Assembly: GCA_003702525.1 (NCBI GenBank)
Contig: REGJ01000006.1
Span: 1 to 49,745 of the forward strand
Length of the DNA stretch: 49,745 nucleotides
From: Candidatus Nitrosopumilus sp.
GTDB taxonomy: Archaea; Thermoproteota; Nitrososphaeria; Nitrososphaerales; Nitrosopumilaceae
Direction: 5' to 3'
Shown: positions 1-49,745 of the stretch, piece by piece
Layout: each line of letters starts with the position of its first letter
Position numbering within the stretch: position 1 is the first letter of the stretch
Made by a program: the position numbers and the translations under genes
Notes under the pieces: generated by a model
The model's database searches: none
What the model was told of the DNA's origin: nothing
Seen by the model: only the letters and a program-made list of their open reading frames with translations

Positions 1-319
1 CAGTTTTACCCGGAATTGTTTCATTGACTAGAACCTCACACTTGTGGTACATGCTTGAGACATAAGCATAGAATCTGTATTGAGCATATTTTCCTGCCTT
101 GTCTTCTTCACATTCTACAAACACTTTATGGAGTAACTCTAATGCATCATCATTCATGCTTTGTAATCTGTCATCAATTCTTCCTCTCTCTAGCAAATCT
201 GATTTGCATTCTTTTGCAATTAGAACTAGAATGAAATCAGGTAAATTGTAATTTTTTAATGCTGCAACAAATGCTCCAGCTTGAGACATACCAAACTTTG
301 GAAAACCCTTATTGACCAT
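1..319 (-). CDS. Unrecognised protein, partial (C-terminus off the window)
   Basis: The frame is open from an ATG at 319 down to the window edge, giving 106 codons with no stop, so the protein continues past position 1. A GAGGTG Shine-Dalgarno-like stretch sits a few bases before the ATG, which supports this start. The N-terminus reads MVNKGFPKFGMSQAGAF; the rest is soluble-looking, probably helical, with several Cys and acidic residues and no signal peptide. I do not recognise a family. It is divergent from the aconitase gene. Confidence 0.7.
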   Translation of the reverse strand, partial: MVNKGFPKFGMSQAGAFVAALKNYNLPDFILVLIAKECKSDLLERGRIDDRLQSMNDDALELLHKVFVECEEDKAGKYAQYRFYAYVSSMYHKCEVLVNETIPGKT

Positions 320-397
320 TTTTACACCTCAAAAATCTGCAACTCCCCAACAACGTTATAGAAACCCGCTTTTGGCTTATAATTGTTAAGAATTTTG

Positions 398-410
398 ATG
401 CCTAAGGCAT
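398..410. promoter_or_regulatory. Perfect 13-bp palindrome ATGCCTAAGGCAT in the aconitase upstream region
   Basis: The two 6-bp arms ATGCCT and AGGCAT flank one A. The element lies about 50 bp upstream of the aconitase start and just upstream of an AT-rich TATA-like stretch (about 430-448), a plausible place for an operator. A related pair of arms occurs at 8622-8647. The regulator is unknown. Confidence 0.45.
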
Positions 411-459
411 TGATTTTGTAATTTTTTGAATTGTAAATATTAAATTCGGGATAATTTCT

Positions 460-2733
460 TTGCAAACTGTGAATGTTGATTCTACTCCCGAAATTGTTTC
501 CGGTGTTTATGCTAAACTAAAAGAAAATATTGTAAAATTCAGAAATGTTACTGGTAGACCACTAACACTTACTGAAAAAATTCTATCAGGACATTTCAAT
601 CAAATTGATGACACAAACTATGCTGGCGGAAAAGACTATGTCTTTCTAAAACCAGACAGAGTTGCATTACAAGACGTAACTGGACAAATGGTAATGTTGC
701 AGTTCATGCAAGCAGGACTAAAACAAGCAGCTCTGCCAACAACAGTTCACTGTGATCACTTGATTCGCGCTGAAGTTCAAGGTGATGTTGACATGAAAGT
801 TTCTCTAGATGAGAATAGCGAAGTCTTCAAATTTTTGCAATCAGCTGCTGCCAAATATGGCTGTGGCTTTTGGAAACCAGGTGCAGGTATTATCCACCAA
901 GTAGTTTTAGAAAACTATGCATTTCCTGGTGGACTGATGATTGGAACAGATTCCCACACCCCAAACGCAGGTGGCCTTGGAATGGTCGCAATCGGCGTAG
1001 GTGGATTAGATGCAGCTGAAACCATGGCTGGAATGCCTTGGGAATTACTATACCCAAAAAGAATTGGCGTTAAACTAACTGGAGAACTAAACGGATGGAC
1101 TGCACCTAAAGATATCATCCTAAAGGTTGCAGACGAACTAACTGTTTCAGGTGGAACAAATTCCATTGTAGAATACTTTGGACCTGGAACAAAATCCATC
1201 AGTTGTACTGGTAAAGCTACCATCACTAACATGGGAGCTGAAATTGGTGCAACATGTTCTGTCTTCCCATATGATGAAAGAATGGAGACATATCTCAAAT
1301 ACACAAACAGAGGTGACATTGCAGAACTTGCAAACCAAAACAAAGAGTCACTTGTAGCTGATCCTGAAGTAGAATCAAATCCTGAAAAATTCTTTGATAA
1401 AGTAATTGAAATTAACCTTTCAACTCTAGAGCCACACATTGTCGGACCTCACACACCAGACTTGGCACGCTCCATCTCTGCATTGTCTGATGATGTAAAG
1501 TCAAAAGATTATGTTGACCCAATCTCTGTTGCACTAATTGGCAGTTGTACAAATTCATCATACGAAGACATGTCAAGAGCTGCCAGTCTAGCAGAGCAAG
1601 CAAAAGCAAAGGGCATCAAAGCAAAGATTCCATTATTGGTTACTCCTGGTTCTGAGCAAATCCGAGGAACAATCGAACGTGATGGGCAGATGGATTCACT
1701 AAAAGACATTGGCGCAACCGTTCTTGCAAATGCATGTGGTCCTTGTATTGGTCAATGGAACAGACCTGAACTAGACAAAGATGAACAAAATACTATTGTT
1801 ACAACCTTTAACAGAAATTTCCCTGGAAGAAATGACGGACACCGCAGCACTTTGAACTTTATCGGCAGTCCTGAAATGATTATTGCATTATCTTTGGGTG
1901 GAAGATTGTCTTTCAATCCTCTAATTGACGAGTTGACAGCAGCTGATGGAACAAAATTCAAACTTGATCCTCCAAAGCCAGCTCCTGAAGTTCCTAAAGA
2001 AGGATTCATGAGACCAGAAGGAATCTTTGTCGCACCACCTGAGAACTCTGATGATGTTGAAGTAATCATTGATCCTAACAGTAAACGACTCCAAAGACTT
2101 GAACCCTTCCCACAATGGGATGGCAAAGACTTTGAAGAAGTTCCAATCATGGTAAAGGCCAAAGGCAAGTGTACCACTGATCATATCTCTCCTGCCGGTG
2201 CATGGCTGTCTTTGCGTGGTCACTTGGATAATCTCAGTGACAACATGCTTCTAGGTGCAGTAAATGCATACAATGACGAAGTTGGAAAAGGAAAGAATGT
2301 TCTCAATGGCCAACTAGAATCATTTTCAAGTATTGCAAGACAGTACAAAGAAAAACAAATGCGTTGGGTAATTGTTGGCGATAACAACTATGGTGAGGGA
2401 AGTAGCAGAGAACATGCAGCAATGACTCCAAGGTATCTGGGATGTGCTGCAGTAATTACAAAGAGTCTTGCAAGAATTCATGAAACTAATCTAAAGAAAC
2501 AAGGATTACTGGCATTGACATTTAGCAACCCTGATGATTATGAGAAAATTCTAGAAGACGACAAGATTAGTCTAGTTGATTTGAATAATTTAGCACCTGG
2601 ACAACAGGTAAAATGTATTCTTACCCACAATGACGGTAACAAAGAGGAAATCATGTTGAATCACTCTTACAATCAAGCTCAGATAGAGTGGTTCAAAGCT
2701 GGTTCTGCACTAAATGTTTTGAGAAATAGATAG
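460..2733 (+). CDS. acn: Aconitate hydratase (aconitase)
   Basis: Interconverts citrate and isocitrate via cis-aconitate with a 4Fe-4S cluster in the cytoplasm. The 757-aa length fits the monomeric mitochondrial-type aconitase. The three expected cluster cysteines are visible: C363 in GSCTNSS, and C426 and C429 in ACGPCIGQW. GTDSHTPNAGG (about 162-172) is a family active-site segment, and the C-terminal swivel domain carries GDNNYGEGSSREHAA. The start is TTG; it lies about 26 nt from an AT-rich TATA-like stretch, so the mRNA may be leaderless. The stop codon directly abuts the encoded CCA end of the convergent tRNA-Trp. Confidence 0.96.
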   Translation: MQTVNVDSTPEIVSGVYAKLKENIVKFRNVTGRPLTLTEKILSGHFNQIDDTNYAGGKDYVFLKPDRVALQDVTGQMVMLQFMQAGLKQAALPTTVHCDHLIRAEVQGDVDMKVSLDENSEVFKFLQSAAAKYGCGFWKPGAGIIHQVVLENYAFPGGLMIGTDSHTPNAGGLGMVAIGVGGLDAAETMAGMPWELLYPKRIGVKLTGELNGWTAPKDIILKVADELTVSGGTNSIVEYFGPGTKSISCTGKATITNMGAEIGATCSVFPYDERMETYLKYTNRGDIAELANQNKESLVADPEVESNPEKFFDKVIEINLSTLEPHIVGPHTPDLARSISALSDDVKSKDYVDPISVALIGSCTNSSYEDMSRAASLAEQAKAKGIKAKIPLLVTPGSEQIRGTIERDGQMDSLKDIGATVLANACGPCIGQWNRPELDKDEQNTIVTTFNRNFPGRNDGHRSTLNFIGSPEMIIALSLGGRLSFNPLIDELTAADGTKFKLDPPKPAPEVPKEGFMRPEGIFVAPPENSDDVEVIIDPNSKRLQRLEPFPQWDGKDFEEVPIMVKAKGKCTTDHISPAGAWLSLRGHLDNLSDNMLLGAVNAYNDEVGKGKNVLNGQLESFSSIARQYKEKQMRWVIVGDNNYGEGSSREHAAMTPRYLGCAAVITKSLARIHETNLKKQGLLALTFSNPDDYEKILEDDKISLVDLNNLAPGQQVKCILTHNDGNKEEIMLNHSYNQAQIEWFKAGSALNVLRNR

Positions 2734-2810
2734 TGGTGGGCCCAGACGGATTTGAACCGACGACCGATGGTTTTGGAGACCATCGTCCTACCAGGCTAGA
2801 CTACAGACCC
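2734..2810 (-). tRNA. tRNA-Trp (CCA anticodon)
   Basis: The reverse strand folds as a cloverleaf. The acceptor GGGTCTG pairs with TGGGCCC, the D-arm has GTCT/AGGAC pairing, and the anticodon loop CTCCAAA reads CCA on an ATGGT/ACCAT stem. The T-loop is TTCAAAT. The T-stem GTCGG/CCGTC shows one U-U mismatch (50-64). Discriminator A is followed by an encoded CCA. No intron is seen, although archaeal tRNA-Trp genes often have one. Confidence 0.93.
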
Positions 2811-2901
2811 ACAAGAATCGACATATTCATCTAGAATTTTAACTTATTTTTGACCAAGATTTATTTGCAATAATCATCAATTTGGTATAGTCGAGAATAT
2901 T

Positions 2902-3435
2902 ATGGTAAAAAAAATGATGTTTGCATTAGGAGCAATTCCTGTTATTGTTGCTTTATTAATTTCAGTTCCACTACTAACAAAAAATGAAATTCCAATTTCA
3001 GCTGCAAACTCTTTTGATAGATTGGACATTGAATACACAAAACACCAGCTCAAGACAATTGACTATGGAGTAACAGAACGTACTGGTGCACAAAAGACAG
3101 AGATTCTTTTGATAAAAAATGACGGTGATCTAAAGTATTCAGTAACTGAGCAAGGATATCTTCAACCAGACATTCGGTCGCAGCTAGATGAAAAGACACT
3201 AAACAAGATCAAGGCTCTGATTAAGGAAACTGGATTTATGCAAATTCCAGTAGAGTCTTTTCCAGTATTGGAAAATGCAACTGAATATCAAAAATCAAAT
3301 GTGAAAATTACTTTGAATGGACGCAACCAGGAGATTCATTGGCCAGAACAAAATGCAACTAGTGGCTTTATTCCTCCAATCATTACTATGGTCGAAGCTG
3401 AACTAGACGCAATAATTTCAGACATTCGTGAATAG
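2902..3435 (+). CDS. Secreted or membrane-anchored protein of unknown function
   Basis: 177 aa. Residues 1-5 are basic (MVKKM) and residues 7-25 form one hydrophobic helix, so this is a signal peptide or N-terminal anchor; the remainder should be extracytoplasmic. The mature part is mixed alpha/beta by eye, without cysteines or recognised motifs. It ends with an acidic helix. Its 3' end comes 31 bp before the preferred pdxS start. I do not recognise a family. Confidence 0.75.
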
Positions 3436-3466
3436 GTACAAATACTGTCTAGGCAAAAATTATGAT

Positions 3467-4435
3467 ATGCTTCCACTATCTGGAGAACGCAAAGACGCTA
3501 AAGGAATAATTTCAGAAAAATCAGAATCTACTGATGTTATTCGTGGCTCTACAACTTTGAAACGTGGCTTTGCCCACATGCTAAAGAACGGAGTCGTAAT
3601 GGATGTCACAAATGTAGAGCAAGCACAGATAGCTGAAGAGGCAGGCGCAGTTTCTGTTATGGTATTGGACAAACTTCCATCTGATGTAAGAAAGGCAGGT
3701 GGTGTTGCAAGAACTGCGAGTATTAGAATTATCGAAGAGATTATGGATTCAGTTACAATTCCTGTAATGGCAAAATGTAGAATTGGTCATGTTAACGAGG
3801 CTTTGGTTTTGCAAGAGACAGACGTTGACATGATTGATGAATCTGAAGTGTTAACTCCAGCTGATGAGTTACGTCACATTTGGAAATGGGACATGACAAC
3901 ACCTGTTGTTAATGGTGCAAGATCACTAGCAGAAGCTTTGAGAAGAATTGAAGAAGGAGCTGCAATGATTAGAACAAAAGGAGAACCAGGTACTGGTAAT
4001 GTTGCTGAAGCAATTACTCATATCAAAAAAGTAAATGATGAACTAAGAACTATCAAATCAATGTATGATATTGGTGATAACCAAGATTTAGTCCGAATGG
4101 CTCGTGAATTCAAAGTATCTTATGATATTGTAGAGCAGACTGCAAAACTAGGAAGACTACCTGTTGTGAACTTTGCAGCAGGAGGAATTGCAACTCCAGC
4201 TGATGCAGCATATTTGATGTCATTAGGATGTGATGGAATCTTTGTTGGTTCTGGAATTTTTGCAGCAAATGATGCAGCAGAACGTGCAAGGGCTATAGTA
4301 TTGGCAACCACATTCTGGAATGAGACAGACAAGGTAAAAGAAGCACAAAAAATGATTGATGAAAGACAATCAATGTTAGGATTAGATGTTAAAACACTAG
4401 AGTTACGTATGCAAGATAGAGGCGGTTCAGCATGA
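3467..4435 (+). CDS. pdxS: Pyridoxal 5'-phosphate synthase lyase subunit PdxS
   Basis: Makes PLP from ribose 5-phosphate, glyceraldehyde 3-phosphate and ammonia channelled from PdxT. The TIM-barrel protein contains the expected residues: D46 in NGVVMDV, the catalytic lysine K103 in VMAKCRIGH, and K171 in [20 protein letters not shown] is also typical. I chose the ATG at 3467 (322 aa) over an upstream in-frame GTG at 3428, because the latter overlaps the previous gene and adds unrelated residues. A roughly 25-residue N-terminal extension relative to bacterial PdxS remains. The stop overlaps the pdxT ATG (ATGA), indicating translational coupling. Confidence 0.96.
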
Positions 4436-5046
4436 GTACAAAAATTGGCATTCTAGCCGTCCAAGGTGATGTTGCTGAAAATCTATCCTCTCTGGTAGCA
4501 TCTATTGCTGAACTAAACGAGGATGCAACTGTCAAAGTTGTAAAAACTCCTGAAGAAATTTCTGAAGTTGATGGATTGGTCATTCCTGGCGGTGAAAGCA
4601 CTACCATTGGACAAATGTCTCTAGTTAATGGTTCTCAAAAAATAATCAAGCAAAAGGTAGAATCCGGAATGCCTGTACTTGGTATTTGTGCTGGAATGGT
4701 ACTACTGGCAAGCAATGCAAGTGACAAAGTTGTTGGAAAGATGGAGCAACCACTATTTGATTTTCTAGATATTGAACTTGAAAGAAATTCCTTTGGCAGA
4801 CAACGTGAATCCTTTGAGGCTGATATCTCAATGGATTCTATTGGAATCTCAAACTTTAATGGAGTGTTTATTCGCGCACCTGCAATATCTTCTGCTGGTG
4901 ATGTTGAAGTATTGGCAAAGTTTAATGAAAAAATTGTTGCAATCAAAAAGGGCAACATCATTGGAACATCATTTCATCCAGAACTGACAGATGACTTGGC
5001 AGTTCACAAGTATTTTGTGAATTTGGTTAAAGAATCTAAAAATTAA
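4432..5046 (+). CDS. pdxT: Pyridoxal 5'-phosphate synthase glutaminase subunit PdxT
   Basis: Class I glutamine amidotransferase that supplies ammonia to PdxS. The 204-aa protein shows [10 protein letters not shown] (51-60), the nucleophile C86 in LGICAGM, and the catalytic H182 and E184 in SFHPEL. All three triad residues are therefore present. It overlaps pdxS by 4 bp, so the two subunits are probably made together. Confidence 0.96.
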
Positions 5047-5119
5047 TTTTCTAAACTCTTTTGGCAATGGACAAATCATTCACCATCTTTAAATCCTGGG
5101 GAAACAACGCACTCTTGCG

Positions 5120-5197
5120 ATGAGCTACTATTACGATGACTATGATGAGTACTGTGATGAAGACTCTGATTCAAAATATGATGCGGACTTGGATTAG
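5120..5197 (+). CDS. 25-aa acidic Tyr/Asp-rich small protein
   Basis: ATG at 5120 to TAG at 5197 encodes a peptide starting MSYYYDDYDEYCDEDSD. It is almost entirely Asp, Tyr, Glu and Ser, with a single Cys. A second 25-aa acidic ORF lies at 28116-28193, which makes a real class of tiny acidic proteins plausible. Coding status rests on composition and the clean ORF only. Confidence 0.4.
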   Translation: MSYYYDDYDEYCDEDSDSKYDADLD

Positions 5198-5294
5198 ACA
5201 TGAAGTGCCAATGTAATTCAAATTATTTGTGTTTGTTTCATTACATATCTCAGCATCCCTCATCAATAGTTCAAAAAAATGAACCAGTGATTAG

Positions 5295-5429
5295 ATGAGT
5301 GAAAATTCTGAAAATGAGCAAAGTGTGGATAAGAGATTTGAGAATCTGTATCCTGGATATGACTATTCCTCAAAGGTTTCTAGAAACGAGAAGGACATTA
5401 GAAGAAGAAAAAGAATGAAAACAATGTAG
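5295..5429 (+). CDS. Small charged protein of unknown function
   Basis: A 44-aa ORF from ATG 5295 to TAG 5429. The N-terminal half is acidic and polar (MSENSENEQSVDK), the middle has FENLYPGYDYSSKVS, and the C-terminal tail is strongly basic (RRRKRMKTM). A nucleic-acid or ribosome-associated role is possible but only a guess. It converges with valS, whose stop lies 5 bp away. Confidence 0.45.
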   Translation: MSENSENEQSVDKRFENLYPGYDYSSKVSRNEKDIRRRKRMKTM

Positions 5430-5433
5430 TAAA

Positions 5434-7749
5434 TTATTCTAAATTATGCATTGACTGCAAATCTTTCTTAAACTCTGCCAACTCTGCAGGAACTTCAATT
5501 GAAATGGAATCCTTTAATGACAATTCCTTTGCCTTTTTCTCATTCCACACTTTAGAGTTAAACTGCACAACTTGTTCAGTTAATTTGGAGTGATTCTCTA
5601 CACTTTCAACTTCAGCTTGTCTTTCTGTGTGAATACTGGTCTCTGAATACAACGTCTGCCACAAATGCTCTGTGATAAATGGTGTAATTGGTGCCAATAA
5701 TTTCAAAACTGTTGATAGCACTTTGTGTAGAGTGTAGATGGCTGCATCTCTTTCTTCTTCAGAGAATCCTTCTCCGTAGGCTCGTTTTTTGACCATTTCA
5801 ATATAGTGGGCTGCAAACAAATTCCAAGTAAATTCTCTAATTGCAATTGCTGGAACAAAGAAATTGTATTGATCATATCCTTTTTTACAATCTTGAATTA
5901 AATTATTTAGTTCTGATAAAATCCATTTATCCACCATAGTTGGTTTTCCTTCTTTGATTACAGTAAAACTAGACAGGAATCTTGAAACATTCCATAACTT
6001 GCTCAAAAATTTCTTGGTTGACTCTATCTTCTGTTCATTGCATCTAAAGTCTTGACCGTGATTAATCTCACTTGCACTCCAAAATCGGAATGTGTCAGCT
6101 CCAAATTTCTCAATTACTGGGAGTGGGTCAATTGCATTTCCCTTACTCTTACTCATCTTCATTCCTTTCTCATCTAAACCATAACCCATAACCCAAGCTT
6201 CAGTCCATGGTTTCTTTCCAGTTAGCATGTCACATCGCAAAAGAGTATAGTACAACCATGTCCTTACGATATCTTTTGCTTGAGGTCTGATTGATGTTGG
6301 ATATGTTTTCTCAAAGAATTCTGAATCCTTGTTATACTTTGTAACAAAGAGTGGTGAAACACTGGAATCCATCCATGTATCAAATGTTCTATCTTCTCCA
6401 GTAAACTCACCATTACCACACTTTACACATTTGTCAATTGGACATTTCTCCTTCCAAGGTTGATAGTATTTTCCTGGTTCAGGGACGTGGGGTTCATTAC
6501 ATTTAGAACAATACCAGATAGGAATCTCTGTTCCATAGTATCTTCTTCTTGAGATTGGCCAGTCAATAGATATGGAATCAAGCCAGTTCATCAGAATCTG
6601 CTTGTGCATATTTGGGTAAAACGTGATTTCTGAGCCTAGTTTTCGCATTTTTTCAATGGAATCTTTTTGTTTGAGATAGTATTCCTCCATTGGAATTATC
6701 TCAATTGGAATCTTACTTCGCTCAGAAGTTGGTGTACGGTGATTAATCTCCTCAATTTTCTCAACAAATCCTTTTTCTTCCAAATCAGTAATTATTTTCT
6801 CTCTTGCTTGTTTTGGTTTTAGTCCTGCATATTCTCCTGCAGCTTCTGTCATTCTTCCATCCAAACCAATTGCAACAATCTCTTCTAATCCCATCTCTCG
6901 AAACAATGCAACGTCGTTCTGGTCACCATAGCTACAAACCATTACAGCACCAGATCCAAAGTCTTGCTGAGCTGAATGATGAGTTTTAATTTCAACTTCC
7001 GCCCCTGTTATTGGTACTACCACCTTGCTTCCAACAAATGGAGCATATCTCTCATCTTCCGGATTTACTATAATGGTACGACATGCACAAAGTAATTCTG
7101 GTCTTGTACTTGCAATGATAATTTCTTTATCAGTATCTTTAATCTGAAATTTCATGTGAACTAGTTTTGTCTGAATGTCTTGGTAAACAATTTCAGCATC
7201 AGCAATTGTAGTGCCAGATACCCAATCATAGTTGTTAGGTCTAGTAGCTAGAACAATTTTTCCCTCCTTCCATAAAGTGATAAATGTTGATTGTGTTAGT
7301 GCACGATACTCTTGTGAATCTGTTCTGTAGTGGTTCTTCAAGTCGCCACTGAGTCCAAGGTTTGTCATGATCAATACCATCTCTTCTTCCAAGTCATCTA
7401 GTGCTTCTCTGCACAAATTCAAAAATTCGTCTCTATCAGTTTCTCTCATTCTGATGTTGTGTTTTTTCTCAGTGTAGAACTCTACAGGCAAACCATTTCT
7501 GTCAATTCCAATTGGAAAGTAGACGTTCTTGCCATTCATGCGTGCAGTTCTTGCAATCATGTCTATCTGGGAGTAATGAGCAGCAGCGCCAATGTGCCAA
7601 GGTCTGCCTGATGGGTATGGCGGAGGCGTGTCTATGGTGTAATTATCATCAGTTGGAGTGAATTTGTAAAGGTCTGAATCCTGCCATTTCTTTAAGACCT
7701 GTGCCTCTAACTCTGGATTCCATGCCTTTTCAGTAATTTTTGGGTCCAT
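5434..7749 (-). CDS. valS: Valyl-tRNA synthetase
   Basis: Charges tRNA-Val with valine. It is a class I synthetase of 771 aa from the chosen ATG at 7749 (MDPKITEKAWNPELE). The HIGH-type motif is HIGA at 52-55 after TPPPYPSGRPW; KMSKS is at 531-535. The editing domain carries STRPELL (about 214-220). A zinc-knob pair, CSKC (414-417) and CVKC (441-444), precedes the second catalytic half. The anticodon-binding helical domain and a short C-terminal tail follow. An in-frame TTG upstream would add 24 residues lying inside the upstream gene, so I rejected it. It starts 1 bp after the queD-like stop and is clearly cotranscribed with that gene. Confidence 0.95.
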   Translation of the reverse strand: MDPKITEKAWNPELEAQVLKKWQDSDLYKFTPTDDNYTIDTPPPYPSGRPWHIGAAAHYSQIDMIARTARMNGKNVYFPIGIDRNGLPVEFYTEKKHNIRMRETDRDEFLNLCREALDDLEEEMVLIMTNLGLSGDLKNHYRTDSQEYRALTQSTFITLWKEGKIVLATRPNNYDWVSGTTIADAEIVYQDIQTKLVHMKFQIKDTDKEIIIASTRPELLCACRTIIVNPEDERYAPFVGSKVVVPITGAEVEIKTHHSAQQDFGSGAVMVCSYGDQNDVALFREMGLEEIVAIGLDGRMTEAAGEYAGLKPKQAREKIITDLEEKGFVEKIEEINHRTPTSERSKIPIEIIPMEEYYLKQKDSIEKMRKLGSEITFYPNMHKQILMNWLDSISIDWPISRRRYYGTEIPIWYCSKCNEPHVPEPGKYYQPWKEKCPIDKCVKCGNGEFTGEDRTFDTWMDSSVSPLFVTKYNKDSEFFEKTYPTSIRPQAKDIVRTWLYYTLLRCDMLTGKKPWTEAWVMGYGLDEKGMKMSKSKGNAIDPLPVIEKFGADTFRFWSASEINHGQDFRCNEQKIESTKKFLSKLWNVSRFLSSFTVIKEGKPTMVDKWILSELNNLIQDCKKGYDQYNFFVPAIAIREFTWNLFAAHYIEMVKKRAYGEGFSEEERDAAIYTLHKVLSTVLKLLAPITPFITEHLWQTLYSETSIHTERQAEVESVENHSKLTEQVVQFNSKVWNEKKAKELSLKDSISIEVPAELAEFKKDLQSMHNLE

Positions 7750-7750
7750 T

Positions 7751-8575
7751 TTACAAATTGTCTTTTGAGATGTTTGAAATAATGTGAGAGCCCTTGTTGT
7801 AACCCTCATAGATGTAAACACCTACTGCTTCAACATTTGAAGGCATTTTAGGTGCTAGTAATTTGATTAGTTCACTTGATAAATTCTCTACAGTTGCCTC
7901 TCCCTCTAAAAGATAGGTTGTATGCTTTGGAACTTGCAACTCAAACATTCCTTGAGGACCCTCAAATGATATGACATAGTGAGAGTCGTCTTCTGATTTT
8001 AGATATTTTCTATTAATGAAAAACTTGTGATCAAATGCAGTCAACACTTCTTTGATAATCTTTTTTGCAACACCAAAATCCAACAACAAATTATCTTTCA
8101 TCTGTCCGACCAATTCCACCATTACAGATGATGTATGTCCGTGTAGAATGGAGCATTTCTCAACTAGTGGAAGTATGTGTGCATAATCAAATGCAAATGA
8201 TGCATCATCTAAAAAGATAGAACCAGTCTGTGGTGTCTTGTCATAAAATACAATATCTTGCAACTCTTTTAGTTGTGCAGAATATTTTCCGTGTCCGATT
8301 GCCATTACTTTTTGATCAGGAAAATCATCCTTGATCTGTTTGTACTTTGCAATGTCGTCTTCATTATCAATAACTTCAATCAGTCCCTTTGCAGTTTTAA
8401 AATCAACTGTAACTTCGGTTCCATTTTTCAATGTAACCTTGTGATTGTATTCATATTCGTCTTCCAAAAAGTCTAGCATCTGTGCTACTGTCAACTCTGT
8501 TCGAGTCTTCATTAGATTTCCTTTCTTGTCGATATACTTGAAATCTGAATCCAATACTGCGGGACTTGTTGCCAT
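7751..8575 (-). CDS. 6-pyruvoyl-tetrahydropterin synthase/QueD-family protein with extra N-terminal domain
   Basis: The C-terminal half (about 125-274) matches the 6-pyruvoyl/6-carboxy-tetrahydropterin synthase fold. The zinc ligands are H133, H145 and H147 (FDYAH and LHGH), the catalytic Cys is C141 in EKCSILHGH, and D182-H183 lies in FDHKFF. TVENLSSELI then precedes the last strand. These enzymes act on dihydroneopterin triphosphate in pterin or 7-deazaguanine pathways. Residues 1-124 are an additional acidic alpha/beta domain I do not recognise; QueD alone is about 120 aa. A TATA box (8601-8610) lies about 30 nt before the ATG. Pterin versus archaeosine role cannot be decided here. Confidence 0.85.
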   Translation of the reverse strand: MATSPAVLDSDFKYIDKKGNLMKTRTELTVAQMLDFLEDEYEYNHKVTLKNGTEVTVDFKTAKGLIEVIDNEDDIAKYKQIKDDFPDQKVMAIGHGKYSAQLKELQDIVFYDKTPQTGSIFLDDASFAFDYAHILPLVEKCSILHGHTSSVMVELVGQMKDNLLLDFGVAKKIIKEVLTAFDHKFFINRKYLKSEDDSHYVISFEGPQGMFELQVPKHTTYLLEGEATVENLSSELIKLLAPKMPSNVEAVGVYIYEGYNKGSHIISNISKDNL

Positions 8576-8621
8576 GTGAAATCATCTGCCCTAGAGTCAT
8601 TATATAAATTCTGAAAATTTT

Positions 8622-8647
8622 ATGCCTAAAACAGGGATTCTAGGCAT
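8622..8647. promoter_or_regulatory. Inverted repeat ATGCCTA...TAGGCAT between divergent promoters
   Basis: Two perfect 7-bp arms (8622-8628 and 8641-8647) are separated by 12 bp, in the gap between the queD-like gene and the cupredoxin. The arm resembles the half-site of the palindrome upstream of acn at 398-410. It could be an operator or an RNA hairpin. Confidence 0.4.
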
Positions 8648-8692
8648 GAATTTACTGATAATCAAATCTAAGAATCATTTCTGATTTTCTAA

Positions 8693-8708
8693 AATATCCT
8701 AATATCCT
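8693..8708. repeat. Tandem AATATCCT x2 in the cupredoxin core promoter
   Basis: Two exact copies of AATATCCT sit head to tail 25-40 bp upstream of the cupredoxin TTG start, overlapping the place where a TATA box or activator site is expected. It may be a factor site or chance in AT-rich DNA. Confidence 0.3.
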
Positions 8709-8732
8709 AAAAAAAAATTCTGATATTTTGTA

Positions 8733-9560
8733 TTGGTTAGTCAGGGGATTCTAATTGGAATTGCAGTTGGAGTATTTTTTGCAGGAATTGGAATAGGCTA
8801 TGCTGCTTTGCAACCTACAACACCAATGATGAGCACTCAACATATGCAACAAATGTCCAATGATCCTCAACAGATGAACCAGTGGATGAATACTATGATT
8901 AATGATCCGCAAGCAATGCAACAGATGCATGACATGATGATGTCAAACCCTCAACACATGAATCAGATGATGGGACCAATGATGGATACCATGATGAATG
9001 ATCCAGAATTGCAGCAACAAATGCTCAATCACATGATGAATAATCAAGCAATGATGGACTATATGATGAATCATCAAGACATGATGAATATGATGGTGGA
9101 TGGAAATATGATGATGGGAGGCCACATGATGGGTTCTGGAATGATGAGTTCTCAACCATCCCAAACAATTCCTACAGATTCAGATCCTCAAACTAGAGTT
9201 TTTCAAATCAGCATGGAAGAAGTAGAGTTCTATGCTGAAGTTAAAAATGAAGGTGGGGAAGAAGCAATTGCATTTGTTGAATTACATACATGGGAGCCAA
9301 ACACCATAATTGTTAATCAAGGAGATACTGTAGTTCTTGAAATTACTAATCCAAGAAAACATGCACACACATTATCAATTCCAGCATTTAATGTAAATTC
9401 AGAAATGCTTGAACCAAGAATAGGAGAAGACACTGTAACTTTTGTTGCTGATACTCCAGGGGTTTTCACATTCTATTGTGGGTTGCCATACAATCCAGAC
9501 AAACTGTACTGTGATCCTGATCATAATATGATGACGGGCACTTTGATTGTGTTAGAATAA
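8733..9560 (+). CDS. Membrane-anchored Met-rich cupredoxin with CuA-like copper motif
   Basis: 275 aa from a TTG start. Residues 5-25 are a signal or anchor helix. Residues 31-140 are extremely rich in Met, Gln, Asn and His, with a degenerate repeat of about 14 aa (DPQxMxQM...MMN). Residues 155-275 are a cupredoxin domain. KHAHTLSIPAFNV (209-221) resembles the subunit II segment of haem-copper oxidase, and the ligand loop has C249, C260, H264 and M267. The spacing is C-x10-C-x3-H-x2-M, whereas CuA has C-x3-C-x3-H-x2-M. The protein probably binds copper outside the membrane. Electron transfer versus copper storage or delivery is open. Confidence 0.85.
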   Translation: MVSQGILIGIAVGVFFAGIGIGYAALQPTTPMMSTQHMQQMSNDPQQMNQWMNTMINDPQAMQQMHDMMMSNPQHMNQMMGPMMDTMMNDPELQQQMLNHMMNNQAMMDYMMNHQDMMNMMVDGNMMMGGHMMGSGMMSSQPSQTIPTDSDPQTRVFQISMEEVEFYAEVKNEGGEEAIAFVELHTWEPNTIIVNQGDTVVLEITNPRKHAHTLSIPAFNVNSEMLEPRIGEDTVTFVADTPGVFTFYCGLPYNPDKLYCDPDHNMMTGTLIVLE

Positions 9561-9594
9561 TCTCATTACTGCTATTTTCAAAAATCTTCGTTTG

Positions 9595-9870
9595 TTACAC
9601 TAGAGAATTTAGAATTCGTGCCAGATTGATATCATTTCTTGTTATTCCGCCTGCATCATGAGTTGTCAGCTCTATTACCAGTTTGTTATACACGTTAAAC
9701 CACTCTGGATGATGATTCATCTTTTCAATCTCCATTGCAGCCATAGTCATAAACCCAAATGCCTGGTTGAAACTATCAAACTGGATTTCTCTGTGTAGTT
9801 TGTCATTTACTACGCTCCATCCTGGTAGATTTTTCAATTCTGATTCAATTTCTTCTTGTGATAATCTCAT
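9595..9870 (-). CDS. Pterin-4a-carbinolamine dehydratase
   Basis: 91 aa, the usual length for the PhhB/DCoH family, which dehydrates 4a-hydroxytetrahydropterins. The fingerprint KMNHHPEW (positions 50-57) carries the paired active-site histidines, and [11 protein letters not shown] follows with a third His. No aromatic amino acid hydroxylase is seen nearby. A second pterin-family gene lies 1 kb away at 7751-8575. The biological substrate in this organism is not evident from the window. Confidence 0.93.
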
Positions 9871-9906
9871 TATTCGTGGTATGTTGTATCAAAATTAAAA
9901 CTTAGA

Positions 9907-10248
9907 TCATGGTTCCATGAATACCACATCATCTGGAGTGATACATTTGTCAGGACTTTCTCCATTATCTACAACATTTACGTCCTCTCTGGAAATACAT
10001 TCTTGCCATTGAGATTCATCTGATAAAATGATTGGTTGCTTGACTTGGTCTTCACCTACTACACATGTTGCAGGATAACTTTCTTGAATGAATGCATCAG
10101 GATTGTTTCTGCATTCTATCCATGCATCAATTTGATTTTTCAAAGTATCAGTTTTTTGTTCTTGTTGTTCTACAAACCCAATTCCAAATATTGTGACAAT
10201 TACAACTGCAGATGCTATTCCTAAATTGCGAAGTAGTTTTGTATTCAT
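9907..10248 (-). CDS. Small secreted or anchored protein with four cysteines
   Basis: 113 aa with one N-terminal hydrophobic helix (residues 9-25), then a polar exported part. Four cysteines occur, in WIECRNNP, PATCVVGE, WQECISRE and PDKCITPD, and could form two disulfides outside the cell. No known family recognised. It is divergent from the ATP-PPase gene at 10324. Confidence 0.75.
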   Translation of the reverse strand: MNTKLLRNLGIASAVVIVTIFGIGFVEQQEQKTDTLKNQIDAWIECRNNPDAFIQESYPATCVVGEDQVKQPIILSDESQWQECISREDVNVVDNGESPDKCITPDDVVFMEP

Positions 10249-10323
10249 TATCTACAATTGACTAAATTCAAGTAGTTAAAACCTTAATTATTGTGTCTAG
10301 AATGCAGTTTAGAGGAAATAGGA

Positions 10324-11079
10324 ATGGATGCAAAATATCAAGAGTTGTTTGATAAAATCAAAGATTCCATTACTAAAACTGTTACAGATAAAAAAATTGG
10401 AATTGCATTTTCTGGTGGTGTTGACAGTACATTAATCTCAAAAATTTGCAAGGACATGGACTATGAAATTACATTACTTACAATTGGGTTTGCTGAATCC
10501 CATGATATCTTGTTTGCAAAAGAAGTCAATGAGCAGTTGAATTACCCTCATCATGTTTTAGAAATTGAGCCTAAAGACTTTCCATCTGTACCCTCTACCA
10601 TTCATGAAAAAATCAAGACTGACAATCTTTCCTGGAATGAAAACTGTATTGCGTTTCATTACGTATCAAAGCTTGCACAAAGTTTGGGGATTACTACGGT
10701 AGTTACTGCAAACGGAATTGATGAGTTATTTTGTGGGTACAATGCGTATAGAGAGGCATATTCTGGCGGTGAATCAAAAATTAACGAAGTCATGGATGCA
10801 AAACTAGACAATGAACTCAAAATGATGAAGGCAGTCAACATGATTGCATCTGAGTTTGGAGTGAACATTCTACAACCCTTGCTGTCTCCAGATTTCATTG
10901 ACTATGCAAAGACTGTACCAATTGAAGACAAGATTAGTGATTCTGAAGATCTCTATCGTAAGCACATCATAAGAAAACTAGCAAGTAACATTGGTGTACC
11001 TGAAGTTTCATGTAGCAAGAGAAAGAAAGCACTACAGTATGGCTCTAAAATTCACAAAACTCTTCTAAAGACTAGATGA
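10324..11079 (+). CDS. Asparagine-synthase-like ATP-pyrophosphatase (no glutaminase domain)
   Basis: 251 aa from the ATG at 10324, preceded by a GAGG Shine-Dalgarno; an upstream TTG at 10291 is less likely. The P-loop of the N-type ATP pyrophosphatase family is IAFSGGVDST, followed by ANGIDELFCGYNAYRE, as in the synthetase half of AsnB. The N-terminal Ntn-glutaminase domain of asparagine synthetase is absent, so ammonia must come from elsewhere or the product is different. It adenylates a carboxylate or carbonyl substrate; asparagine synthesis, a tRNA- or cofactor-related amidation, or another activation are all possible. Confidence 0.85.
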   Translation: MDAKYQELFDKIKDSITKTVTDKKIGIAFSGGVDSTLISKICKDMDYEITLLTIGFAESHDILFAKEVNEQLNYPHHVLEIEPKDFPSVPSTIHEKIKTDNLSWNENCIAFHYVSKLAQSLGITTVVTANGIDELFCGYNAYREAYSGGESKINEVMDAKLDNELKMMKAVNMIASEFGVNILQPLLSPDFIDYAKTVPIEDKISDSEDLYRKHIIRKLASNIGVPEVSCSKRKKALQYGSKIHKTLLKTR

Positions 11080-11124
11080 ACAAAAAACTAAGCCAATAAA
11101 TATTCAAAAAACCATTCTATCTTA

Positions 11125-11562
11125 TTGGAAAAAATTTTGGTGCCATTTGATGGTTCAGGCTATTCTCAAAAAGCATTTGAGAAAGCATTAGAGATTGCAG
11201 AAAAGTTTGGTTCCAAACTCATAGTTGTAAGTGTACTGCAATCCAAAGTAGCAGATTCTGCTGGAATTTCCCTTGAAAGAATGCAGGAAATACAAGAAGA
11301 AGAGAAAGACACTGCAACTACCATGCTAAAGAATCTAGAATCTCAGGCAACTGCCAAAAATGTCTCTTTTCATATGGAAGTAATTCATAACCCTTCGCCT
11401 GCTGATGGAATAGTTACCTTTGCTGAAAAACACAATGCTGACTTGATTGTAATTGGCTCTCATGGAAGAACAGGATTTAGAAAGATTGTTTTGGGAAGTG
11501 TTGCAAACGGAGTACTGGCACAAGCTAAATGCCCTGTTTTAATTACTAAAGGAACAGAGTAA
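11125..11562 (+). CDS. Universal stress protein (UspA family)
   Basis: 145 aa, a single Usp domain. The N-terminal strand ILVPFDGSGYSQKA and the nucleotide-binding motif GSHGRTGFRKIVLGSVAN are the ATP-binding type. A Cys (QAKCPVLI) lies at the usual C-terminal strand. The start is TTG, close to the upstream AT-rich stretch, so a leaderless mRNA is likely. The role in stress or energy sensing is family knowledge only. Confidence 0.93.
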   Translation: MEKILVPFDGSGYSQKAFEKALEIAEKFGSKLIVVSVLQSKVADSAGISLERMQEIQEEEKDTATTMLKNLESQATAKNVSFHMEVIHNPSPADGIVTFAEKHNADLIVIGSHGRTGFRKIVLGSVANGVLAQAKCPVLITKGTE

Positions 11563-11602
11563 CTCCCGTTAGTTGAAATCTAGAGGAATTTCTTTAGAAT
11601 TT

Positions 11603-11764
11603 TTATTTCCATTGGTCTGTTTTTTCATTCCAATGAGATGCCCCTTTGTGTTCAGGATCTTTGGGTTTGCTGTTTTTGATATATGATAATAGACACTCAT
11701 CTGAGCAATGACTAAGTTCTGCATTTTTCATAATCTTTCCACATTTGAGACAAAACTTTCCCAT
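11603..11764 (-). CDS. 53-aa zinc-ribbon-like small protein
   Basis: ATG at 11764 to TAA at 11603. The protein begins MGKFCLKCGKIM and has a second Cys pair in HCSDECLLSY, giving C-x2-C ... C-x3-C, enough for one zinc site. The tail is polar (KDPEHKGASHWNEKTDQWK). The coding frame is clean and the Cys pattern makes chance unlikely. Confidence 0.65.
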   Translation of the reverse strand: MGKFCLKCGKIMKNAELSHCSDECLLSYIKNSKPKDPEHKGASHWNEKTDQWK

Positions 11765-11851
11765 GTTTAAAAAAACATCAATTCCATATTAACAAAATTT
11801 GTTGATTCTCAAATCTGAAAATCTCTTATTTTGTGATTAACACCGATCCAA

Positions 11852-11862
11852 GCTTAAATAAT
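11852..11862 (+). promoter_or_regulatory. TATA-like box upstream of the RHH-like gene
   Basis: GCTTAAATAAT lies about 26 nt upstream of the ATG at 11883, the expected distance for a leaderless transcript starting there. It is too close to the alternative ATG at 11871. Confidence 0.4.
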
Positions 11863-11882
11863 ATTTTGAAATGCTTTGCAAT

Positions 11883-12464
11883 ATGGGAACTATGAAAAAG
11901 GCTGTTCATACTACAAAAAAAGAAAAAACAAAGACCGTATCCTATCGATTAACTGAAAAACTGATTGCAGATTTGGAAACTGAGGCTATGCAACAAGGAA
12001 TTTCTCCTAATGTTTTGGTAAGACAAGTTCTTGAAAAGTATGTTTCATGGGACAGATATTCTGATAAGATAGGTATGATTCCTGTTCCAAAAGGAATCCT
12101 GCAATCTTTGGGAGAAAATTTGGAAGGACAAGACATCAATATGATAATAGATATTCTAAAACCAGTCATCAAAAACAATGTGATGTTTTTGAAAGGAAAG
12201 TATGATCTTAAACGCTGTATTGAGACTTTAGAAGATTACATGAGAGCATCTGGAATGAACTCTGATCATAGAACGGAAGGAGAATTACATCATTTTATTA
12301 TTCAACATGACCTTGGCATGTCTTGGTCATTATTCACAAAGCAATTACTGACAGAAATTTTCCATGAATTTTTGCCTGATAAAAGAATCAAATCCCAAAC
12401 TACTGAATCAACAGTAATTACAACTGTTGCATTGGGTAGTGACTTTGATGAGCATAGCTATTGA
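11883..12464 (+). CDS. Putative ribbon-helix-helix DNA-binding protein
   Basis: 193 aa from the ATG at 11883; alternatives are 11871 and 11892. After a basic leader (KKEKTKT), residues about 20-50 read VSYRLTEKLIADLETEAMQQ then GISPNVLVRQVLEKYV. This strand-helix-helix pattern resembles CopG/Arc-type ribbon-helix-helix domains. The C-terminal 140 residues are an unrecognised, mostly helical domain that may sense a ligand or dimerise. A winged-helix gene lies convergent 10 bp downstream. Confidence 0.6.
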   Translation: MGTMKKAVHTTKKEKTKTVSYRLTEKLIADLETEAMQQGISPNVLVRQVLEKYVSWDRYSDKIGMIPVPKGILQSLGENLEGQDINMIIDILKPVIKNNVMFLKGKYDLKRCIETLEDYMRASGMNSDHRTEGELHHFIIQHDLGMSWSLFTKQLLTEIFHEFLPDKRIKSQTTESTVITTVALGSDFDEHSY

Positions 12465-12474
12465 ATAAAAATGG

Positions 12475-12804
12475 TTAGTTGTTGAGAATTAACTCAACTT
12501 CTACTTGACCGTCATTGAAATGACATTTCATTCCTTTGATCTTGCTTTTGTACAAAAAGAATTTCTTTCCTTCCTCATTAATTTCCCCTGATGTTGCAAG
12601 TAACTTGTTGTCATGGAGTGTTTGGATTCTCCTGTATACTGTACTGATTGGGATTTTTGTCTCTGCTGTGATCTCTATTGCAGATTTTGGCTTGTCTTTT
12701 GTGATCTCTAGAATAGTTCGGGCGTATTTGTCTGAAACAATTTCTAGCATGCTATTTTTTCTATCAGAGTCCTCAATTCTGAATGTTTGTTGTAGTGTTT
12801 GCAT
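12475..12804 (-). CDS. Winged-helix transcriptional regulator
   Basis: 109 aa. Residues about 20-75 (YARTILEITKDKPKSAIEI, then TKIPISTVYRRIQTL) form the helix-turn-helix, followed by a wing around NKLLATSGEINEEGKKFFLYK. This resembles ArsR/GntR-like archaeal regulators. The C-terminal strands have no recognised ligand site. A perfect 8-bp inverted repeat at 12892-12911, about 90 bp upstream, could be its operator, though it also lies just downstream of purB. Confidence 0.8.
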   Translation of the reverse strand: MQTLQQTFRIEDSDRKNSMLEIVSDKYARTILEITKDKPKSAIEITAETKIPISTVYRRIQTLHDNKLLATSGEINEEGKKFFLYKSKIKGMKCHFNDGQVEVELILNN

Positions 12805-12891
12805 GAATAGAGTGTGGAGTTATTTGATATAATGACTGAGTCAACACTGCAAGACATTGTCATACAAAATGTGATTTTAGCCAATTTGTGT

Positions 12892-12911
12892 CCATTTTGG
12901 GCTCAAAATGG
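12892..12911. repeat. 8-bp inverted repeat with 4-nt loop
   Basis: CCATTTTG and CAAAATGG are separated by GGCT. The element lies 37-56 bp beyond the purB stop and about 90 bp upstream of the winged-helix gene. It may be a regulatory site or a 3' hairpin of purB. A looser relative with the same TTTTGG core is at 17569-17589. Confidence 0.5.
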
Positions 12912-12947
12912 TGGTCTGAATCCCTCATTGGGATAGAACAAATGCAG

Positions 12948-14321
12948 TTAACGACTGAATTTCTTTACTGTCTTTTGAACAGACTGGTTTACGTTACTGA
13001 TAATTTTTGGTGATGCACCCAAGTGTTTTTCAGGTGAGAATATTGCATCAATCTCTTTTTCAGTTAACTTTGATGTGAATGCTTTATCATTTTTGATTGC
13101 ATCCTTGTAGAACATTCCCTTGTCGTTTGCCAAAAATGCAACTCGTTGCACATCTCTGTATGCAACAAATCTTGGAACTCCTTTCTTGATTAGTGCCTCT
13201 AAAACAAATTCAGCAAAGATTTGTCCCTTTGTGATGTAGAGATTATCTACAATTCTCTTTTCATTGACTAGCAGATTTGAAACAATTCTAGTCATGGTCT
13301 CTAGCATCTCATCAACTAGAATGGATACTGTAGGAATTACAAATCTCTCGTTAGCTGAATTGGAAAGATCCCGCTCATGCCATAAAGGAATATTTTCAAA
13401 TGACAATGCAACTTGACTGCGAACTAGTTTAGATAATGATGATACACGCTCACTTTTGATTGGATTTCTCTTTACAGGAACTGCACTGCTTCCCATCTGT
13501 CCTTTCTTGAACTGTTCGGCAACCTCTCCAATCTCAGTTCTCTGCAGATTTCTAATCTCAATTGCAATCTTTTCTAGTGTTGCACCAATTAATGCCAACT
13601 CAAAGACATATTCGGCATATCTTTCTCTTGGAACTACCTGAGTTGTAACTTCAGCAGGAAATAATTTTAATCTCTTTGCAGCTCGCTTTTGAACTTCAAG
13701 TGACTTTGCACCCATTAGAGAACCTGTTCCAACAACACCTAGTGTCTTGCAAATCAAAATTCTTTTCTTGATTTCTTCGATTCTCTCTACGTGTTTTGCC
13801 ATTTCAGCGGCCCAGTTTGCAAATTTTAATCCAAATGATATGATACTAGCATGTTGTCCGTGTGTTCTTCCAACTGCTGGAACTTTGGAATGCTTTACTG
13901 CTTTTTTTGCAAGAATAGATGCAATCTTTGCAACTTTTGGTTCAATGATGTTTAATGCATCTCGCATCTGCATAGAGTTACTAGTATCAACCAAATCATT
14001 ACTTGTCAATCCATAGTGAATCCATGGTCTTGCATTCTTACTACATTTCTCACTTAGTGATTCAACTAGAGCTGCTGTATCGTGATCACTTTTAGCTTCT
14101 AGTTGTTTGATTCTCTTTGCAGTAATTTTTCCTGACGTTGCAGCTCTGTGAATTTCTTTACCAATACTTTTTGAAATCATTCCAATTTCACTTTGTGAAA
14201 TTGCAGCAGCACCTTCAATCTCCAATTGATAGTCAACTTTTTTCTGTTCACTAAAAATTTCCATCATTTCTTTAGTGCCATAACGACCACTATCAATAGG
14301 TAGAATTGCCAATACTCTCAC
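12948..14321 (-). CDS. purB: Adenylosuccinate lyase
   Basis: Acts twice in purine synthesis: SAICAR to AICAR, and adenylosuccinate to AMP, releasing fumarate. 457 aa, the normal size. ILPIDSGRYGT is the typical N-terminus, GRTHGQHA is at 151-158, and the fumarase/aspartase signature GSSAVPVKRNP is at 277-287 with its catalytic Ser. The first codon is GTG at 14321; an in-frame TTG three codons later is possible. purA, the preceding step for AMP, is 16 kb away at 30410. Confidence 0.95.
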   Translation of the reverse strand: MRVLAILPIDSGRYGTKEMMEIFSEQKKVDYQLEIEGAAAISQSEIGMISKSIGKEIHRAATSGKITAKRIKQLEAKSDHDTAALVESLSEKCSKNARPWIHYGLTSNDLVDTSNSMQMRDALNIIEPKVAKIASILAKKAVKHSKVPAVGRTHGQHASIISFGLKFANWAAEMAKHVERIEEIKKRILICKTLGVVGTGSLMGAKSLEVQKRAAKRLKLFPAEVTTQVVPRERYAEYVFELALIGATLEKIAIEIRNLQRTEIGEVAEQFKKGQMGSSAVPVKRNPIKSERVSSLSKLVRSQVALSFENIPLWHERDLSNSANERFVIPTVSILVDEMLETMTRIVSNLLVNEKRIVDNLYITKGQIFAEFVLEALIKKGVPRFVAYRDVQRVAFLANDKGMFYKDAIKNDKAFTSKLTEKEIDAIFSPEKHLGASPKIISNVNQSVQKTVKKFSR

Positions 14322-14354
14322 CTGAACTTATTGGAAAATAAATCTACTCTTTGC

Positions 14355-14552
14355 CTAGTATCGTGATTTGTTGACTGTGGCAACTTTCTTTTGAGATCTT
14401 GCTTCTTTTGTTTTCTGCTTTGATTTGCTTACTTTGCCTTCTGTTTTGATGCTTTTGCCGCTTCTTCTTGCTGCTCTTGATGCTTTTGCTCTAGTCTTTT
14501 GCTCTTCTTTTTGTTTTTCCTTTTCTTCTTCAGTTAATTTTCCTCTTACCAT
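14355..14552 (-). CDS. Small Lys/Arg-rich protein
   Basis: 65 aa, highly basic in the middle and C-terminus (KASRAARRSGKS, KSKQKTKEARSQKK), with an acidic-basic helical start (LTEEEKEKQKEEQK). This composition suggests binding to nucleic acid or ribosomes and intrinsic disorder. It lies 33 bp upstream of purB on the same strand. No family recognised. Confidence 0.65.
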   Translation of the reverse strand: MVRGKLTEEEKEKQKEEQKTRAKASRAARRSGKSIKTEGKVSKSKQKTKEARSQKKVATVNKSRY

Positions 14553-14593
14553 ATTTTTTCAATATGATTTATCCTAGATAAGTCCTATTGTCA

Positions 14594-14609
14594 ATTTCAA
14601 ATTTGAAAT
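14594..14609. repeat. Perfect 16-bp palindrome ATTTCAAATTTGAAAT
   Basis: The palindrome lies between the stop of the 40-aa Cys-rich ORF and the start of the basic protein at 14552. It is flanked by GTCA and TGAC one base out of register. It may be an operator for the basic protein and purB, or a transcript end. Confidence 0.45.
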
Positions 14610-14611
14610 GA

Positions 14612-14734
14612 CTATCTGTTACTTCCAAAAGCACCTTGGTGATCAGTCAAACAACAACCACATTGCTTTTTGTAACACTCATCTACATTTTCATGACCAC
14701 ATGAACCACAGTGACAAAAAGGATCGTTTCCCAT
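14612..14734 (-). CDS. 40-aa Cys-rich putative zinc protein
   Basis: ATG at 14734 to TAG at 14612. The protein begins MGNDPFCHCGSCGHENVDE and continues with CYKKQCGCC, giving C7, C9, C12, H14, C20, C25, C27 and C28, enough for one or two metal sites. The same arrangement, CGHE...DEC-x4-C-x-C, is found in the protein at 21326-21892. I do not recognise a named family. Confidence 0.65.
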   Translation of the reverse strand: MGNDPFCHCGSCGHENVDECYKKQCGCCLTDHQGAFGSNR

Positions 14735-14840
14735 GGACTAACTTGACACCAATCGAACTTAAAGACCATCCATGATTTTCAAAAATAAAATCATCATTCT
14801 ACTGAAGATTATTATTGGAACTTGACACTTTTGAGATTGT

Positions 14841-16289
14841 ATGAGTGATATTACTCCAAGAAAAATTGGAGAAAACCAATACCAAATTGATGCTGATTCT
14901 AATTTAGGAATGAAAGTTCCAGTCAAAATTTACGCAAATCAAGCCCTACTTGACAAAATGCTTACTGATAGAACTATCATGCAAGCAAGAAACGTCTCAT
15001 CTATTCCTGGAATTGTTGGACACAGTGTAGTTTTACCTGATGGACACGAAGGATATGGTTTCCCAGTTGGTGGAGTTGCTGCAATGGATGCAGAAGAAGG
15101 AATGATCAGTCCTGGTGGTGTTGGTTATGACATTAATTGTGGAGTGCGATTGATGCGGTCTAATTTAACAGAAGATGCAGTTCGTGCAAAACTAAAAGAC
15201 TTGGTAACTGATTTGTTTGGTTCAATTCCTTCTGGTGTAGGCTCTAAAGGTGCAGTAAAGCTTAGTCATTCGGAACTTGATGAAGTATTAGTTAGAGGAG
15301 TAAACTGGGCAATTGATCATGGTTATGGTTCAACAAATGATTCAGATGTTTGTGAAGAGAATGGTCAAATTGAAAATGCAGACCCAAACAAAGTTTCAGA
15401 TAAAGCAAGAAAGAGAGGAGCTCCGCAACTTGGTAGCTTGGGTTCAGGTAATCACTTTTTAGAAATTCAAAAAGTTGCAGAAGTTCATAATGAAGAAGCT
15501 GCAGAAAAGATGGGAATCAAAGAAGGAACAATTACAGTTTTAGTTCATTGCGGTTCAAGAGGATTTGGTCATCAAGTTTGTAGTGATTACTTGCGAGTAT
15601 CAGAGCAAGCAATGTCAAAGTATGATATCACTCTACCTGATAGAGAACTTGCATGTGTTCCAAATACTTCAGAGGAAGGAGAGTCTTACAGAAAAGCAAT
15701 GTTTGCAGCTCTAAACTTTGCATGGAGTAACAGACAGATGATTACTCATTGGACAAGAAAATCATTTGAACGCGTTTTCAATCAATCTGAATCTGATCTT
15801 GACATGAAACTAGTTTACGATGTTGCACACAACATTGCCAAAGTTGAAAAGCACAAAGTAAACGGAGAAGAAAGAAAACTAGTTGTCCACAGAAAGGGCG
15901 CAACTAGAGCATTTCCTGCAAACAGAGATGAGATTCCAACAAAATATCGCCATTTGGGTCAGCCAGTACTGGTTCCAGGTTCAATGGGAACTGCAAGCTG
16001 GATTCTACTTGGACAGCCAAACTCTATGGACTTGAGCTTTGGTTCAACTGCACATGGAGCAGGAAGAACAATGTCTCGTTCAAAAGCAAGACGAAATTAC
16101 ACTGAAAATGATGTTAAAAAATCACTAAATGACAAGGGCATATTTATCAAGGCATTGACCAGAGATGGAGTTGTGGAAGAGACTCCTCAAGCCTACAAAG
16201 ATGTAGATTCTGTAGTTGATGTTTCTCACAATCTAGGAATTGCTACCAAAGTAGCAAAATTAGTGCCTATAGGTGTGATTAAAGGTTGA
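14841..16289 (+). CDS. rtcB: tRNA-splicing ligase RtcB
   Basis: Joins 2',3'-cyclic phosphate or 3'-phosphate ends to 5'-OH RNA ends with GTP and Mn2+, sealing tRNA exons after intron removal. 482 aa, normal length and without an intein. Visible motifs are LPDGHEGYGFPVGG (65-78), the metal ligand C100 in GYDINCGVR, LGSGNHFLEIQ, and STAHGAGRTMSRSKAR with the histidine guanylylation site. Its stop overlaps the TTG start of the PDCD5-like gene. No archease partner is seen nearby. Confidence 0.96.
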   Translation: MSDITPRKIGENQYQIDADSNLGMKVPVKIYANQALLDKMLTDRTIMQARNVSSIPGIVGHSVVLPDGHEGYGFPVGGVAAMDAEEGMISPGGVGYDINCGVRLMRSNLTEDAVRAKLKDLVTDLFGSIPSGVGSKGAVKLSHSELDEVLVRGVNWAIDHGYGSTNDSDVCEENGQIENADPNKVSDKARKRGAPQLGSLGSGNHFLEIQKVAEVHNEEAAEKMGIKEGTITVLVHCGSRGFGHQVCSDYLRVSEQAMSKYDITLPDRELACVPNTSEEGESYRKAMFAALNFAWSNRQMITHWTRKSFERVFNQSESDLDMKLVYDVAHNIAKVEKHKVNGEERKLVVHRKGATRAFPANRDEIPTKYRHLGQPVLVPGSMGTASWILLGQPNSMDLSFGSTAHGAGRTMSRSKARRNYTENDVKKSLNDKGIFIKALTRDGVVEETPQAYKDVDSVVDVSHNLGIATKVAKLVPIGVIKG

Positions 16290-16693
16290 GCGACGATTCA
16301 GAACTAGAGAGACTAAAAGCAAAACGACTAGCAGAGATGCAAAAAAACATCAACACTAGACAGGATTCAGAAAAAACTCCAGAACAACCAAAAGAACAAG
16401 CACAAGAAAACCCTAGAGATGTTTTAGTCAAAGTTTTGGGATATAGAGGAATGGAAGTTTTACAAAACGCAGAGTCTCAATTTCCAAATGAAACTGCAAT
16501 GATTGTACAAAAATTATCTGAATTAATCAAAACAGGAGAACTCAATGAAACTCTTGATGGCGGAAAACTCTTGACATTATTTAGAACAGTTGGATTGAAT
16601 ATTCGAATGGAAACTAAAATCAATGTAGAGCAAGACGGAAAATTTGTTTCATTAACTGATAAACTTAGCAAAGAAACAAAGGATGATGAGTAA
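16286..16693 (+). CDS. PDCD5/TFAR19-family DNA-binding protein
   Basis: 135 aa from a TTG overlapping the rtcB stop by 4 bp. The N-terminal helix ELERLKAKRLAEMQKN and the three-helix core (about 50-100: DVLVKVLGYRGMEVLQNA, then IVQKLSELIKTGEL) match the archaeal PDCD5 fold. A longer, variable linker and an extra C-terminal tail are present. Family members bind double-stranded DNA. Tight coupling to rtcB may mean a link to RNA processing. Confidence 0.82.
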   Translation: MSDDSELERLKAKRLAEMQKNINTRQDSEKTPEQPKEQAQENPRDVLVKVLGYRGMEVLQNAESQFPNETAMIVQKLSELIKTGELNETLDGGKLLTLFRTVGLNIRMETKINVEQDGKFVSLTDKLSKETKDDE

Positions 16694-17001
16694 TGGTAAT
16701 CACACTAGAAATTTCTACAAAAAATTATTCAGATGATGCATTTAACATCAAAAGAGCTCTCTCCCACATGGAATCTCTAACTGGTGCATACAATGGATAC
16801 ATGTTCAGTGAGCCAACAGAAAACTTTGGTTGGACTTTTTTCAAGATTGCATTCAAAGCAGACTTGCATGAAGGCATTGCAAAAGAGTTTGCAGACATGT
16901 TAGAACGATACAGATCCAAACCAGAAGAAAAGTTTGCAGAATTTATGCGCGATTATTTTGCTTCTAAAAATTGTGAAGTAAAGGTTCGAGTTGTTGACTA
17001 G
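16693..17001 (+). CDS. Conserved-looking small protein in the rtcB operon
   Basis: 102 aa whose ATG shares one base with the PDCD5-like stop (TAATG), so it is the third cistron of the rtcB operon. The sequence is alpha/beta ([18 protein letters not shown], then [15 protein letters not shown]), with no cysteine cluster and no signal peptide. It does not look like archease. Its 3' end overlaps the end of the convergent uS11 gene by 4 bp. Confidence 0.8.
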
Positions 17002-17513
17002 ACTCTTCTTCCTCTCTTTCCACCCTTCTTTCTAGTGGTGTCATGAGGAATAGGTGTAACATCATCAATTCTTCCAATCTTAAATCCGCCTCTTGCCAAT
17101 GCTCTGATTGCAGCTTGTGCACCTGGACCTGGAACTCTTGAACCAACTCCGCCAACAGCACGAACTCTGATGTGGAATCCTGTGAATCCTTTTGTCTTTG
17201 CAGATTCTACAACTTGATTTGCAGCTTTCATTGCAGCAAATGGTGATGATTCGTATCTGTCTGCATTGACGTGAATTCCACCAGAACTGATGGAAACAGT
17301 TTCTGCGCCAGTAAGATCAGTCATGTGAATGATTGTGTTATTGTAACTACTGTAAATGTGAGCGATACCCCATTTTTCTGGGCCCTCTTTCTTTGCCTCT
17401 GGTTGAGCTTTTTCCTCTACTGCCTCAGATTCTACCTCTTCGACAGGTGCCTCAGTCTCTTCAACTGGTGCTTCTTCGACTACTTCCTCAACTTGGGCTT
17501 CAGTTTCTGACAA
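16998..17513 (-). CDS. rps11: 30S ribosomal protein uS11 with acidic N-terminal extension
   Basis: The core (about 47-171) is typical uS11: [37 protein letters not shown], and the basic tail [15 protein letters not shown]. It lies in the 30S platform next to the mRNA exit. Residues 1-45 are an added low-complexity stretch of Glu, Val, Pro and Ala. The start is TTG, about 26 nt from a TATA box at 17535-17543. In many archaea uS11 is cotranscribed with uS13, uS4 and rpoD; here it stands alone. Confidence 0.95.
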
Positions 17514-17534
17514 TGACTACTCACACCTAAAGGG

Positions 17535-17543
17535 GTTTAAAAA
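17535..17543 (-). promoter_or_regulatory. TATA box of the uS11 gene
   Basis: On the minus strand the sequence reads TTTTTTAAACC, centred about 26 nt upstream of the TTG start. This spacing implies a leaderless rps11 mRNA. Confidence 0.45.
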
Positions 17544-17568
17544 ACATTGATTTTGGAATTTTGCTTTG

Positions 17569-17589
17569 TTTTGGGCACTTGAGCCAAAA
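17569..17589. repeat. Imperfect inverted repeat TTTTGG...CCAAAA between divergent promoters
   Basis: The arms 17569-17574 and 17584-17589 flank a 9-bp centre containing GGCAC/TGAGCC elements. The repeat lies upstream of both the uS11 TATA box and the TATA-like box (about 17600) of the gene at 17630. Its core resembles the inverted repeat at 12892-12911. Confidence 0.35.
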
Positions 17590-17629
17590 ATGACCATTCT
17601 TCTTATACTAAAAAAACTGAAATTTCAAT

Positions 17630-17950
17630 ATGGCAAATATTCTGTTTCTTGCAATTGGCGTTGCCATAGCTGCTGCCTTGTTTGGTTCAATGGCCATGCA
17701 ATCACTTGCTCCGATCAATGAAGTGATTCTATCCCCTCAAGAAAAAAAATGCCAACAAATTGCAAATGAAGGATACAAAATGCATGCACTATACCCCGAA
17801 GCTCATCCAGATGACTTGCCTGAAGATGACAGAAAACGATTACTTTACCTTGATAACTTGTGGATGACTGAATGTGTTCAAGTTTTACCTGCCGAATCTG
17901 TTTTTAGTATTGTAAATAACGTAGAGAGAGACGTATCACACGACGAATAA
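17630..17950 (+). CDS. Membrane-anchored small protein
   Basis: 106 aa. Residues 3-25 form one hydrophobic Ala-rich helix; the rest is a soluble helical domain with two cysteines (KKCQQIANEGYK and MTECVQVLP) that could pair outside the cell. No family recognised. A TATA-like box sits about 26 nt upstream of the ATG. The stop abuts the convergent thiL stop. Confidence 0.75.
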   Translation: MANILFLAIGVAIAAALFGSMAMQSLAPINEVILSPQEKKCQQIANEGYKMHALYPEAHPDDLPEDDRKRLLYLDNLWMTECVQVLPAESVFSIVNNVERDVSHDE

Positions 17951-18892
17951 TTATCTAAAGTGTTTCCAACCTTTGTCTTTTAGAGGAATGGTCTTGTTAT
18001 TTTTTTGTAATACCACACCTTTTCCAGTAGTAACATGACCTATCTCAACAATTGGTGTTCTGAGCAGTTTTGCATTTCGTAGTATGGTATCTTTGTGTTT
18101 TGGAGGAACAGTAAACACAAACTCGTACTCTTCTCCTCCATGGAAAACCAATTTTTCTAGATTTTTCTTTGCAAACTCTTCTACATCCTTTTTGTGTGGG
18201 TAATTTGTAATGACAAATTTCTTTTTTGATTGCTTTGCCATCTCATTTAGTGTAGTGGATAAACCATCACTAGAGTCCATTGCAGATGAAAAGTATTTTC
18301 TATTCTTTAACCCAAAACTCACTCTTGGCTTTGCACGTACCACTGATTGAACTGCTTTTCTAACAAATTCTCTTTTCCCTTTCTTTTTGTAGAGTAGTAT
18401 ACTCAGCCCTGCTGCAGTATAACCAAATGGCCCTGTTGTAAAGATCAAATCTTTGTTCTTTGAACCTCTTCTAGGTACGATACTATCTGCACTGCCAAAC
18501 AGGCATACAGTAAACACAATTTCTTTTCCTGCGTTTGTATCGCCTCCTAGAATGGAAATTCCAAACTCATTGCATGCCTTTCTAAATCCACTTGCTGCCT
18601 CCTCTATCTTTGCACGCGTGATGTTTGAAGGAAAATTGACTGAAATTATGCCGTATTCTGGCTTGACTCCTTTGGCAGCAAAGTCACTTACACATGCAAC
18701 CACACTCTTTCTTGCGGCTTCAGCTAGTTTCATTTTGGGAGGAATGTCAGTACTTTCTACTAGCGTGTCAGTTTTGGCTATGATGTTTGGTTTGTTTAAT
18801 TTGAAAGTCTCTACGTCTTCGGAAACAAAGTTCTTGCATCCTAGTTTTCGCTGAAAAATTTTGATAATCTCAGACTCATCTAATTTGATCAT
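17951..18892 (-). CDS. thiL: Thiamine-monophosphate kinase
   Basis: Phosphorylates thiamine monophosphate to thiamine diphosphate. 313 aa, the usual size of the PurM-like ThiL fold. Diagnostic segments are KTDTLVESTDIPP near residue 40, ACVSDFAAKGVKPEYG, ILGGDTNAG, SAMDSSDGLSTTLNE, and GGEEYEFVFTV near the C-terminus. It overlaps the end of the upstream glmM-like gene by 17 bp, so both are translated from one mRNA. No thiamine riboswitch is visible upstream. Confidence 0.94.
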   Translation of the reverse strand: MIKLDESEIIKIFQRKLGCKNFVSEDVETFKLNKPNIIAKTDTLVESTDIPPKMKLAEAARKSVVACVSDFAAKGVKPEYGIISVNFPSNITRAKIEEAASGFRKACNEFGISILGGDTNAGKEIVFTVCLFGSADSIVPRRGSKNKDLIFTTGPFGYTAAGLSILLYKKKGKREFVRKAVQSVVRAKPRVSFGLKNRKYFSSAMDSSDGLSTTLNEMAKQSKKKFVITNYPHKKDVEEFAKKNLEKLVFHGGEEYEFVFTVPPKHKDTILRNAKLLRTPIVEIGHVTTGKGVVLQKNNKTIPLKDKGWKHFR

Positions 18893-20174
18893 AACTTTGA
18901 TTCACCAATTGTATCGTGTCTTTAACAATTTGTTTTGCTTTTACCTCATCATTTGATTCAGCTGAAACTCTAATGATATCTTCAGTGTTTGATTTTCTTA
19001 TCAGCACCCAGCTGTTATCATCAATGATTCCTTTTACTCCGTCTAGTGTAATTACTTCTGAATAGTCATTTGAAAATGTGGAACTTACTTTTTCTATTAC
19101 TTTGTCATGAAACTGTGCATCAATTGGAGTATTGTCTCTGATTTGGTAATAACTTTCCATGAAATTCAACACTTCATCAAACTTTGCAGTTCCAAGCATT
19201 GATGAAATCAAACCGCTTGTTAGAATTCCTTCTCTACAATAATTAAACTCTGGCAAGATGAAACCACCACTACTTCCTTCTCCTCCAGCTTGCGCATTGT
19301 CTTTTATCATTTGTTCAATGACGTTTGCTTCACCAACTTTGGTTCGCTGTACAGTTCCCCCGTTCTCTTTGATGTATTTCTCAACTGAAACACTAGTGTC
19401 AATGCTTAACACGAACTTTTTGTATCCAAGTTCCAAAGACTTTGCAACTCCTAATCCCAATGTAACATCTGGTGTCTGCTTCTTTCCTTTTCTAACTACA
19501 ACCAGTCTGTCGCCATCCAAGTCAAATGCAAAACCGATCTCTTTGCCTGATGATGCTGAAACAAGATCATTCAAGTTGTCTGCTGTTGGATCTGGACCTC
19601 TGGTTGAGCCTTCAAGGTCTGCATTAATCACGTGTACCTTGCATCCGATGGATTCAAGCAGTTTAGGCGCAAATTCTTTTGCAGCCCCTCCTCCAATATC
19701 GACTGCAACTTCGGGTTGACTATCTAAACTTCCTATGATTTTTGCAGCATCCTCAATGTATGATGATGACACGTCTTGTTCTGAACCGATCTTGGTCTTT
19801 GGCATCTCTTGTTTTTCTATAATTTTCGGAAGTTCAGATTCATTGATTCCTCTTCCTTCAATTATGAACTTCAAACCATTCCACTGGATAGGATTGTGAG
19901 ATGATGATACGACAATTCCTGCACCATACTTTCTTGCTTCTCTAAAAACTACTGGTGTCGGAACTGTTCCCAAATTAAAAACATCAATTCCATTTTTCAT
20001 TAGTGCTGCACTTGCAGTATCTTTAATCATGGAACCTGACGGTCTGGTGTCTTTTCCTATTGCACATTTGCCAGACTTTACCAGTGATGAAAAGTTGTTA
20101 CAAAATTCTAGTATGTGTTTTAGATTAAGGTCATCTCCAAATATTCCTCTAATTCCAGAAATTGTTTTTTTCAA
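18876..20174 (-). CDS. glmM: Phosphoglucosamine mutase / phosphomannomutase family
   Basis: Shifts phosphate between the C6 and C1 positions of a hexosamine or hexose; GlmM activity would feed UDP-GlcNAc for glycans. 432 aa. ISGIRGIFG opens the protein, the phosphoserine loop is VVSSSHNPIQWNG, the Mg2+ loop is DLDGDR, and the sugar loop is GGEGSSG. The start codon is TTG at 20174. Sugar specificity between glucosamine and mannose phosphates cannot be settled by eye, so the symbol is a best guess. Confidence 0.88.
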   Translation of the reverse strand: MKKTISGIRGIFGDDLNLKHILEFCNNFSSLVKSGKCAIGKDTRPSGSMIKDTASAALMKNGIDVFNLGTVPTPVVFREARKYGAGIVVSSSHNPIQWNGLKFIIEGRGINESELPKIIEKQEMPKTKIGSEQDVSSSYIEDAAKIIGSLDSQPEVAVDIGGGAAKEFAPKLLESIGCKVHVINADLEGSTRGPDPTADNLNDLVSASSGKEIGFAFDLDGDRLVVVRKGKKQTPDVTLGLGVAKSLELGYKKFVLSIDTSVSVEKYIKENGGTVQRTKVGEANVIEQMIKDNAQAGGEGSSGGFILPEFNYCREGILTSGLISSMLGTAKFDEVLNFMESYYQIRDNTPIDAQFHDKVIEKVSSTFSNDYSEVITLDGVKGIIDDNSWVLIRKSNTEDIIRVSAESNDEVKAKQIVKDTIQLVNQSYDQIR

Positions 20175-20227
20175 TCAATCCAACTCAGAAAGGCTTTTTA
20201 TTAACTCTGATGGCTTTACCCAAACGT

Positions 20228-20301
20228 GCCTTGGTAGCTCAGCCTGGTAGAGCGAACGCCTCGTAAGCGTTAGGTCGCGGGTTCGTATCCCGTCCGAGGC
20301 T
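20228..20301 (+). tRNA. tRNA-Thr (CGT anticodon)
   Basis: GCCTTGG pairs with CCGAGGC in the acceptor stem. The D-arm is GCTC/GAGC, the anticodon stem is AACGC/GCGTT with loop CTCGTAA reading CGT (codon ACG), and the T-arm is GCGGG TTCGTAT CCCGT. The discriminator is T, normal for archaeal tRNA-Thr. No CCA is encoded and no intron is seen. An AT-rich TATA-like stretch (TTTTTATTAAC) lies upstream. Confidence 0.94.
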
Positions 20302-20341
20302 TGTAAATTATTTTTAGAAAATATTTGTAAATTAAAGAATT

Positions 20342-20494
20342 TTATTCATCAAGGGTTTCAATGTCGATTTCTAGTTCTTTTCCTAAACCTTCCCACCATT
20401 GTTTAGTTTGTTCTGTCATCTTCCCCTCATAACTTGCTTGAAATTGTCCTTTATAGATCTGTCGGTTGATCAAATGTTGATCAAATCCTAACAT
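20342..20494 (-). CDS. Small protein of unknown function
   Basis: 50 aa, ATG 20494 to TAA 20342. A later in-frame ATG gives a 25-aa form starting MTEQTKQWWEGLGKELEI. The C-terminal helix is acidic (EIDIETLDE). No family recognised; the ORF is clean but short. Confidence 0.4.
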   Translation of the reverse strand: MLGFDQHLINRQIYKGQFQASYEGKMTEQTKQWWEGLGKELEIDIETLDE

Positions 20495-20508
20495 TTTATG
20501 AATTTCTT

Positions 20509-20694
20509 TTATTCAGATTCTTCTTCTCTCTTTCTCTTGAACTTCCTGTACATGATTATTGTCAGTGCAGCTCCGGCACATCCCCAAAAGAGCGGTGATA
20601 ATCCGGGTTCAACTGTAGGTTGAAAAGCTCCTACAAAGCTTGCAAACATGATTACTATCAAACCCAGTCCGCCAAGCTCCAACATCTTTGCCAT
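20509..20694 (-). CDS. Two-helix membrane protein
   Basis: 61 aa. Hydrophobic helices at about 7-24 and 32-48 are joined by a short Pro/Gly loop, with a charged tail (YRKFKRKREEESE), so a hairpin with the tail inside is likely. The second helix (SPLFWGCAGAALTIIMYRKF) resembles the equivalent part of the divergent gene at 20747, suggesting they are paralogues. Confidence 0.65.
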   Translation of the reverse strand: MAKMLELGGLGLIVIMFASFVGAFQPTVEPGLSPLFWGCAGAALTIIMYRKFKRKREEESE

Positions 20695-20746
20695 GTCTTC
20701 TCTAAGATTTTCAAAAAGATATATGGTTTTGTAAATTACGTCTCAT

Positions 20747-20956
20747 ATGGACAAGTATCTTACTGTAATTCTGATTTTTATGGTCGTAACTATTGCAATT
20801 GCATTTTTCAATCCTTCTACTGGCGAATTGAGATTCATTGCGCCTATGTTTTATGGTGGGATAGCAGGAATAATCATCATTGTTGTGTATAGTTCCTACA
20901 AGGAAAAGAAAGCACGACAAGCAGCTAATGCTAAGAGAAAATCTAAGAAGAAATAG
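20747..20956 (+). CDS. Two-helix membrane protein with basic tail
   Basis: 69 aa. Helices at about 4-21 and 31-49 are followed by a strongly basic tail (KEKKARQAANAKRKSKKK). The motif APMFYGGIAGIIIIVVYSSY parallels the second helix of the divergent 61-aa gene, 52 bp away. The role is unknown. Confidence 0.65.
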   Translation: MDKYLTVILIFMVVTIAIAFFNPSTGELRFIAPMFYGGIAGIIIIVVYSSYKEKKARQAANAKRKSKKK

Positions 20957-20959
20957 ATT

Positions 20960-21241
20960 TTAGAGTTCTAAACCAAATGACTCAGCAATACTTGAAAAGT
21001 TTGCATAAGATTCTAGATATTGTCTTCCTTTTGGAGTGATGACAAAAGTGTTTTTTCCGTCAAACTCAATCTTGTTGATTAGGCCAGCACCAGTCAAGTT
21101 ATCCAAGAATTTGGATAGTCTGGAATGTGATAAATTGGCCTTTGTTAGAAGTGAGGTTGTCTTGATACCTTCCTGTCCAGACTGTTCAGTAACAGTGAGC
21201 AAATCAGCGACTATTTGCATACTGGTTCTATAGGAAGTCAT
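20960..21241 (-). CDS. Winged-helix regulator (ArnR1/HTH_45-like)
   Basis: 93 aa. The helix-turn-helix core is about 27-58 (TTSLLTKANLSHSRLSKFLD), then a wing at about 62-75 and a C-terminal helix (YLESYANFSSIAESFGLEL). It is closely similar in layout to the 95-aa protein at 28190-28477: both have Y-R-T-x-M near the start, NxSHSRxS in the recognition helix and a FGL end. This is a thaumarchaeal-type small single-domain regulator. Confidence 0.85.
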   Translation of the reverse strand: MTSYRTSMQIVADLLTVTEQSGQEGIKTTSLLTKANLSHSRLSKFLDNLTGAGLINKIEFDGKNTFVITPKGRQYLESYANFSSIAESFGLEL

Positions 21242-21325
21242 ACGTAGTTAATGCTAAAACTCTGATATAAGAGTATCACCATCAATTCAGTTCAGATAAA
21301 TAATCTCTAGGCTAATTTGCCAACA

Positions 21326-21892
21326 ATGTCTGCAATTTCCTGGTTTGATGACTTTGAAGGTATTGCTTACAGGTATTACGATCTGCGAATGAATATTGCT
21401 CCACTAGTTTCAAGCAGAAAAGAGTATGCATCCATTTGGCATGATACAATTCGCTACTGGATAGATCCAACAATTAAGATCAGATTTGTTGAAACTGGTG
21501 ACAAGTACTGGTTTATCATGGGAGCTGATTCCCAAAAGCCTGAGTCTAACATTTCATTTTTCAAACTCTTGCAAAAGTCTGAGCACTATGAGCGATTCAA
21601 GAAAGGTCATGGTGGAGAAGCATATCTAAGATTAGGAACATATGCACACAAGTCTCTCAAGGACGTCAAAAAGGACGCACTGTGTAACTGTGGTCATGAA
21701 GCAGTTGATCATGATGAAAATGATAATGATGAATGTCTGTACAACAAATGTGATTGCAAAGAATTCTCTTCATTCCAAGTAAATTTGTTAAAACGCAAAA
21801 AAACAATTACTGACATTGCATTCCTAGATGAAAAAGATGCAACAGATGATCCTCTTGTAAAAGCTTGTTTTGATGCAAATAAATCAGAATAG
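21326..21892 (+). CDS. Unknown protein with CGHE-C-C zinc-like motif
   Basis: 188 aa from ATG 21326; a TTG three codons earlier is possible. The N-terminal 115 residues are aromatic-rich alpha/beta (ISWFDDFEGIAYRYYDLRMN) and unrecognised. Residues 118-147 read LCNCGHEAVDHDEN, then DECLYNKCDCKEF, with C120, C122, H124, C137, C142 and C144 as a likely metal site. The same CGHE...DEC-x4-C-x-C order is found in the 40-aa protein at 14612-14734. Confidence 0.75.
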   Translation: MSAISWFDDFEGIAYRYYDLRMNIAPLVSSRKEYASIWHDTIRYWIDPTIKIRFVETGDKYWFIMGADSQKPESNISFFKLLQKSEHYERFKKGHGGEAYLRLGTYAHKSLKDVKKDALCNCGHEAVDHDENDNDECLYNKCDCKEFSSFQVNLLKRKKTITDIAFLDEKDATDDPLVKACFDANKSE

Positions 21893-21894
21893 TT

Positions 21895-22113
21895 CTAGTC
21901 TAATTCTTTGTTAACTCTAACGTGATCTCCAGGATAATACTCGTGCAATTGTTTTGAATAACAATCTCCGCAAAGCATACCATCAATTCCCCATTCTTTC
22001 ATTGGATTGAATGGAAGTTTGATTTCTTCACTGCAAATTGCACATTTGTCTTTTGAACCCAAAGTGATTTCTGCTCTTTTGAAACGATATAAAAAACATT
22101 CCCGACTACACAT
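21895..22113 (-). CDS. Zinc-ribbon small protein
   Basis: 72 aa. A CAIC pair (24-27) and a CGDC pair (48-51) make a four-Cys zinc ribbon around EIKLPFNPMKEWGIDGML. Two more cysteines occur at the start (MCSREC). The C-terminal part is polar, KQLHEYYPGDHVRV. Probably a zinc-stabilised adaptor or nucleic-acid-binding protein; no family name assigned. Confidence 0.75.
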   Translation of the reverse strand: MCSRECFLYRFKRAEITLGSKDKCAICSEEIKLPFNPMKEWGIDGMLCGDCYSKQLHEYYPGDHVRVNKELD

Positions 22114-22208
22114 GAAAATTATGTTAAATAGAACCTGTTTTTAGGAAATTTAGGTAGCGTCTGACCAATGTAAACCTCCTGCAAGATTTTTACTTGGTTG
22201 GACTCTGC

Positions 22209-23960
22209 CTATAACAAATTACTTGTTAGTTTCTTTAGTGCTAAAATCTCGTCTTCTTCTTGTCTGATTTTTTTATCAATCACTCGAAGCATCGTATCAT
22301 TCCAAACATGTTGAGAAAAGAAGTTGTGCTTTGTGTTTGCCATCTCTATCTCATCATCAACTACTGTGTCTTCAAGGAATTTTGTGACAATCACATCAGC
22401 AAGCTTCAAAATTCTGGAATTTAGTTTGAAACTGCGAAAAATTGGCTCTATTTTTCTAATATCTCCTTTAAAATCTCCCTTTGTTTCGAGAATCTTTTTG
22501 TTTAGAACTCTAAAGTATACTGCAACATAGAACAAAGTTGCATATCTCTTTGTCTTGTGACCGCCTTTCTTACCATACTTTAGAGATTTTTTTGCATACT
22601 CTTTTACCAAATACGGATACAACAAAATTCTGTAATCATCTTTTAGATTGTCATTAAAGACATCATCATACTTGCTTCCTCTTGGAAGGAACTGAGCAGG
22701 TGAACTGTAAGCTTCAGTTGGTCTTTGTTCTATTCCTGCAACTAAGGATTGAATTGCATCTTTTGCAACAATTACTTTTTTGTGATTGTCTGGAAGATAG
22801 TTGTTGTATGTAGAGTCCCCTGCATACTCGCATTGTTTTGATTTTGATTTTGTATCAAAGGAACCTGCTTGAATCTCATAGAAATAGCCAGAGTTTTTGA
22901 GTTGTGACTTTATTGACTTGTGAAAGTCCATCAAGGAAACCAAGTCTTTTCCTCTAACAGAGTTTTGTGAGTTTCTATATTTTGTAATGTTGTTTTGTTC
23001 TTGTTCGTCATCTGCCTTGATTATTGTAACTGTCATGGAGCCATCCATGTTCTTTGTTCTCTTTGAATGATCCAAAATGGAATTTGATGTTTGAGCACCG
23101 TTTACAATCTGTGGTGCATGAAGCTCAATCATGTTCTCACCTAGTTCTGAAAAGTCACTTACAACAATTGTTATTCCGTTATTGTAAAAGAAGAATTTGT
23201 TAGGATTGCTTTGCAATGTATCTCGCAGTCCTTTGTTAACTGTAGTCTTGAACTGCATCCATTGTCTAATGTTTGATTCAAAGACATAGTCTCTGTTCTT
23301 ACTTACAAACTCTGTTAGTTCACGTAATTTCAAAATCCCTAGAATGGTATTCTCATGTCTGAGCATCTTTTCTAGTTGTATTGATGATTTTTTACCTGCA
23401 GCTGGCTTTTTGATTCTGTCCCATAGTTTCTGAATGATTTTCTCCTCATCGATTACTTCTACCAATTCATCATGATAGTCTACCTTTTGGTCTGTAACGT
23501 AGCAGCACTTTACTTTGAGATTTTTTTCTTTAATTTTTGTAACAAGCTGGGCTAACTCTGGTCTCATCTTTGTAACATCTTTTGCCAAAAGCCTTTTCGC
23601 ATCTTCTTTGAATTTTGCAATAGCTTCAAGTGAATGAGATGTACCATATTTTGATTGGAATAATCTAATTGTATTATCTGAAAAATCTACTGGCAAGTAT
23701 GCATCAATGCCTAGATCGTTTGCACCATCTACAATTGCATCAGCTGCATCGTCTTCTGTAGCCTCAAAGACTCTGGTTAGAATCCATTGAAGAAAGTTAT
23801 TTCCCTTCTCAACGTCGCTTTTAGAGTTCTCAGCGTATTCGTGTATGCTTTCTCTAATGTTTTCCTCAAATCCTTCTAGAGGTGGACTAGAATTTTTTTG
23901 AACTAGGAGTGTGTGTGAGCCAGGTATGTATTCTAGTAACCCGTTTCCGTTTTGCGACAA
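22209..23960 (-). CDS. AIPR-family protein with PD-(D/E)xK nuclease-like N-terminal domain
   Basis: 583 aa from a TTG start. Residues about 75-105 (NDLGIDAYLP ... IRLFQSKYG) show the GxD ... QxK pattern of Mrr-like PD-(D/E)xK nucleases: D86 and Q102-x-K104. The AIPR (abortive infection phage resistance) core follows, with FFFYNNGITIVV (256-267), HAPQIVNGAQT (281-291) and ITKYRNSQNSV (325-335). AIPR family members are associated with phage abortive infection. It stands alone with no methylase or toxin-antitoxin partner nearby. A TATA box (23977-23988) lies about 23 nt upstream, so it is likely leaderless. Confidence 0.85.
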   Translation of the reverse strand: MSQNGNGLLEYIPGSHTLLVQKNSSPPLEGFEENIRESIHEYAENSKSDVEKGNNFLQWILTRVFEATEDDAADAIVDGANDLGIDAYLPVDFSDNTIRLFQSKYGTSHSLEAIAKFKEDAKRLLAKDVTKMRPELAQLVTKIKEKNLKVKCCYVTDQKVDYHDELVEVIDEEKIIQKLWDRIKKPAAGKKSSIQLEKMLRHENTILGILKLRELTEFVSKNRDYVFESNIRQWMQFKTTVNKGLRDTLQSNPNKFFFYNNGITIVVSDFSELGENMIELHAPQIVNGAQTSNSILDHSKRTKNMDGSMTVTIIKADDEQEQNNITKYRNSQNSVRGKDLVSLMDFHKSIKSQLKNSGYFYEIQAGSFDTKSKSKQCEYAGDSTYNNYLPDNHKKVIVAKDAIQSLVAGIEQRPTEAYSSPAQFLPRGSKYDDVFNDNLKDDYRILLYPYLVKEYAKKSLKYGKKGGHKTKRYATLFYVAVYFRVLNKKILETKGDFKGDIRKIEPIFRSFKLNSRILKLADVIVTKFLEDTVVDDEIEMANTKHNFFSQHVWNDTMLRVIDKKIRQEEDEILALKKLTSNLL

Positions 23961-23976
23961 TTTACTTTTCTAGTAT

Positions 23977-23988
23977 GTTATATATTTA
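23977..23988 (-). promoter_or_regulatory. TATA box of the AIPR gene
   Basis: The plus strand reads GTTATATATTTA; the minus-strand box is centred about 23 nt before the TTG at 23960. A weaker AT-rich box on the plus strand (24001-24012) sits about 29 nt before the cupredoxin TTG. Confidence 0.45.
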
Positions 23989-24035
23989 GAGAATTTGGTA
24001 ATTATGTAATAACTCAGTTCTGGATGTGAAAAGAT

Positions 24036-24494
24036 TTGATAAAAAAAATAGTTGCCTCAAGCATAGTCGGAATAGTGATCATTGTTGCATTAGCTGTTGC
24101 TTTTTCAACTGAAATGGAGCCTCAAGCAGAGTCATCTTCTGAATCAAATACTGAGCCAACATTTTCAATGCAAGGAGAAATTCAACCTGACGTAATGGGT
24201 GGTGGTGATGTTATCATGCCAACCAAAGTTTCACGACCTGGTTGTGAGGAGACAGACAGATGTTACATTCCATCTGTAGTTACAGTTAGTGCAGGTGAAT
24301 CTGTAACATGGGTAAATGAGGATTCAGCATTTCATAGTGTGACATCTGGATTTTATGATACACCAATAGATCTTTTTGATAGCGGACATATGGATCCCTT
24401 TGATTCCTATACGCTAACTTTTGATGAAGCAGGAACCTATGATTATTTTTGCACCCTTCATCCTTGGATGGAAGGCAAAGTTATTGTTGAATAA
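24036..24494 (+). CDS. Membrane-anchored blue-copper (plastocyanin/amicyanin-like) cupredoxin
   Basis: 152 aa from a TTG. Residues 4-23 are a signal or anchor helix, about 25-50 a Ser/Glu/Pro linker, and about 60-152 the cupredoxin fold. The type 1 copper ligands are H100 (FHSVTSG), C139, H142 and M145 (FCTLHPWMEG), the short C-x2-H-x2-M loop of amicyanin-like proteins. C70 and C76 may form a disulfide. It is a likely extracytoplasmic electron carrier, as is common in ammonia-oxidising archaea. The partner is unknown. Confidence 0.92.
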   Translation: MIKKIVASSIVGIVIIVALAVAFSTEMEPQAESSSESNTEPTFSMQGEIQPDVMGGGDVIMPTKVSRPGCEETDRCYIPSVVTVSAGESVTWVNEDSAFHSVTSGFYDTPIDLFDSGHMDPFDSYTLTFDEAGTYDYFCTLHPWMEGKVIVE

Positions 24495-24566
24495 AGGTAC
24501 CCGAGGGAGTCGAACCCCCTTGTATAGGCTTTGCAGGCCCACGCATAACCGTTCTGCCAGAGTACC
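24495..24566 (-). tRNA. tRNA-Cys (GCA anticodon)
   Basis: On the minus strand GGTACTC pairs with GGGTACC. The anticodon stem TGGGC/GCCTA carries the loop CTGCAAA reading GCA, and the T-arm is GGGGG TTCGACT CCCTC. The discriminator is U, the universal Cys identity base. No CCA is encoded. It abuts the cupredoxin stop on the other strand. Confidence 0.93.
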
Positions 24567-24605
24567 GTTTTGAAAAACACAAAATGAACAATTAAACTCT
24601 TTAGA

Positions 24606-24842
24606 TTAGAATTTGTTAAATGGTTTTGAAGCCAATTTCACATCTTCCCCTTTGACAGTTTTTCTACCTGCATGAGAAGCCATGTCTACTGCACTTTTAG
24701 CAATGCCGTTTGCTACTTCTTCGATAACTCTTCTTAATTCATCAGCAGACTCGTCGCTGACCCTTTCAGCACCTGCTTTCTTTAGAATTCTATACATTGC
24801 AGATAGTCCTAATTCTGATGATTTCATGAATCCTTTTTTCAT
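24606..24842 (-). CDS. Archaeal histone
   Basis: 78 aa, a single histone fold. KKAGAERVSDESADELRRVI and ASHAGRKTVKGEDVKLA are the classic loop and helix segments, including the R-K-T loop residues that contact DNA. It packages chromosomal DNA as dimers and larger multimers. An internal ATG five codons in (MKSSELGLSAMYRI) is an alternative start that would shorten the basic N-terminus. Confidence 0.95.
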   Translation of the reverse strand: MKKGFMKSSELGLSAMYRILKKAGAERVSDESADELRRVIEEVANGIAKSAVDMASHAGRKTVKGEDVKLASKPFNKF

Positions 24843-24924
24843 TTTTTGCGAAAAAAGATAATGAGTGAAAAAATATCACTAAGGAATCGATTTATACAGA
24901 CTATTTTAAGAATTGATCAAGAAA

Positions 24925-25680
24925 ATGACTTGGTATTTTGATTCTCATATTCATCTCTCTGATCCGCAGTACAATCCTGATATGGATTTTATTTTACAAG
25001 AGATGAACTCATTGAAAATCAAAGCATGTTGCGTATCTATGGATGTAAAAAACTCTGTAGAAACTTTGGAGCTTGCAAAAAAAAGTGAACTAGTTTTACC
25101 ATTTATTGGAATTCATCCCGAATGTGCAAGTGATGAACTAGAAAAAGTTGTCAGCATGATAGAAAACAATCACAACACTCTTGCAGGAATTGGAGAAATA
25201 GGTTTGGATCCAACTTATGCTAATAATGATGAAGATACTAAAAGACAAACTCTTGTTTTTGAAACTCTACTGTCTTGCGCAGAGAAATTCAACAAACCCG
25301 TATCAATTCATACAAGAAAGAGTTTGGATGATGTTTTTCAAATCATGACCTCATATGACACCAAACATGCTCTGCTTCACTGGTTTGATGGAAGCAAAAA
25401 ACAACTAGCAAAGGCTATGGATATGGGATTTTTTGTTTCATTTGGACCTGTGATGGTTTATGCAAATGACAAGCAGACCTTACTATCAAAAAGTGATGAA
25501 TCAAAAATTCTAGTTGAGACTGATGGTCCTGTTAGATTTTCTAGATGCTTTGAGATGAAATCTGCTGATATTGGCTTTATCCCCAGCGTAATCTTTTGTG
25601 CCTCAAAAGTTCTTGGAAAATCATTTGATGAGACTGCCAAACTGCTAGAAAAAAATTCAAACGCATATCTTGGAATATAG
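24925..25680 (+). CDS. TatD-family metal-dependent hydrolase
   Basis: 251 aa from ATG 24925 (MTWYFDSHIHLSD), preferred over a TTG four codons upstream. The amidohydrolase metal motifs are FDSHIHLSD at the N-terminus, IGEIGLDPTY, VSIHTRKS, LLHWFDGS and VETDGPVRF at the end. TatD proteins are divalent-metal DNases, with proposed roles in DNA repair or D-amino-acid tRNA proofreading; the substrate here is not known. It is upstream of the eS17 gene on the same strand. Confidence 0.9.
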   Translation: MTWYFDSHIHLSDPQYNPDMDFILQEMNSLKIKACCVSMDVKNSVETLELAKKSELVLPFIGIHPECASDELEKVVSMIENNHNTLAGIGEIGLDPTYANNDEDTKRQTLVFETLLSCAEKFNKPVSIHTRKSLDDVFQIMTSYDTKHALLHWFDGSKKQLAKAMDMGFFVSFGPVMVYANDKQTLLSKSDESKILVETDGPVRFSRCFEMKSADIGFIPSVIFCASKVLGKSFDETAKLLEKNSNAYLGI

Positions 25681-25688
25681 ATATAAAA
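25681..25688 (+). promoter_or_regulatory. TATA box of the eS17 gene
   Basis: ATATAAAA is centred about 26 nt upstream of the GTG start at 25711, directly after the TatD stop. The spacing implies a leaderless eS17 mRNA despite the close upstream gene. Confidence 0.5.
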
Positions 25689-25710
25689 CACCCTAATCTT
25701 TAGACGATTC

Positions 25711-26115
25711 GTGGACAGAATAAAGCGTCTTTCATACGAAGTCTTGGATAATCACAAGTCTAAATTCGGTGAAGATTTTGCTGACAACAAAAAAGTTCTA
25801 GATCAAGTTTCAATTGTCCGCTCAAAGGGATTAAAAAATGAGATTGCAGGTTACATTACAAACTATATCAAAAAAGAGATTAGAGAACAAAAACAAAAAC
25901 AAGCACAAGCCTCCAAAGCTCAAGAACAACTAGCTCAAGCAGAACCTGAACCAGTTGAGGAAACTCCTGTGGAAGAGACTGTCGCTGAAGCAACTCCTGA
26001 AACAACTGAAGCACCTGCTGCTGAAGCAACTCCTGAACCAGAAACTCCTGTTGAAACAACTGAAGCACCTGCTTCTGAAGCAACTCCTGAAACAACAGAA
26101 GAGAAGTCTGAATAA
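25711..26115 (+). CDS. rps17e: Ribosomal protein eS17 with long acidic repeat tail
   Basis: Residues 1-62 match archaeal eS17: DRIKRLSYEVLDNHKSKF, FADNKKVLDQVS, and LKNEIAGYITNYIKKE. This core is about as long as the whole protein in other archaea. Residues about 75-134 are a Pro/Glu/Thr/Ala tail with repeats of the ATPETTEAPA type, coded by near-identical 30-48 bp units. GTG start. The tail should be disordered and negatively charged on the 30S surface; its function is unknown. Confidence 0.9.
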   Translation: MDRIKRLSYEVLDNHKSKFGEDFADNKKVLDQVSIVRSKGLKNEIAGYITNYIKKEIREQKQKQAQASKAQEQLAQAEPEPVEETPVEETVAEATPETTEAPAAEATPEPETPVETTEAPASEATPETTEEKSE

Positions 26116-26156
26116 TCACTAAAGTTTTAATTTCAAACTTTTACCAAAACATCATA

Positions 26157-26930
26157 ATGATTACTGTAAAACTTGTTGGAGGTGCCAAAAAATCATTTTC
26201 AACAGAAAAGTTGGAACTTGAAAAATCTAATATCACAATTACAGAATTACTTGATGCATTATTGGAAAGAAAACCAGACGATTCCCCAAAACTTGACACT
26301 GAAAATATCTTGATTGCCGTAAATGGTGTCGACTCTTCAGCACTTGATGGAAAATCAACTGTGATCAAAAATGATGATGTTGTCAGTATCATTCCTGTGA
26401 TTCATGGAGGTGCATCAAAGAAACTGCTCTGCAAGATTGCATCAAAACAGATTCAGGTTGTCCAAATCAAAGGTAAAAGTGACATTGATGTAAAATTCCT
26501 TGATAATCTAAGAGAAAAATTTCCTAAAATCCAACTTCAAGCAGTATCAAGCAAATTTGTACTCAATGATTCTCATCTCAAAAAAATATTATCTCTGTCA
26601 CTAGAGTCTCAAAAAAATGATGTTCTACTATCAAACAAACTTGAAACTGATATTTTGATGCGCTTTGCAATATCAAAACAAATCTCAACTGCAATTATTT
26701 CTGCAGGAATTAAACCAAAAACTGATTTTCTGTTAATTGCAATTGGAAGCAAAGCTAATCTTGATTCGTTGTACAAAGAATTGTCTGAATATGCCATTCC
26801 GTTGTTTTCAAAAAGTAACGAGGCATTCTTGAAAAAGTCTTTCAATATATCAAAAAAACAACTTGATTCTGTTTATTCCAAAAACGCACTAGAAGATATT
26901 CTTGTTGAAAAGGCAGCAGTTCTACTCTGA
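26157..26930 (+). CDS. MoaD/ThiS ubiquitin-like domain fused to a Cgi121-like KEOPS domain
   Basis: 257 aa. Residues 1-85 form a beta-grasp MoaD domain (MITVKLVGGAKKSF ... ILIAVNGVDSS) ending IIPVIHGG, with the diglycine at 84-85 that is normally the free C-terminus. Residues about 90-257 resemble Cgi121 of the KEOPS complex (IQLQAVSSKFVLNDSHLKKI, then LETDILMRFAISKQISTAI), which binds tRNA ends for t6A synthesis. The neighbouring THUMP and Sua5 genes fit tRNA modification. The Cgi121 assignment is by pattern only. Confidence 0.78.
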   Translation: MITVKLVGGAKKSFSTEKLELEKSNITITELLDALLERKPDDSPKLDTENILIAVNGVDSSALDGKSTVIKNDDVVSIIPVIHGGASKKLLCKIASKQIQVVQIKGKSDIDVKFLDNLREKFPKIQLQAVSSKFVLNDSHLKKILSLSLESQKNDVLLSNKLETDILMRFAISKQISTAIISAGIKPKTDFLLIAIGSKANLDSLYKELSEYAIPLFSKSNEAFLKKSFNISKKQLDSVYSKNALEDILVEKAAVLL

Positions 26931-27443
26931 CATACTGCGTTTAGTCTTTTCTGTACTCAAAATATCTGACTTTTTTAGAACGGAAATCCCAGTCTTGTTA
27001 CCTAGAATCTCAATTAGAACGACCTTCTCAGGAAACTCTAATGATACCTGACTCTTTATCTTGCTTGCAATTTTTTTAATGATATCTTGGCTTGAAATGT
27101 CTGAATTTCTTTTCTCAATTGATATTCTGTATTTTTCATCTTTGGAAATATTCTCAGATAGTTCTTCAACAACTTTTTCTATCTCTTCAATTTTTGTCTC
27201 AACTATTCTTTGAATCGGAATGATTCTCAAACAATATCTAACACTCCAAGGCTCATCAAGAAGCATCTCCTTGATTTTTCTTACCACTTCTACTGGTTCT
27301 AACTTTGTCTCTGCAGTAAGTATGCCTGACATGCTTGTGATTGTAACTTTGGGATCAGAATCTCCAAATTCATCTAAAAATCCCCTCAACTCCTCTTCTG
27401 TTTCAGGTTCTAGGTGTCTTGCACAAGTAACTATTAGATTCAT
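26922..27443 (-). CDS. THUMP-domain RNA-binding protein (Tan1/THUMPD1-like)
   Basis: 173 aa. The N-terminal ferredoxin-like part starts MNLIVTCARHLEPETEEEL, typical for Tan1-like proteins. The THUMP core covers about 60-165 (WSVRYCLRIIPIQR, then KYRISIEKRNSDIS, FPEKVVLIEILGNKTGISVL). There is no catalytic domain. In eukaryotes Tan1 helps acetylate C12 of tRNA. It overlaps the Sua5 gene by 4 bp and converges on the MoaD-Cgi121 gene with a 9-bp 3' overlap. Confidence 0.85.
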   Translation of the reverse strand: MNLIVTCARHLEPETEEELRGFLDEFGDSDPKVTITSMSGILTAETKLEPVEVVRKIKEMLLDEPWSVRYCLRIIPIQRIVETKIEEIEKVVEELSENISKDEKYRISIEKRNSDISSQDIIKKIASKIKSQVSLEFPEKVVLIEILGNKTGISVLKKSDILSTEKTKRSMSE

Positions 27444-28036
27444 ACTTTGAAAATCTCCTCTTTACTTAAAGAACCCTCTCTGATAATTTTGATCTCACCA
27501 TCTTCTATCTGGATAATGGTTGATTCTCCTTTGCTTGTAATTGTTCCCCCATCAACAAAGACATCATAATTTTCTATACTTTTGATACATTCAGCAGGAT
27601 CAAAAAATGATGATTGTCCTGAAACATTTGCACTTGTTCCAATTAGGCAATGACATTTTTCTAACAATGCTAATGTGCATTCATGATTTGGAACTCGTAA
27701 TCCAATCTTGTCTGAAAGGTTTAACGATTCTTTTAGTTTAGAATCTTTAAGTTTCAAAAGAATTGTTAGATTGCCTGGCCAAAACTTTTCAGCAAGTTTT
27801 TCTGAAATCTCATCAAACTCTGCAATCTGATTGGCAATCTCTTTGGAGTAAACTAGAACTGGAAATGGTTTTGAAAAGTCTCTTGACTTTATCTCATAAA
27901 CTTTTTTTGCAGACTCTTTATTGTAAGGGTTGCATCCTATACCGTAAACAGTGTCTGTTGGAAAAACAACAATTCCGCCATCCTCAATTATTTTGGATGC
28001 CTGTTCTATTCCTTGCTTGTCACAGTTTACTTTCAT
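27440..28036 (-). CDS. Threonylcarbamoyl-AMP synthase (Sua5/YrdC/TsaC)
   Basis: Makes threonylcarbamoyl-AMP from threonine, bicarbonate and ATP, the first step of t6A37 in ANN-decoding tRNAs. 198 aa, a YrdC domain without the longer Sua5 C-terminal domain. IVVFPTDTVYGIGCNPYN and KSRDFSKPFPVLV carry the nucleotide-binding lysine-rich pocket; LIGTSANVSGQ is the signature near residue 135. It is followed on the same strand by the THUMP gene (4-bp ATGA-type overlap). Confidence 0.94.
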   Translation of the reverse strand: MKVNCDKQGIEQASKIIEDGGIVVFPTDTVYGIGCNPYNKESAKKVYEIKSRDFSKPFPVLVYSKEIANQIAEFDEISEKLAEKFWPGNLTILLKLKDSKLKESLNLSDKIGLRVPNHECTLALLEKCHCLIGTSANVSGQSSFFDPAECIKSIENYDVFVDGGTITSKGESTIIQIEDGEIKIIREGSLSKEEIFKV

Positions 28037-28115
28037 TGATTACTCTCAGTTTTTTTGTTTAATTACCATTTTCTTTTGAAAAGTTTTTAACATCAAATTT
28101 TTTCTATGGTTACGT

Positions 28116-28193
28116 ATGTCTAGCGAAGATTATCATGATACCGATTTTGAAGATGACTTTGATGATGAATTAGATGACTTGGATGAAGATTAG
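28116..28193 (+). CDS. 25-aa Asp/Glu-rich small protein
   Basis: ATG 28116 to TAG 28193. The peptide reads MSSEDYHDTDFEDDFDDELD then DLDED, with net charge far below zero. It ends within the 3' end of the convergent winged-helix gene (4-bp overlap). Same length and type as the ORF at 5120-5197. Coding status is inferred from composition. Confidence 0.4.
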   Translation: MSSEDYHDTDFEDDFDDELDDLDED

Positions 28194-28477
28194 ATACTTA
28201 ATCCAAAGTTGTCTGCAAAGCTTGTAAATTTGTAATATGCTTGAAGGAACTCTCTTCCTGTTTGACTGATTTTGTATTTGTTAGAACCTTGACTGTCGAC
28301 TTGTTCTAAAAGACCTTGAGAAACTAGAGTTTTTAGAATTCTTGAAATTCTGGAATGAGAAATGTTTGCTTTTCTAATCAGATAAGTTACTGTTGCTCCA
28401 TCCTCATCTTGAAGGTCGTCTCTGGTAGTAGCTAGAATGTCGCCAATAATTTTCATATGGGTTCTATACTCTGCCAT
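28190..28477 (-). CDS. Winged-helix regulator (paralogue of the 20960 gene)
   Basis: 95 aa. The recognition segment TYLIRKANISHSRISRILKT and the wing QGSNKYKISQTGREFL mark the winged helix. The ends match the 93-aa protein at 20960-21241 (start YRTHMKIIGDIL versus YRTSMQIVADLL; end FADNFGLSI versus IAESFGLEL). Single-domain regulators of this kind are common in Thaumarchaeota; the targets are unknown. Confidence 0.85.
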   Translation of the reverse strand: MAEYRTHMKIIGDILATTRDDLQDEDGATVTYLIRKANISHSRISRILKTLVSQGLLEQVDSQGSNKYKISQTGREFLQAYYKFTSFADNFGLSI

Positions 28478-28597
28478 TTCTTACTAATTATTTTGAGAAT
28501 TTCTATGATAGAACGATGATATTGTGCAATATACAAAAAAGATAAAAAAATTTAACAAATTTTGGATTCTGGAAAAATTCGAGCCTAGAGTGAAAAA

Positions 28598-29239
28598 TTA
28601 CTCTAACCCCTCATCAAATTTTATCTTGGTTAATGGAACCTTGCTAACTGGGATGAATAATGCAATCAACCCCCCAATTTTGATTACCATTGATACAGTA
28701 TAGAGAATTGATTCGGGGAAGACAAAAGAGTACCATCCAAGAAATTCTCCTAGCGCCAATAATGCCAATCCGATTGAAACTGAGATTGCACCTTTGTTTC
28801 TATTGTCAAGGTATGACAACATTGTCTCTATTGCACCATATGCAAGTAAGATGAACGAAACTGATCTAAAGAGATGTTCTAACTGTACTGATGAAACCAA
28901 AAAGAATGGCAAGATTCCAACTGACCTAAAGTAACTTGACTTTGGGAAAAATGCTTTGATACTGTGTGAGAATGCAATGAAAAAGTATCCAACTGTTTGA
29001 ATTGCAATTCCCAAAGTTTGCACCCATCTTTCCATACTACCAGACTTTATCACAAAGTCTTCTGCCATGTATCCTGCCCAAATAACAAAGAATCCTATAC
29101 TGATTGAGAAAAACGCAATTGATAATCTAAATAATGTTGGACTGCCTGTGTTTCGAAATCCAATTAGTGACATTATTCCAATTCCAAGTCCAACTAAAAA
29201 TCCTATGAGATTAAGTATATTTTCTAAGAGAAATTCCAA
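28598..29239 (-). CDS. Polytopic membrane protein
   Basis: 213 aa with about six to seven hydrophobic helices (first at 8-28, then about 35-55, 75-95, 105-120, 130-145, 155-172, 178-195). Start is TTG at 29239. A charged C-terminal tail (KVPLTKIKFDEGLE) is probably cytoplasmic. The layout resembles archaeal sensor-type membrane domains without the kinase, but no motif is diagnostic. Confidence 0.75.
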   Translation of the reverse strand: MEFLLENILNLIGFLVGLGIGIMSLIGFRNTGSPTLFRLSIAFFSISIGFFVIWAGYMAEDFVIKSGSMERWVQTLGIAIQTVGYFFIAFSHSIKAFFPKSSYFRSVGILPFFLVSSVQLEHLFRSVSFILLAYGAIETMLSYLDNRNKGAISVSIGLALLALGEFLGWYSFVFPESILYTVSMVIKIGGLIALFIPVSKVPLTKIKFDEGLE

Positions 29240-29299
29240 TGATGTTTAGAAATCTGCTAAACTAATTATTTTAATCTGATGAATGATTTTACCATCTTG

Positions 29300-29509
29300 T
29301 TAATCCCATTCATCTAAGGAACCTGCAGTTTGTCCTTCAGTACTTCCTGCATAATCCCCAAGTATGTCTGAATAAGTTGCCTCGTTATGTGCCACAAATT
29401 TGACATATTCGCCATAACTCATGTCCAAATCACAAGATCCACATTTTACAAAAGAAAAATCTGGTGACAAGTCTGCGTCCTCTCTACATTTAGGACACTT
29501 TATCTTCAT
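29300..29509 (-). CDS. Small zinc-ribbon protein
   Basis: 69 aa. CPKC (4-7) and CGSC (23-26) make a rubredoxin-like zinc ribbon; the rest is acidic and polar (YVKFVAHNEATYSDILGDYA). The likely zinc site is complete. No further role can be read. Confidence 0.75.
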   Translation of the reverse strand: MKIKCPKCREDADLSPDFSFVKCGSCDLDMSYGEYVKFVAHNEATYSDILGDYAGSTEGQTAGSLDEWD

Positions 29510-29586
29510 GAATGATTTGGTCTTTGTTAATTATTATTACTTTACATTCAATAAAAGATAAAAGGAGTTTCAAATTGCTAGATTCT

Positions 29587-29871
29587 ATGACTCGTACTTG
29601 TACAAAATGCAAGAATGAAATTCCTGATACTGAACAATTAGGTCCAGTCAATGAGAAATATCCAACATGCAACAAGTGTTGGGCTGAATGGAAAGAGTAT
29701 CAAATCATGGTAATGAATGAGTTGAAACTTGACATGTCAATGGCTGATCACAGAAAGTTACTAAAAAAACACGAGAAAATCTTTGTAGGTGTAATGTCTC
29801 CTGAAGGAGAAGTTATTGATTATTCCAATGAAGACAACAGAAAGCCTGATGAGCCTCAACCAGGTGCTTAA
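29587..29871 (+). CDS. Zinc-knuckle protein with YggX (Fe-trafficking)-like helix pair
   Basis: 94 aa from ATG 29587; an upstream in-frame start would add 25 unlikely residues. C5-x2-C8 and C28-x2-C31 form a zinc site. Residues 32-67 (WAEWKEYQIMVMNELKLDM then DHRKLLKKHEKIF) parallel the YggX segment W-x2-W...NE-x2-L...L...M-x-F, including the conserved NE. YggX proteins protect Fe-S clusters and handle Fe(II). The similarity is by eye and the cysteine pattern differs from YggX. Confidence 0.65.
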   Translation: MTRTCTKCKNEIPDTEQLGPVNEKYPTCNKCWAEWKEYQIMVMNELKLDMSMADHRKLLKKHEKIFVGVMSPEGEVIDYSNEDNRKPDEPQPGA

Positions 29872-30329
29872 AACTTCAAGTGTTTCTTTGCATTTTCGGG
29901 AATAACTAGCATTATTCTCCTCTTTTTATCCTCATCAAGATTATTGATGATTCTCTTTACAGTCTCTGCAAGGATTTCTTTTTCATTTTCTTCTAGTGTT
30001 AGATAGATTTCTAAAATCCCATCTAGATTGAAAGTGATTAGTTTTTGCGGATTTTGTGCAACCTCTGTAATGTATGCTGAAAACAGTCCCTCTCGTTGTT
30101 CTTCAGAAAGTGTAGTCAAAATCTTAAGCCATGTTTTGAAGAGTCTTGCAAAATTTGGAAATGGAATAGTTGGACCTGCCTCTAGTGCATTGTTGATAAC
30201 TTCATCCTGATCTGGCTTTGCCAATGAAAAAAATTCCATCATACGTTTTTTTAGAATTGGATTTCGCAAAAAGTCTGGAAGATTTGCTAGATTAACAATG
30301 ATGTTTCCTGCAAAGTTCTCTCCGACCAT
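29868..30329 (-). CDS. Helical protein of unknown function
   Basis: 153 aa, nearly all helical by eye, with no Cys, no signal peptide and no membrane helix. Segments such as LPDFLRNPILKKRMMEFFSL and TLEENEKEILAETVKRIINN suggest repeated amphipathic helices. It overlaps the end of the zinc-knuckle gene by 4 bp (convergent). Family not recognised. Confidence 0.75.
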   Translation of the reverse strand: MVGENFAGNIIVNLANLPDFLRNPILKKRMMEFFSLAKPDQDEVINNALEAGPTIPFPNFARLFKTWLKILTTLSEEQREGLFSAYITEVAQNPQKLITFNLDGILEIYLTLEENEKEILAETVKRIINNLDEDKKRRIMLVIPENAKKHLKF

Positions 30330-30409
30330 CGATCTAGAAAATTAACTCTGGGTTATAAAATGATGGAACAGCACTTTAGCTTAAATAAACCAAAGTCAAG
30401 TTTAACATT

Positions 30410-31411
30410 ATGACATCTACTGTTGTAGTTGGTGGATTTTTTGGAGATGAAGGAAAAGGAAAGATCATCTCATATTTGGCAATTAAAGATAATCCCAAAG
30501 TTATAGTCCGCGGTGGTGCAGGACCAAATGCCGGTCATACCATCAAAGATGGCGACAAAGTTTACAAAGTTAGAATGCTTCCAAGTGGTTTTCTAAACAA
30601 AGATGCTAAAGTCATGATTGGTCCAGGTGTTGTGATTAATCCCGAAGTTTTGCAAAAAGAGATTGATGATTTTGGAGTATCTGGTAGAGCATTCATTGAC
30701 AAGCATTGCGGAGTAATCGAGGAAACACATCTAGCTAGAGATTCCAAGGGTGAACTCAAAGAAAAGATTGGGAGCACTGGCTCAGGAACAGGCCCTGCAA
30801 ATGCTGATAGAGCAATGAGAGTATTGAATCTGGCAAAAGACTTTGATTCCTTATCTTCAATTATTGTTGATGTTCCTGCTGAGGTTATTTATTCAAAAGA
30901 TAAATATGAAAATCTATTAGTTGAGGGTACTCAAGGCTCGTTTCTGTCATTATGGCATGGTACCTATCCATTTGTAACCTCAAAAGATGTAACTGCTTCA
31001 GGAATTTGTGCTGACATTGGACTTGGTCCAACCAAAGTTGATGAAGTAATTGTTGTCTTCAAGTCTTATGTTACTCGTGTAGGCACAGGTCCACTTGACA
31101 AAGAACTCTCACTAGAGGAAGCAGAAAAGAAAGGTTGGTCTGAGTTTGGAACTGTAACTGGACGTCAACGTCGAGCAGCTGACTTTGATTTTGATTTAGC
31201 TAGGCGTGCAATCATGCTCAATGGTGCAACACAAATCTCAATTACAAAACTAGACGTACTCTTTACAGACTGCGCAGGAAAAACTTCGTACAATGAATTG
31301 TCTGATGATGCTAAAGCATTCATAAAAAATATTGAAGATGAATTAAACACGCCTGTAACAATTATTGGAACAGGACCAACTGTCAATGATGTCATTGACA
31401 GAAGAAGCTAG
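30410..31411 (+). CDS. purA: Adenylosuccinate synthetase
   Basis: Converts IMP plus aspartate and GTP to adenylosuccinate. 333 aa, the short archaeal form lacking roughly 100 residues of the bacterial enzyme. GGFFGDEGKGK is the P-loop with the catalytic Asp, GGAGPNAGHTI has the catalytic His, GSTGSGTGPA binds IMP, and GTVTGRQRRAADFD is the aspartate-binding loop. The ATG is about 26 nt from a TTTAAC-like box. Confidence 0.95.
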   Translation: MTSTVVVGGFFGDEGKGKIISYLAIKDNPKVIVRGGAGPNAGHTIKDGDKVYKVRMLPSGFLNKDAKVMIGPGVVINPEVLQKEIDDFGVSGRAFIDKHCGVIEETHLARDSKGELKEKIGSTGSGTGPANADRAMRVLNLAKDFDSLSSIIVDVPAEVIYSKDKYENLLVEGTQGSFLSLWHGTYPFVTSKDVTASGICADIGLGPTKVDEVIVVFKSYVTRVGTGPLDKELSLEEAEKKGWSEFGTVTGRQRRAADFDFDLARRAIMLNGATQISITKLDVLFTDCAGKTSYNELSDDAKAFIKNIEDELNTPVTIIGTGPTVNDVIDRRS

Positions 31412-31460
31412 GCTCCAATTTTTTGGATAAGTTTAATTTGTTAATCGATCGTTAACTTTT

Positions 31461-32147
31461 GTGGAAACCCCTACTTCTTCTCCTGTTGACAAACAACCTC
31501 GATACATACAAGTAAACTCCACTTTAGAATTCACTAGGCTCGTTTGCGCACTAGAGCGTGCACCACGTGTATCATTTTTGCATGACCATGACGGTAGAAA
31601 AATTCTTTCAGTACAAATGGATGTTCTAAAAGAAAAACCAATTGTTTACTTTACACCTCTAGATCATAACGGTCACTATCTTCGCTATGGACTTACAGGT
31701 GGCAAAGAAGAATCTGAAATTGTAGATACAACTTCTGATTCTAGTAAATTGTATTCTCCAATTGTTAGAATAAAATCACTTCCAAAAACTTTGAAACCTG
31801 GAAACGGAACTCTGGATAGATATCAACCAATTGAACTAGAAGATATGTCTAGTCTTGCAAAACTCACATGGGGTTTTGAAGACATACCATTCCCATTATT
31901 CTTATTCCCTCACAATGACAAGTGGCTACTAGGTGTTTTCATGAACTTCCATGAAGAAGGAACATCATACTTTTGTCATGTATTGCTAGACAACGAACCT
32001 GACAAACCATTCCTAAAGTTCTCAACAAGCAATGTTATCGAACCAGTCTTCGTTGATAGCCCTTCAGAGCATGGTTATTCATACATCAAAATAATAAAAT
32101 TAAAAGAGACTCATCCTCTAGTAGATTATGCTCACCTTCAAAACTAG
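31461..32147 (+). CDS. Unknown protein upstream of pyrF
   Basis: 228 aa from GTG 31461. Beta-rich, soluble, two repeated-looking lobes (RVSFLHDHDGRKILSVQM and FPHNDKWLLGVFMNFHEEG). One Cys in each half. It overlaps pyrF by 20 bp so is probably cotranscribed with it. No family recognised. Confidence 0.75.
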   Translation: METPTSSPVDKQPRYIQVNSTLEFTRLVCALERAPRVSFLHDHDGRKILSVQMDVLKEKPIVYFTPLDHNGHYLRYGLTGGKEESEIVDTTSDSSKLYSPIVRIKSLPKTLKPGNGTLDRYQPIELEDMSSLAKLTWGFEDIPFPLFLFPHNDKWLLGVFMNFHEEGTSYFCHVLLDNEPDKPFLKFSTSNVIEPVFVDSPSEHGYSYIKIIKLKETHPLVDYAHLQN

Positions 32148-32868
32148 ACTCTCTCAGATCGCAAAAACAAATGGCAAAGTAATTCTTGCTAATGATTATG
32201 ATCCATCTGTAAAAAATTTGGAAGCAAAAACGATCTCTAATATCAAAAAATTACACCCATATCTCTGTGCAGTGAAACTGAATTTTCACTTGTTACTTCC
32301 ACTAAGTAACAAACAAGTTCTCAACATAAACAAAACAGCTCACAAATACGGTTTGCAAACAATTGCAGATATCAAACTAAATGATATTGGTAACACAAAT
32401 CGTGTAACTACTGAAAATTTGTGGAAGATGGGATTTGATTCAGTTATTGCAAATCCAATCATGGGATTAGACAGTTTGAAAAATCTAGTAAAATCTGCCC
32501 ACAAAAATGGCAAAGGCGTCATAACTTTGTGTCATATGAGTGCCCCTGAGGCTAAACTTTCCTATGATATGGAGGTCAGAATGAAAAAAAAGCAGCAACT
32601 CTACCAACTATTCTTAGATTGGGCACTTGAGGCCAAAGTTGATGGAATTGTAGTTGGTGCAACTTTTCCAAAAATTATTCAGTACTGCTCAAAAAAGGCT
32701 GGAGGAAAACTCAGTATCTTTTCTCCAGGTGTTGGAACACAAGGTGGCAATGCAAGTGAAGTAATTTCAGCTGGAACAAATTATCTAATTGTTGGAAGAA
32801 CAATTCTTAATGCAAAAAAACCAACTGATGTTGCAAAAGATTTACAGCTAGACAGTCTTGGAAAGTAA
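32128..32868 (+). CDS. pyrF: Orotidine 5'-phosphate decarboxylase
   Basis: Last step of UMP synthesis. 246 aa. The catalytic D-x-K-x-x-D motif is TIADIKLNDIGNTN (near residue 87). VILANDYD at the N-terminus holds a substrate Asp. The phosphate loops are FSPGVGTQGG and NYLIVGRTI. Both size and sequence resemble the archaeal OMPDC group. It shares 21 bp at the 3' end with the convergent Nudix gene. Confidence 0.94.
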   Translation: MLTFKTRLSQIAKTNGKVILANDYDPSVKNLEAKTISNIKKLHPYLCAVKLNFHLLLPLSNKQVLNINKTAHKYGLQTIADIKLNDIGNTNRVTTENLWKMGFDSVIANPIMGLDSLKNLVKSAHKNGKGVITLCHMSAPEAKLSYDMEVRMKKKQQLYQLFLDWALEAKVDGIVVGATFPKIIQYCSKKAGGKLSIFSPGVGTQGGNASEVISAGTNYLIVGRTILNAKKPTDVAKDLQLDSLGK

Positions 32869-33267
32869 CATCTGAGCTTTAGTTAGTACAGTCTTTGCAT
32901 TATCAAAAGTAGTCTTTTCCATTGCAGTGTTGTAATCAATCCATGTGAAATCAAGATGCTCATGTGAAATGTTTACTTCCTTTGTTGTAGTTTCAGCTAA
33001 AAAGAAGACAACTTTTTTGTGAACAAGTTCCTTTTGATATTGAAAATTGTATTCTATCCACTCTTCAAACCCTTCTACAAAGTTCACATCCGTGATTCCT
33101 GTCTCTTCTTTTGTTTCTCTTACTGCAGTTTCATGAGTTGTTTCACCTTTCTCCATCTTACCTTTGACAAAATCCCAATGACCTGATGGATAATGCAATA
33201 ATAAGAACAGATTCTTAGAATCCTCTTTTCTAAACAATACTATACCTGCTGATGTCTCTTCAATCAT
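32848..33267 (-). CDS. Nudix hydrolase
   Basis: 139 aa. The Nudix box GKMEKGETTHETAVRETKEE-TGI is complete (G-x5-E-x7-REUxEExGU, about residues 37-59). The short size and the SAGIVLFRKED start recall the bis(5'-nucleosyl)-tetraphosphatase group. It starts within the uppS stop (ATGA overlap), so it is in the uppS transcript. Confidence 0.92.
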   Translation of the reverse strand: MIEETSAGIVLFRKEDSKNLFLLLHYPSGHWDFVKGKMEKGETTHETAVRETKEETGITDVNFVEGFEEWIEYNFQYQKELVHKKVVFFLAETTTKEVNISHEHLDFTWIDYNTAMEKTTFDNAKTVLTKAQMLLSKTV

Positions 33268-34055
33268 TTTCCTAATCTTCTTTTTCTTTCTTGGAATGTT
33301 CTAATGGCTCGCATCAAATCTATTTTCCTAAACTCTGGCCAAAAGATATCCATAAAAACTAATTCACTGTATGCGCTTTGCCACATCAAAAATCCACTTA
33401 GTCTTTTCTCACCTGATGTTCTCAAAATCATGTCTGGTGATGACTGTGGCAAGTGTGATGTATACAAATTTGATTCAATCTCTTTTTTTGTAATCTTGTC
33501 AACATCTAACTGACCGTCTCTGATCTTTTCACCTATCTTTTTTACAGCATCAACTAGTTCATACTGTCCTCCATATGCCAATGCAATGTTTAGGAAATGA
33601 TTGTCATAGTCTTTAGTAGCATCATCTAACCTTTGTAGAACCTCTTTGATGGAGTCAGGCAACATCTCTATTCTTCCAATTCCCTTTACTCTCATCTTTG
33701 ATCGATGAATTCGTGGATCGTTGTACAGCTTTTCTAGTCTCATACGAATCAACTCATAGAGATGGTCAAGCTCTTCATCATTTCTATCAAGGTTTTCGGC
33801 AGATAATGCATACAACGTTACAATTTTGATGTTAAACTCTTCACACCAATCTAGAAGATTCTCTACTGCATCAGCTCCCTTCCAGTGTCCTGCCTTTGGA
33901 AGTGACAGATGTCTTTTGGCCCATCTTCTGTTTCCGTCTAAAATTAATGCAACATGATTTGGAATGTCTCCAGTTTGAATCTCACTTTCTAGTCTTTTTC
34001 CATAAATTTTGTAGAGTCCTGATAGTTGGAGAAGTACATCTTTGATTTTGCTAAT
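33264..34055 (-). CDS. uppS: cis-Prenyltransferase (undecaprenyl/polyprenyl diphosphate synthase), apparent ATT start
   Basis: Condenses isopentenyl units to the lipid carrier for glycosylation. The only in-frame ATG/GTG/TTG is a TTG at 33815, inside conserved VTLYALSAENLDRN, too late to give a working enzyme. The frame stays open upstream to a TGA at 34062-34064 and encodes the essential NHVALILDGNRRWAKRH motif (catalytic D40). I therefore extend to ATT at 34055 (263 aa, normal length). A GGTGA Shine-Dalgarno lies 6 nt before ATT. An 8-bp inverted repeat could mask it. DILRTSGEKRLSGFLMWQS and SELVFMDIFWPEF complete the family motifs. Cotranscribed with DUF373 upstream and Nudix downstream. 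Confidence 0.85.
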   Translation of the reverse strand: MSKIKDVLLQLSGLYKIYGKRLESEIQTGDIPNHVALILDGNRRWAKRHLSLPKAGHWKGADAVENLLDWCEEFNIKIVTLYALSAENLDRNDEELDHLYELIRMRLEKLYNDPRIHRSKMRVKGIGRIEMLPDSIKEVLQRLDDATKDYDNHFLNIALAYGGQYELVDAVKKIGEKIRDGQLDVDKITKKEIESNLYTSHLPQSSPDMILRTSGEKRLSGFLMWQSAYSELVFMDIFWPEFRKIDLMRAIRTFQERKRRLGK

Positions 34056-34129
34056 ACCAGTTCACCTTTTGATGGTTGATCTACAACTAAAGATATCAGT
34101 GTTTTTGCAAAATTCAGCCTAGAACTGGT
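34056..34129 (-). promoter_or_regulatory. Inverted repeat overlapping the uppS ribosome site
   Basis: Perfect 8-bp arms (34056-34063 and 34122-34129) flank 58 nt. In the mRNA the first arm lies 5 nt after the DUF373 stop, and the second covers the bases between the Shine-Dalgarno and the ATT start of uppS, so pairing could block initiation. Chance cannot be excluded. Confidence 0.4.
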
Positions 34130-34134
34130 CTAAA

Positions 34135-35280
34135 TTAATCAGAAACCATCTCTTGGTCTTTGTGTTTTCTGTACTTTTTGAAGAGAATTGTGGCTGAAAC
34201 TAGTGTAGCTGCCAGTCCTCCTAAAAGTGGTGGAATCAGTGTAAATGAACTCACATCAGAAACCATGATGTTTGTAAACTGGTAGACTGTTGGATACAAA
34301 GCAACTAGTACAATTATTCTCAAAATGTCACTGATTTGTCTTGGCACTCCTCCAATCCAGTTACTGAGCAAAGTTCCTGCAAAGATTGCACCGAGCCCTG
34401 TCCACAATATTGGCAATACTCCTGCAACAAACTGACCAATAATTACTTGATCAGTAATCTTTGCAACAAAAGTAGTGTCTGCTTCAGCTAATACTGGATC
34501 AATTGATGCAACACCCGCTGGTATTGATGATAATACTAGCAATCCTCCTGCAACCATTGTAAACATTCTGATAAAACCCATCGGCGTCGGCTTTGACCAA
34601 CTTGACCAAACTCTATCAATATCAAATGCTCTTATCAAAAATGCACCGCCCAAAATACTAACAAGTACTGCAAAGATTTCTGTAGTAATTCCAAATACGG
34701 ATGCAACACCACCAATTAACAAAAGAATTCCTGGAACTCCCAAGAAAAATTTAGAATACCTTGAATCATATGCAATCATTTTGAGATATTTTCCAAATAC
34801 TGCATAGGAATACTCTACACTTCTACTTACTTTCATTACAACACGTTGCACTGAAACTACTGGTAGAACATTTTGAATTACTGGAATAACACTTTCATCA
34901 TCTTCGCCATCTGAAACAATAACTGCACCGTTTGCAGAAAATTTATCTAGAACTTTTCTTGTTTCAGCAAGAATTTTCTCATCAGCTTGAACTCCTCTGT
35001 CTTTAACTCCTGCAACTGTAACGACTTCAACTTGATACCCTTTGCTTACCAAGTCTTCATAGGTCTTGATTGCTGAAAATATAGAATTAGAATCTGCATC
35101 TTCGGGATCCTCTAATGCAAGTCTCTGTGCTGCTTCAATACATGCATCTCTTCCAACTACTGGTGTGACAATACCTGCCTTTTCACCTACATCGTTATCT
35201 CTGTCTACACAAATTACGAGTAGTTTGTTGGCAGTAGATGCATTGACATCTTTTTCAACCTTGTCAGAGCGCTGAGACAT
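34135..35280 (-). CDS. DUF373 family membrane protein
   Basis: 381 aa. Residues 1-150 are a cytosolic alpha/beta domain (LLVICVDRDNDVGEKAGI and AVIVSDGEDDESVIPV), then about six to seven hydrophobic helices (from about 178) ending in a basic tail (KKYRKHKDQEMVSD). This matches the archaeal DUF373 family, of unknown function. Being directly upstream of uppS hints at a role in isoprenoid lipid or glycan metabolism, but this is context only. Confidence 0.88.
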   Translation of the reverse strand: MSQRSDKVEKDVNASTANKLLVICVDRDNDVGEKAGIVTPVVGRDACIEAAQRLALEDPEDADSNSIFSAIKTYEDLVSKGYQVEVVTVAGVKDRGVQADEKILAETRKVLDKFSANGAVIVSDGEDDESVIPVIQNVLPVVSVQRVVMKVSRSVEYSYAVFGKYLKMIAYDSRYSKFFLGVPGILLLIGGVASVFGITTEIFAVLVSILGGAFLIRAFDIDRVWSSWSKPTPMGFIRMFTMVAGGLLVLSSIPAGVASIDPVLAEADTTFVAKITDQVIIGQFVAGVLPILWTGLGAIFAGTLLSNWIGGVPRQISDILRIIVLVALYPTVYQFTNIMVSDVSSFTLIPPLLGGLAATLVSATILFKKYRKHKDQEMVSD

Positions 35281-35350
35281 TCATCTTGTATCGTAAAATT
35301 GCTTTTTAACGATTTCCAACCAATATGATTAGTAAAATTCGGTTTTGAGG

Positions 35351-35848
35351 CTATGGTCTTGACTGGTCTGAGAGTCTAATCAATTCTAGTGACTCTGCTT
35401 TGAGCGTCTCTATCTTTTGTGTGGTTTCTGTAATCTCTTGCTCTGATCCTTGATTTTCAATCAGGTTTGCCAAAACTTTGGTCTCTCCAACATACAAGTT
35501 GAATTTCTTCATTGCATCCATGTAGTTGATGTAGCTTTCTTGCCATTGTTCTGGTGGCTTTGATGTTACAAACTCGCTGATCTGACCTGTCACTTGAGTT
35601 GATGTGATATCAGCTGATTCAGTGTATTCCTCTGGTGTTATCTCACCGTCTAGCAATTTTTGATATTCAATCTCTGTTGATTGTGCTAAAACTTCATGAA
35701 TGCTTTTTGCACCATCCAAATAACTTTCATAATCTGTTACAATGAATGTGGTTTCATTTTGTTGTGGAACCATCCACACCAAAAAACTGGCCCCGGTAAT
35801 TGCACCCAAAATGATTATTGTAATTGCAATTCCTTTTTTTGATGCCAT
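35351..35848 (-). CDS. Membrane-anchored helical protein
   Basis: 165 aa. Residues 7-26 are one hydrophobic helix after MASKKG; the exported part is helical with long amphipathic stretches (ETTQKIETLKAESLELIRL) and no cysteines. No family recognised. Between it and the next gene (35849-36098) is a 250-bp AT-rich gap with a TTTAA-type promoter element near 36020 and nothing else I can support. Confidence 0.7.
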   Translation of the reverse strand: MASKKGIAITIIILGAITGASFLVWMVPQQNETTFIVTDYESYLDGAKSIHEVLAQSTEIEYQKLLDGEITPEEYTESADITSTQVTGQISEFVTSKPPEQWQESYINYMDAMKKFNLYVGETKVLANLIENQGSEQEITETTQKIETLKAESLELIRLSDQSRP

Positions 35849-36098
35849 TTTTCTTCTCTAATGTCTGCTAGTTTATAATTGATAATCTTTGAAGAATTTT
35901 TGTAATATTGAACAAATATTAGAAAAATTGCTTTTTGGTATAATCTTGACCATAATTTTCTAAAATTTGCTAACATTCGTTAAAATTTTTGAATTTGGGC
36001 TTTTTCTGAGGCACAAAAAAATTTAAGCACATCTAGTCTGTAGTTAAATAATTTTCACAGGCTCTTCCTAAATACCAGCGTGCTTGACAATTTTTAGA

Positions 36099-36245
36099 AT
36101 GGTTACAGCATATTGCGTAAAATGCCGCGAAAAAAGGGACATCAAAGATCCCAAAGAAACTAAACTAAAGAACGGACGTCCTGCCGTAAAAGGTACATGT
36201 CCAGAATGTGGAACTAACGTTTTCCGTATCGGAAAAATGGACTAA
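36099..36245 (+). CDS. DUF5679-type zinc-ribbon protein
   Basis: 48 aa: MVTAYCVKCREKRDIKDP, a Lys-rich middle, then GTCPECGTNVFRIGK. C6-x2-C9 and C34-x2-C37 form one zinc ribbon. This matches the short archaeal/actinobacterial DUF5679 type. It precedes the aIF2-beta gene by 71 bp on the same strand. Function unknown; RNA or DNA binding is likely for such basic ribbons. Confidence 0.85.
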   Translation: MVTAYCVKCREKRDIKDPKETKLKNGRPAVKGTCPECGTNVFRIGKMD

Positions 36246-36316
36246 TTTAGAAACAAAATCCACACGACTTCTTCTTTTTCAAAACCCATATAGGGTCTAC
36301 TATACACTATTGTTTA

Positions 36317-36739
36317 GTGACCAAAGCAGAATACGAAAGTCTACTCAAAAGGATACAGGATAAGCTAGGTGATACTGAAAAAACCACTGCCGCTAGGTTT
36401 GAGCTTCCTGTAGTCGATGTGATGTGGGAAGGACAAAAGACATTCCTGCGTAATTTCTCTGAATTCCCAAAGGTACTCAGACGAGATCCTGACAAGGTAT
36501 TACAATATCTCTCAAAAGAGTTTGCAGTTCCTGCTGAGAGACTTGGTGACAAGGCCATGTTTATTGGAAAACGTGCTCCTGATGACTTTACCAGACTGTT
36601 TCAAATTTATGTTAAAGATTATCTTGAATGCCCAACTTGTAAAAGCCCTGATACAAAGATAGAAAAAGAAAATCGTATTTCATTTTTGATTTGTGAAGCA
36701 TGTGGTGCAAAGTCAACTCTAAAAGGTAAATATGCATAA
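36317..36739 (+). CDS. Translation initiation factor aIF2 subunit beta
   Basis: Part of the heterotrimer that brings initiator Met-tRNA to the 30S subunit. 140 aa. The N-terminal helix binds gamma, the central alpha/beta domain holds RNFSEFPKVLRRDPDKVLQYL, and the C-terminal zinc ribbon is CPTC...CEAC (ECPTCKSPDTKI, LICEACGAKSTL). Start is GTG. It shares one base with the DUF424 gene. Confidence 0.94.
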   Translation: MTKAEYESLLKRIQDKLGDTEKTTAARFELPVVDVMWEGQKTFLRNFSEFPKVLRRDPDKVLQYLSKEFAVPAERLGDKAMFIGKRAPDDFTRLFQIYVKDYLECPTCKSPDTKIEKENRISFLICEACGAKSTLKGKYA

Positions 36740-37035
36740 TGCCATTTGCAGTACGTCAAACTAATTATCAAAAAAATCCAATGTTGAACATATGTGATGC
36801 AGAACTATTAGGTAAAACAATTGTTGAAGGTGATCTAAACATGCACATCAGTGAAAGCTATTACGGAGAAAGATTTGTAGAAAAAGATGAAGCTGAAATT
36901 CTACTAAAAAATTCTGCAATAATTAATCTTGTAGGTGATCAAACTATTTCCATGTCTATAGAGTTAGGCATCGGTTCTGAAAATGCAATTAAAAAAATTT
37001 CTGGAGTCCCCTTCCTCATTGTTTTTAAAATGTAG
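36739..37035 (+). CDS. DUF424 family protein
   Basis: 98 aa. MNICDAELLGKTI-type N-terminus (here LNICDAELLGKTIVEGDLNM), then YYGERFVEKDEAEILL, and a C-terminal GSENAIKKISGVPFLIVFK. This matches archaeal DUF424, which often neighbours aIF2-beta. Its ATG shares one base with the aIF2-beta stop, so translation is coupled. Probably translation-linked; not proven. Confidence 0.88.
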   Translation: MPFAVRQTNYQKNPMLNICDAELLGKTIVEGDLNMHISESYYGERFVEKDEAEILLKNSAIINLVGDQTISMSIELGIGSENAIKKISGVPFLIVFKM

Positions 37036-37089
37036 AATGTTTTCATTCAAAAAGAAATTCATTTTATCTAGTGGAGGTATCATTTAGTA

Positions 37090-37869
37090 ATGACTGATAT
37101 ACTTAGCAAGAAATTAGAATCAAAGCTAGACAAAAAACTAATTTCAAAAGCTAAAAGAAAAACTTTGGATGATGGTTTCAAAAAAGGCAAAGTGGTAAAC
37201 GAAGTCTTGGACAAACCAACTGTCATGACGTTATACAAAATGATTACCGACCACATCATTGCATATGTTAACGGTGCAGTAAGTGCTGGAAAAGAATCTG
37301 TTTTGTTTTGGGGAGTTGATGAAAACGATTCAGATGTTGCATTAAAAATTTATCTTGTTAGTACTTCTAATTTTAAAAAACGAGAGCCCTATATCCTTGG
37401 TGACCCTCGATTCTCAAATGTCAAAAAGGGTACAAAAAATCTAGTCTATCTCTGGGCAAAAAAGGAATACCGAAACCTAACTCAGTGCTTTGAGGCTGGA
37501 ATTCCAGTCCCAAAACCCCTCTATGTGACAAATAATGTATTGGCCATGGAGTTTGTGGGTGAGAAGGGTGCTCCTGGAAAATCATTGCTTGATTCACAAG
37601 TAGATGAGAATGACTATCAACAAGCCATCCAAATTATTCAGGACATGTATGAAAATGCAAAACTGGTCCATGGCGATTATTCAGAGTATAACATATTCAA
37701 AACTGAAAACGGATTGGTAGTTTTTGATTTGGGTTCTGCAGTTGATTTGAGGCACCCTAATACTCAAGAATTTCTTAAGAGAGACATTAATAACATTACA
37801 AGGTTCTTCAAAAAAAGAGGAGTTTCTGTTGAGGATCCAGATCAATTATTTGAGGATATTGTAAAATGA
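37090..37869 (+). CDS. RIO-type atypical protein kinase (Rio1)
   Basis: 259 aa. The RIO fold is seen in AGKESVLFWGVDENDSDVALKIY (ATP loop and Lys), FVGEKGAPGKSL (hinge), LVHGDYSEYNIF (catalytic Asp-x4-Asn) and VVFDLGSAVDL (metal Asp). Archaeal and eukaryotic Rio1 acts in late small-subunit maturation. The next gene, a KH protein that corresponds to the Dim2/Pno1 assembly factor, overlaps it by 4 bp, so both are likely assembly partners. Confidence 0.93.
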   Translation: MTDILSKKLESKLDKKLISKAKRKTLDDGFKKGKVVNEVLDKPTVMTLYKMITDHIIAYVNGAVSAGKESVLFWGVDENDSDVALKIYLVSTSNFKKREPYILGDPRFSNVKKGTKNLVYLWAKKEYRNLTQCFEAGIPVPKPLYVTNNVLAMEFVGEKGAPGKSLLDSQVDENDYQQAIQIIQDMYENAKLVHGDYSEYNIFKTENGLVVFDLGSAVDLRHPNTQEFLKRDINNITRFFKKRGVSVEDPDQLFEDIVK

Positions 37870-38438
37870 GCTTTGAGAAATTAATTCGAATTCCAAATGA
37901 CAGGATAGGAGTATTAATTGGTAAATCAGGTAATGTTAAATCTAAAATTGAAAAAGCATGTCATGTCTCTTTGGATATTGATGGTGAGACAGGGGAAGTT
38001 TTCATAAAGTCTGATGGTGATGTAGAAAAGATCCAACCATTCAAAGCGATGGAAATTGTTACAGCAATTGGTAGAGGTTTTTCTCCTGAAAGTGCTATGA
38101 CCTTGTTGAAGGGAGAAAACACATTGCACGTTATAGATCTTCGAGAGTTTGCAGGCAAATCTAACGCAAATGTTGAAAGGATAAAAGGGAGAATTATTGG
38201 AGAAGGTGGTAGAGCACGGAGAAATATGGAAAATCTTAGCAGTACTCATATCTCAGTTTATGGAAAAACAGTTTCAATTATTGGTGATGCAAGTAAATTA
38301 CGATTAGCAGTTGATGCAATCTCGTCTATTTCAAGTGGAAGTATGCATGGTGCAGTTTATGACAAACTAGAAGCTGCAAACAGAAAAGAAAAGCAAGAAA
38401 AAATGAAGTTGTGGGAAGATCAAGATGTCTTCTATTAA
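37866..38438 (+). CDS. KH-domain small-subunit assembly protein (Dim2/Pno1-like)
   Basis: 190 aa with two KH domains. KH1 starts IRIPNDRIGVLIGKSGNVKSKIE with the GKSG loop; KH2 has GRIIGEGGRARRNMENLS with the GEGG loop. Family members bind the 3' end region of pre-16S rRNA. It overlaps Rio1 by 4 bp and top6B by 14 bp, a gene order well known in archaea. Confidence 0.92.
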   Translation: MSFEKLIRIPNDRIGVLIGKSGNVKSKIEKACHVSLDIDGETGEVFIKSDGDVEKIQPFKAMEIVTAIGRGFSPESAMTLLKGENTLHVIDLREFAGKSNANVERIKGRIIGEGGRARRNMENLSSTHISVYGKTVSIIGDASKLRLAVDAISSISSGSMHGAVYDKLEAANRKEKQEKMKLWEDQDVFY

Positions 38439-40305
38439 AGAAAAATTTAATCAGATTTCTCCTAGTGAGTTTTTCTATAGTAATCGTGACTTGGCTGGAT
38501 TCAGTAATCCTACCCGTTCCCTATACACTGCTGTCAGAGAATTTGTTGAAAATGCACTTGATGCCTGTGATCAAAAGGGAATCCTGCCTGACGTACACCT
38601 AACAATCAAGGCTGTAGACCCTGACAAGCCAGACCCAAAACCATACATTTTGACTGTAAAAGATAACGGACCTGGCGTTGATGCAAAACACATCCCACTT
38701 GCATTTGGTACAGTTCTATATGGTTCCAAATTTGGACTAAAGCAAGCAAGAGGTATGTTTGGTCTTGGTGCAACAATGGCAATTCTGTATGGTCAAATTA
38801 CTACAAACAAACCAGTAATTGTAAAAAGCTGTGCTGATGGACAAATTCAAAATCAGTTTGAAATTCTACTGGACATTCAAAAAAACAAACCAGTAATTGT
38901 AAAACATACTGAAAAAGAAGCTTCTAAGAAAGGCCTTTCTGTTAGTATTTGTTTAGAGGGAGATTATTCCAAAGCAGGAAACAAAATAAGAGATTATGTC
39001 TATGAAACATCATTAATTACTCCATATGCAACAATTACTTTTGATGATCCTAAAGGACAAAAATTCCAACACCCTAGATTTGTAAAAGAAATACCCCCTC
39101 CACCAACAATCATCAGACCACATCCACATGGAATTGATGTTGAGCGAATCAGAAGAATGATAGTTGAATCTCAATTTGAAATTCCAACAATTGATGATGT
39201 AATGATTGAAAAGGTTAGAAAAGATTTAGGATTATCAAAACAAAATCTCAGCTTTACTGCAATTATGGCAAAAGCAAAAAAGAAATGGAAAAATCTTTCC
39301 CGTCAAGTGCGTGTAGTAATTGCTTTGTTGTCATTTTTGAAAATGGATTTTGAAAAATTAAGTAAAATTAGAATTGAAGACCTTGATGTTCCAAACAAAA
39401 AATTACATTATTGGGACTTTGGAGATTCACAATCAAAAACAGTTGATATGGATCCTGAAAGTCAATACTACAAACAACTTACCAACACTGTTCAAGGTGA
39501 ACCATTAACCACTTTTCTCACTAAAAGATTCCAACGTGTAGGGCCAACTACTGCAGTAAAGTTTGCAGAGTTTGCAAAATTCAAGCCTGAGAAACGCATG
39601 GGTACTCTAACTAACCAAGAACTAGTCAACCTAAGTGATTCACTTCAAAAATTCGATGACTTTATGGCTCCAGATTCAAGTTGCCTAGCACCATTAGGTG
39701 AATCCCCACTTGAAAAAGGAATCAAGAAATTTTTCAATCCTGATTTTGTTGCTGTTGTTCAGCGACCAGCGTCTGCATATTCAGGATTCCCATTCATTGT
39801 TGAGATGGGAATTGCATATGGTGGTGACATCAAATCAGGTGGTCCTCATGTGTATAGATATGCAAATAGAATTCCACTACTATATGATGAGGGAAGTGAT
39901 GTTGTACTCAAAGTTGTAAATGATACTGATTGGGGTCGATACAAAGTCAAAGGTGATCCGCCATTTATCATAGTCTCTCATATTTGTTCAACTAGAATTC
40001 CTTACAAGACTGCAGGAAAAGAAAACGTTGCAGACAGACAAGAAATTGAACGAGAACTCCGACTTGCATTACAATTCCTATCAAGAAAACTAGCTGCATT
40101 CATGTCAAAGAGAGGACAAGCAGAAATGGCAAAAAAACGTGCAAATCTTTATGCCAAATACATTCCAATGATCGCAGAATTTTGTACTGAACTAGCTGGA
40201 AAGAAAAAAGAACCTAATTACAAGAAAATTTTAGAGGAATTAGAACCTGTTGAAGTTAAAACTGAAAAAACAGTAGAGGAGGAAAAACCAATTGAAAGCA
40301 AGTGA
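38425..40305 (+). CDS. top6B: DNA topoisomerase VI subunit B
   Basis: ATPase subunit of the type IIB topoisomerase. 626 aa. The GHKL ATP site reads VREFVENALDACD, VKDNGPGVDAKHI and ARGMFGLGATMAI. A helix-two-turn-helix follows, then the transducer domain with KFKPEKRMG and YANRIPLLYDEG. The C-terminus ends in a Glu/Lys tail. Together with subunit A it relaxes and decatenates DNA. It overlaps top6A by 14 bp. Confidence 0.96.
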   Translation: MSSIKEKFNQISPSEFFYSNRDLAGFSNPTRSLYTAVREFVENALDACDQKGILPDVHLTIKAVDPDKPDPKPYILTVKDNGPGVDAKHIPLAFGTVLYGSKFGLKQARGMFGLGATMAILYGQITTNKPVIVKSCADGQIQNQFEILLDIQKNKPVIVKHTEKEASKKGLSVSICLEGDYSKAGNKIRDYVYETSLITPYATITFDDPKGQKFQHPRFVKEIPPPPTIIRPHPHGIDVERIRRMIVESQFEIPTIDDVMIEKVRKDLGLSKQNLSFTAIMAKAKKKWKNLSRQVRVVIALLSFLKMDFEKLSKIRIEDLDVPNKKLHYWDFGDSQSKTVDMDPESQYYKQLTNTVQGEPLTTFLTKRFQRVGPTTAVKFAEFAKFKPEKRMGTLTNQELVNLSDSLQKFDDFMAPDSSCLAPLGESPLEKGIKKFFNPDFVAVVQRPASAYSGFPFIVEMGIAYGGDIKSGGPHVYRYANRIPLLYDEGSDVVLKVVNDTDWGRYKVKGDPPFIIVSHICSTRIPYKTAGKENVADRQEIERELRLALQFLSRKLAAFMSKRGQAEMAKKRANLYAKYIPMIAEFCTELAGKKKEPNYKKILEELEPVEVKTEKTVEEEKPIESK

Positions 40306-41404
40306 GAAAAAAGCAAAAGAGATTAGCAAAAAAGCTAAAGAAAAGCAAAAGAATATTCTAGAATCTCTAAAAAGTCATGGTGCAAAAATCTATGAAGATT
40401 TAGAAAATGGACAATTCCCAAAGTTCTCCATTCCGAGTAGATCTGTAAGCAATATTGTTTATGACAAAAAATTAAGACAATACATTTTAGGAAATTCTAC
40501 TGCATTACGTAGTGCAAAGAATTCTGCACAATTACGTTCATTTACACAACTAATGTGGCTTGCATTCTTTGCAAATAGACTAACCCAAGAGAAAAAATCA
40601 TCTACACTAAGAGATGTATACTATTCATCCCAAGCATTCGCAATAGAATTTGATGACCAATCTGAATCAGATAACATCATTGTGGATTTAGAGGCAGTAA
40701 CATCAAGACCAAGAGAGGATTTCCATATCTTCCCTGAAGAGAGAAGCTCTATCTTTGGTGACTTGAATATTGAGTATACAATTCCTGGATATGAGGGCAA
40801 GTCAATGAATCTGTCTAATCACCCTGATGGTTATTCCATTGGACCAAGTTTGACTACTGCTGAACTAGTTGATACTAGTGCAGAAATTGTAATTGCAATT
40901 GAAAAGGGTGGTCTCTTTACAAGATTTGTTGAAGAACAAGTCGATAAAAAATTCAAATCAATTATCATCAACACTGGAGGACAAGCTCCACGTTCAACTA
41001 GAACACTACTCAAACGTCTTCATGATGAAATGGGACTACCAGTAATCATCTTAACTGACGGAGATGTGTATGGAGAACACATTGCTATGGTAATAAAATC
41101 AGGTTCTGCAAATGCTGCACACCTCAGAGAACTAACAGTTCCTGATGCAAAGTGGGTAGGAGTTTGGGCAACTGACATTGAAAAATACAAACTACCGACA
41201 ATTCCAATGACAGAATCTGACATTAAGAGGTGCTATGATTTACAAAAAGATCCTAGATACGAATCAGGAATATGGAAAAAAGAACTTGAAGTATTCTTGA
41301 GATTAAAGAGAAAAGCAGAACTGGAGGCCTTTGCAAAATATGGTCTTACAAACATCACTGACAAGTATCTGCCCCAAAAGCTAGAACTAGCAAAAAGTCT
41401 CTAG
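40292..41404 (+). CDS. top6A: DNA topoisomerase VI subunit A
   Basis: Spo11-like DNA-cleaving subunit. 370 aa. The winged-helix part carries the catalytic tyrosine in TLRDVYYSSQ (Y110/Y111). The Toprim domain has IVIAIEKGGLFTRFVEE with the metal Glu and PVIILTDGDVYGEHI with the D-x-D. Start is TTG within the end of top6B, preceded by a strong GGAGG Shine-Dalgarno (about 40277-40283), which decides this start. Confidence 0.96.
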   Translation: MKASEKKAKEISKKAKEKQKNILESLKSHGAKIYEDLENGQFPKFSIPSRSVSNIVYDKKLRQYILGNSTALRSAKNSAQLRSFTQLMWLAFFANRLTQEKKSSTLRDVYYSSQAFAIEFDDQSESDNIIVDLEAVTSRPREDFHIFPEERSSIFGDLNIEYTIPGYEGKSMNLSNHPDGYSIGPSLTTAELVDTSAEIVIAIEKGGLFTRFVEEQVDKKFKSIIINTGGQAPRSTRTLLKRLHDEMGLPVIILTDGDVYGEHIAMVIKSGSANAAHLRELTVPDAKWVGVWATDIEKYKLPTIPMTESDIKRCYDLQKDPRYESGIWKKELEVFLRLKRKAELEAFAKYGLTNITDKYLPQKLELAKSL

Positions 41405-41917
41405 TTATTTTATTCTAAGTGTTAGAACACCGTTACGATATTTGAAATCAAATATCTGCATGTCATTTGCACCTTCTATTGGAACTTCTTTTGAAAATCC
41501 ACCAGTTCCTCTAATGTACAGCATTCCATCAACCAGTCTTACTGCTACCTTGTCTTCAGGACCTGGGACTTCGGCAACAAAGACAAACTCTCCTTCTCCT
41601 TTGATCAAGTCATAAACCCAATTCTTTTGTTCTTGTTCTCGTGATTGTGTATAGAGTGGTTTTTGATCCTTTGTCATCTTTTTCAAGACTCTGACCCAGT
41701 AAAACATTGTAAGTGCTGCTGCTCCTATCAAGAAGAAACTAACAAACCCTGAATCTGCTCTCTGAGTCATTATGTAGATTACTCCTAGGAATAATATCAC
41801 AATAATTGGAATTACAAAATTAAGAGATTGTTCATTTGAATATGCACCCTTGTAACTTGACAAACAGTCACAATTTGGCTTTACCAAATATAAAGTATCT
41901 TTGGTTTTTATTACCAT
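41405..41917 (-). CDS. Membrane protein with Hsp20/alpha-crystallin-like C-terminal domain
   Basis: 170 aa. Two cysteines (NCDC at 15-18) precede two membrane helices (about 33-50 and 58-76). Residues 107-170 form an all-beta domain: FVFVAEVPGPEDKVAVRLVD, MLYIRGTGG, then RNGVLTLRIK. The A-x-VPG start and the N-GVL-x-L-x-x-K end are the hallmarks of Hsp20 domains. It could be a membrane-tethered small chaperone. The domain call is by pattern and weaker than for soluble Hsp20. Confidence 0.7.
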   Translation of the reverse strand: MVIKTKDTLYLVKPNCDCLSSYKGAYSNEQSLNFVIPIIVILFLGVIYIMTQRADSGFVSFFLIGAAALTMFYWVRVLKKMTKDQKPLYTQSREQEQKNWVYDLIKGEGEFVFVAEVPGPEDKVAVRLVDGMLYIRGTGGFSKEVPIEGANDMQIFDFKYRNGVLTLRIK

Positions 41918-41935
41918 TTTTTAAAATTTGAGCTA

Positions 41936-42157
41936 TTGTCTGAAGATGAAAAACCTGCAAAACTAACAAAAAAAGAAATTTTTCTCAGAGGAAGCATAAT
42001 GGCACTAATCACTACTGTTCCATCTCTTATTGTGTTTGTACTGGTTTGGTTTTTCTTAGATGATGTTATGATTGGTGCAATTTCAGGTGCAATTGCTCAC
42101 TTTGTTGCAATGGGATTTTCACTAAAGATAGCAAAAAAACTCCTAGTCAAAAAATAA
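41936..42157 (+). CDS. Small two-helix membrane protein
   Basis: 73 aa from TTG. Charged N-terminus (SEDEKPAKLTKKEIF), helices at about 17-40 and 44-62, and a Lys-rich end (KIAKKLLVKK). Likely a cytoplasmic-ended membrane hairpin. No family recognised. Confidence 0.65.
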   Translation: MSEDEKPAKLTKKEIFLRGSIMALITTVPSLIVFVLVWFFLDDVMIGAISGAIAHFVAMGFSLKIAKKLLVKK

Positions 42158-42198
42158 CATGGGATCATGTTTTATTGTAATGGAATTGTTAAAAAATT

Positions 42199-42549
42199 AT
42201 GGATTCAAAGATTGAAAATGATCTGATTTCAGAAATTCATCTAAATCCAATTCAGACCAAAGTGTATCTTCTTGTAACCTGTTATGGAAAAATGTCTGCT
42301 CAAACAATATCTGAAAAACTAAAGATCTCCTCAGATGATGCAGAGACTGCAGCAAAAGATCTAATGAATTTGGGTGCATTCATTGATATCTCTGAAACAG
42401 AATTCGAGGCAATGCATCCTAGATTTACTGTAGTTAACATGTATAGGAGAATGTGTGAGCGAGAAAATATCGAGTTTAAGCGAAACAAGATTGTAGATAG
42501 CATAGGTGTCCTTTTGGAGAAGCCTTATGATGATGCAAGAACTAAATAA
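42199..42549 (+). CDS. TrmB-like winged-helix regulator
   Basis: 116 aa. EIHLNPIQTKVYLLVTCYGK, then MSAQTISEKLKISSDDAETA and LMNLGAFIDISETEFEA, match the N-terminal DNA-binding domain of TrmB regulators. The sugar-sensing C-terminal domain of classical TrmB is missing, so this is a single-domain variant. It leads a small three-gene group with 42571 and 42978. Confidence 0.82.
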   Translation: MDSKIENDLISEIHLNPIQTKVYLLVTCYGKMSAQTISEKLKISSDDAETAAKDLMNLGAFIDISETEFEAMHPRFTVVNMYRRMCERENIEFKRNKIVDSIGVLLEKPYDDARTK

Positions 42550-42570
42550 CACTAGGATTTTTGAAGACCA

Positions 42571-42969
42571 TTGACTATTGATACTGAAACCTGTAAACAT
42601 CAGCCAGTTTACTTTGGCGTAGTTAACATCAACATTGATGAGAGAACCATTGGTTCAGTTGATGTATGGCGTTGCGGAGTTTGCAAGAAAAGATTCTGTG
42701 AAGAGAAACAACTTGGGATTGAAGAATTGGCTGATCTTGTAGGAATGCCAAAAATTGATCCAGATGCAAAATGGGGAGTCACAGTCTGTAAATTACAGCA
42801 GGGAAAGTACAAGTGGAAACTAGTAAAACTAAAAGAAAATGGCGAAATCAAGCATGAATGCCTTGATGAGAAGATTATTCCTTTAACAGTAAAAGATTAC
42901 AAAGTTGAAGATGACAAACACTGGAGCTTTTTGATTGATGATAATGTCAACAAAGCAGTTGAAATCTAA
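42571..42969 (+). CDS. Unknown protein with a CxxC zinc-like pair
   Basis: 132 aa from TTG. CGVC (35-38) follows DVWR, with further Cys at CKHQ and FCEEK that could complete a site. The rest is beta-rich (WGVTVCKLQQGKYKWKLVKL). No family recognised. It lies 21 bp after the TrmB-like gene. Confidence 0.7.
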   Translation: MTIDTETCKHQPVYFGVVNINIDERTIGSVDVWRCGVCKKRFCEEKQLGIEELADLVGMPKIDPDAKWGVTVCKLQQGKYKWKLVKLKENGEIKHECLDEKIIPLTVKDYKVEDDKHWSFLIDDNVNKAVEI

Positions 42970-42977
42970 TTTTTAAA

Positions 42978-43262
42978 ATGGAAATCAAAGTTCACATAAA
43001 TGACATTCATGGCAGTCAGATGGCTGCAAAGATTAATGGCAAATTCAATGTTGATGAACATGAATTTCATTTTACTGCAATAGCATTTGGAAGGATTGGT
43101 GGACAAAATGTTGGTGCAAAACTTTCCAAAACGACTGAAAAAGAATTAGAAAAACTAGGATATGATGTCGAAGAAGTGATTATGGAATTACAAAGAAATC
43201 TACTCCAAGGTGACATGTCTCTACCTGAAGGACTCAAAAAAGAATCATTTGTTGATGACTAG
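42978..43262 (+). CDS. Unknown small protein
   Basis: 94 aa, beta then helical ([20 protein letters not shown], then [20 protein letters not shown]). No Cys, no signal. It follows the previous gene by 8 bp, so it belongs to the same transcript. It meets the mtnP stop with a 4-bp overlap. Confidence 0.7.
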
Positions 43263-44050
43263 AATTCTGCTTCTTCTAATGCTTTAGCACAAGAACAACT
43301 TCTGTCTTTAGGAATTTTCTCAATTAGTTCTGTTAGAATTTTCTTTGTTCCTTCAACATTTTTTGATAATGTTTCTAAAACTTCTTTTGCAGTAACTGGC
43401 TTTTCTGCCCAAACATCATAATCAGTAACAGTTGAAATTGATGCATAACAAATCTGTGCTTCTCTCGCAAGTTGACATTCTGGAACTAGAGTCATACCAA
43501 TAATGTCTGCACCAGTTGTTCTGTAGAATTTAGATTCAGCTTTGGTTGAAAATCTTGGTCCTTCAATGCAGACATATGTACAGTCTTTGTGGATATACAT
43601 TCCTAAATCATCTGTGACTTTAGTAATTGATGATTGTAATTCTGGACAGAATGGGTCTGCCACTGAAATATGAATAACTCTGCCATCTTCAGAAAATGAA
43701 CCATCTCTTGATTTTGTGAAGTCTATGAATTGTGTTGGTAATACAAAATGTCCTGGTGCTAGTTCTTCTTTTAGGCTGCCAACAGCTGATGGTGCAATGA
43801 TTCTAGTAACTCCTAGCTCTTTGAATGCCCAAATGTTTGCTTTAAAATTAATCATATGTGGTGGAATGGTGTGCTTTTTTCCATGTCTTGGCAAAAATGC
43901 AATCTTTCTTCCCTTGAATGTTCCAACTGTTATTGTGTCTGATGGTTTTCCATACGGTGTATCGATATCTACTTCTTTTGCATCTTCAAGTAAACCGGAA
44001 TCATAAATTCCAGTTCCACCAAAAATTCCAATCTCTACGTCTTTTTCCAT
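43259..44050 (-). CDS. mtnP: S-methyl-5'-thioadenosine phosphorylase
   Basis: Splits methylthioadenosine to adenine and methylthioribose 1-phosphate. 263 aa. [15 protein letters not shown] opens it; [17 protein letters not shown] holds the phosphate and purine residues; [15 protein letters not shown] and IIGMTLVPE are typical MTAP segments. A Cys pair CSC near the C-terminus (DRSCSCAKA) resembles the archaeal type with disulfides. It starts on the apt stop (TAATG), so the released adenine can be salvaged by the neighbour. Confidence 0.95.
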
Positions 44051-44562
44051 TAGTATTTCACCAACGATTTACAATCGTACTGACTAATTCCTTTCATTCC
44101 GTTAAGGTCCACTAGTTCTATAATGAATGCAAAGCCAACAATCTTTCCACCTACTTTTTCAATTAGTTTTGCTGATGCTTTGGCAGTTCCTCCTGTTGCA
44201 AGCAAATCATCACAAATGAGTATTCTTTGTCCCTCTTTGATTATGTCTTTTTGAATTTCTATTGTGTCTTTTCCATATTCAATTGTGTATGAAATTTTTG
44301 TAGTCTTTCCAGGTAGTTTTCCTGCCTTTCTTATCATGATCATTCCCTTGTTGTATCTTGAGGCTAGAATGCATGCTAGAATGAATCCTCTTGATTCGAT
44401 TCCTGCAAACAAATCGATGTTTTTTGGATGAAAATACTTTGAAAACTCATCAGCAATTGATTCCATTGCTGATGGATCTTTTAGAATTGGACTAAAGTCT
44501 CTAAATAAAATTCCTTTTTTAGGAAAATTTGGATATTCTGCAATTTTCTCTTTTAGATTCAT
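44050..44562 (-). CDS. apt: Adenine phosphoribosyltransferase
   Basis: Turns adenine plus PRPP into AMP. 170 aa. The PRPP loop is [18 protein letters not shown], with ESRGFI and [10 protein letters not shown] as usual for Apt. It forms an operon with mtnP, which makes its substrate, so the pair is an adenine salvage unit. Confidence 0.95.
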
Positions 44563-44601
44563 GTTTGACGCTTAATTTAGGTGAAATAAAATTGTTTGAA
44601 A

Positions 44602-46761
44602 CTACTCTGGTATCTCAAATGTGGATTCTGTTGAACTAAATGCATCAGAAACTTTGATAGTATAAGTTCCAGGTTCAGTGTCTTTAGGAATAATCCATGG
44701 CTGATTAATTTCTCCTCCGGATGATGCAATGAATTCTAATGTATCTATAATTTCTCCATCCTCTGAAATTATCTCAATTTGTGTGGTTTGACTAACTCCC
44801 ACGATCTTGATTTGCATTGAATCTCCAACACCTGGAATGTTAATTCCTTCCTTAACTGTTATTTGAACTCCTTCTGTTACTGTGGCAATTACTTCAACTT
44901 CTATTGTGTCAAAGTTTGCACCACTTTTTGCATTGATTGTCCACATGCCGCCCTCTCCATCTGATGGAATTCTAAATGTGCTCTCAGAAATCTTTCCATT
45001 CTTATTTGAAAATGTGTCTTTTTCTTTTACTACATTTCCATCAGGATCTGCCAATGATATTGTTAACAAGACGTTTGCTGCAGTATCTCCTAAAATTAGG
45101 ATGGAGTCACCCGGAGCATAACCTAACTTTGTCGTGTTAATTTTGATATCTCCTGAGCCTGTTTGCAATCCTACTGTAAAGATTTCTGTACTTTGTGCAC
45201 TTCCTTTACTAATCACTGCTGAATATACTCCTGATGCATATCCTGATAAATCAAGTTGATATTCTGCTGTTCCATCACCTCCCAAAGTTATGGATATGGA
45301 ATCTCCCTTTGGTTTGTCTGATGGGTCTATGATTAGCAAACTGACAATTTCTGAAGCCTTTCCTGTAATCGAAATTATTGCTGTATCACTAGCACTGTAA
45401 TTAAGTTCATCAAATTCTAAATTGACTGGAATTGTAGGTAATTGACCAAGTCCTGCAAATATGAATTCCGTGTCTTTTTCTTGTGTTGCAATTAGAGTGT
45501 ATGTTCCTTTAGATGATGATTGTTCTGTTGTATATTCAAATTCTACAAATCCTGATTCATCTAACTGAATAATATCTGAGAATAATTCTTTACCTAGAGG
45601 ATCTTCTAAAATGATTTCAATTGGCTTGTTGGGTAATGCAGTTCCATTAAACTTCATTACTTCTCCTGGTTCAAATTTCAAATTATATGGTGCAATGATT
45701 ATCTTTTTGTCAGATTCCACTTCCCATGATTTTAGAATATTATCTCTGCCATCTGTGATTGTTGCACTGTATCTTCCAAATGGTGTATCTAGTGGAATGA
45801 TGATTGGTTCTGCCAATTTCCAATTTCCTTTAGAATCAATTTCAGCTGTTCTTGAATTAATTATATCTCCATCTGGATTTGTTATTTCTGCAGTAATTGC
45901 TCCGTTAGGATCACCAGTTCCTGAAATCTCCAAAAAGTCTCCTCTATGAATTACGCTTGGAATTCCTTTAATTGTTAGTTTGATGTTATCATCTTCTGGA
46001 ATTCTATTTTCAACTTGTCCTATTCTGAGACTGATCTTTTTCTCTTCACCATCGCTGTCTTTAACCTTGAAATCTACTCTATCTGCATCTTGATTTTCAG
46101 GAATCTTCATTGTAGTCATAAAATGACCATTTTCATCTGTTATGAAACTGCCAATTTTTGAATTATCTATGTAAAAGTCAAATTCATGTGATGCTCCAAA
46201 ATTGTCTCCAGTTACTCTAATTGATGAACCTACATTTGGTTTCTCTGGAACAATTCTAAAAACTGAATCAGAAAGAATTCCTGCACCTGTTGGTATTTGT
46301 ACTGGTTTGATTTGTGTATTTTCTACAACTTTGGGCAAGTCTTTTGGTAATACTTTACCCATTCCTTGTTGTACACTTTTTGTATCTAATGCTTTCCAAT
46401 TGATTCCTGGATTTTTGTTATCAGCTTTTATTCCAAACTTTACTGATTCACCTTTCTTGATTGGTTCTGGAGTTGTAAAGATGATTACTCCTTGTGGTGT
46501 CTTTTCACCTACCCATCCTTTTTCAGTTTTGAAAGATTTGAAATTAAAATCTGAACCAAGCCAAATTCTAAAAGTATTGATTTCTTCATTAGAATCATTT
46601 GTAAACTCTACAATAACAGTTTCATCCAATCCTATACTATTTGCAGTAATATCTTCAGCAAATGCATTTGGAATTGAAACTAGTGTTATTGAAAATAATA
46701 AGACAATTGAAAGGAAAATTCCTCTCATAGAGGATTTATTCATTATATTCAAACTCGTCAT
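44602..46761 (-). CDS. Large secreted protein with repeated Ig-like beta domains
   Basis: 719 aa. Signal peptide at about 12-36 with a likely cut after AFA (SIPNAFAED). The exported part is made of several beta-sandwich domains of about 90-100 aa that share a GDSI-like strand pattern (RVTGDNFGASHEFDFYI, PGDSILILGDTAANVLL, PGVGDSMQIKIVGVSQ). No C-terminal membrane anchor is seen, so it may be bound to the S-layer or released. A surface or adhesion role is likely; no enzyme motif was found. Confidence 0.85.
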   Translation of the reverse strand: MTSLNIMNKSSMRGIFLSIVLLFSITLVSIPNAFAEDITANSIGLDETVIVEFTNDSNEEINTFRIWLGSDFNFKSFKTEKGWVGEKTPQGVIIFTTPEPIKKGESVKFGIKADNKNPGINWKALDTKSVQQGMGKVLPKDLPKVVENTQIKPVQIPTGAGILSDSVFRIVPEKPNVGSSIRVTGDNFGASHEFDFYIDNSKIGSFITDENGHFMTTMKIPENQDADRVDFKVKDSDGEEKKISLRIGQVENRIPEDDNIKLTIKGIPSVIHRGDFLEISGTGDPNGAITAEITNPDGDIINSRTAEIDSKGNWKLAEPIIIPLDTPFGRYSATITDGRDNILKSWEVESDKKIIIAPYNLKFEPGEVMKFNGTALPNKPIEIILEDPLGKELFSDIIQLDESGFVEFEYTTEQSSSKGTYTLIATQEKDTEFIFAGLGQLPTIPVNLEFDELNYSASDTAIISITGKASEIVSLLIIDPSDKPKGDSISITLGGDGTAEYQLDLSGYASGVYSAVISKGSAQSTEIFTVGLQTGSGDIKINTTKLGYAPGDSILILGDTAANVLLTISLADPDGNVVKEKDTFSNKNGKISESTFRIPSDGEGGMWTINAKSGANFDTIEVEVIATVTEGVQITVKEGINIPGVGDSMQIKIVGVSQTTQIEIISEDGEIIDTLEFIASSGGEINQPWIIPKDTEPGTYTIKVSDAFSSTESTFEIPE

Positions 46762-46802
46762 CTCTCAATTAAACCTTAAAGGATTTTTCATAAGTAAACT
46801 TC

Positions 46803-48896
46803 TTAAGCTTTAGCCTTTTGGAATTTGTCTAAATCTGACTTTGTATTGGCATTTTGGTATTGTCTGATTCGTTCAGCAATTAACCTGTATAATGATCTGA
46901 ATTGGTCTTTTGTTTTATCTGATAGAAAACTTGTCTCTTCTAATGCAATTTTTTCACAAATGTATCTGGTAATCTCTTCATTGTCAAATTTACCCCAATC
47001 ATCATCACTGTGTTCTTGCCAAATCTTTCTTAATTTCTCCAAGTTTCCTTTACCTTCCTTTGATGACACATCATCAGGCATAAGATTTGAGAATCCTTCA
47101 TGTCTTAGTTTAATCTCATATGTCTGATTAACTGGATGCAAATAGTCCTCAAGTACAATATAGTCTTCGATGGATTCTATTTTCTTGCCTTCCAATTCAA
47201 AGAAAATGGTTTGAATTGGTGAAAATTCATTTGAAACTAACTGAGCTGAAATTTGCTTGGATTCTTCAGTATTGTCTAATAGGATGAAGGTTCTATATCC
47301 ATGATTTCTGTAAAAGATTGCTAAAGGCAGCACTGAATTTTTGTTGTATGCTGCAACCACATTAAGCGGATTCATTGAGATGTTTGGATCTTGCAAAAAC
47401 TTGTCAAATGCATTAAGATACATTGAATCAGACATTGTCTCTACAATTATCACTGGTCTGGAGTTTGTTCCAATTTCCCTATCCACAATGGATTCTACTT
47501 GCCCTCTTGATAATCCATACAAGATTGGTGTGAGTGTTTTATCATCTGCATTCCAATAATCATAAAATATTCGACTAAGGTGTTTTCGTTTATCCAACTC
47601 CACAACAAGCAAATTTCCTGGGGTGTAATCAAATATCATAAATGGTGAGTGTGTTGCATACAAAACTTGGTTAGAACCTGCCAAGTTTTTTAACAAATCT
47701 GAAATTCCCATCTGTTGTGTTGGATGCAGATTTCTAGCTGGTTCATCTAAAAGTAAGATTGCTTCTTTTAGTTCTGCTCTTTGCGTTTCAGCTGCAAAGT
47801 TTACGATAAATGAGAATGTCCATTTGAAACCTTCTGCTCTTCTGTTTAGTAATCCTGTATTAGTCACTGTTCCATCTTTGTGCACGTCTGAAATTACAAC
47901 ACTCATGATGTTTCCTGGATTGTATCTCAAGTCTACATGGATAGGATCTCCTTTCCATGCTGGGTTTAGTTTTCTAGTCAATCTATTGCTTGCAGCATTT
48001 AGTAATTTGATACATTTTGATGGACTTTCTTTTACTTCTTCTAACTCATTCATGTCTAGTTCTGCTAGATAGAATAGATTTCTTACTGTCTCTGCCTTGT
48101 CAAACTCTTCAACAAATTCAATGGAGTCTGTCCTATCTCCTTTTTCTTCTCTTAGATATTCATTGAGATTTATGTTACCATAGATTTTTTTGTAATCTGA
48201 AAAATAGACGAATCTTGGATGTATCTCCGACTCTATGAAATTCTGGAGAGCAGTTTTCTCACTTTTACCACTTAGTAAATTTGAAAATTGATTTTCTGGA
48301 CTCTCATAGATTTTTTCCCACTCTTCGATTACTTTGGGTTCTTGTATTGCAATGACATGAAATTGATTGCTAAATTCTGCCATTCCTCTATCAAATGATT
48401 CTTGAGTATTTGGAACTCTTCTCTCAAAGAATGATGTGTCAATCTGAATTCTAAGATGATTTGGAATGGTGTCTAAAAATTCAATAATTTGTTTTGAGAA
48501 ATTCTCCCATGAATTGAGCCCTTTGCTCTCTTCTTCACCTAATTCAATATCATCAAATTCATACTGTACTTTGGGATTTCTGTTTGTTCTAAATAATCTA
48601 ATTTTCTTCATTTCGGGAAGACCTGGAAATTTTTCTTTTAACATTTCCATTTCATGTTGATTTAAGTCAAATTCTCCTTCTGCAAGTCTAATCTCATCTT
48701 TGAGTTCTTCACTCATTTCATCACAAAGATCTAATTCTGAAACTTGTTCATCTCGATTCAAAAGAGTCAATGCTTGAAGAATGGTTGTCTTGCCACTCTC
48801 ATTTCTTCCAACAAATGCTGCTAAATCACCAACTGTAATTTCTCCAGAATCATGAATGCAACGATATGCCCTAACTCTGAATTTTCTAAGTCGCAT
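46803..48896 (-). CDS. OLD-like P-loop ATPase with degenerate Toprim domain
   Basis: 697 aa. The SMC-like ATPase half shows Walker A GRNESGKTT (30-38), a long insert, the LLNRRAEGFKWTFSF signature (349-363), Walker B AILLLDEP (379-386) and the switch His in ATHSP (414-418). The C-terminal Toprim-like half has IIVETMSDSMYL (483-494) with Glu486, and ILLDNTEES (538-546), where only the first Asp of D-x-D is kept. OLD nucleases of this layout act in phage defence or recombination. It is solitary; nuclease activity is uncertain because the metal site is incomplete. Confidence 0.85.
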   Translation of the reverse strand: MRLRKFRVRAYRCIHDSGEITVGDLAAFVGRNESGKTTILQALTLLNRDEQVSELDLCDEMSEELKDEIRLAEGEFDLNQHEMEMLKEKFPGLPEMKKIRLFRTNRNPKVQYEFDDIELGEEESKGLNSWENFSKQIIEFLDTIPNHLRIQIDTSFFERRVPNTQESFDRGMAEFSNQFHVIAIQEPKVIEEWEKIYESPENQFSNLLSGKSEKTALQNFIESEIHPRFVYFSDYKKIYGNINLNEYLREEKGDRTDSIEFVEEFDKAETVRNLFYLAELDMNELEEVKESPSKCIKLLNAASNRLTRKLNPAWKGDPIHVDLRYNPGNIMSVVISDVHKDGTVTNTGLLNRRAEGFKWTFSFIVNFAAETQRAELKEAILLLDEPARNLHPTQQMGISDLLKNLAGSNQVLYATHSPFMIFDYTPGNLLVVELDKRKHLSRIFYDYWNADDKTLTPILYGLSRGQVESIVDREIGTNSRPVIIVETMSDSMYLNAFDKFLQDPNISMNPLNVVAAYNKNSVLPLAIFYRNHGYRTFILLDNTEESKQISAQLVSNEFSPIQTIFFELEGKKIESIEDYIVLEDYLHPVNQTYEIKLRHEGFSNLMPDDVSSKEGKGNLEKLRKIWQEHSDDDWGKFDNEEITRYICEKIALEETSFLSDKTKDQFRSLYRLIAERIRQYQNANTKSDLDKFQKAKA

Positions 48897-48999
48897 CTAG
48901 CGATATTTAGTCGGCTACGATTTAACTTATTCGTCAAATTGATCTGAAGTTAATGGTTTTGCTAAATAGATATAGGGGAAACAGTGATTTTAAAACGAA

Positions 49000-49455
49000 A
49001 TGGCATCAAAGAGAATCTTTGTCGTATTTGTCTTACCAGTAATTTTCTCAATTGCATTTGGTTCTGCAGTTATGGGTGATATCCTTCAAGAGCCTGACAG
49101 AGAACTAAACATGATGCCTTCAATGTCATTTTCTGGAGGTTCCCATGGTTCTGATATTGAAATAATTGGACTATCGAAGTCATATTCTACTTCTGAACCT
49201 GTAGAAATATCTGTAGAACTTTCTGATTCTCACTTTGATTGTGGAGATCTCTATGTGACCATCTACTCTGGAAAAGATGTAGTTACCCAAGGTGGATTTT
49301 TTGAACAATGTTTTGCTGAAAGAAATGAACTAATTCCAATAGGAGAAAAATTCTCCAAAGTAATTGATACTGCAGGTACCTACAAAATTGTGGCAGAAAT
49401 GATTTCTGAAGATCTCCAAAATGTCTCAGTCAGTGAAGAATTTACTGTTAAATAG
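49000..49455 (+). CDS. Secreted protein with Ig-like beta domain
   Basis: 151 aa. Signal peptide or anchor at 5-25 (IFVVFVLPVIFSIAFGSAV). The mature domain is beta-rich (DIEIIGLSKSYSTSEPVEIS), with two cysteines (FDCGDLY and EQCFAER) that could pair. It resembles the exported beta domains of the 719-aa protein in style. No family name assigned. Confidence 0.75.
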   Translation: MASKRIFVVFVLPVIFSIAFGSAVMGDILQEPDRELNMMPSMSFSGGSHGSDIEIIGLSKSYSTSEPVEISVELSDSHFDCGDLYVTIYSGKDVVTQGGFFEQCFAERNELIPIGEKFSKVIDTAGTYKIVAEMISEDLQNVSVSEEFTVK

Positions 49456-49506
49456 GAATGACTTTATGAAAAATATGAAATTAAATTTAAAAAATAAGGT
49501 GATTTG

Positions 49507-49745
49507 ATGGCAAAGAAAAAAGATGAATTAGTTGATGAAGCAGCAAAAATCAAAGCAGAACTTGATGCACTAAAAAAGAAAAAAGAGGTACTAGATTCCA
49601 AGCCAAAAAAATCTAAATCAAAGAAAGCAGAAGCAAAACCTGCAAAGAAAGCAGAAGCAAAACCTGCAAAGAAAGCAGAAGCAAAACCTGCAAAGAAAGC
49701 AGAAGCAAAACCTGCAAAGAAAGCAGAAGCAAAACCTGCAAAGAA
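49507..49745 (+). CDS. Lys/Ala-rich repeat protein, partial (cut by window end)
   Basis: ATG 49507 opens a frame still running at 49745. The start MAKKKDELVDEAAKIKAELD and ALKKKKEVLDSK is a coiled-coil-like charged helix; then KPKKSKSKKAEAKPAKKAEA begins a run of perfect octapeptide repeats KKAEAKPA. Such tails resemble histone H1-like DNA-binding tails. A following domain, if any, lies outside the window. Confidence 0.7.
   Translation, partial: MAKKKDELVDEAAKIKAELDALKKKKEVLDSKPKKSKSKKAEAKPAKKAEAKPAKKAEAKPAKKAEAKPAKKAEAKPAK
49621..49740. repeat. Five perfect tandem 24-bp repeats (plus a partial sixth)
   Basis: Each unit encodes Lys-Lys-Ala-Glu-Ala-Lys-Pro-Ala. Units are at 49621, 49645, 49669, 49693 and 49717, with a 5-bp start of the next. 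Identity at the DNA level, including wobble positions, indicates recent expansion by slippage. The array runs off the window. Confidence 0.95.

Follow-up and report, generated by a model that had tools for sequence, protein, structure and literature searches.

The window, i.e., the whole stretch of 49,745 nucleotides analysed here, encodes a cupredoxin in which the two cysteines aligning with those of CuA are separated by ten instead of three residues, and we consider it about an even chance (roughly 0.5) that this domain holds a CuA-type electron-transfer site in a C-x10-C version. In the translated ORF, the ligand pattern reads H212, followed by C249-x10-C260-x3-H264-x2-M267; the ORF, its frame, the residue numbering and the widened spacing next to a C-x3-H-x2-M part were all given correctly by the first-pass annotation of this DNA, which had proposed either a new CuA variant or a type 1 site with an extra Cys. 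The host is an ammonia-oxidising archaeon (AOA) of the Nitrosopumilaceae, with an archaeal AmoA on another contig and kin named Nitrosopumilus. The gene comprises the following features:

8733–9560, + strand: whole gene, 275 amino acids, TTG start, stop codon at 9558–9560
8745–8813, + strand: N-terminal hydrophobic segment, residues 5–27, read from the sequence as a probable uncleaved membrane anchor
8823–9158, + strand: Met-rich arm, residues 31–142 (composition and AlphaFold)
9189–9557, + strand: cupredoxin domain, residues 153–275 (Pfam Cupredoxin_1, AlphaFold and fold matches)
9285–9287, + strand: H185 of H-x-W, possibly an extra ligand or electron-entry residue (20/20 in the family alignment)
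9366–9368, + strand: H212, aligning with the first His ligand of CuA
9477–9479, + strand: C249, aligning with the first CuA Cys
9480–9509, + strand: 10-residue loop between C249 and C260 (3 in canonical CuA, from alignments)
9510–9512, + strand: C260, aligning with the second CuA Cys
9522–9524, + strand: H264, aligning with the second His ligand of CuA, directly preceded by the invariant D263
9531–9533, + strand: M267, aligning with the axial Met of CuA

The TTG start is shared with two close orthologues (L002 and L086), and the hydrophobic N-terminal segment is kept in all 12 arm-bearing orthologues. Across five pairs with the window, dN/dS amounts to 0.06–0.16 in the cupredoxin part and 0.07–0.22 in the arm; given these values and the conservation of the protein, we reject the views that the ORF is fortuitous or the gene disrupted. 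In one relative, a frameshift parts the arm from the cupredoxin strands (L005:4136-4839 / L018), representing either an assembly error or decay.

The family alignment of the domain (A3) comprises 20 rows, i.e., the window, 13 other Nitrosopumilaceae and six sequences from outside this family. Here, H185, H212, C249, C260, D263 and H264 are each present in 20/20 rows, and a 48-residue fragment from the end of a contig (L076), which is present in alignment A2 and omitted from A3, agrees with it. Both the C-x10-C spacing and the x3 spacing from C260 to H264 are exact throughout, including relatives down to 36% identity, and the loop between the cysteines takes 14 different sequences at a single length of ten residues. 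Since both cysteines are invariant while the intervening loop varies, and dN/dS is low, the motif is more than chance; loss of C249 among orthologues, which the first-pass annotation had named as fatal to its proposal, did not occur. The axial position is more variable (Met in 16, Ile in three and Gln in one of the 20 rows). Of the His segment HAHTLSIP, to which that annotation had also pointed, the second His (H212) is conserved and the first is not, some relatives showing e.g., GNYHSFSIP at this place.

Among CuA-like loops collected with one regular expression over all fetched loci, a sample selected for resemblance to the query and hence no census, 25 distinct ORFs had three residues between the cysteines and 18 had ten, and no intermediate spacing occurred. 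Six further ORFs (L060, L062, L063, L064 and two more) are instead expanded between the second Cys and the His, reading C-x3-C-x9-H-x2-M, and a single ORF for a CuA-like cupredoxin (L097) shows C-x3-C-x10-H-x2-M.

CuA is the textbook case of a fixed C-x3-C loop. The CoxB of the same genome keeps this normal site (C-REY-C-GLI-H-YN-M), and aligning the window protein with four C-x3-C CuA sequences of the same archaeal group, its own CoxB included, introduces a single 7-residue insertion between the cysteines and leaves the ligand loop otherwise undisturbed; the PDB sequence search shows this 7-residue gap for Thermus CuA as well. Like CuA of COX2 (2cua) and NosZ, the window domain combines a cupredoxin fold with five side-chain ligands of the same identity and order, including C-x3-H-x2-M from the second Cys onward. 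It differs by the ten instead of three residues between the cysteines, by H-x36-C, a spacing that ranges from 35 to 43 across the family and is 34 in the canonical motif H-x34-C-x3-C-x3-H-x2-M, as stated in PMC6189053, and by not being part of an oxidase. Pfam COX2 (PF00116) found no match in the window protein at E up to 1, whereas the own CoxB does match; Pfam Cupredoxin_1 matched with 28.3 bits against a cut-off of 27. Of the features defining CuA, the fold as well as two His, two Cys and the axial Met in canonical order were found, but the C-x3-C spacing was C-x10-C in 20/20, and the domain is consequently not filed as a member of the CuA family, although it most likely functions like one.

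The cupredoxin domain is predicted with high confidence (AlphaFold mean pLDDT 95.7, pTM 0.83), and when the full-length model was used for a fold search, the 50 matches listed were all cupredoxin-fold proteins. In Foldseek, nitrosocyanin took the top rank (E 7e-10; 122 columns at rmsd 5.6), and the CuA domains of NosZ superposed at rmsd 1.3–1.7. Likewise, VIA-align, in whose ranking small Z differences carry little weight, gave Z 14.3 at rmsd 5.0 for nitrosocyanin, 14.1 for the N-domain of nitrite reductase, about 13 at rmsd 1.8 for the NosZ CuA domain and 12.0 for Thermus CuA (2cua; 93 residues, rmsd 1.8, 30% identity). The N-terminal hairpin probably accounts for the high rmsd in the case of nitrosocyanin. 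By sequence, the best PDB matches were nitrite reductase and nitrosocyanin, both ranked above CuA.

Nitrosocyanin (1iby) is a mononuclear red copper protein with a Glu/His/His/Cys ligand set. It resembles the window domain down to the long N-terminal beta-hairpin, but a His region of the window protein aligns with its Glu ligand and the window protein has a second Cys. As this ligand set is not matched and NCBIfam TIGR03096 scores 27 bits against a cut-off of 142.85, membership of the nitrosocyanin family was rejected. PmoD/AmoD of methane- and ammonia-oxidising bacteria are likewise membrane-anchored cupredoxins with an unusual CuA site in hosts of related physiology; according to PMC6189053, however, PmoD has no canonical motif, builds its site between the subunits of a homodimer, is anchored C-terminally and is absent from archaeal ammonia oxidisers. 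The window protein, having the canonical ligand set and an N-terminal hydrophobic segment, was rejected as a member of this group.

Outside the ammonia oxidisers, the genomic context points to a redox function. Five of the six non-AOA carriers (G265, G353, G264, G601 and G532), each from a different family, have the cupredoxin gene at the head of an operon whose next genes encode an Fe-S protein holding several 4Fe-4S motifs and NrfD, and most of its ORFs touch or overlap. In G601, the one genome scanned with the respective library, the Fe-S protein reached 188.7 bits with DsrO, where the cut-off is 200, and the membrane protein 104.7 bits with DsrP, where it is 350; both are related to DsrO/DsrP without being members. 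The next gene in three of the five operons (G264, G601 and G532) codes for another cupredoxin, which shows C-x3-C-x2-H and has an Ig-like part; its counterpart in G265 (L072) lost the loop His, and in G353 (L073) the contig ends inside NrfD, before any second cupredoxin. The ORFs for these Ig-like proteins, each bearing the second CuA-like cupredoxin of its Fe-S/NrfD operon, are located as follows:

L108:11457-12497
L109:5065-6087
L074:8483-9679
L072:3622-4743

The sixth non-AOA carrier (G254) has no adjoining NrfD, a plastocyanin-like gene beside the domain and canonical CuA genes a few kb off. The combination of an Fe-S protein with an NrfD-family membrane protein is shared with quinone-reactive NrfCD/DsrOP-type modules and menaquinone:cytochrome c oxidoreductases, as described in PMC7327174, which concerns other complexes than a copper-linked archaeal NrfD operon. 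Unlike in those modules, copper cupredoxins replace the heme proteins, and no CxxCH (heme-c) motif occurs in the 23 operon ORFs scanned, a set that leaves aside the L074 cupredoxin ORF and includes one ORF of 67 codons which may be no gene. Literature searches, from which most subscription journals were missing so that absence carries little weight, returned nothing on archaeal NrfD/DsrP with cupredoxins, on thaumarchaeal methionine-rich copper proteins or on the CuA ligand loop in relation to mononuclear type 1 cupredoxins.

The C-x10-C domain is sparsely distributed: it was found in 15 of 250 Nitrosopumilaceae genomes and three of 22 genera (E up to 1e-15), and G112 has a copy cut short. An order-wide draw of 400 genomes yielded 59 genomes with a match at 1e-8, 19 of them strong (E below 1e-20). 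Four strong carriers lie outside the Nitrosopumilaceae and show C-x10-C-x3-H on reading by hand, with an axial Ile in two; within the 40 weaker genomes, the subset of matches inspected had other loops. A phylum sample of 398 genomes added two further strong carriers (G601 and G532), and a scan of viral contigs gave 25 pattern matches, none of them a relative. In the tree, non-AOA and AOA rows are set apart (support 100/99), with weak inner support and some long branches. COX1 is present in 10/10 carriers tested, including all six non-AOA carriers, and AmoA was detected in none of these six (completeness 77–95%). The first-pass annotation had suggested copper loading of ammonia-oxidising enzymes, a proposal that lost its footing because so few Nitrosopumilaceae carry the gene and the outside carriers appear to do so without AmoA; we consequently reject it as the main role.

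NrfD was absent from all 14 AOA carriers tested. The neighbouring genes in AOA differ among genomes, without any stable partner. Two genomes have a cation-efflux gene nearby (L081 and L087), one an ArsR-type regulator (L079), and at L085 a gene for a Cys-rich DUF326 protein (6121-6438) lies directly upstream and one for a DM13 protein (7559-8086) downstream, DUF326 proteins being Csp-like copper storage proteins. The window and its nearest kin have other neighbours and none of these metal-related genes.

The window's Met-rich arm contains 37 Met in 128 residues (29%), besides 19 Gln, 13 Asn and six His, in line with the first-pass description, and the arms of the 12 arm-bearing orthologues reach 24–34% Met over 120–163 residues. 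Csp copper-storage proteins are Cys-rich four-helix bundles, and the arm was not counted among them, as 11 of the 12 orthologue arms have no Cys and the remaining one has two. Neither the non-AOA relatives nor one Nitrosopumilus relative (L025) have the arm, which is hence not part of the core device. Arm-less relatives instead feature, by eye, collagen-like Gly-Pro repeats (L072, L073 and L109), a coiled-coil-like stretch (L108) or another short part (L025), and related arms precede other domains, e.g., plastocyanin (L026) or small helical-looking parts (L007, L024, L030 and L038), or stand alone. As other spacers replace it and related arms head other domains, the arm is a swappable tether, helical according to the model: AlphaFold predicts seven short helices over residues 35–123, several broken at Asn/Asp-Pro, with pLDDT mostly 50–68, and leaves the last Met/Gly stretch unordered (pLDDT under 50). 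Met-rich copper proteins are known to bind copper, and by analogy it is plausible from its Met content that the arm, which the first-pass annotation had proposed as a copper store, does so as well.

The arm could alternatively be an STI1-like helical tether that holds partner proteins, a reading compatible with any view of the copper site. The short helices broken at Asn/Asp-Pro would fit this, as would the enrichment of MM (15 versus 10.4 in shuffles) and depletion of M-x-M (3 versus 10.4) in the window arm, expected for Met on one helix face, and a sister arm protein reaches 16.6 bits against Pfam XPC-binding, which is below the cut-off of 26.4. Nevertheless, we regard this option as rather improbable, as the window protein has no Pfam STI1 match, a PDB sequence search at E up to 10 found no arm homologue of known structure, the helices are of moderate confidence and the Met content exceeds what a binding groove needs.

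For the site itself, the identity and order of the ligands, the preserved C-x3-H spacing and the redox context of the operon lead us to favour the CuA-type reading. We also count in its favour the invariant His and Cys ligands, the overlay on the CuA domains of 2cua and NosZ, the second cupredoxins in three of the five operons and the presence of COX1 in the carriers tested. We count against it the missing COX2 match, nitrosocyanin as best fold by E-value, the PDB sequence matches above CuA, the loss of the axial Met in 4/20 rows, the His loss in L072, the lack of an adjoining NrfD in G254 and the contig of L073 ending inside NrfD. A mononuclear copper carrier, in which C249, H212 and H264 (with M267) would form a type 1 or nitrosocyanin-like site and C260 would be structural or secondary, retains some probability given the kinship to nitrosocyanin and nitrite reductase, whose domains rank top by sequence and Foldseek; C249 also stands at the type 1 Cys position, and the axial residue varies as it does in type 1 sites. 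A further cupredoxin, the purple Nmar_1307, reportedly has a mononuclear open type 1 site. However, C260 is invariant and always placed x3 before the His as in CuA, a spacing that a type 1 site would not need and that favours a CuA-like site, while C249 and H264 are separated by x14, well beyond the shorter Cys-to-His loops of type 1 cupredoxins; together with the low nitrosocyanin family score, this makes a mononuclear site the less likely reading. Still less likely, in our view, is a thiol/disulfide or copper-chaperone device, in which a redox-active C249/C260 pair, His/Met ligands and the arm would pass Cu(I) to cuproproteins, similar to Sco/PCuAC. The Met content of the arms, the metal-related neighbours in some AOA and a DsbD-like gene with a small CxxC ORF near the arm-less L025 homologue speak for such a role. 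Against it, neighbours vary in AOA and the window has none of this kind, the gene outside AOA mostly resides in a redox and not a copper-transport operon, and the joint invariance of both His and both Cys goes beyond what a chaperone needs.

Under the CuA-type reading, the gene product would be a membrane-anchored, probably outward-facing copper protein, in which C249 and C260 would bridge two coppers. Each copper would have a single His as its cap, and the axial ligand, which varies between Met, Gln and Ile, would be weak. Such a site would shuttle electrons one at a time between a redox complex in the membrane and other acceptors. In non-AOA archaea, the domain would mediate electron transfer between the quinone pool and copper carriers, taking the place of the usual heme protein. 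In AOA, where the partner complex is missing, it would stand alone on its Met-rich tether, which may also bind Cu(I), and probably exchange electrons with plastocyanin-like proteins. Tentatively, and with considerable doubt, C-x10-C could even represent a new class of dinuclear copper site. In uncultured archaea, this site would provide a heme-free NrfD-type quinol:copper oxidoreductase with its copper outlet, and some marine ammonia oxidisers would have adopted it as a free-standing carrier on a copper-buffering Met-rich tether. If true, a natural invariant C-x10-C would test how far the Cu2S2 core depends on the C-x3-C loop. Moreover, the operon context suggests an electron route that links quinones with copper proteins and needs no heme c, bearing on the wiring of copper-based archaeal respiration. 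The domain is small, confidently folded in prediction and amenable to bench tests.

Apart from the gene in the window, further arrangements of its parts were observed. The Met-rich membrane arm occurs as a shuffled module with varied C-terminal parts in Nitrosopumilaceae (L007, L024, L026, L030, L035 and L038), and the full-length query matches 114 of 250 genomes (E up to 1e-5), a count to which low-complexity matches contribute. A Met/Gly-rich arm is joined to a plastocyanin-type domain at L074:11688-12320, in a genome without detected AmoA. Finally, at L075:8064-10804, an arm-less C-x10-C homologue adjoins a C-x3-C CuA-like domain with axial Gln that is fused to an ethylbenzene-dehydrogenase-like part, and the same locus also holds a DsbD-like gene.

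What the first reader, a model, noticed from the sequence alone, without database searches (positions are those of the whole stretch)
26157..26930. MoaD/ThiS ubiquitin-like domain fused to a Cgi121-like domain, with an internal diglycine
Seen: a beta-grasp domain ending IIPVIHGG at residues 78-85, where MoaD proteins stop, runs directly into a C-terminal domain with Cgi121-like segments. Known: MoaD and archaeal SAMPs work through a free C-terminal Gly-Gly; Cgi121 is the tRNA-binding subunit of KEOPS. Inference: either the beta-grasp part is a scaffold inside KEOPS, or the protein is cut after GG to release a sulfur carrier or modifier and a KEOPS subunit from one gene.
Basis: partly seen in the sequence, partly recalled or inferred. 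Interest (0 to 1): 0.68.

Follow-up and report, generated by a model that had tools for sequence, protein, structure and literature searches.

The report
Ubiquitin-like sulfur carrier fused to Cgi121
In ammonia-oxidising archaea one gene encodes a ubiquitin-like protein joined to a tRNA-modification (KEOPS) subunit; the fusion was published in 2010, but relatives split and rejoin the two halves right after an almost unchanging Gly-Gly, which suggests that the protein is a precursor cut there to release both parts.

Summary
The 257-aa ORF at 26157-26930 is a ThiS/Urm1-type ubiquitin-like (Ubl) domain ending ...IIPVIHGG at residue 85, followed by the genome's only detected Cgi121. The fusion is not new: Makarova & Koonin (2010, PMC2948915) reported it in all Thaumarchaea then available, with its ribosomal-protein-S17 neighbour.

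New here is comparative evidence about the GG. Most other families of the class have two adjacent genes, with the Ubl ending exactly HGG-stop (31 of 43) or HGG plus 1-7 residues. Nitrosopumilaceae are fused, one Nitrososphaeraceae-like genus is mixed, and at least three species inside the fused family are split again within 7 codons after HGG. HGG is kept in 75 of 76 distinct fusions, while the linker after it is the most variable stretch. In 73 of 76 genomes of the family every detected Ubl domain is fused to something, nearly always Cgi121 or the E1 enzyme, and all 28 Ubl-E1 junctions read also keep GG. JAMM proteases and TtuA are present in the window's own genome; E1 is in its relatives.

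Best reading: a precursor cut after GG, probably by JAMM, releasing a sulfur carrier/modifier and Cgi121. Precedents are MoaX, SAMP1-MoaE and DRMoaD-MoaE. Cleavage is inferred, not shown.

The parts
26157..26411 (+). Ubl (beta-grasp, ThiS/MoaD/Urm1-type) domain, residues 1-85
   Evidence: Pfam ThiS 1.2e-10, Urm1 1.1e-4; profile matches Urm1/SAMP-like solved chains 2k9x, 2g1e, 2ax5, 2pko
26403..26411 (+). His-Gly-Gly codons (residues 83-85): former C-terminus of the Ubl and proposed cut site after Gly85
   Evidence: HGG in 75 of 76 distinct fusions and all 44 distinct split Ubls; mean entropy 0.25 bits over residues 78-85
26412..26471 (+). linker and start of the Cgi121 half, residues 86-105: the most variable stretch
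   Evidence: mean entropy 2.08 bits against 1.33 for residues 1-77 and 1.46 for 106-257
26472..26930 (+). Cgi121 domain (KEOPS subunit), residues 106-257 plus stop codon
   Evidence: Pfam CGI-121, NCBIfam NF011465 1.7e-46; solved Cgi121/TPRKB chains matched
26679..26708 (+). predicted tRNA CCA-pocket residues Q175, I176 ... G184
   Evidence: align with Gln71, Ile72 and Gly80 of M. jannaschii Cgi121; invariant in the aligned fusions
25711..26115 (+). upstream neighbour: ribosomal protein S17e with a long Glu/Pro/Ala-rich tail
   Evidence: Pfam Ribosomal_S17e 1.5e-20; same position in 58 of 61 f1 loci
26922..27443 (-). convergent neighbour: THUMP-domain protein, overlapping the end of the fusion gene by 9 nt
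   Evidence: Pfam THUMP 5.2e-9; 60 of 61 f1 loci
27440..28036 (-). neighbour: Sua5/TsaC (L-threonylcarbamoyladenylate synthase), supplies the KEOPS substrate
   Evidence: Pfam 1.4e-53, TIGR00057 9.1e-51; at least 52 of 61 f1 loci

Best explanation
The gene encodes a two-protein precursor. The N-terminal Ubl (Urm1/SAMP/TtuB type) is made joined through Gly85 to the KEOPS subunit Cgi121. A protease, most likely one of the conserved JAMM metalloproteases, cuts after HGG. That frees the C-terminal glycine, which the ThiF-type E1 can adenylate and convert to a thiocarboxylate, so that the Ubl can donate sulfur to the tRNA thiolase TtuA and/or modify proteins. The released Cgi121, with a short N-terminal extension, joins KEOPS and recruits tRNA by its CCA end for t6A synthesis. 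Shown by sequence: the domain identities, the near-invariant GG, repeated fusion and fission at GG, the lack of a free Ubl in most genomes, and the presence of E1, JAMM and TtuA in relatives (in the incomplete own genome only JAMM and TtuA were found). Inferred: the cut itself, the identity of the protease, and the acceptor of the sulfur.
For: HGG kept in 75 of 76 distinct fusions although the following 20 residues are the most variable part. In split relatives the Ubl stops at HGG or 1-7 residues later. Inside the fused family three species are split again at this point with usable start codons: TGA-TTG in G028, ATGA overlap in G297, ATG within the HGG codons in G106; one f3 genus (g28) is mixed. 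In 73 of 76 family genomes no Ubl frame shorter than about 220 aa was found. Ubl-E1 fusions also keep GG, 28 of 28 in a scan that did not require it. JAMM with intact E, HSHP, S and D signature in own and related genomes; E1 in 17 of 18; TtuA in own genome. Residue after GG is Ser or Ala in 59 of 76, as Ser in MoaX. Precedents: MoaX must be cut after its second Gly (PMC4326299); HvJAMM1 cuts SAMP1-MoaE exactly after GG (PMC4443979); DRJAMM cuts DRMoaD-MoaE (PMC8832034); CsJAMM cuts CsSAMP precursors (PMC6043591).
Against: No peptide or protein evidence of a cut. No E1 was found in the window's own, 88.6% complete genome. One fusion (G271) has lost GG. Fusion has persisted across a whole family, which would also fit a function of the joined form. 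A strongly divergent free Ubl could have been missed by the PF02597 profile.
Confidence: 0.64

Rival explanations
1. Uncut scaffold: the Ubl domain stays attached and serves as a docking or regulatory domain of KEOPS, for example bringing E1, TtuA or a THUMP enzyme to the same tRNA; GG is conserved as an inherited surface feature or turn.
For: The fusion is maintained in nearly the whole family; neighbours are tRNA and ribosome genes; one fusion without GG exists (L059).
Against: Does not explain why the halves are separate genes in most other families and have been separated again inside the fused family exactly after HGG, or why GG rather than the linker is fixed.
Confidence: 0.2
2. Regulated switch: the uncut fusion is an inactive or altered KEOPS subunit, and JAMM cutting activates KEOPS in response to conditions, so the control matters more than the supply of Ubl.
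For: HvJAMM1 reverses inhibition of MPT synthase by covalently joined SAMP1 (PMC4443979); drJAMM and its substrate rise under oxidative stress (PMC8832034).
Against: Species with split genes have no such control; nothing here shows that the attached Ubl inhibits.
Confidence: 0.1
3. Relic: the Ubl half is no longer used; the fusion is a harmless loss of a stop codon.
For: The G271 fusion lost its GG and no E1 was found in that incomplete genome.
Against: HGG, N56, D74 and other Ubl residues are invariant over fusions down to about 40% identity to the window protein; a relic would not keep HGG in 75 of 76.
Confidence: 0.04

Closest known systems
Ubl-Cgi121 fusion of Thaumarchaea (Makarova & Koonin 2010, PMC2948915)
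   Same: The same protein family, the same S17 neighbour; the authors suggested SAMPylation control of KEOPS or coordinated function.
   Different: Their text treats the fusion as conserved in all Thaumarchaea then available; here most other families of the class have the genes separate, fusion is reversible, and the GG was tested across both states. The passages read do not discuss cutting after GG in this protein.
MoaX of M. tuberculosis and other MoaD-MoaE fusions (PMC4326299, PMC8832034)
   Same: Ubl fused N-terminally to its partner protein with an internal GG; the cut after the second Gly is required for function.
   Different: The partner is MoaE (molybdopterin synthase), which uses the Ubl directly; Cgi121 is not known to use a Ubl.
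HvJAMM1 acting on SAMP1-MoaE (PMC4443979)
   Same: An archaeal JAMM protease cuts a linear Ubl fusion precisely after GG, in cells and in vitro.
   Different: That fusion was artificial in Haloferax; the JAMM of Nitrosopumilus has not been tested.
Ubl/ubiquitin precursors of Caldiarchaeum (PMC6043591)
   Same: Ubl made with residues after GG that a JAMM-family protease removes; comparable short tails occur in split relatives here (HGGMVGV, HGGSPKPA, HGGCL).
   Different: The extension there is a short tail, not a whole protein.

Membership tests
Cgi121 (PF08617 / NF011465) | Profile match over most of the domain above the curated cut-off | tested here: met
   PF08617 26.7-27.7 bits (cut-off 25); NF011465 158-164 bits (cut-off 40)
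Cgi121 (PF08617 / NF011465) | CCA-binding pocket residues (Gln71, Ile72, Gly80, Met60 in M. jannaschii) | tested here: inconclusive
   Q175, I176, G184 match and are invariant; Met60 corresponds to T164
Cgi121 (PF08617 / NF011465) | Binds Bud32 and tRNA within KEOPS | not testable with these tools
   Needs biochemistry or a complex model
ThiS/MoaD/Urm1 ubiquitin-like carriers | Beta-grasp profile match ending in Gly-Gly | tested here: met
   ThiS residues 8-85 to profile end 76/76; Urm1 2-85 to 96/96
ThiS/MoaD/Urm1 ubiquitin-like carriers | Free C-terminal glycine in the encoded protein | tested here: not met
   GG is internal in the window's gene; it is terminal in 31 of 43 split relatives
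ThiS/MoaD/Urm1 ubiquitin-like carriers | Activated by a ThiF-type E1 | not testable with these tools
   An E1 gene is present in 17 of 18 surveyed genomes but none was found in the window's own incomplete genome; activation needs an assay
GG-processed Ubl fusion precursors (MoaX type) | Internal GG conserved across fusions | tested here: met
   75 of 76 distinct fusions
GG-processed Ubl fusion precursors (MoaX type) | Candidate processing protease in the genome | tested here: met
   Prok-JAB proteins in all 18 surveyed genomes, own genome included
GG-processed Ubl fusion precursors (MoaX type) | Cutting after the internal GG demonstrated | not testable with these tools
   Needs proteomics or a biochemical assay

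The most novel reading that the evidence does not exclude
Most Nitrosopumilaceae have no free-standing Ubl gene and obtain their Ubl pool mainly by cutting fusion proteins at an internal GG, Ubl-Cgi121 and possibly Ubl-E1, so that a tRNA-thiolation/SAMP-type carrier and a t6A KEOPS subunit are made one-to-one from one gene.
Probability: 0.5. Interest if true: 0.65.

Novelty: already known. Interest (0 to 1): 0.48.

Why it matters
The architecture is published, but the comparative pattern turns a 2010 remark into a specific prediction: in ammonia-oxidising archaea, which are very abundant in the ocean, the Ubl sulfur carrier would be released by proteolysis from a KEOPS subunit. If true, it ties two tRNA modification pathways (2-thiolation and t6A) together at fixed stoichiometry and gives JAMM proteases a maturation role in these archaea.

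Tried and rejected
A first guess of mine that the kinase gene at 37090-37869 is Bud32 was wrong: it matches Pfam RIO1 at 4.2e-53 (the wrong guess stands in notebook entry 1). GG loss tracking E1 loss (G271) was considered, but that genome is 82% complete and other genomes with HGG also gave no E1 hit, so it is not used as evidence. A first scan of Ubl-E1 junctions required GG in its pattern and so proved nothing; it was repeated without that requirement, one stricter attempt being too narrow. Cgi121 matches with long open frames outside the class were checked for a fused Ubl; none had one, and L281 has a separate Ubl upstream.

Full report
WHAT IS THERE. The ORF at 26157-26930 (+) encodes 257 aa. 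Residues 8-85 match ThiS (1.2e-10), 2-85 Urm1 (1.1e-4) and 117-253 CGI-121 (6.4e-6) in Pfam, all over the curated cut-offs. The C-terminal half alone matches NCBIfam 'KEOPS complex subunit Cgi121' at 1.7e-46. It is the only Cgi121 match in the held genome (1.28 Mb, 64 contigs, 88.6% complete). Profile searches of solved structures give Urm1/SAMP-like chains for the first half and Cgi121/TPRKB chains for the second. The CCA-pocket residues of M. jannaschii Cgi121 Gln71, Ile72 and Gly80 (PMC7718258) correspond to Q175, I176 and G184, invariant in the aligned fusions; Met60 corresponds to T164. The closest named relative, 99% identical, is from 'Nitrosopumilus sp. GoM_MAG4'.

ALREADY PUBLISHED. 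Makarova & Koonin (2010, PMC2948915) reported the fusion in all Thaumarchaea then available and the neighbouring S17 gene, and noted a Ubl-E1 fusion in Thaumarchaeota. Full-text searches found no other paper on the Cgi121 fusion in the open-access library; most subscription papers are not in that library.

CONTEXT. S17e lies upstream on the same strand in 58 of 61 f1 loci and 28 of 29 f3 loci. A convergent THUMP gene (60 of 61 f1 loci) and Sua5 (52 of 61) lie downstream; many loci were held with short flanks, so these are lower bounds. Sua5 makes the threonylcarbamoyl-AMP used by KEOPS (established knowledge), so the gene sits in a t6A neighbourhood.

THE TEST OF THE GG. A protein search of 400 genomes of the class gave 348 with a match. 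In f1 the match usually runs the full length without a stop, while in most other families it breaks in two or contains a stop. The DNA shows that most of those families have two adjacent genes. All 44 distinct split Ubls carry HGG. Leaving out L213, the Ubl stops immediately after HGG in 31 of 43 and 1-7 residues later in the other 12. In L213 (G282) the Ubl is instead fused after HGG to a phosphoribosyltransferase domain, followed by a separate Cgi121 gene. Of 76 distinct fusions 75 carry HGG; the exception is L059 (G271). In the first alignment of 58 fusions, mean column entropy is 0.25 bits for residues 78-85, 2.08 for the next 20 residues, 1.33 for residues 1-77 and 1.46 for 106-257.

FUSION IS REVERSIBLE. 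A quick maximum-likelihood tree of 120 Ubl+Cgi121 sequences puts the f1 sequences in one clade (support 99) with three split species nested inside: G028, G297 and G106. One f3 genus (g28) is mixed. The tree needs at least 9 state changes, 5 of them forced by strong branches. At the three nested splits the DNA shows TGA followed directly by TTG (G028), an ATGA stop-start overlap (G297) and an ATG lying within the HGG codons (G106). The tree has no bootstrap and contains long branches, so the number of events is approximate; the nesting inside f1 is the firmer part. Some of these genomes are assembled from metagenomes, but three independent splits all falling within 7 codons after HGG are hard to blame on sequencing error.

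NO FREE UBL. In 18 genomes (17 of them single-contig) and in 76 genomes of the family (75 at least 95% complete plus the window's own), ThiS-type hits above the cut-off lie in a ~245-320 aa frame (Cgi121 fusion; 419 in G133), in a ~438-498 aa frame (Ubl-E1 fusion; 814 in G133) or, in G139, in a 226-aa MoaD-MoaE fusion. Only three of the 76 have a short Ubl frame: G028 and G106, whose Cgi121 fusion is split, and G142, whose E1-type Ubl stands alone. The f3 and f2 genomes do hold free Ubls. A strongly divergent Ubl could be missed by this profile, and several genomes gave only one hit. A scan for E1 genes that did not require GG found 28 with a Ubl in frame, and all 28 have GG at the junction. 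E1 was found in 17 of 18 surveyed genomes, the window's own excepted. JAMM-type proteins were found in all 18, two or more in 17, with the E / HSHP / S / D signature where read. The window's genome has TtuA with its LIM and PP-loop domains.

READING. A Urm1/SAMP-type Ubl is activated on its free C-terminal glycine (established knowledge). With E1 and TtuA widespread and no free Ubl gene, an internal GG must be freed if the pathway runs. Uncut linear Ubl-MoaE fusions are inactive and are cut after the second Gly in M. tuberculosis (PMC4326299) and by JAMM proteases in Haloferax and Deinococcus (PMC4443979; PMC8832034). CsJAMM cuts the SAMP precursors of Caldiarchaeum (PMC6043591). The residue after GG is Ser or Ala in 59 of 76 fusions; in MoaX it is Ser. 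I put 0.64 on a cut precursor, 0.2 on an uncut scaffold, 0.1 on a regulated switch and 0.04 on a relic.

LIMITS. No protein data could be examined. JAMM is the likely protease by precedent, not by test. Sulfur transfer and protein modification are both possible uses of the freed Ubl, and nothing here separates them.

Noticed in passing
L213:971-2369 (G282:C62): The Ubl next to Cgi121 is fused after HGG to a phosphoribosyltransferase domain (Pfam Pribosyltran 3.7e-16); Cgi121 follows as a separate overlapping gene.
   Followed up: partly
L059 (G271:C77): A Ubl-Cgi121 fusion in which HGG is replaced (LHCSAF), in a genome where no ThiF-type E1 was found (82% complete).
   Followed up: partly
L100:448-1851 (G044) and other Ubl-E1 loci: A second Ubl is fused to the N-terminus of the E1 (ThiF) in f1, f3 and one f2 genome, always with LPAV(A/S)GG at the junction; the f2 genome G067 has it as a separate gene ending AGGNSKGYGYG.
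   Followed up: partly
25711-26115: Ribosomal protein S17e carries a long repetitive Glu/Pro/Ala/Thr-rich C-terminal tail after its ~60-residue core.
   Followed up: no
37090-37869: RIO1-type kinase in a cluster with a DUF424 gene upstream and a KH-like gene downstream; not a KEOPS gene.
   Followed up: partly
G000:C49, C59, C61: The second JAMM-type gene appears three times in the held assembly, twice on other contigs with the same score, possibly assembly duplicates.
   Followed up: no
L183:3988-4998: A copy of the start of the Ubl-Cgi121 gene lies just upstream of the complete gene, with masked bases between; L004 shows a similar short upstream match.
   Followed up: no
49464-49745: At the window's edge an open minus-strand frame consists of a repeated AFFAGFAS unit, so the DNA there is a short tandem repeat.
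   Followed up: no
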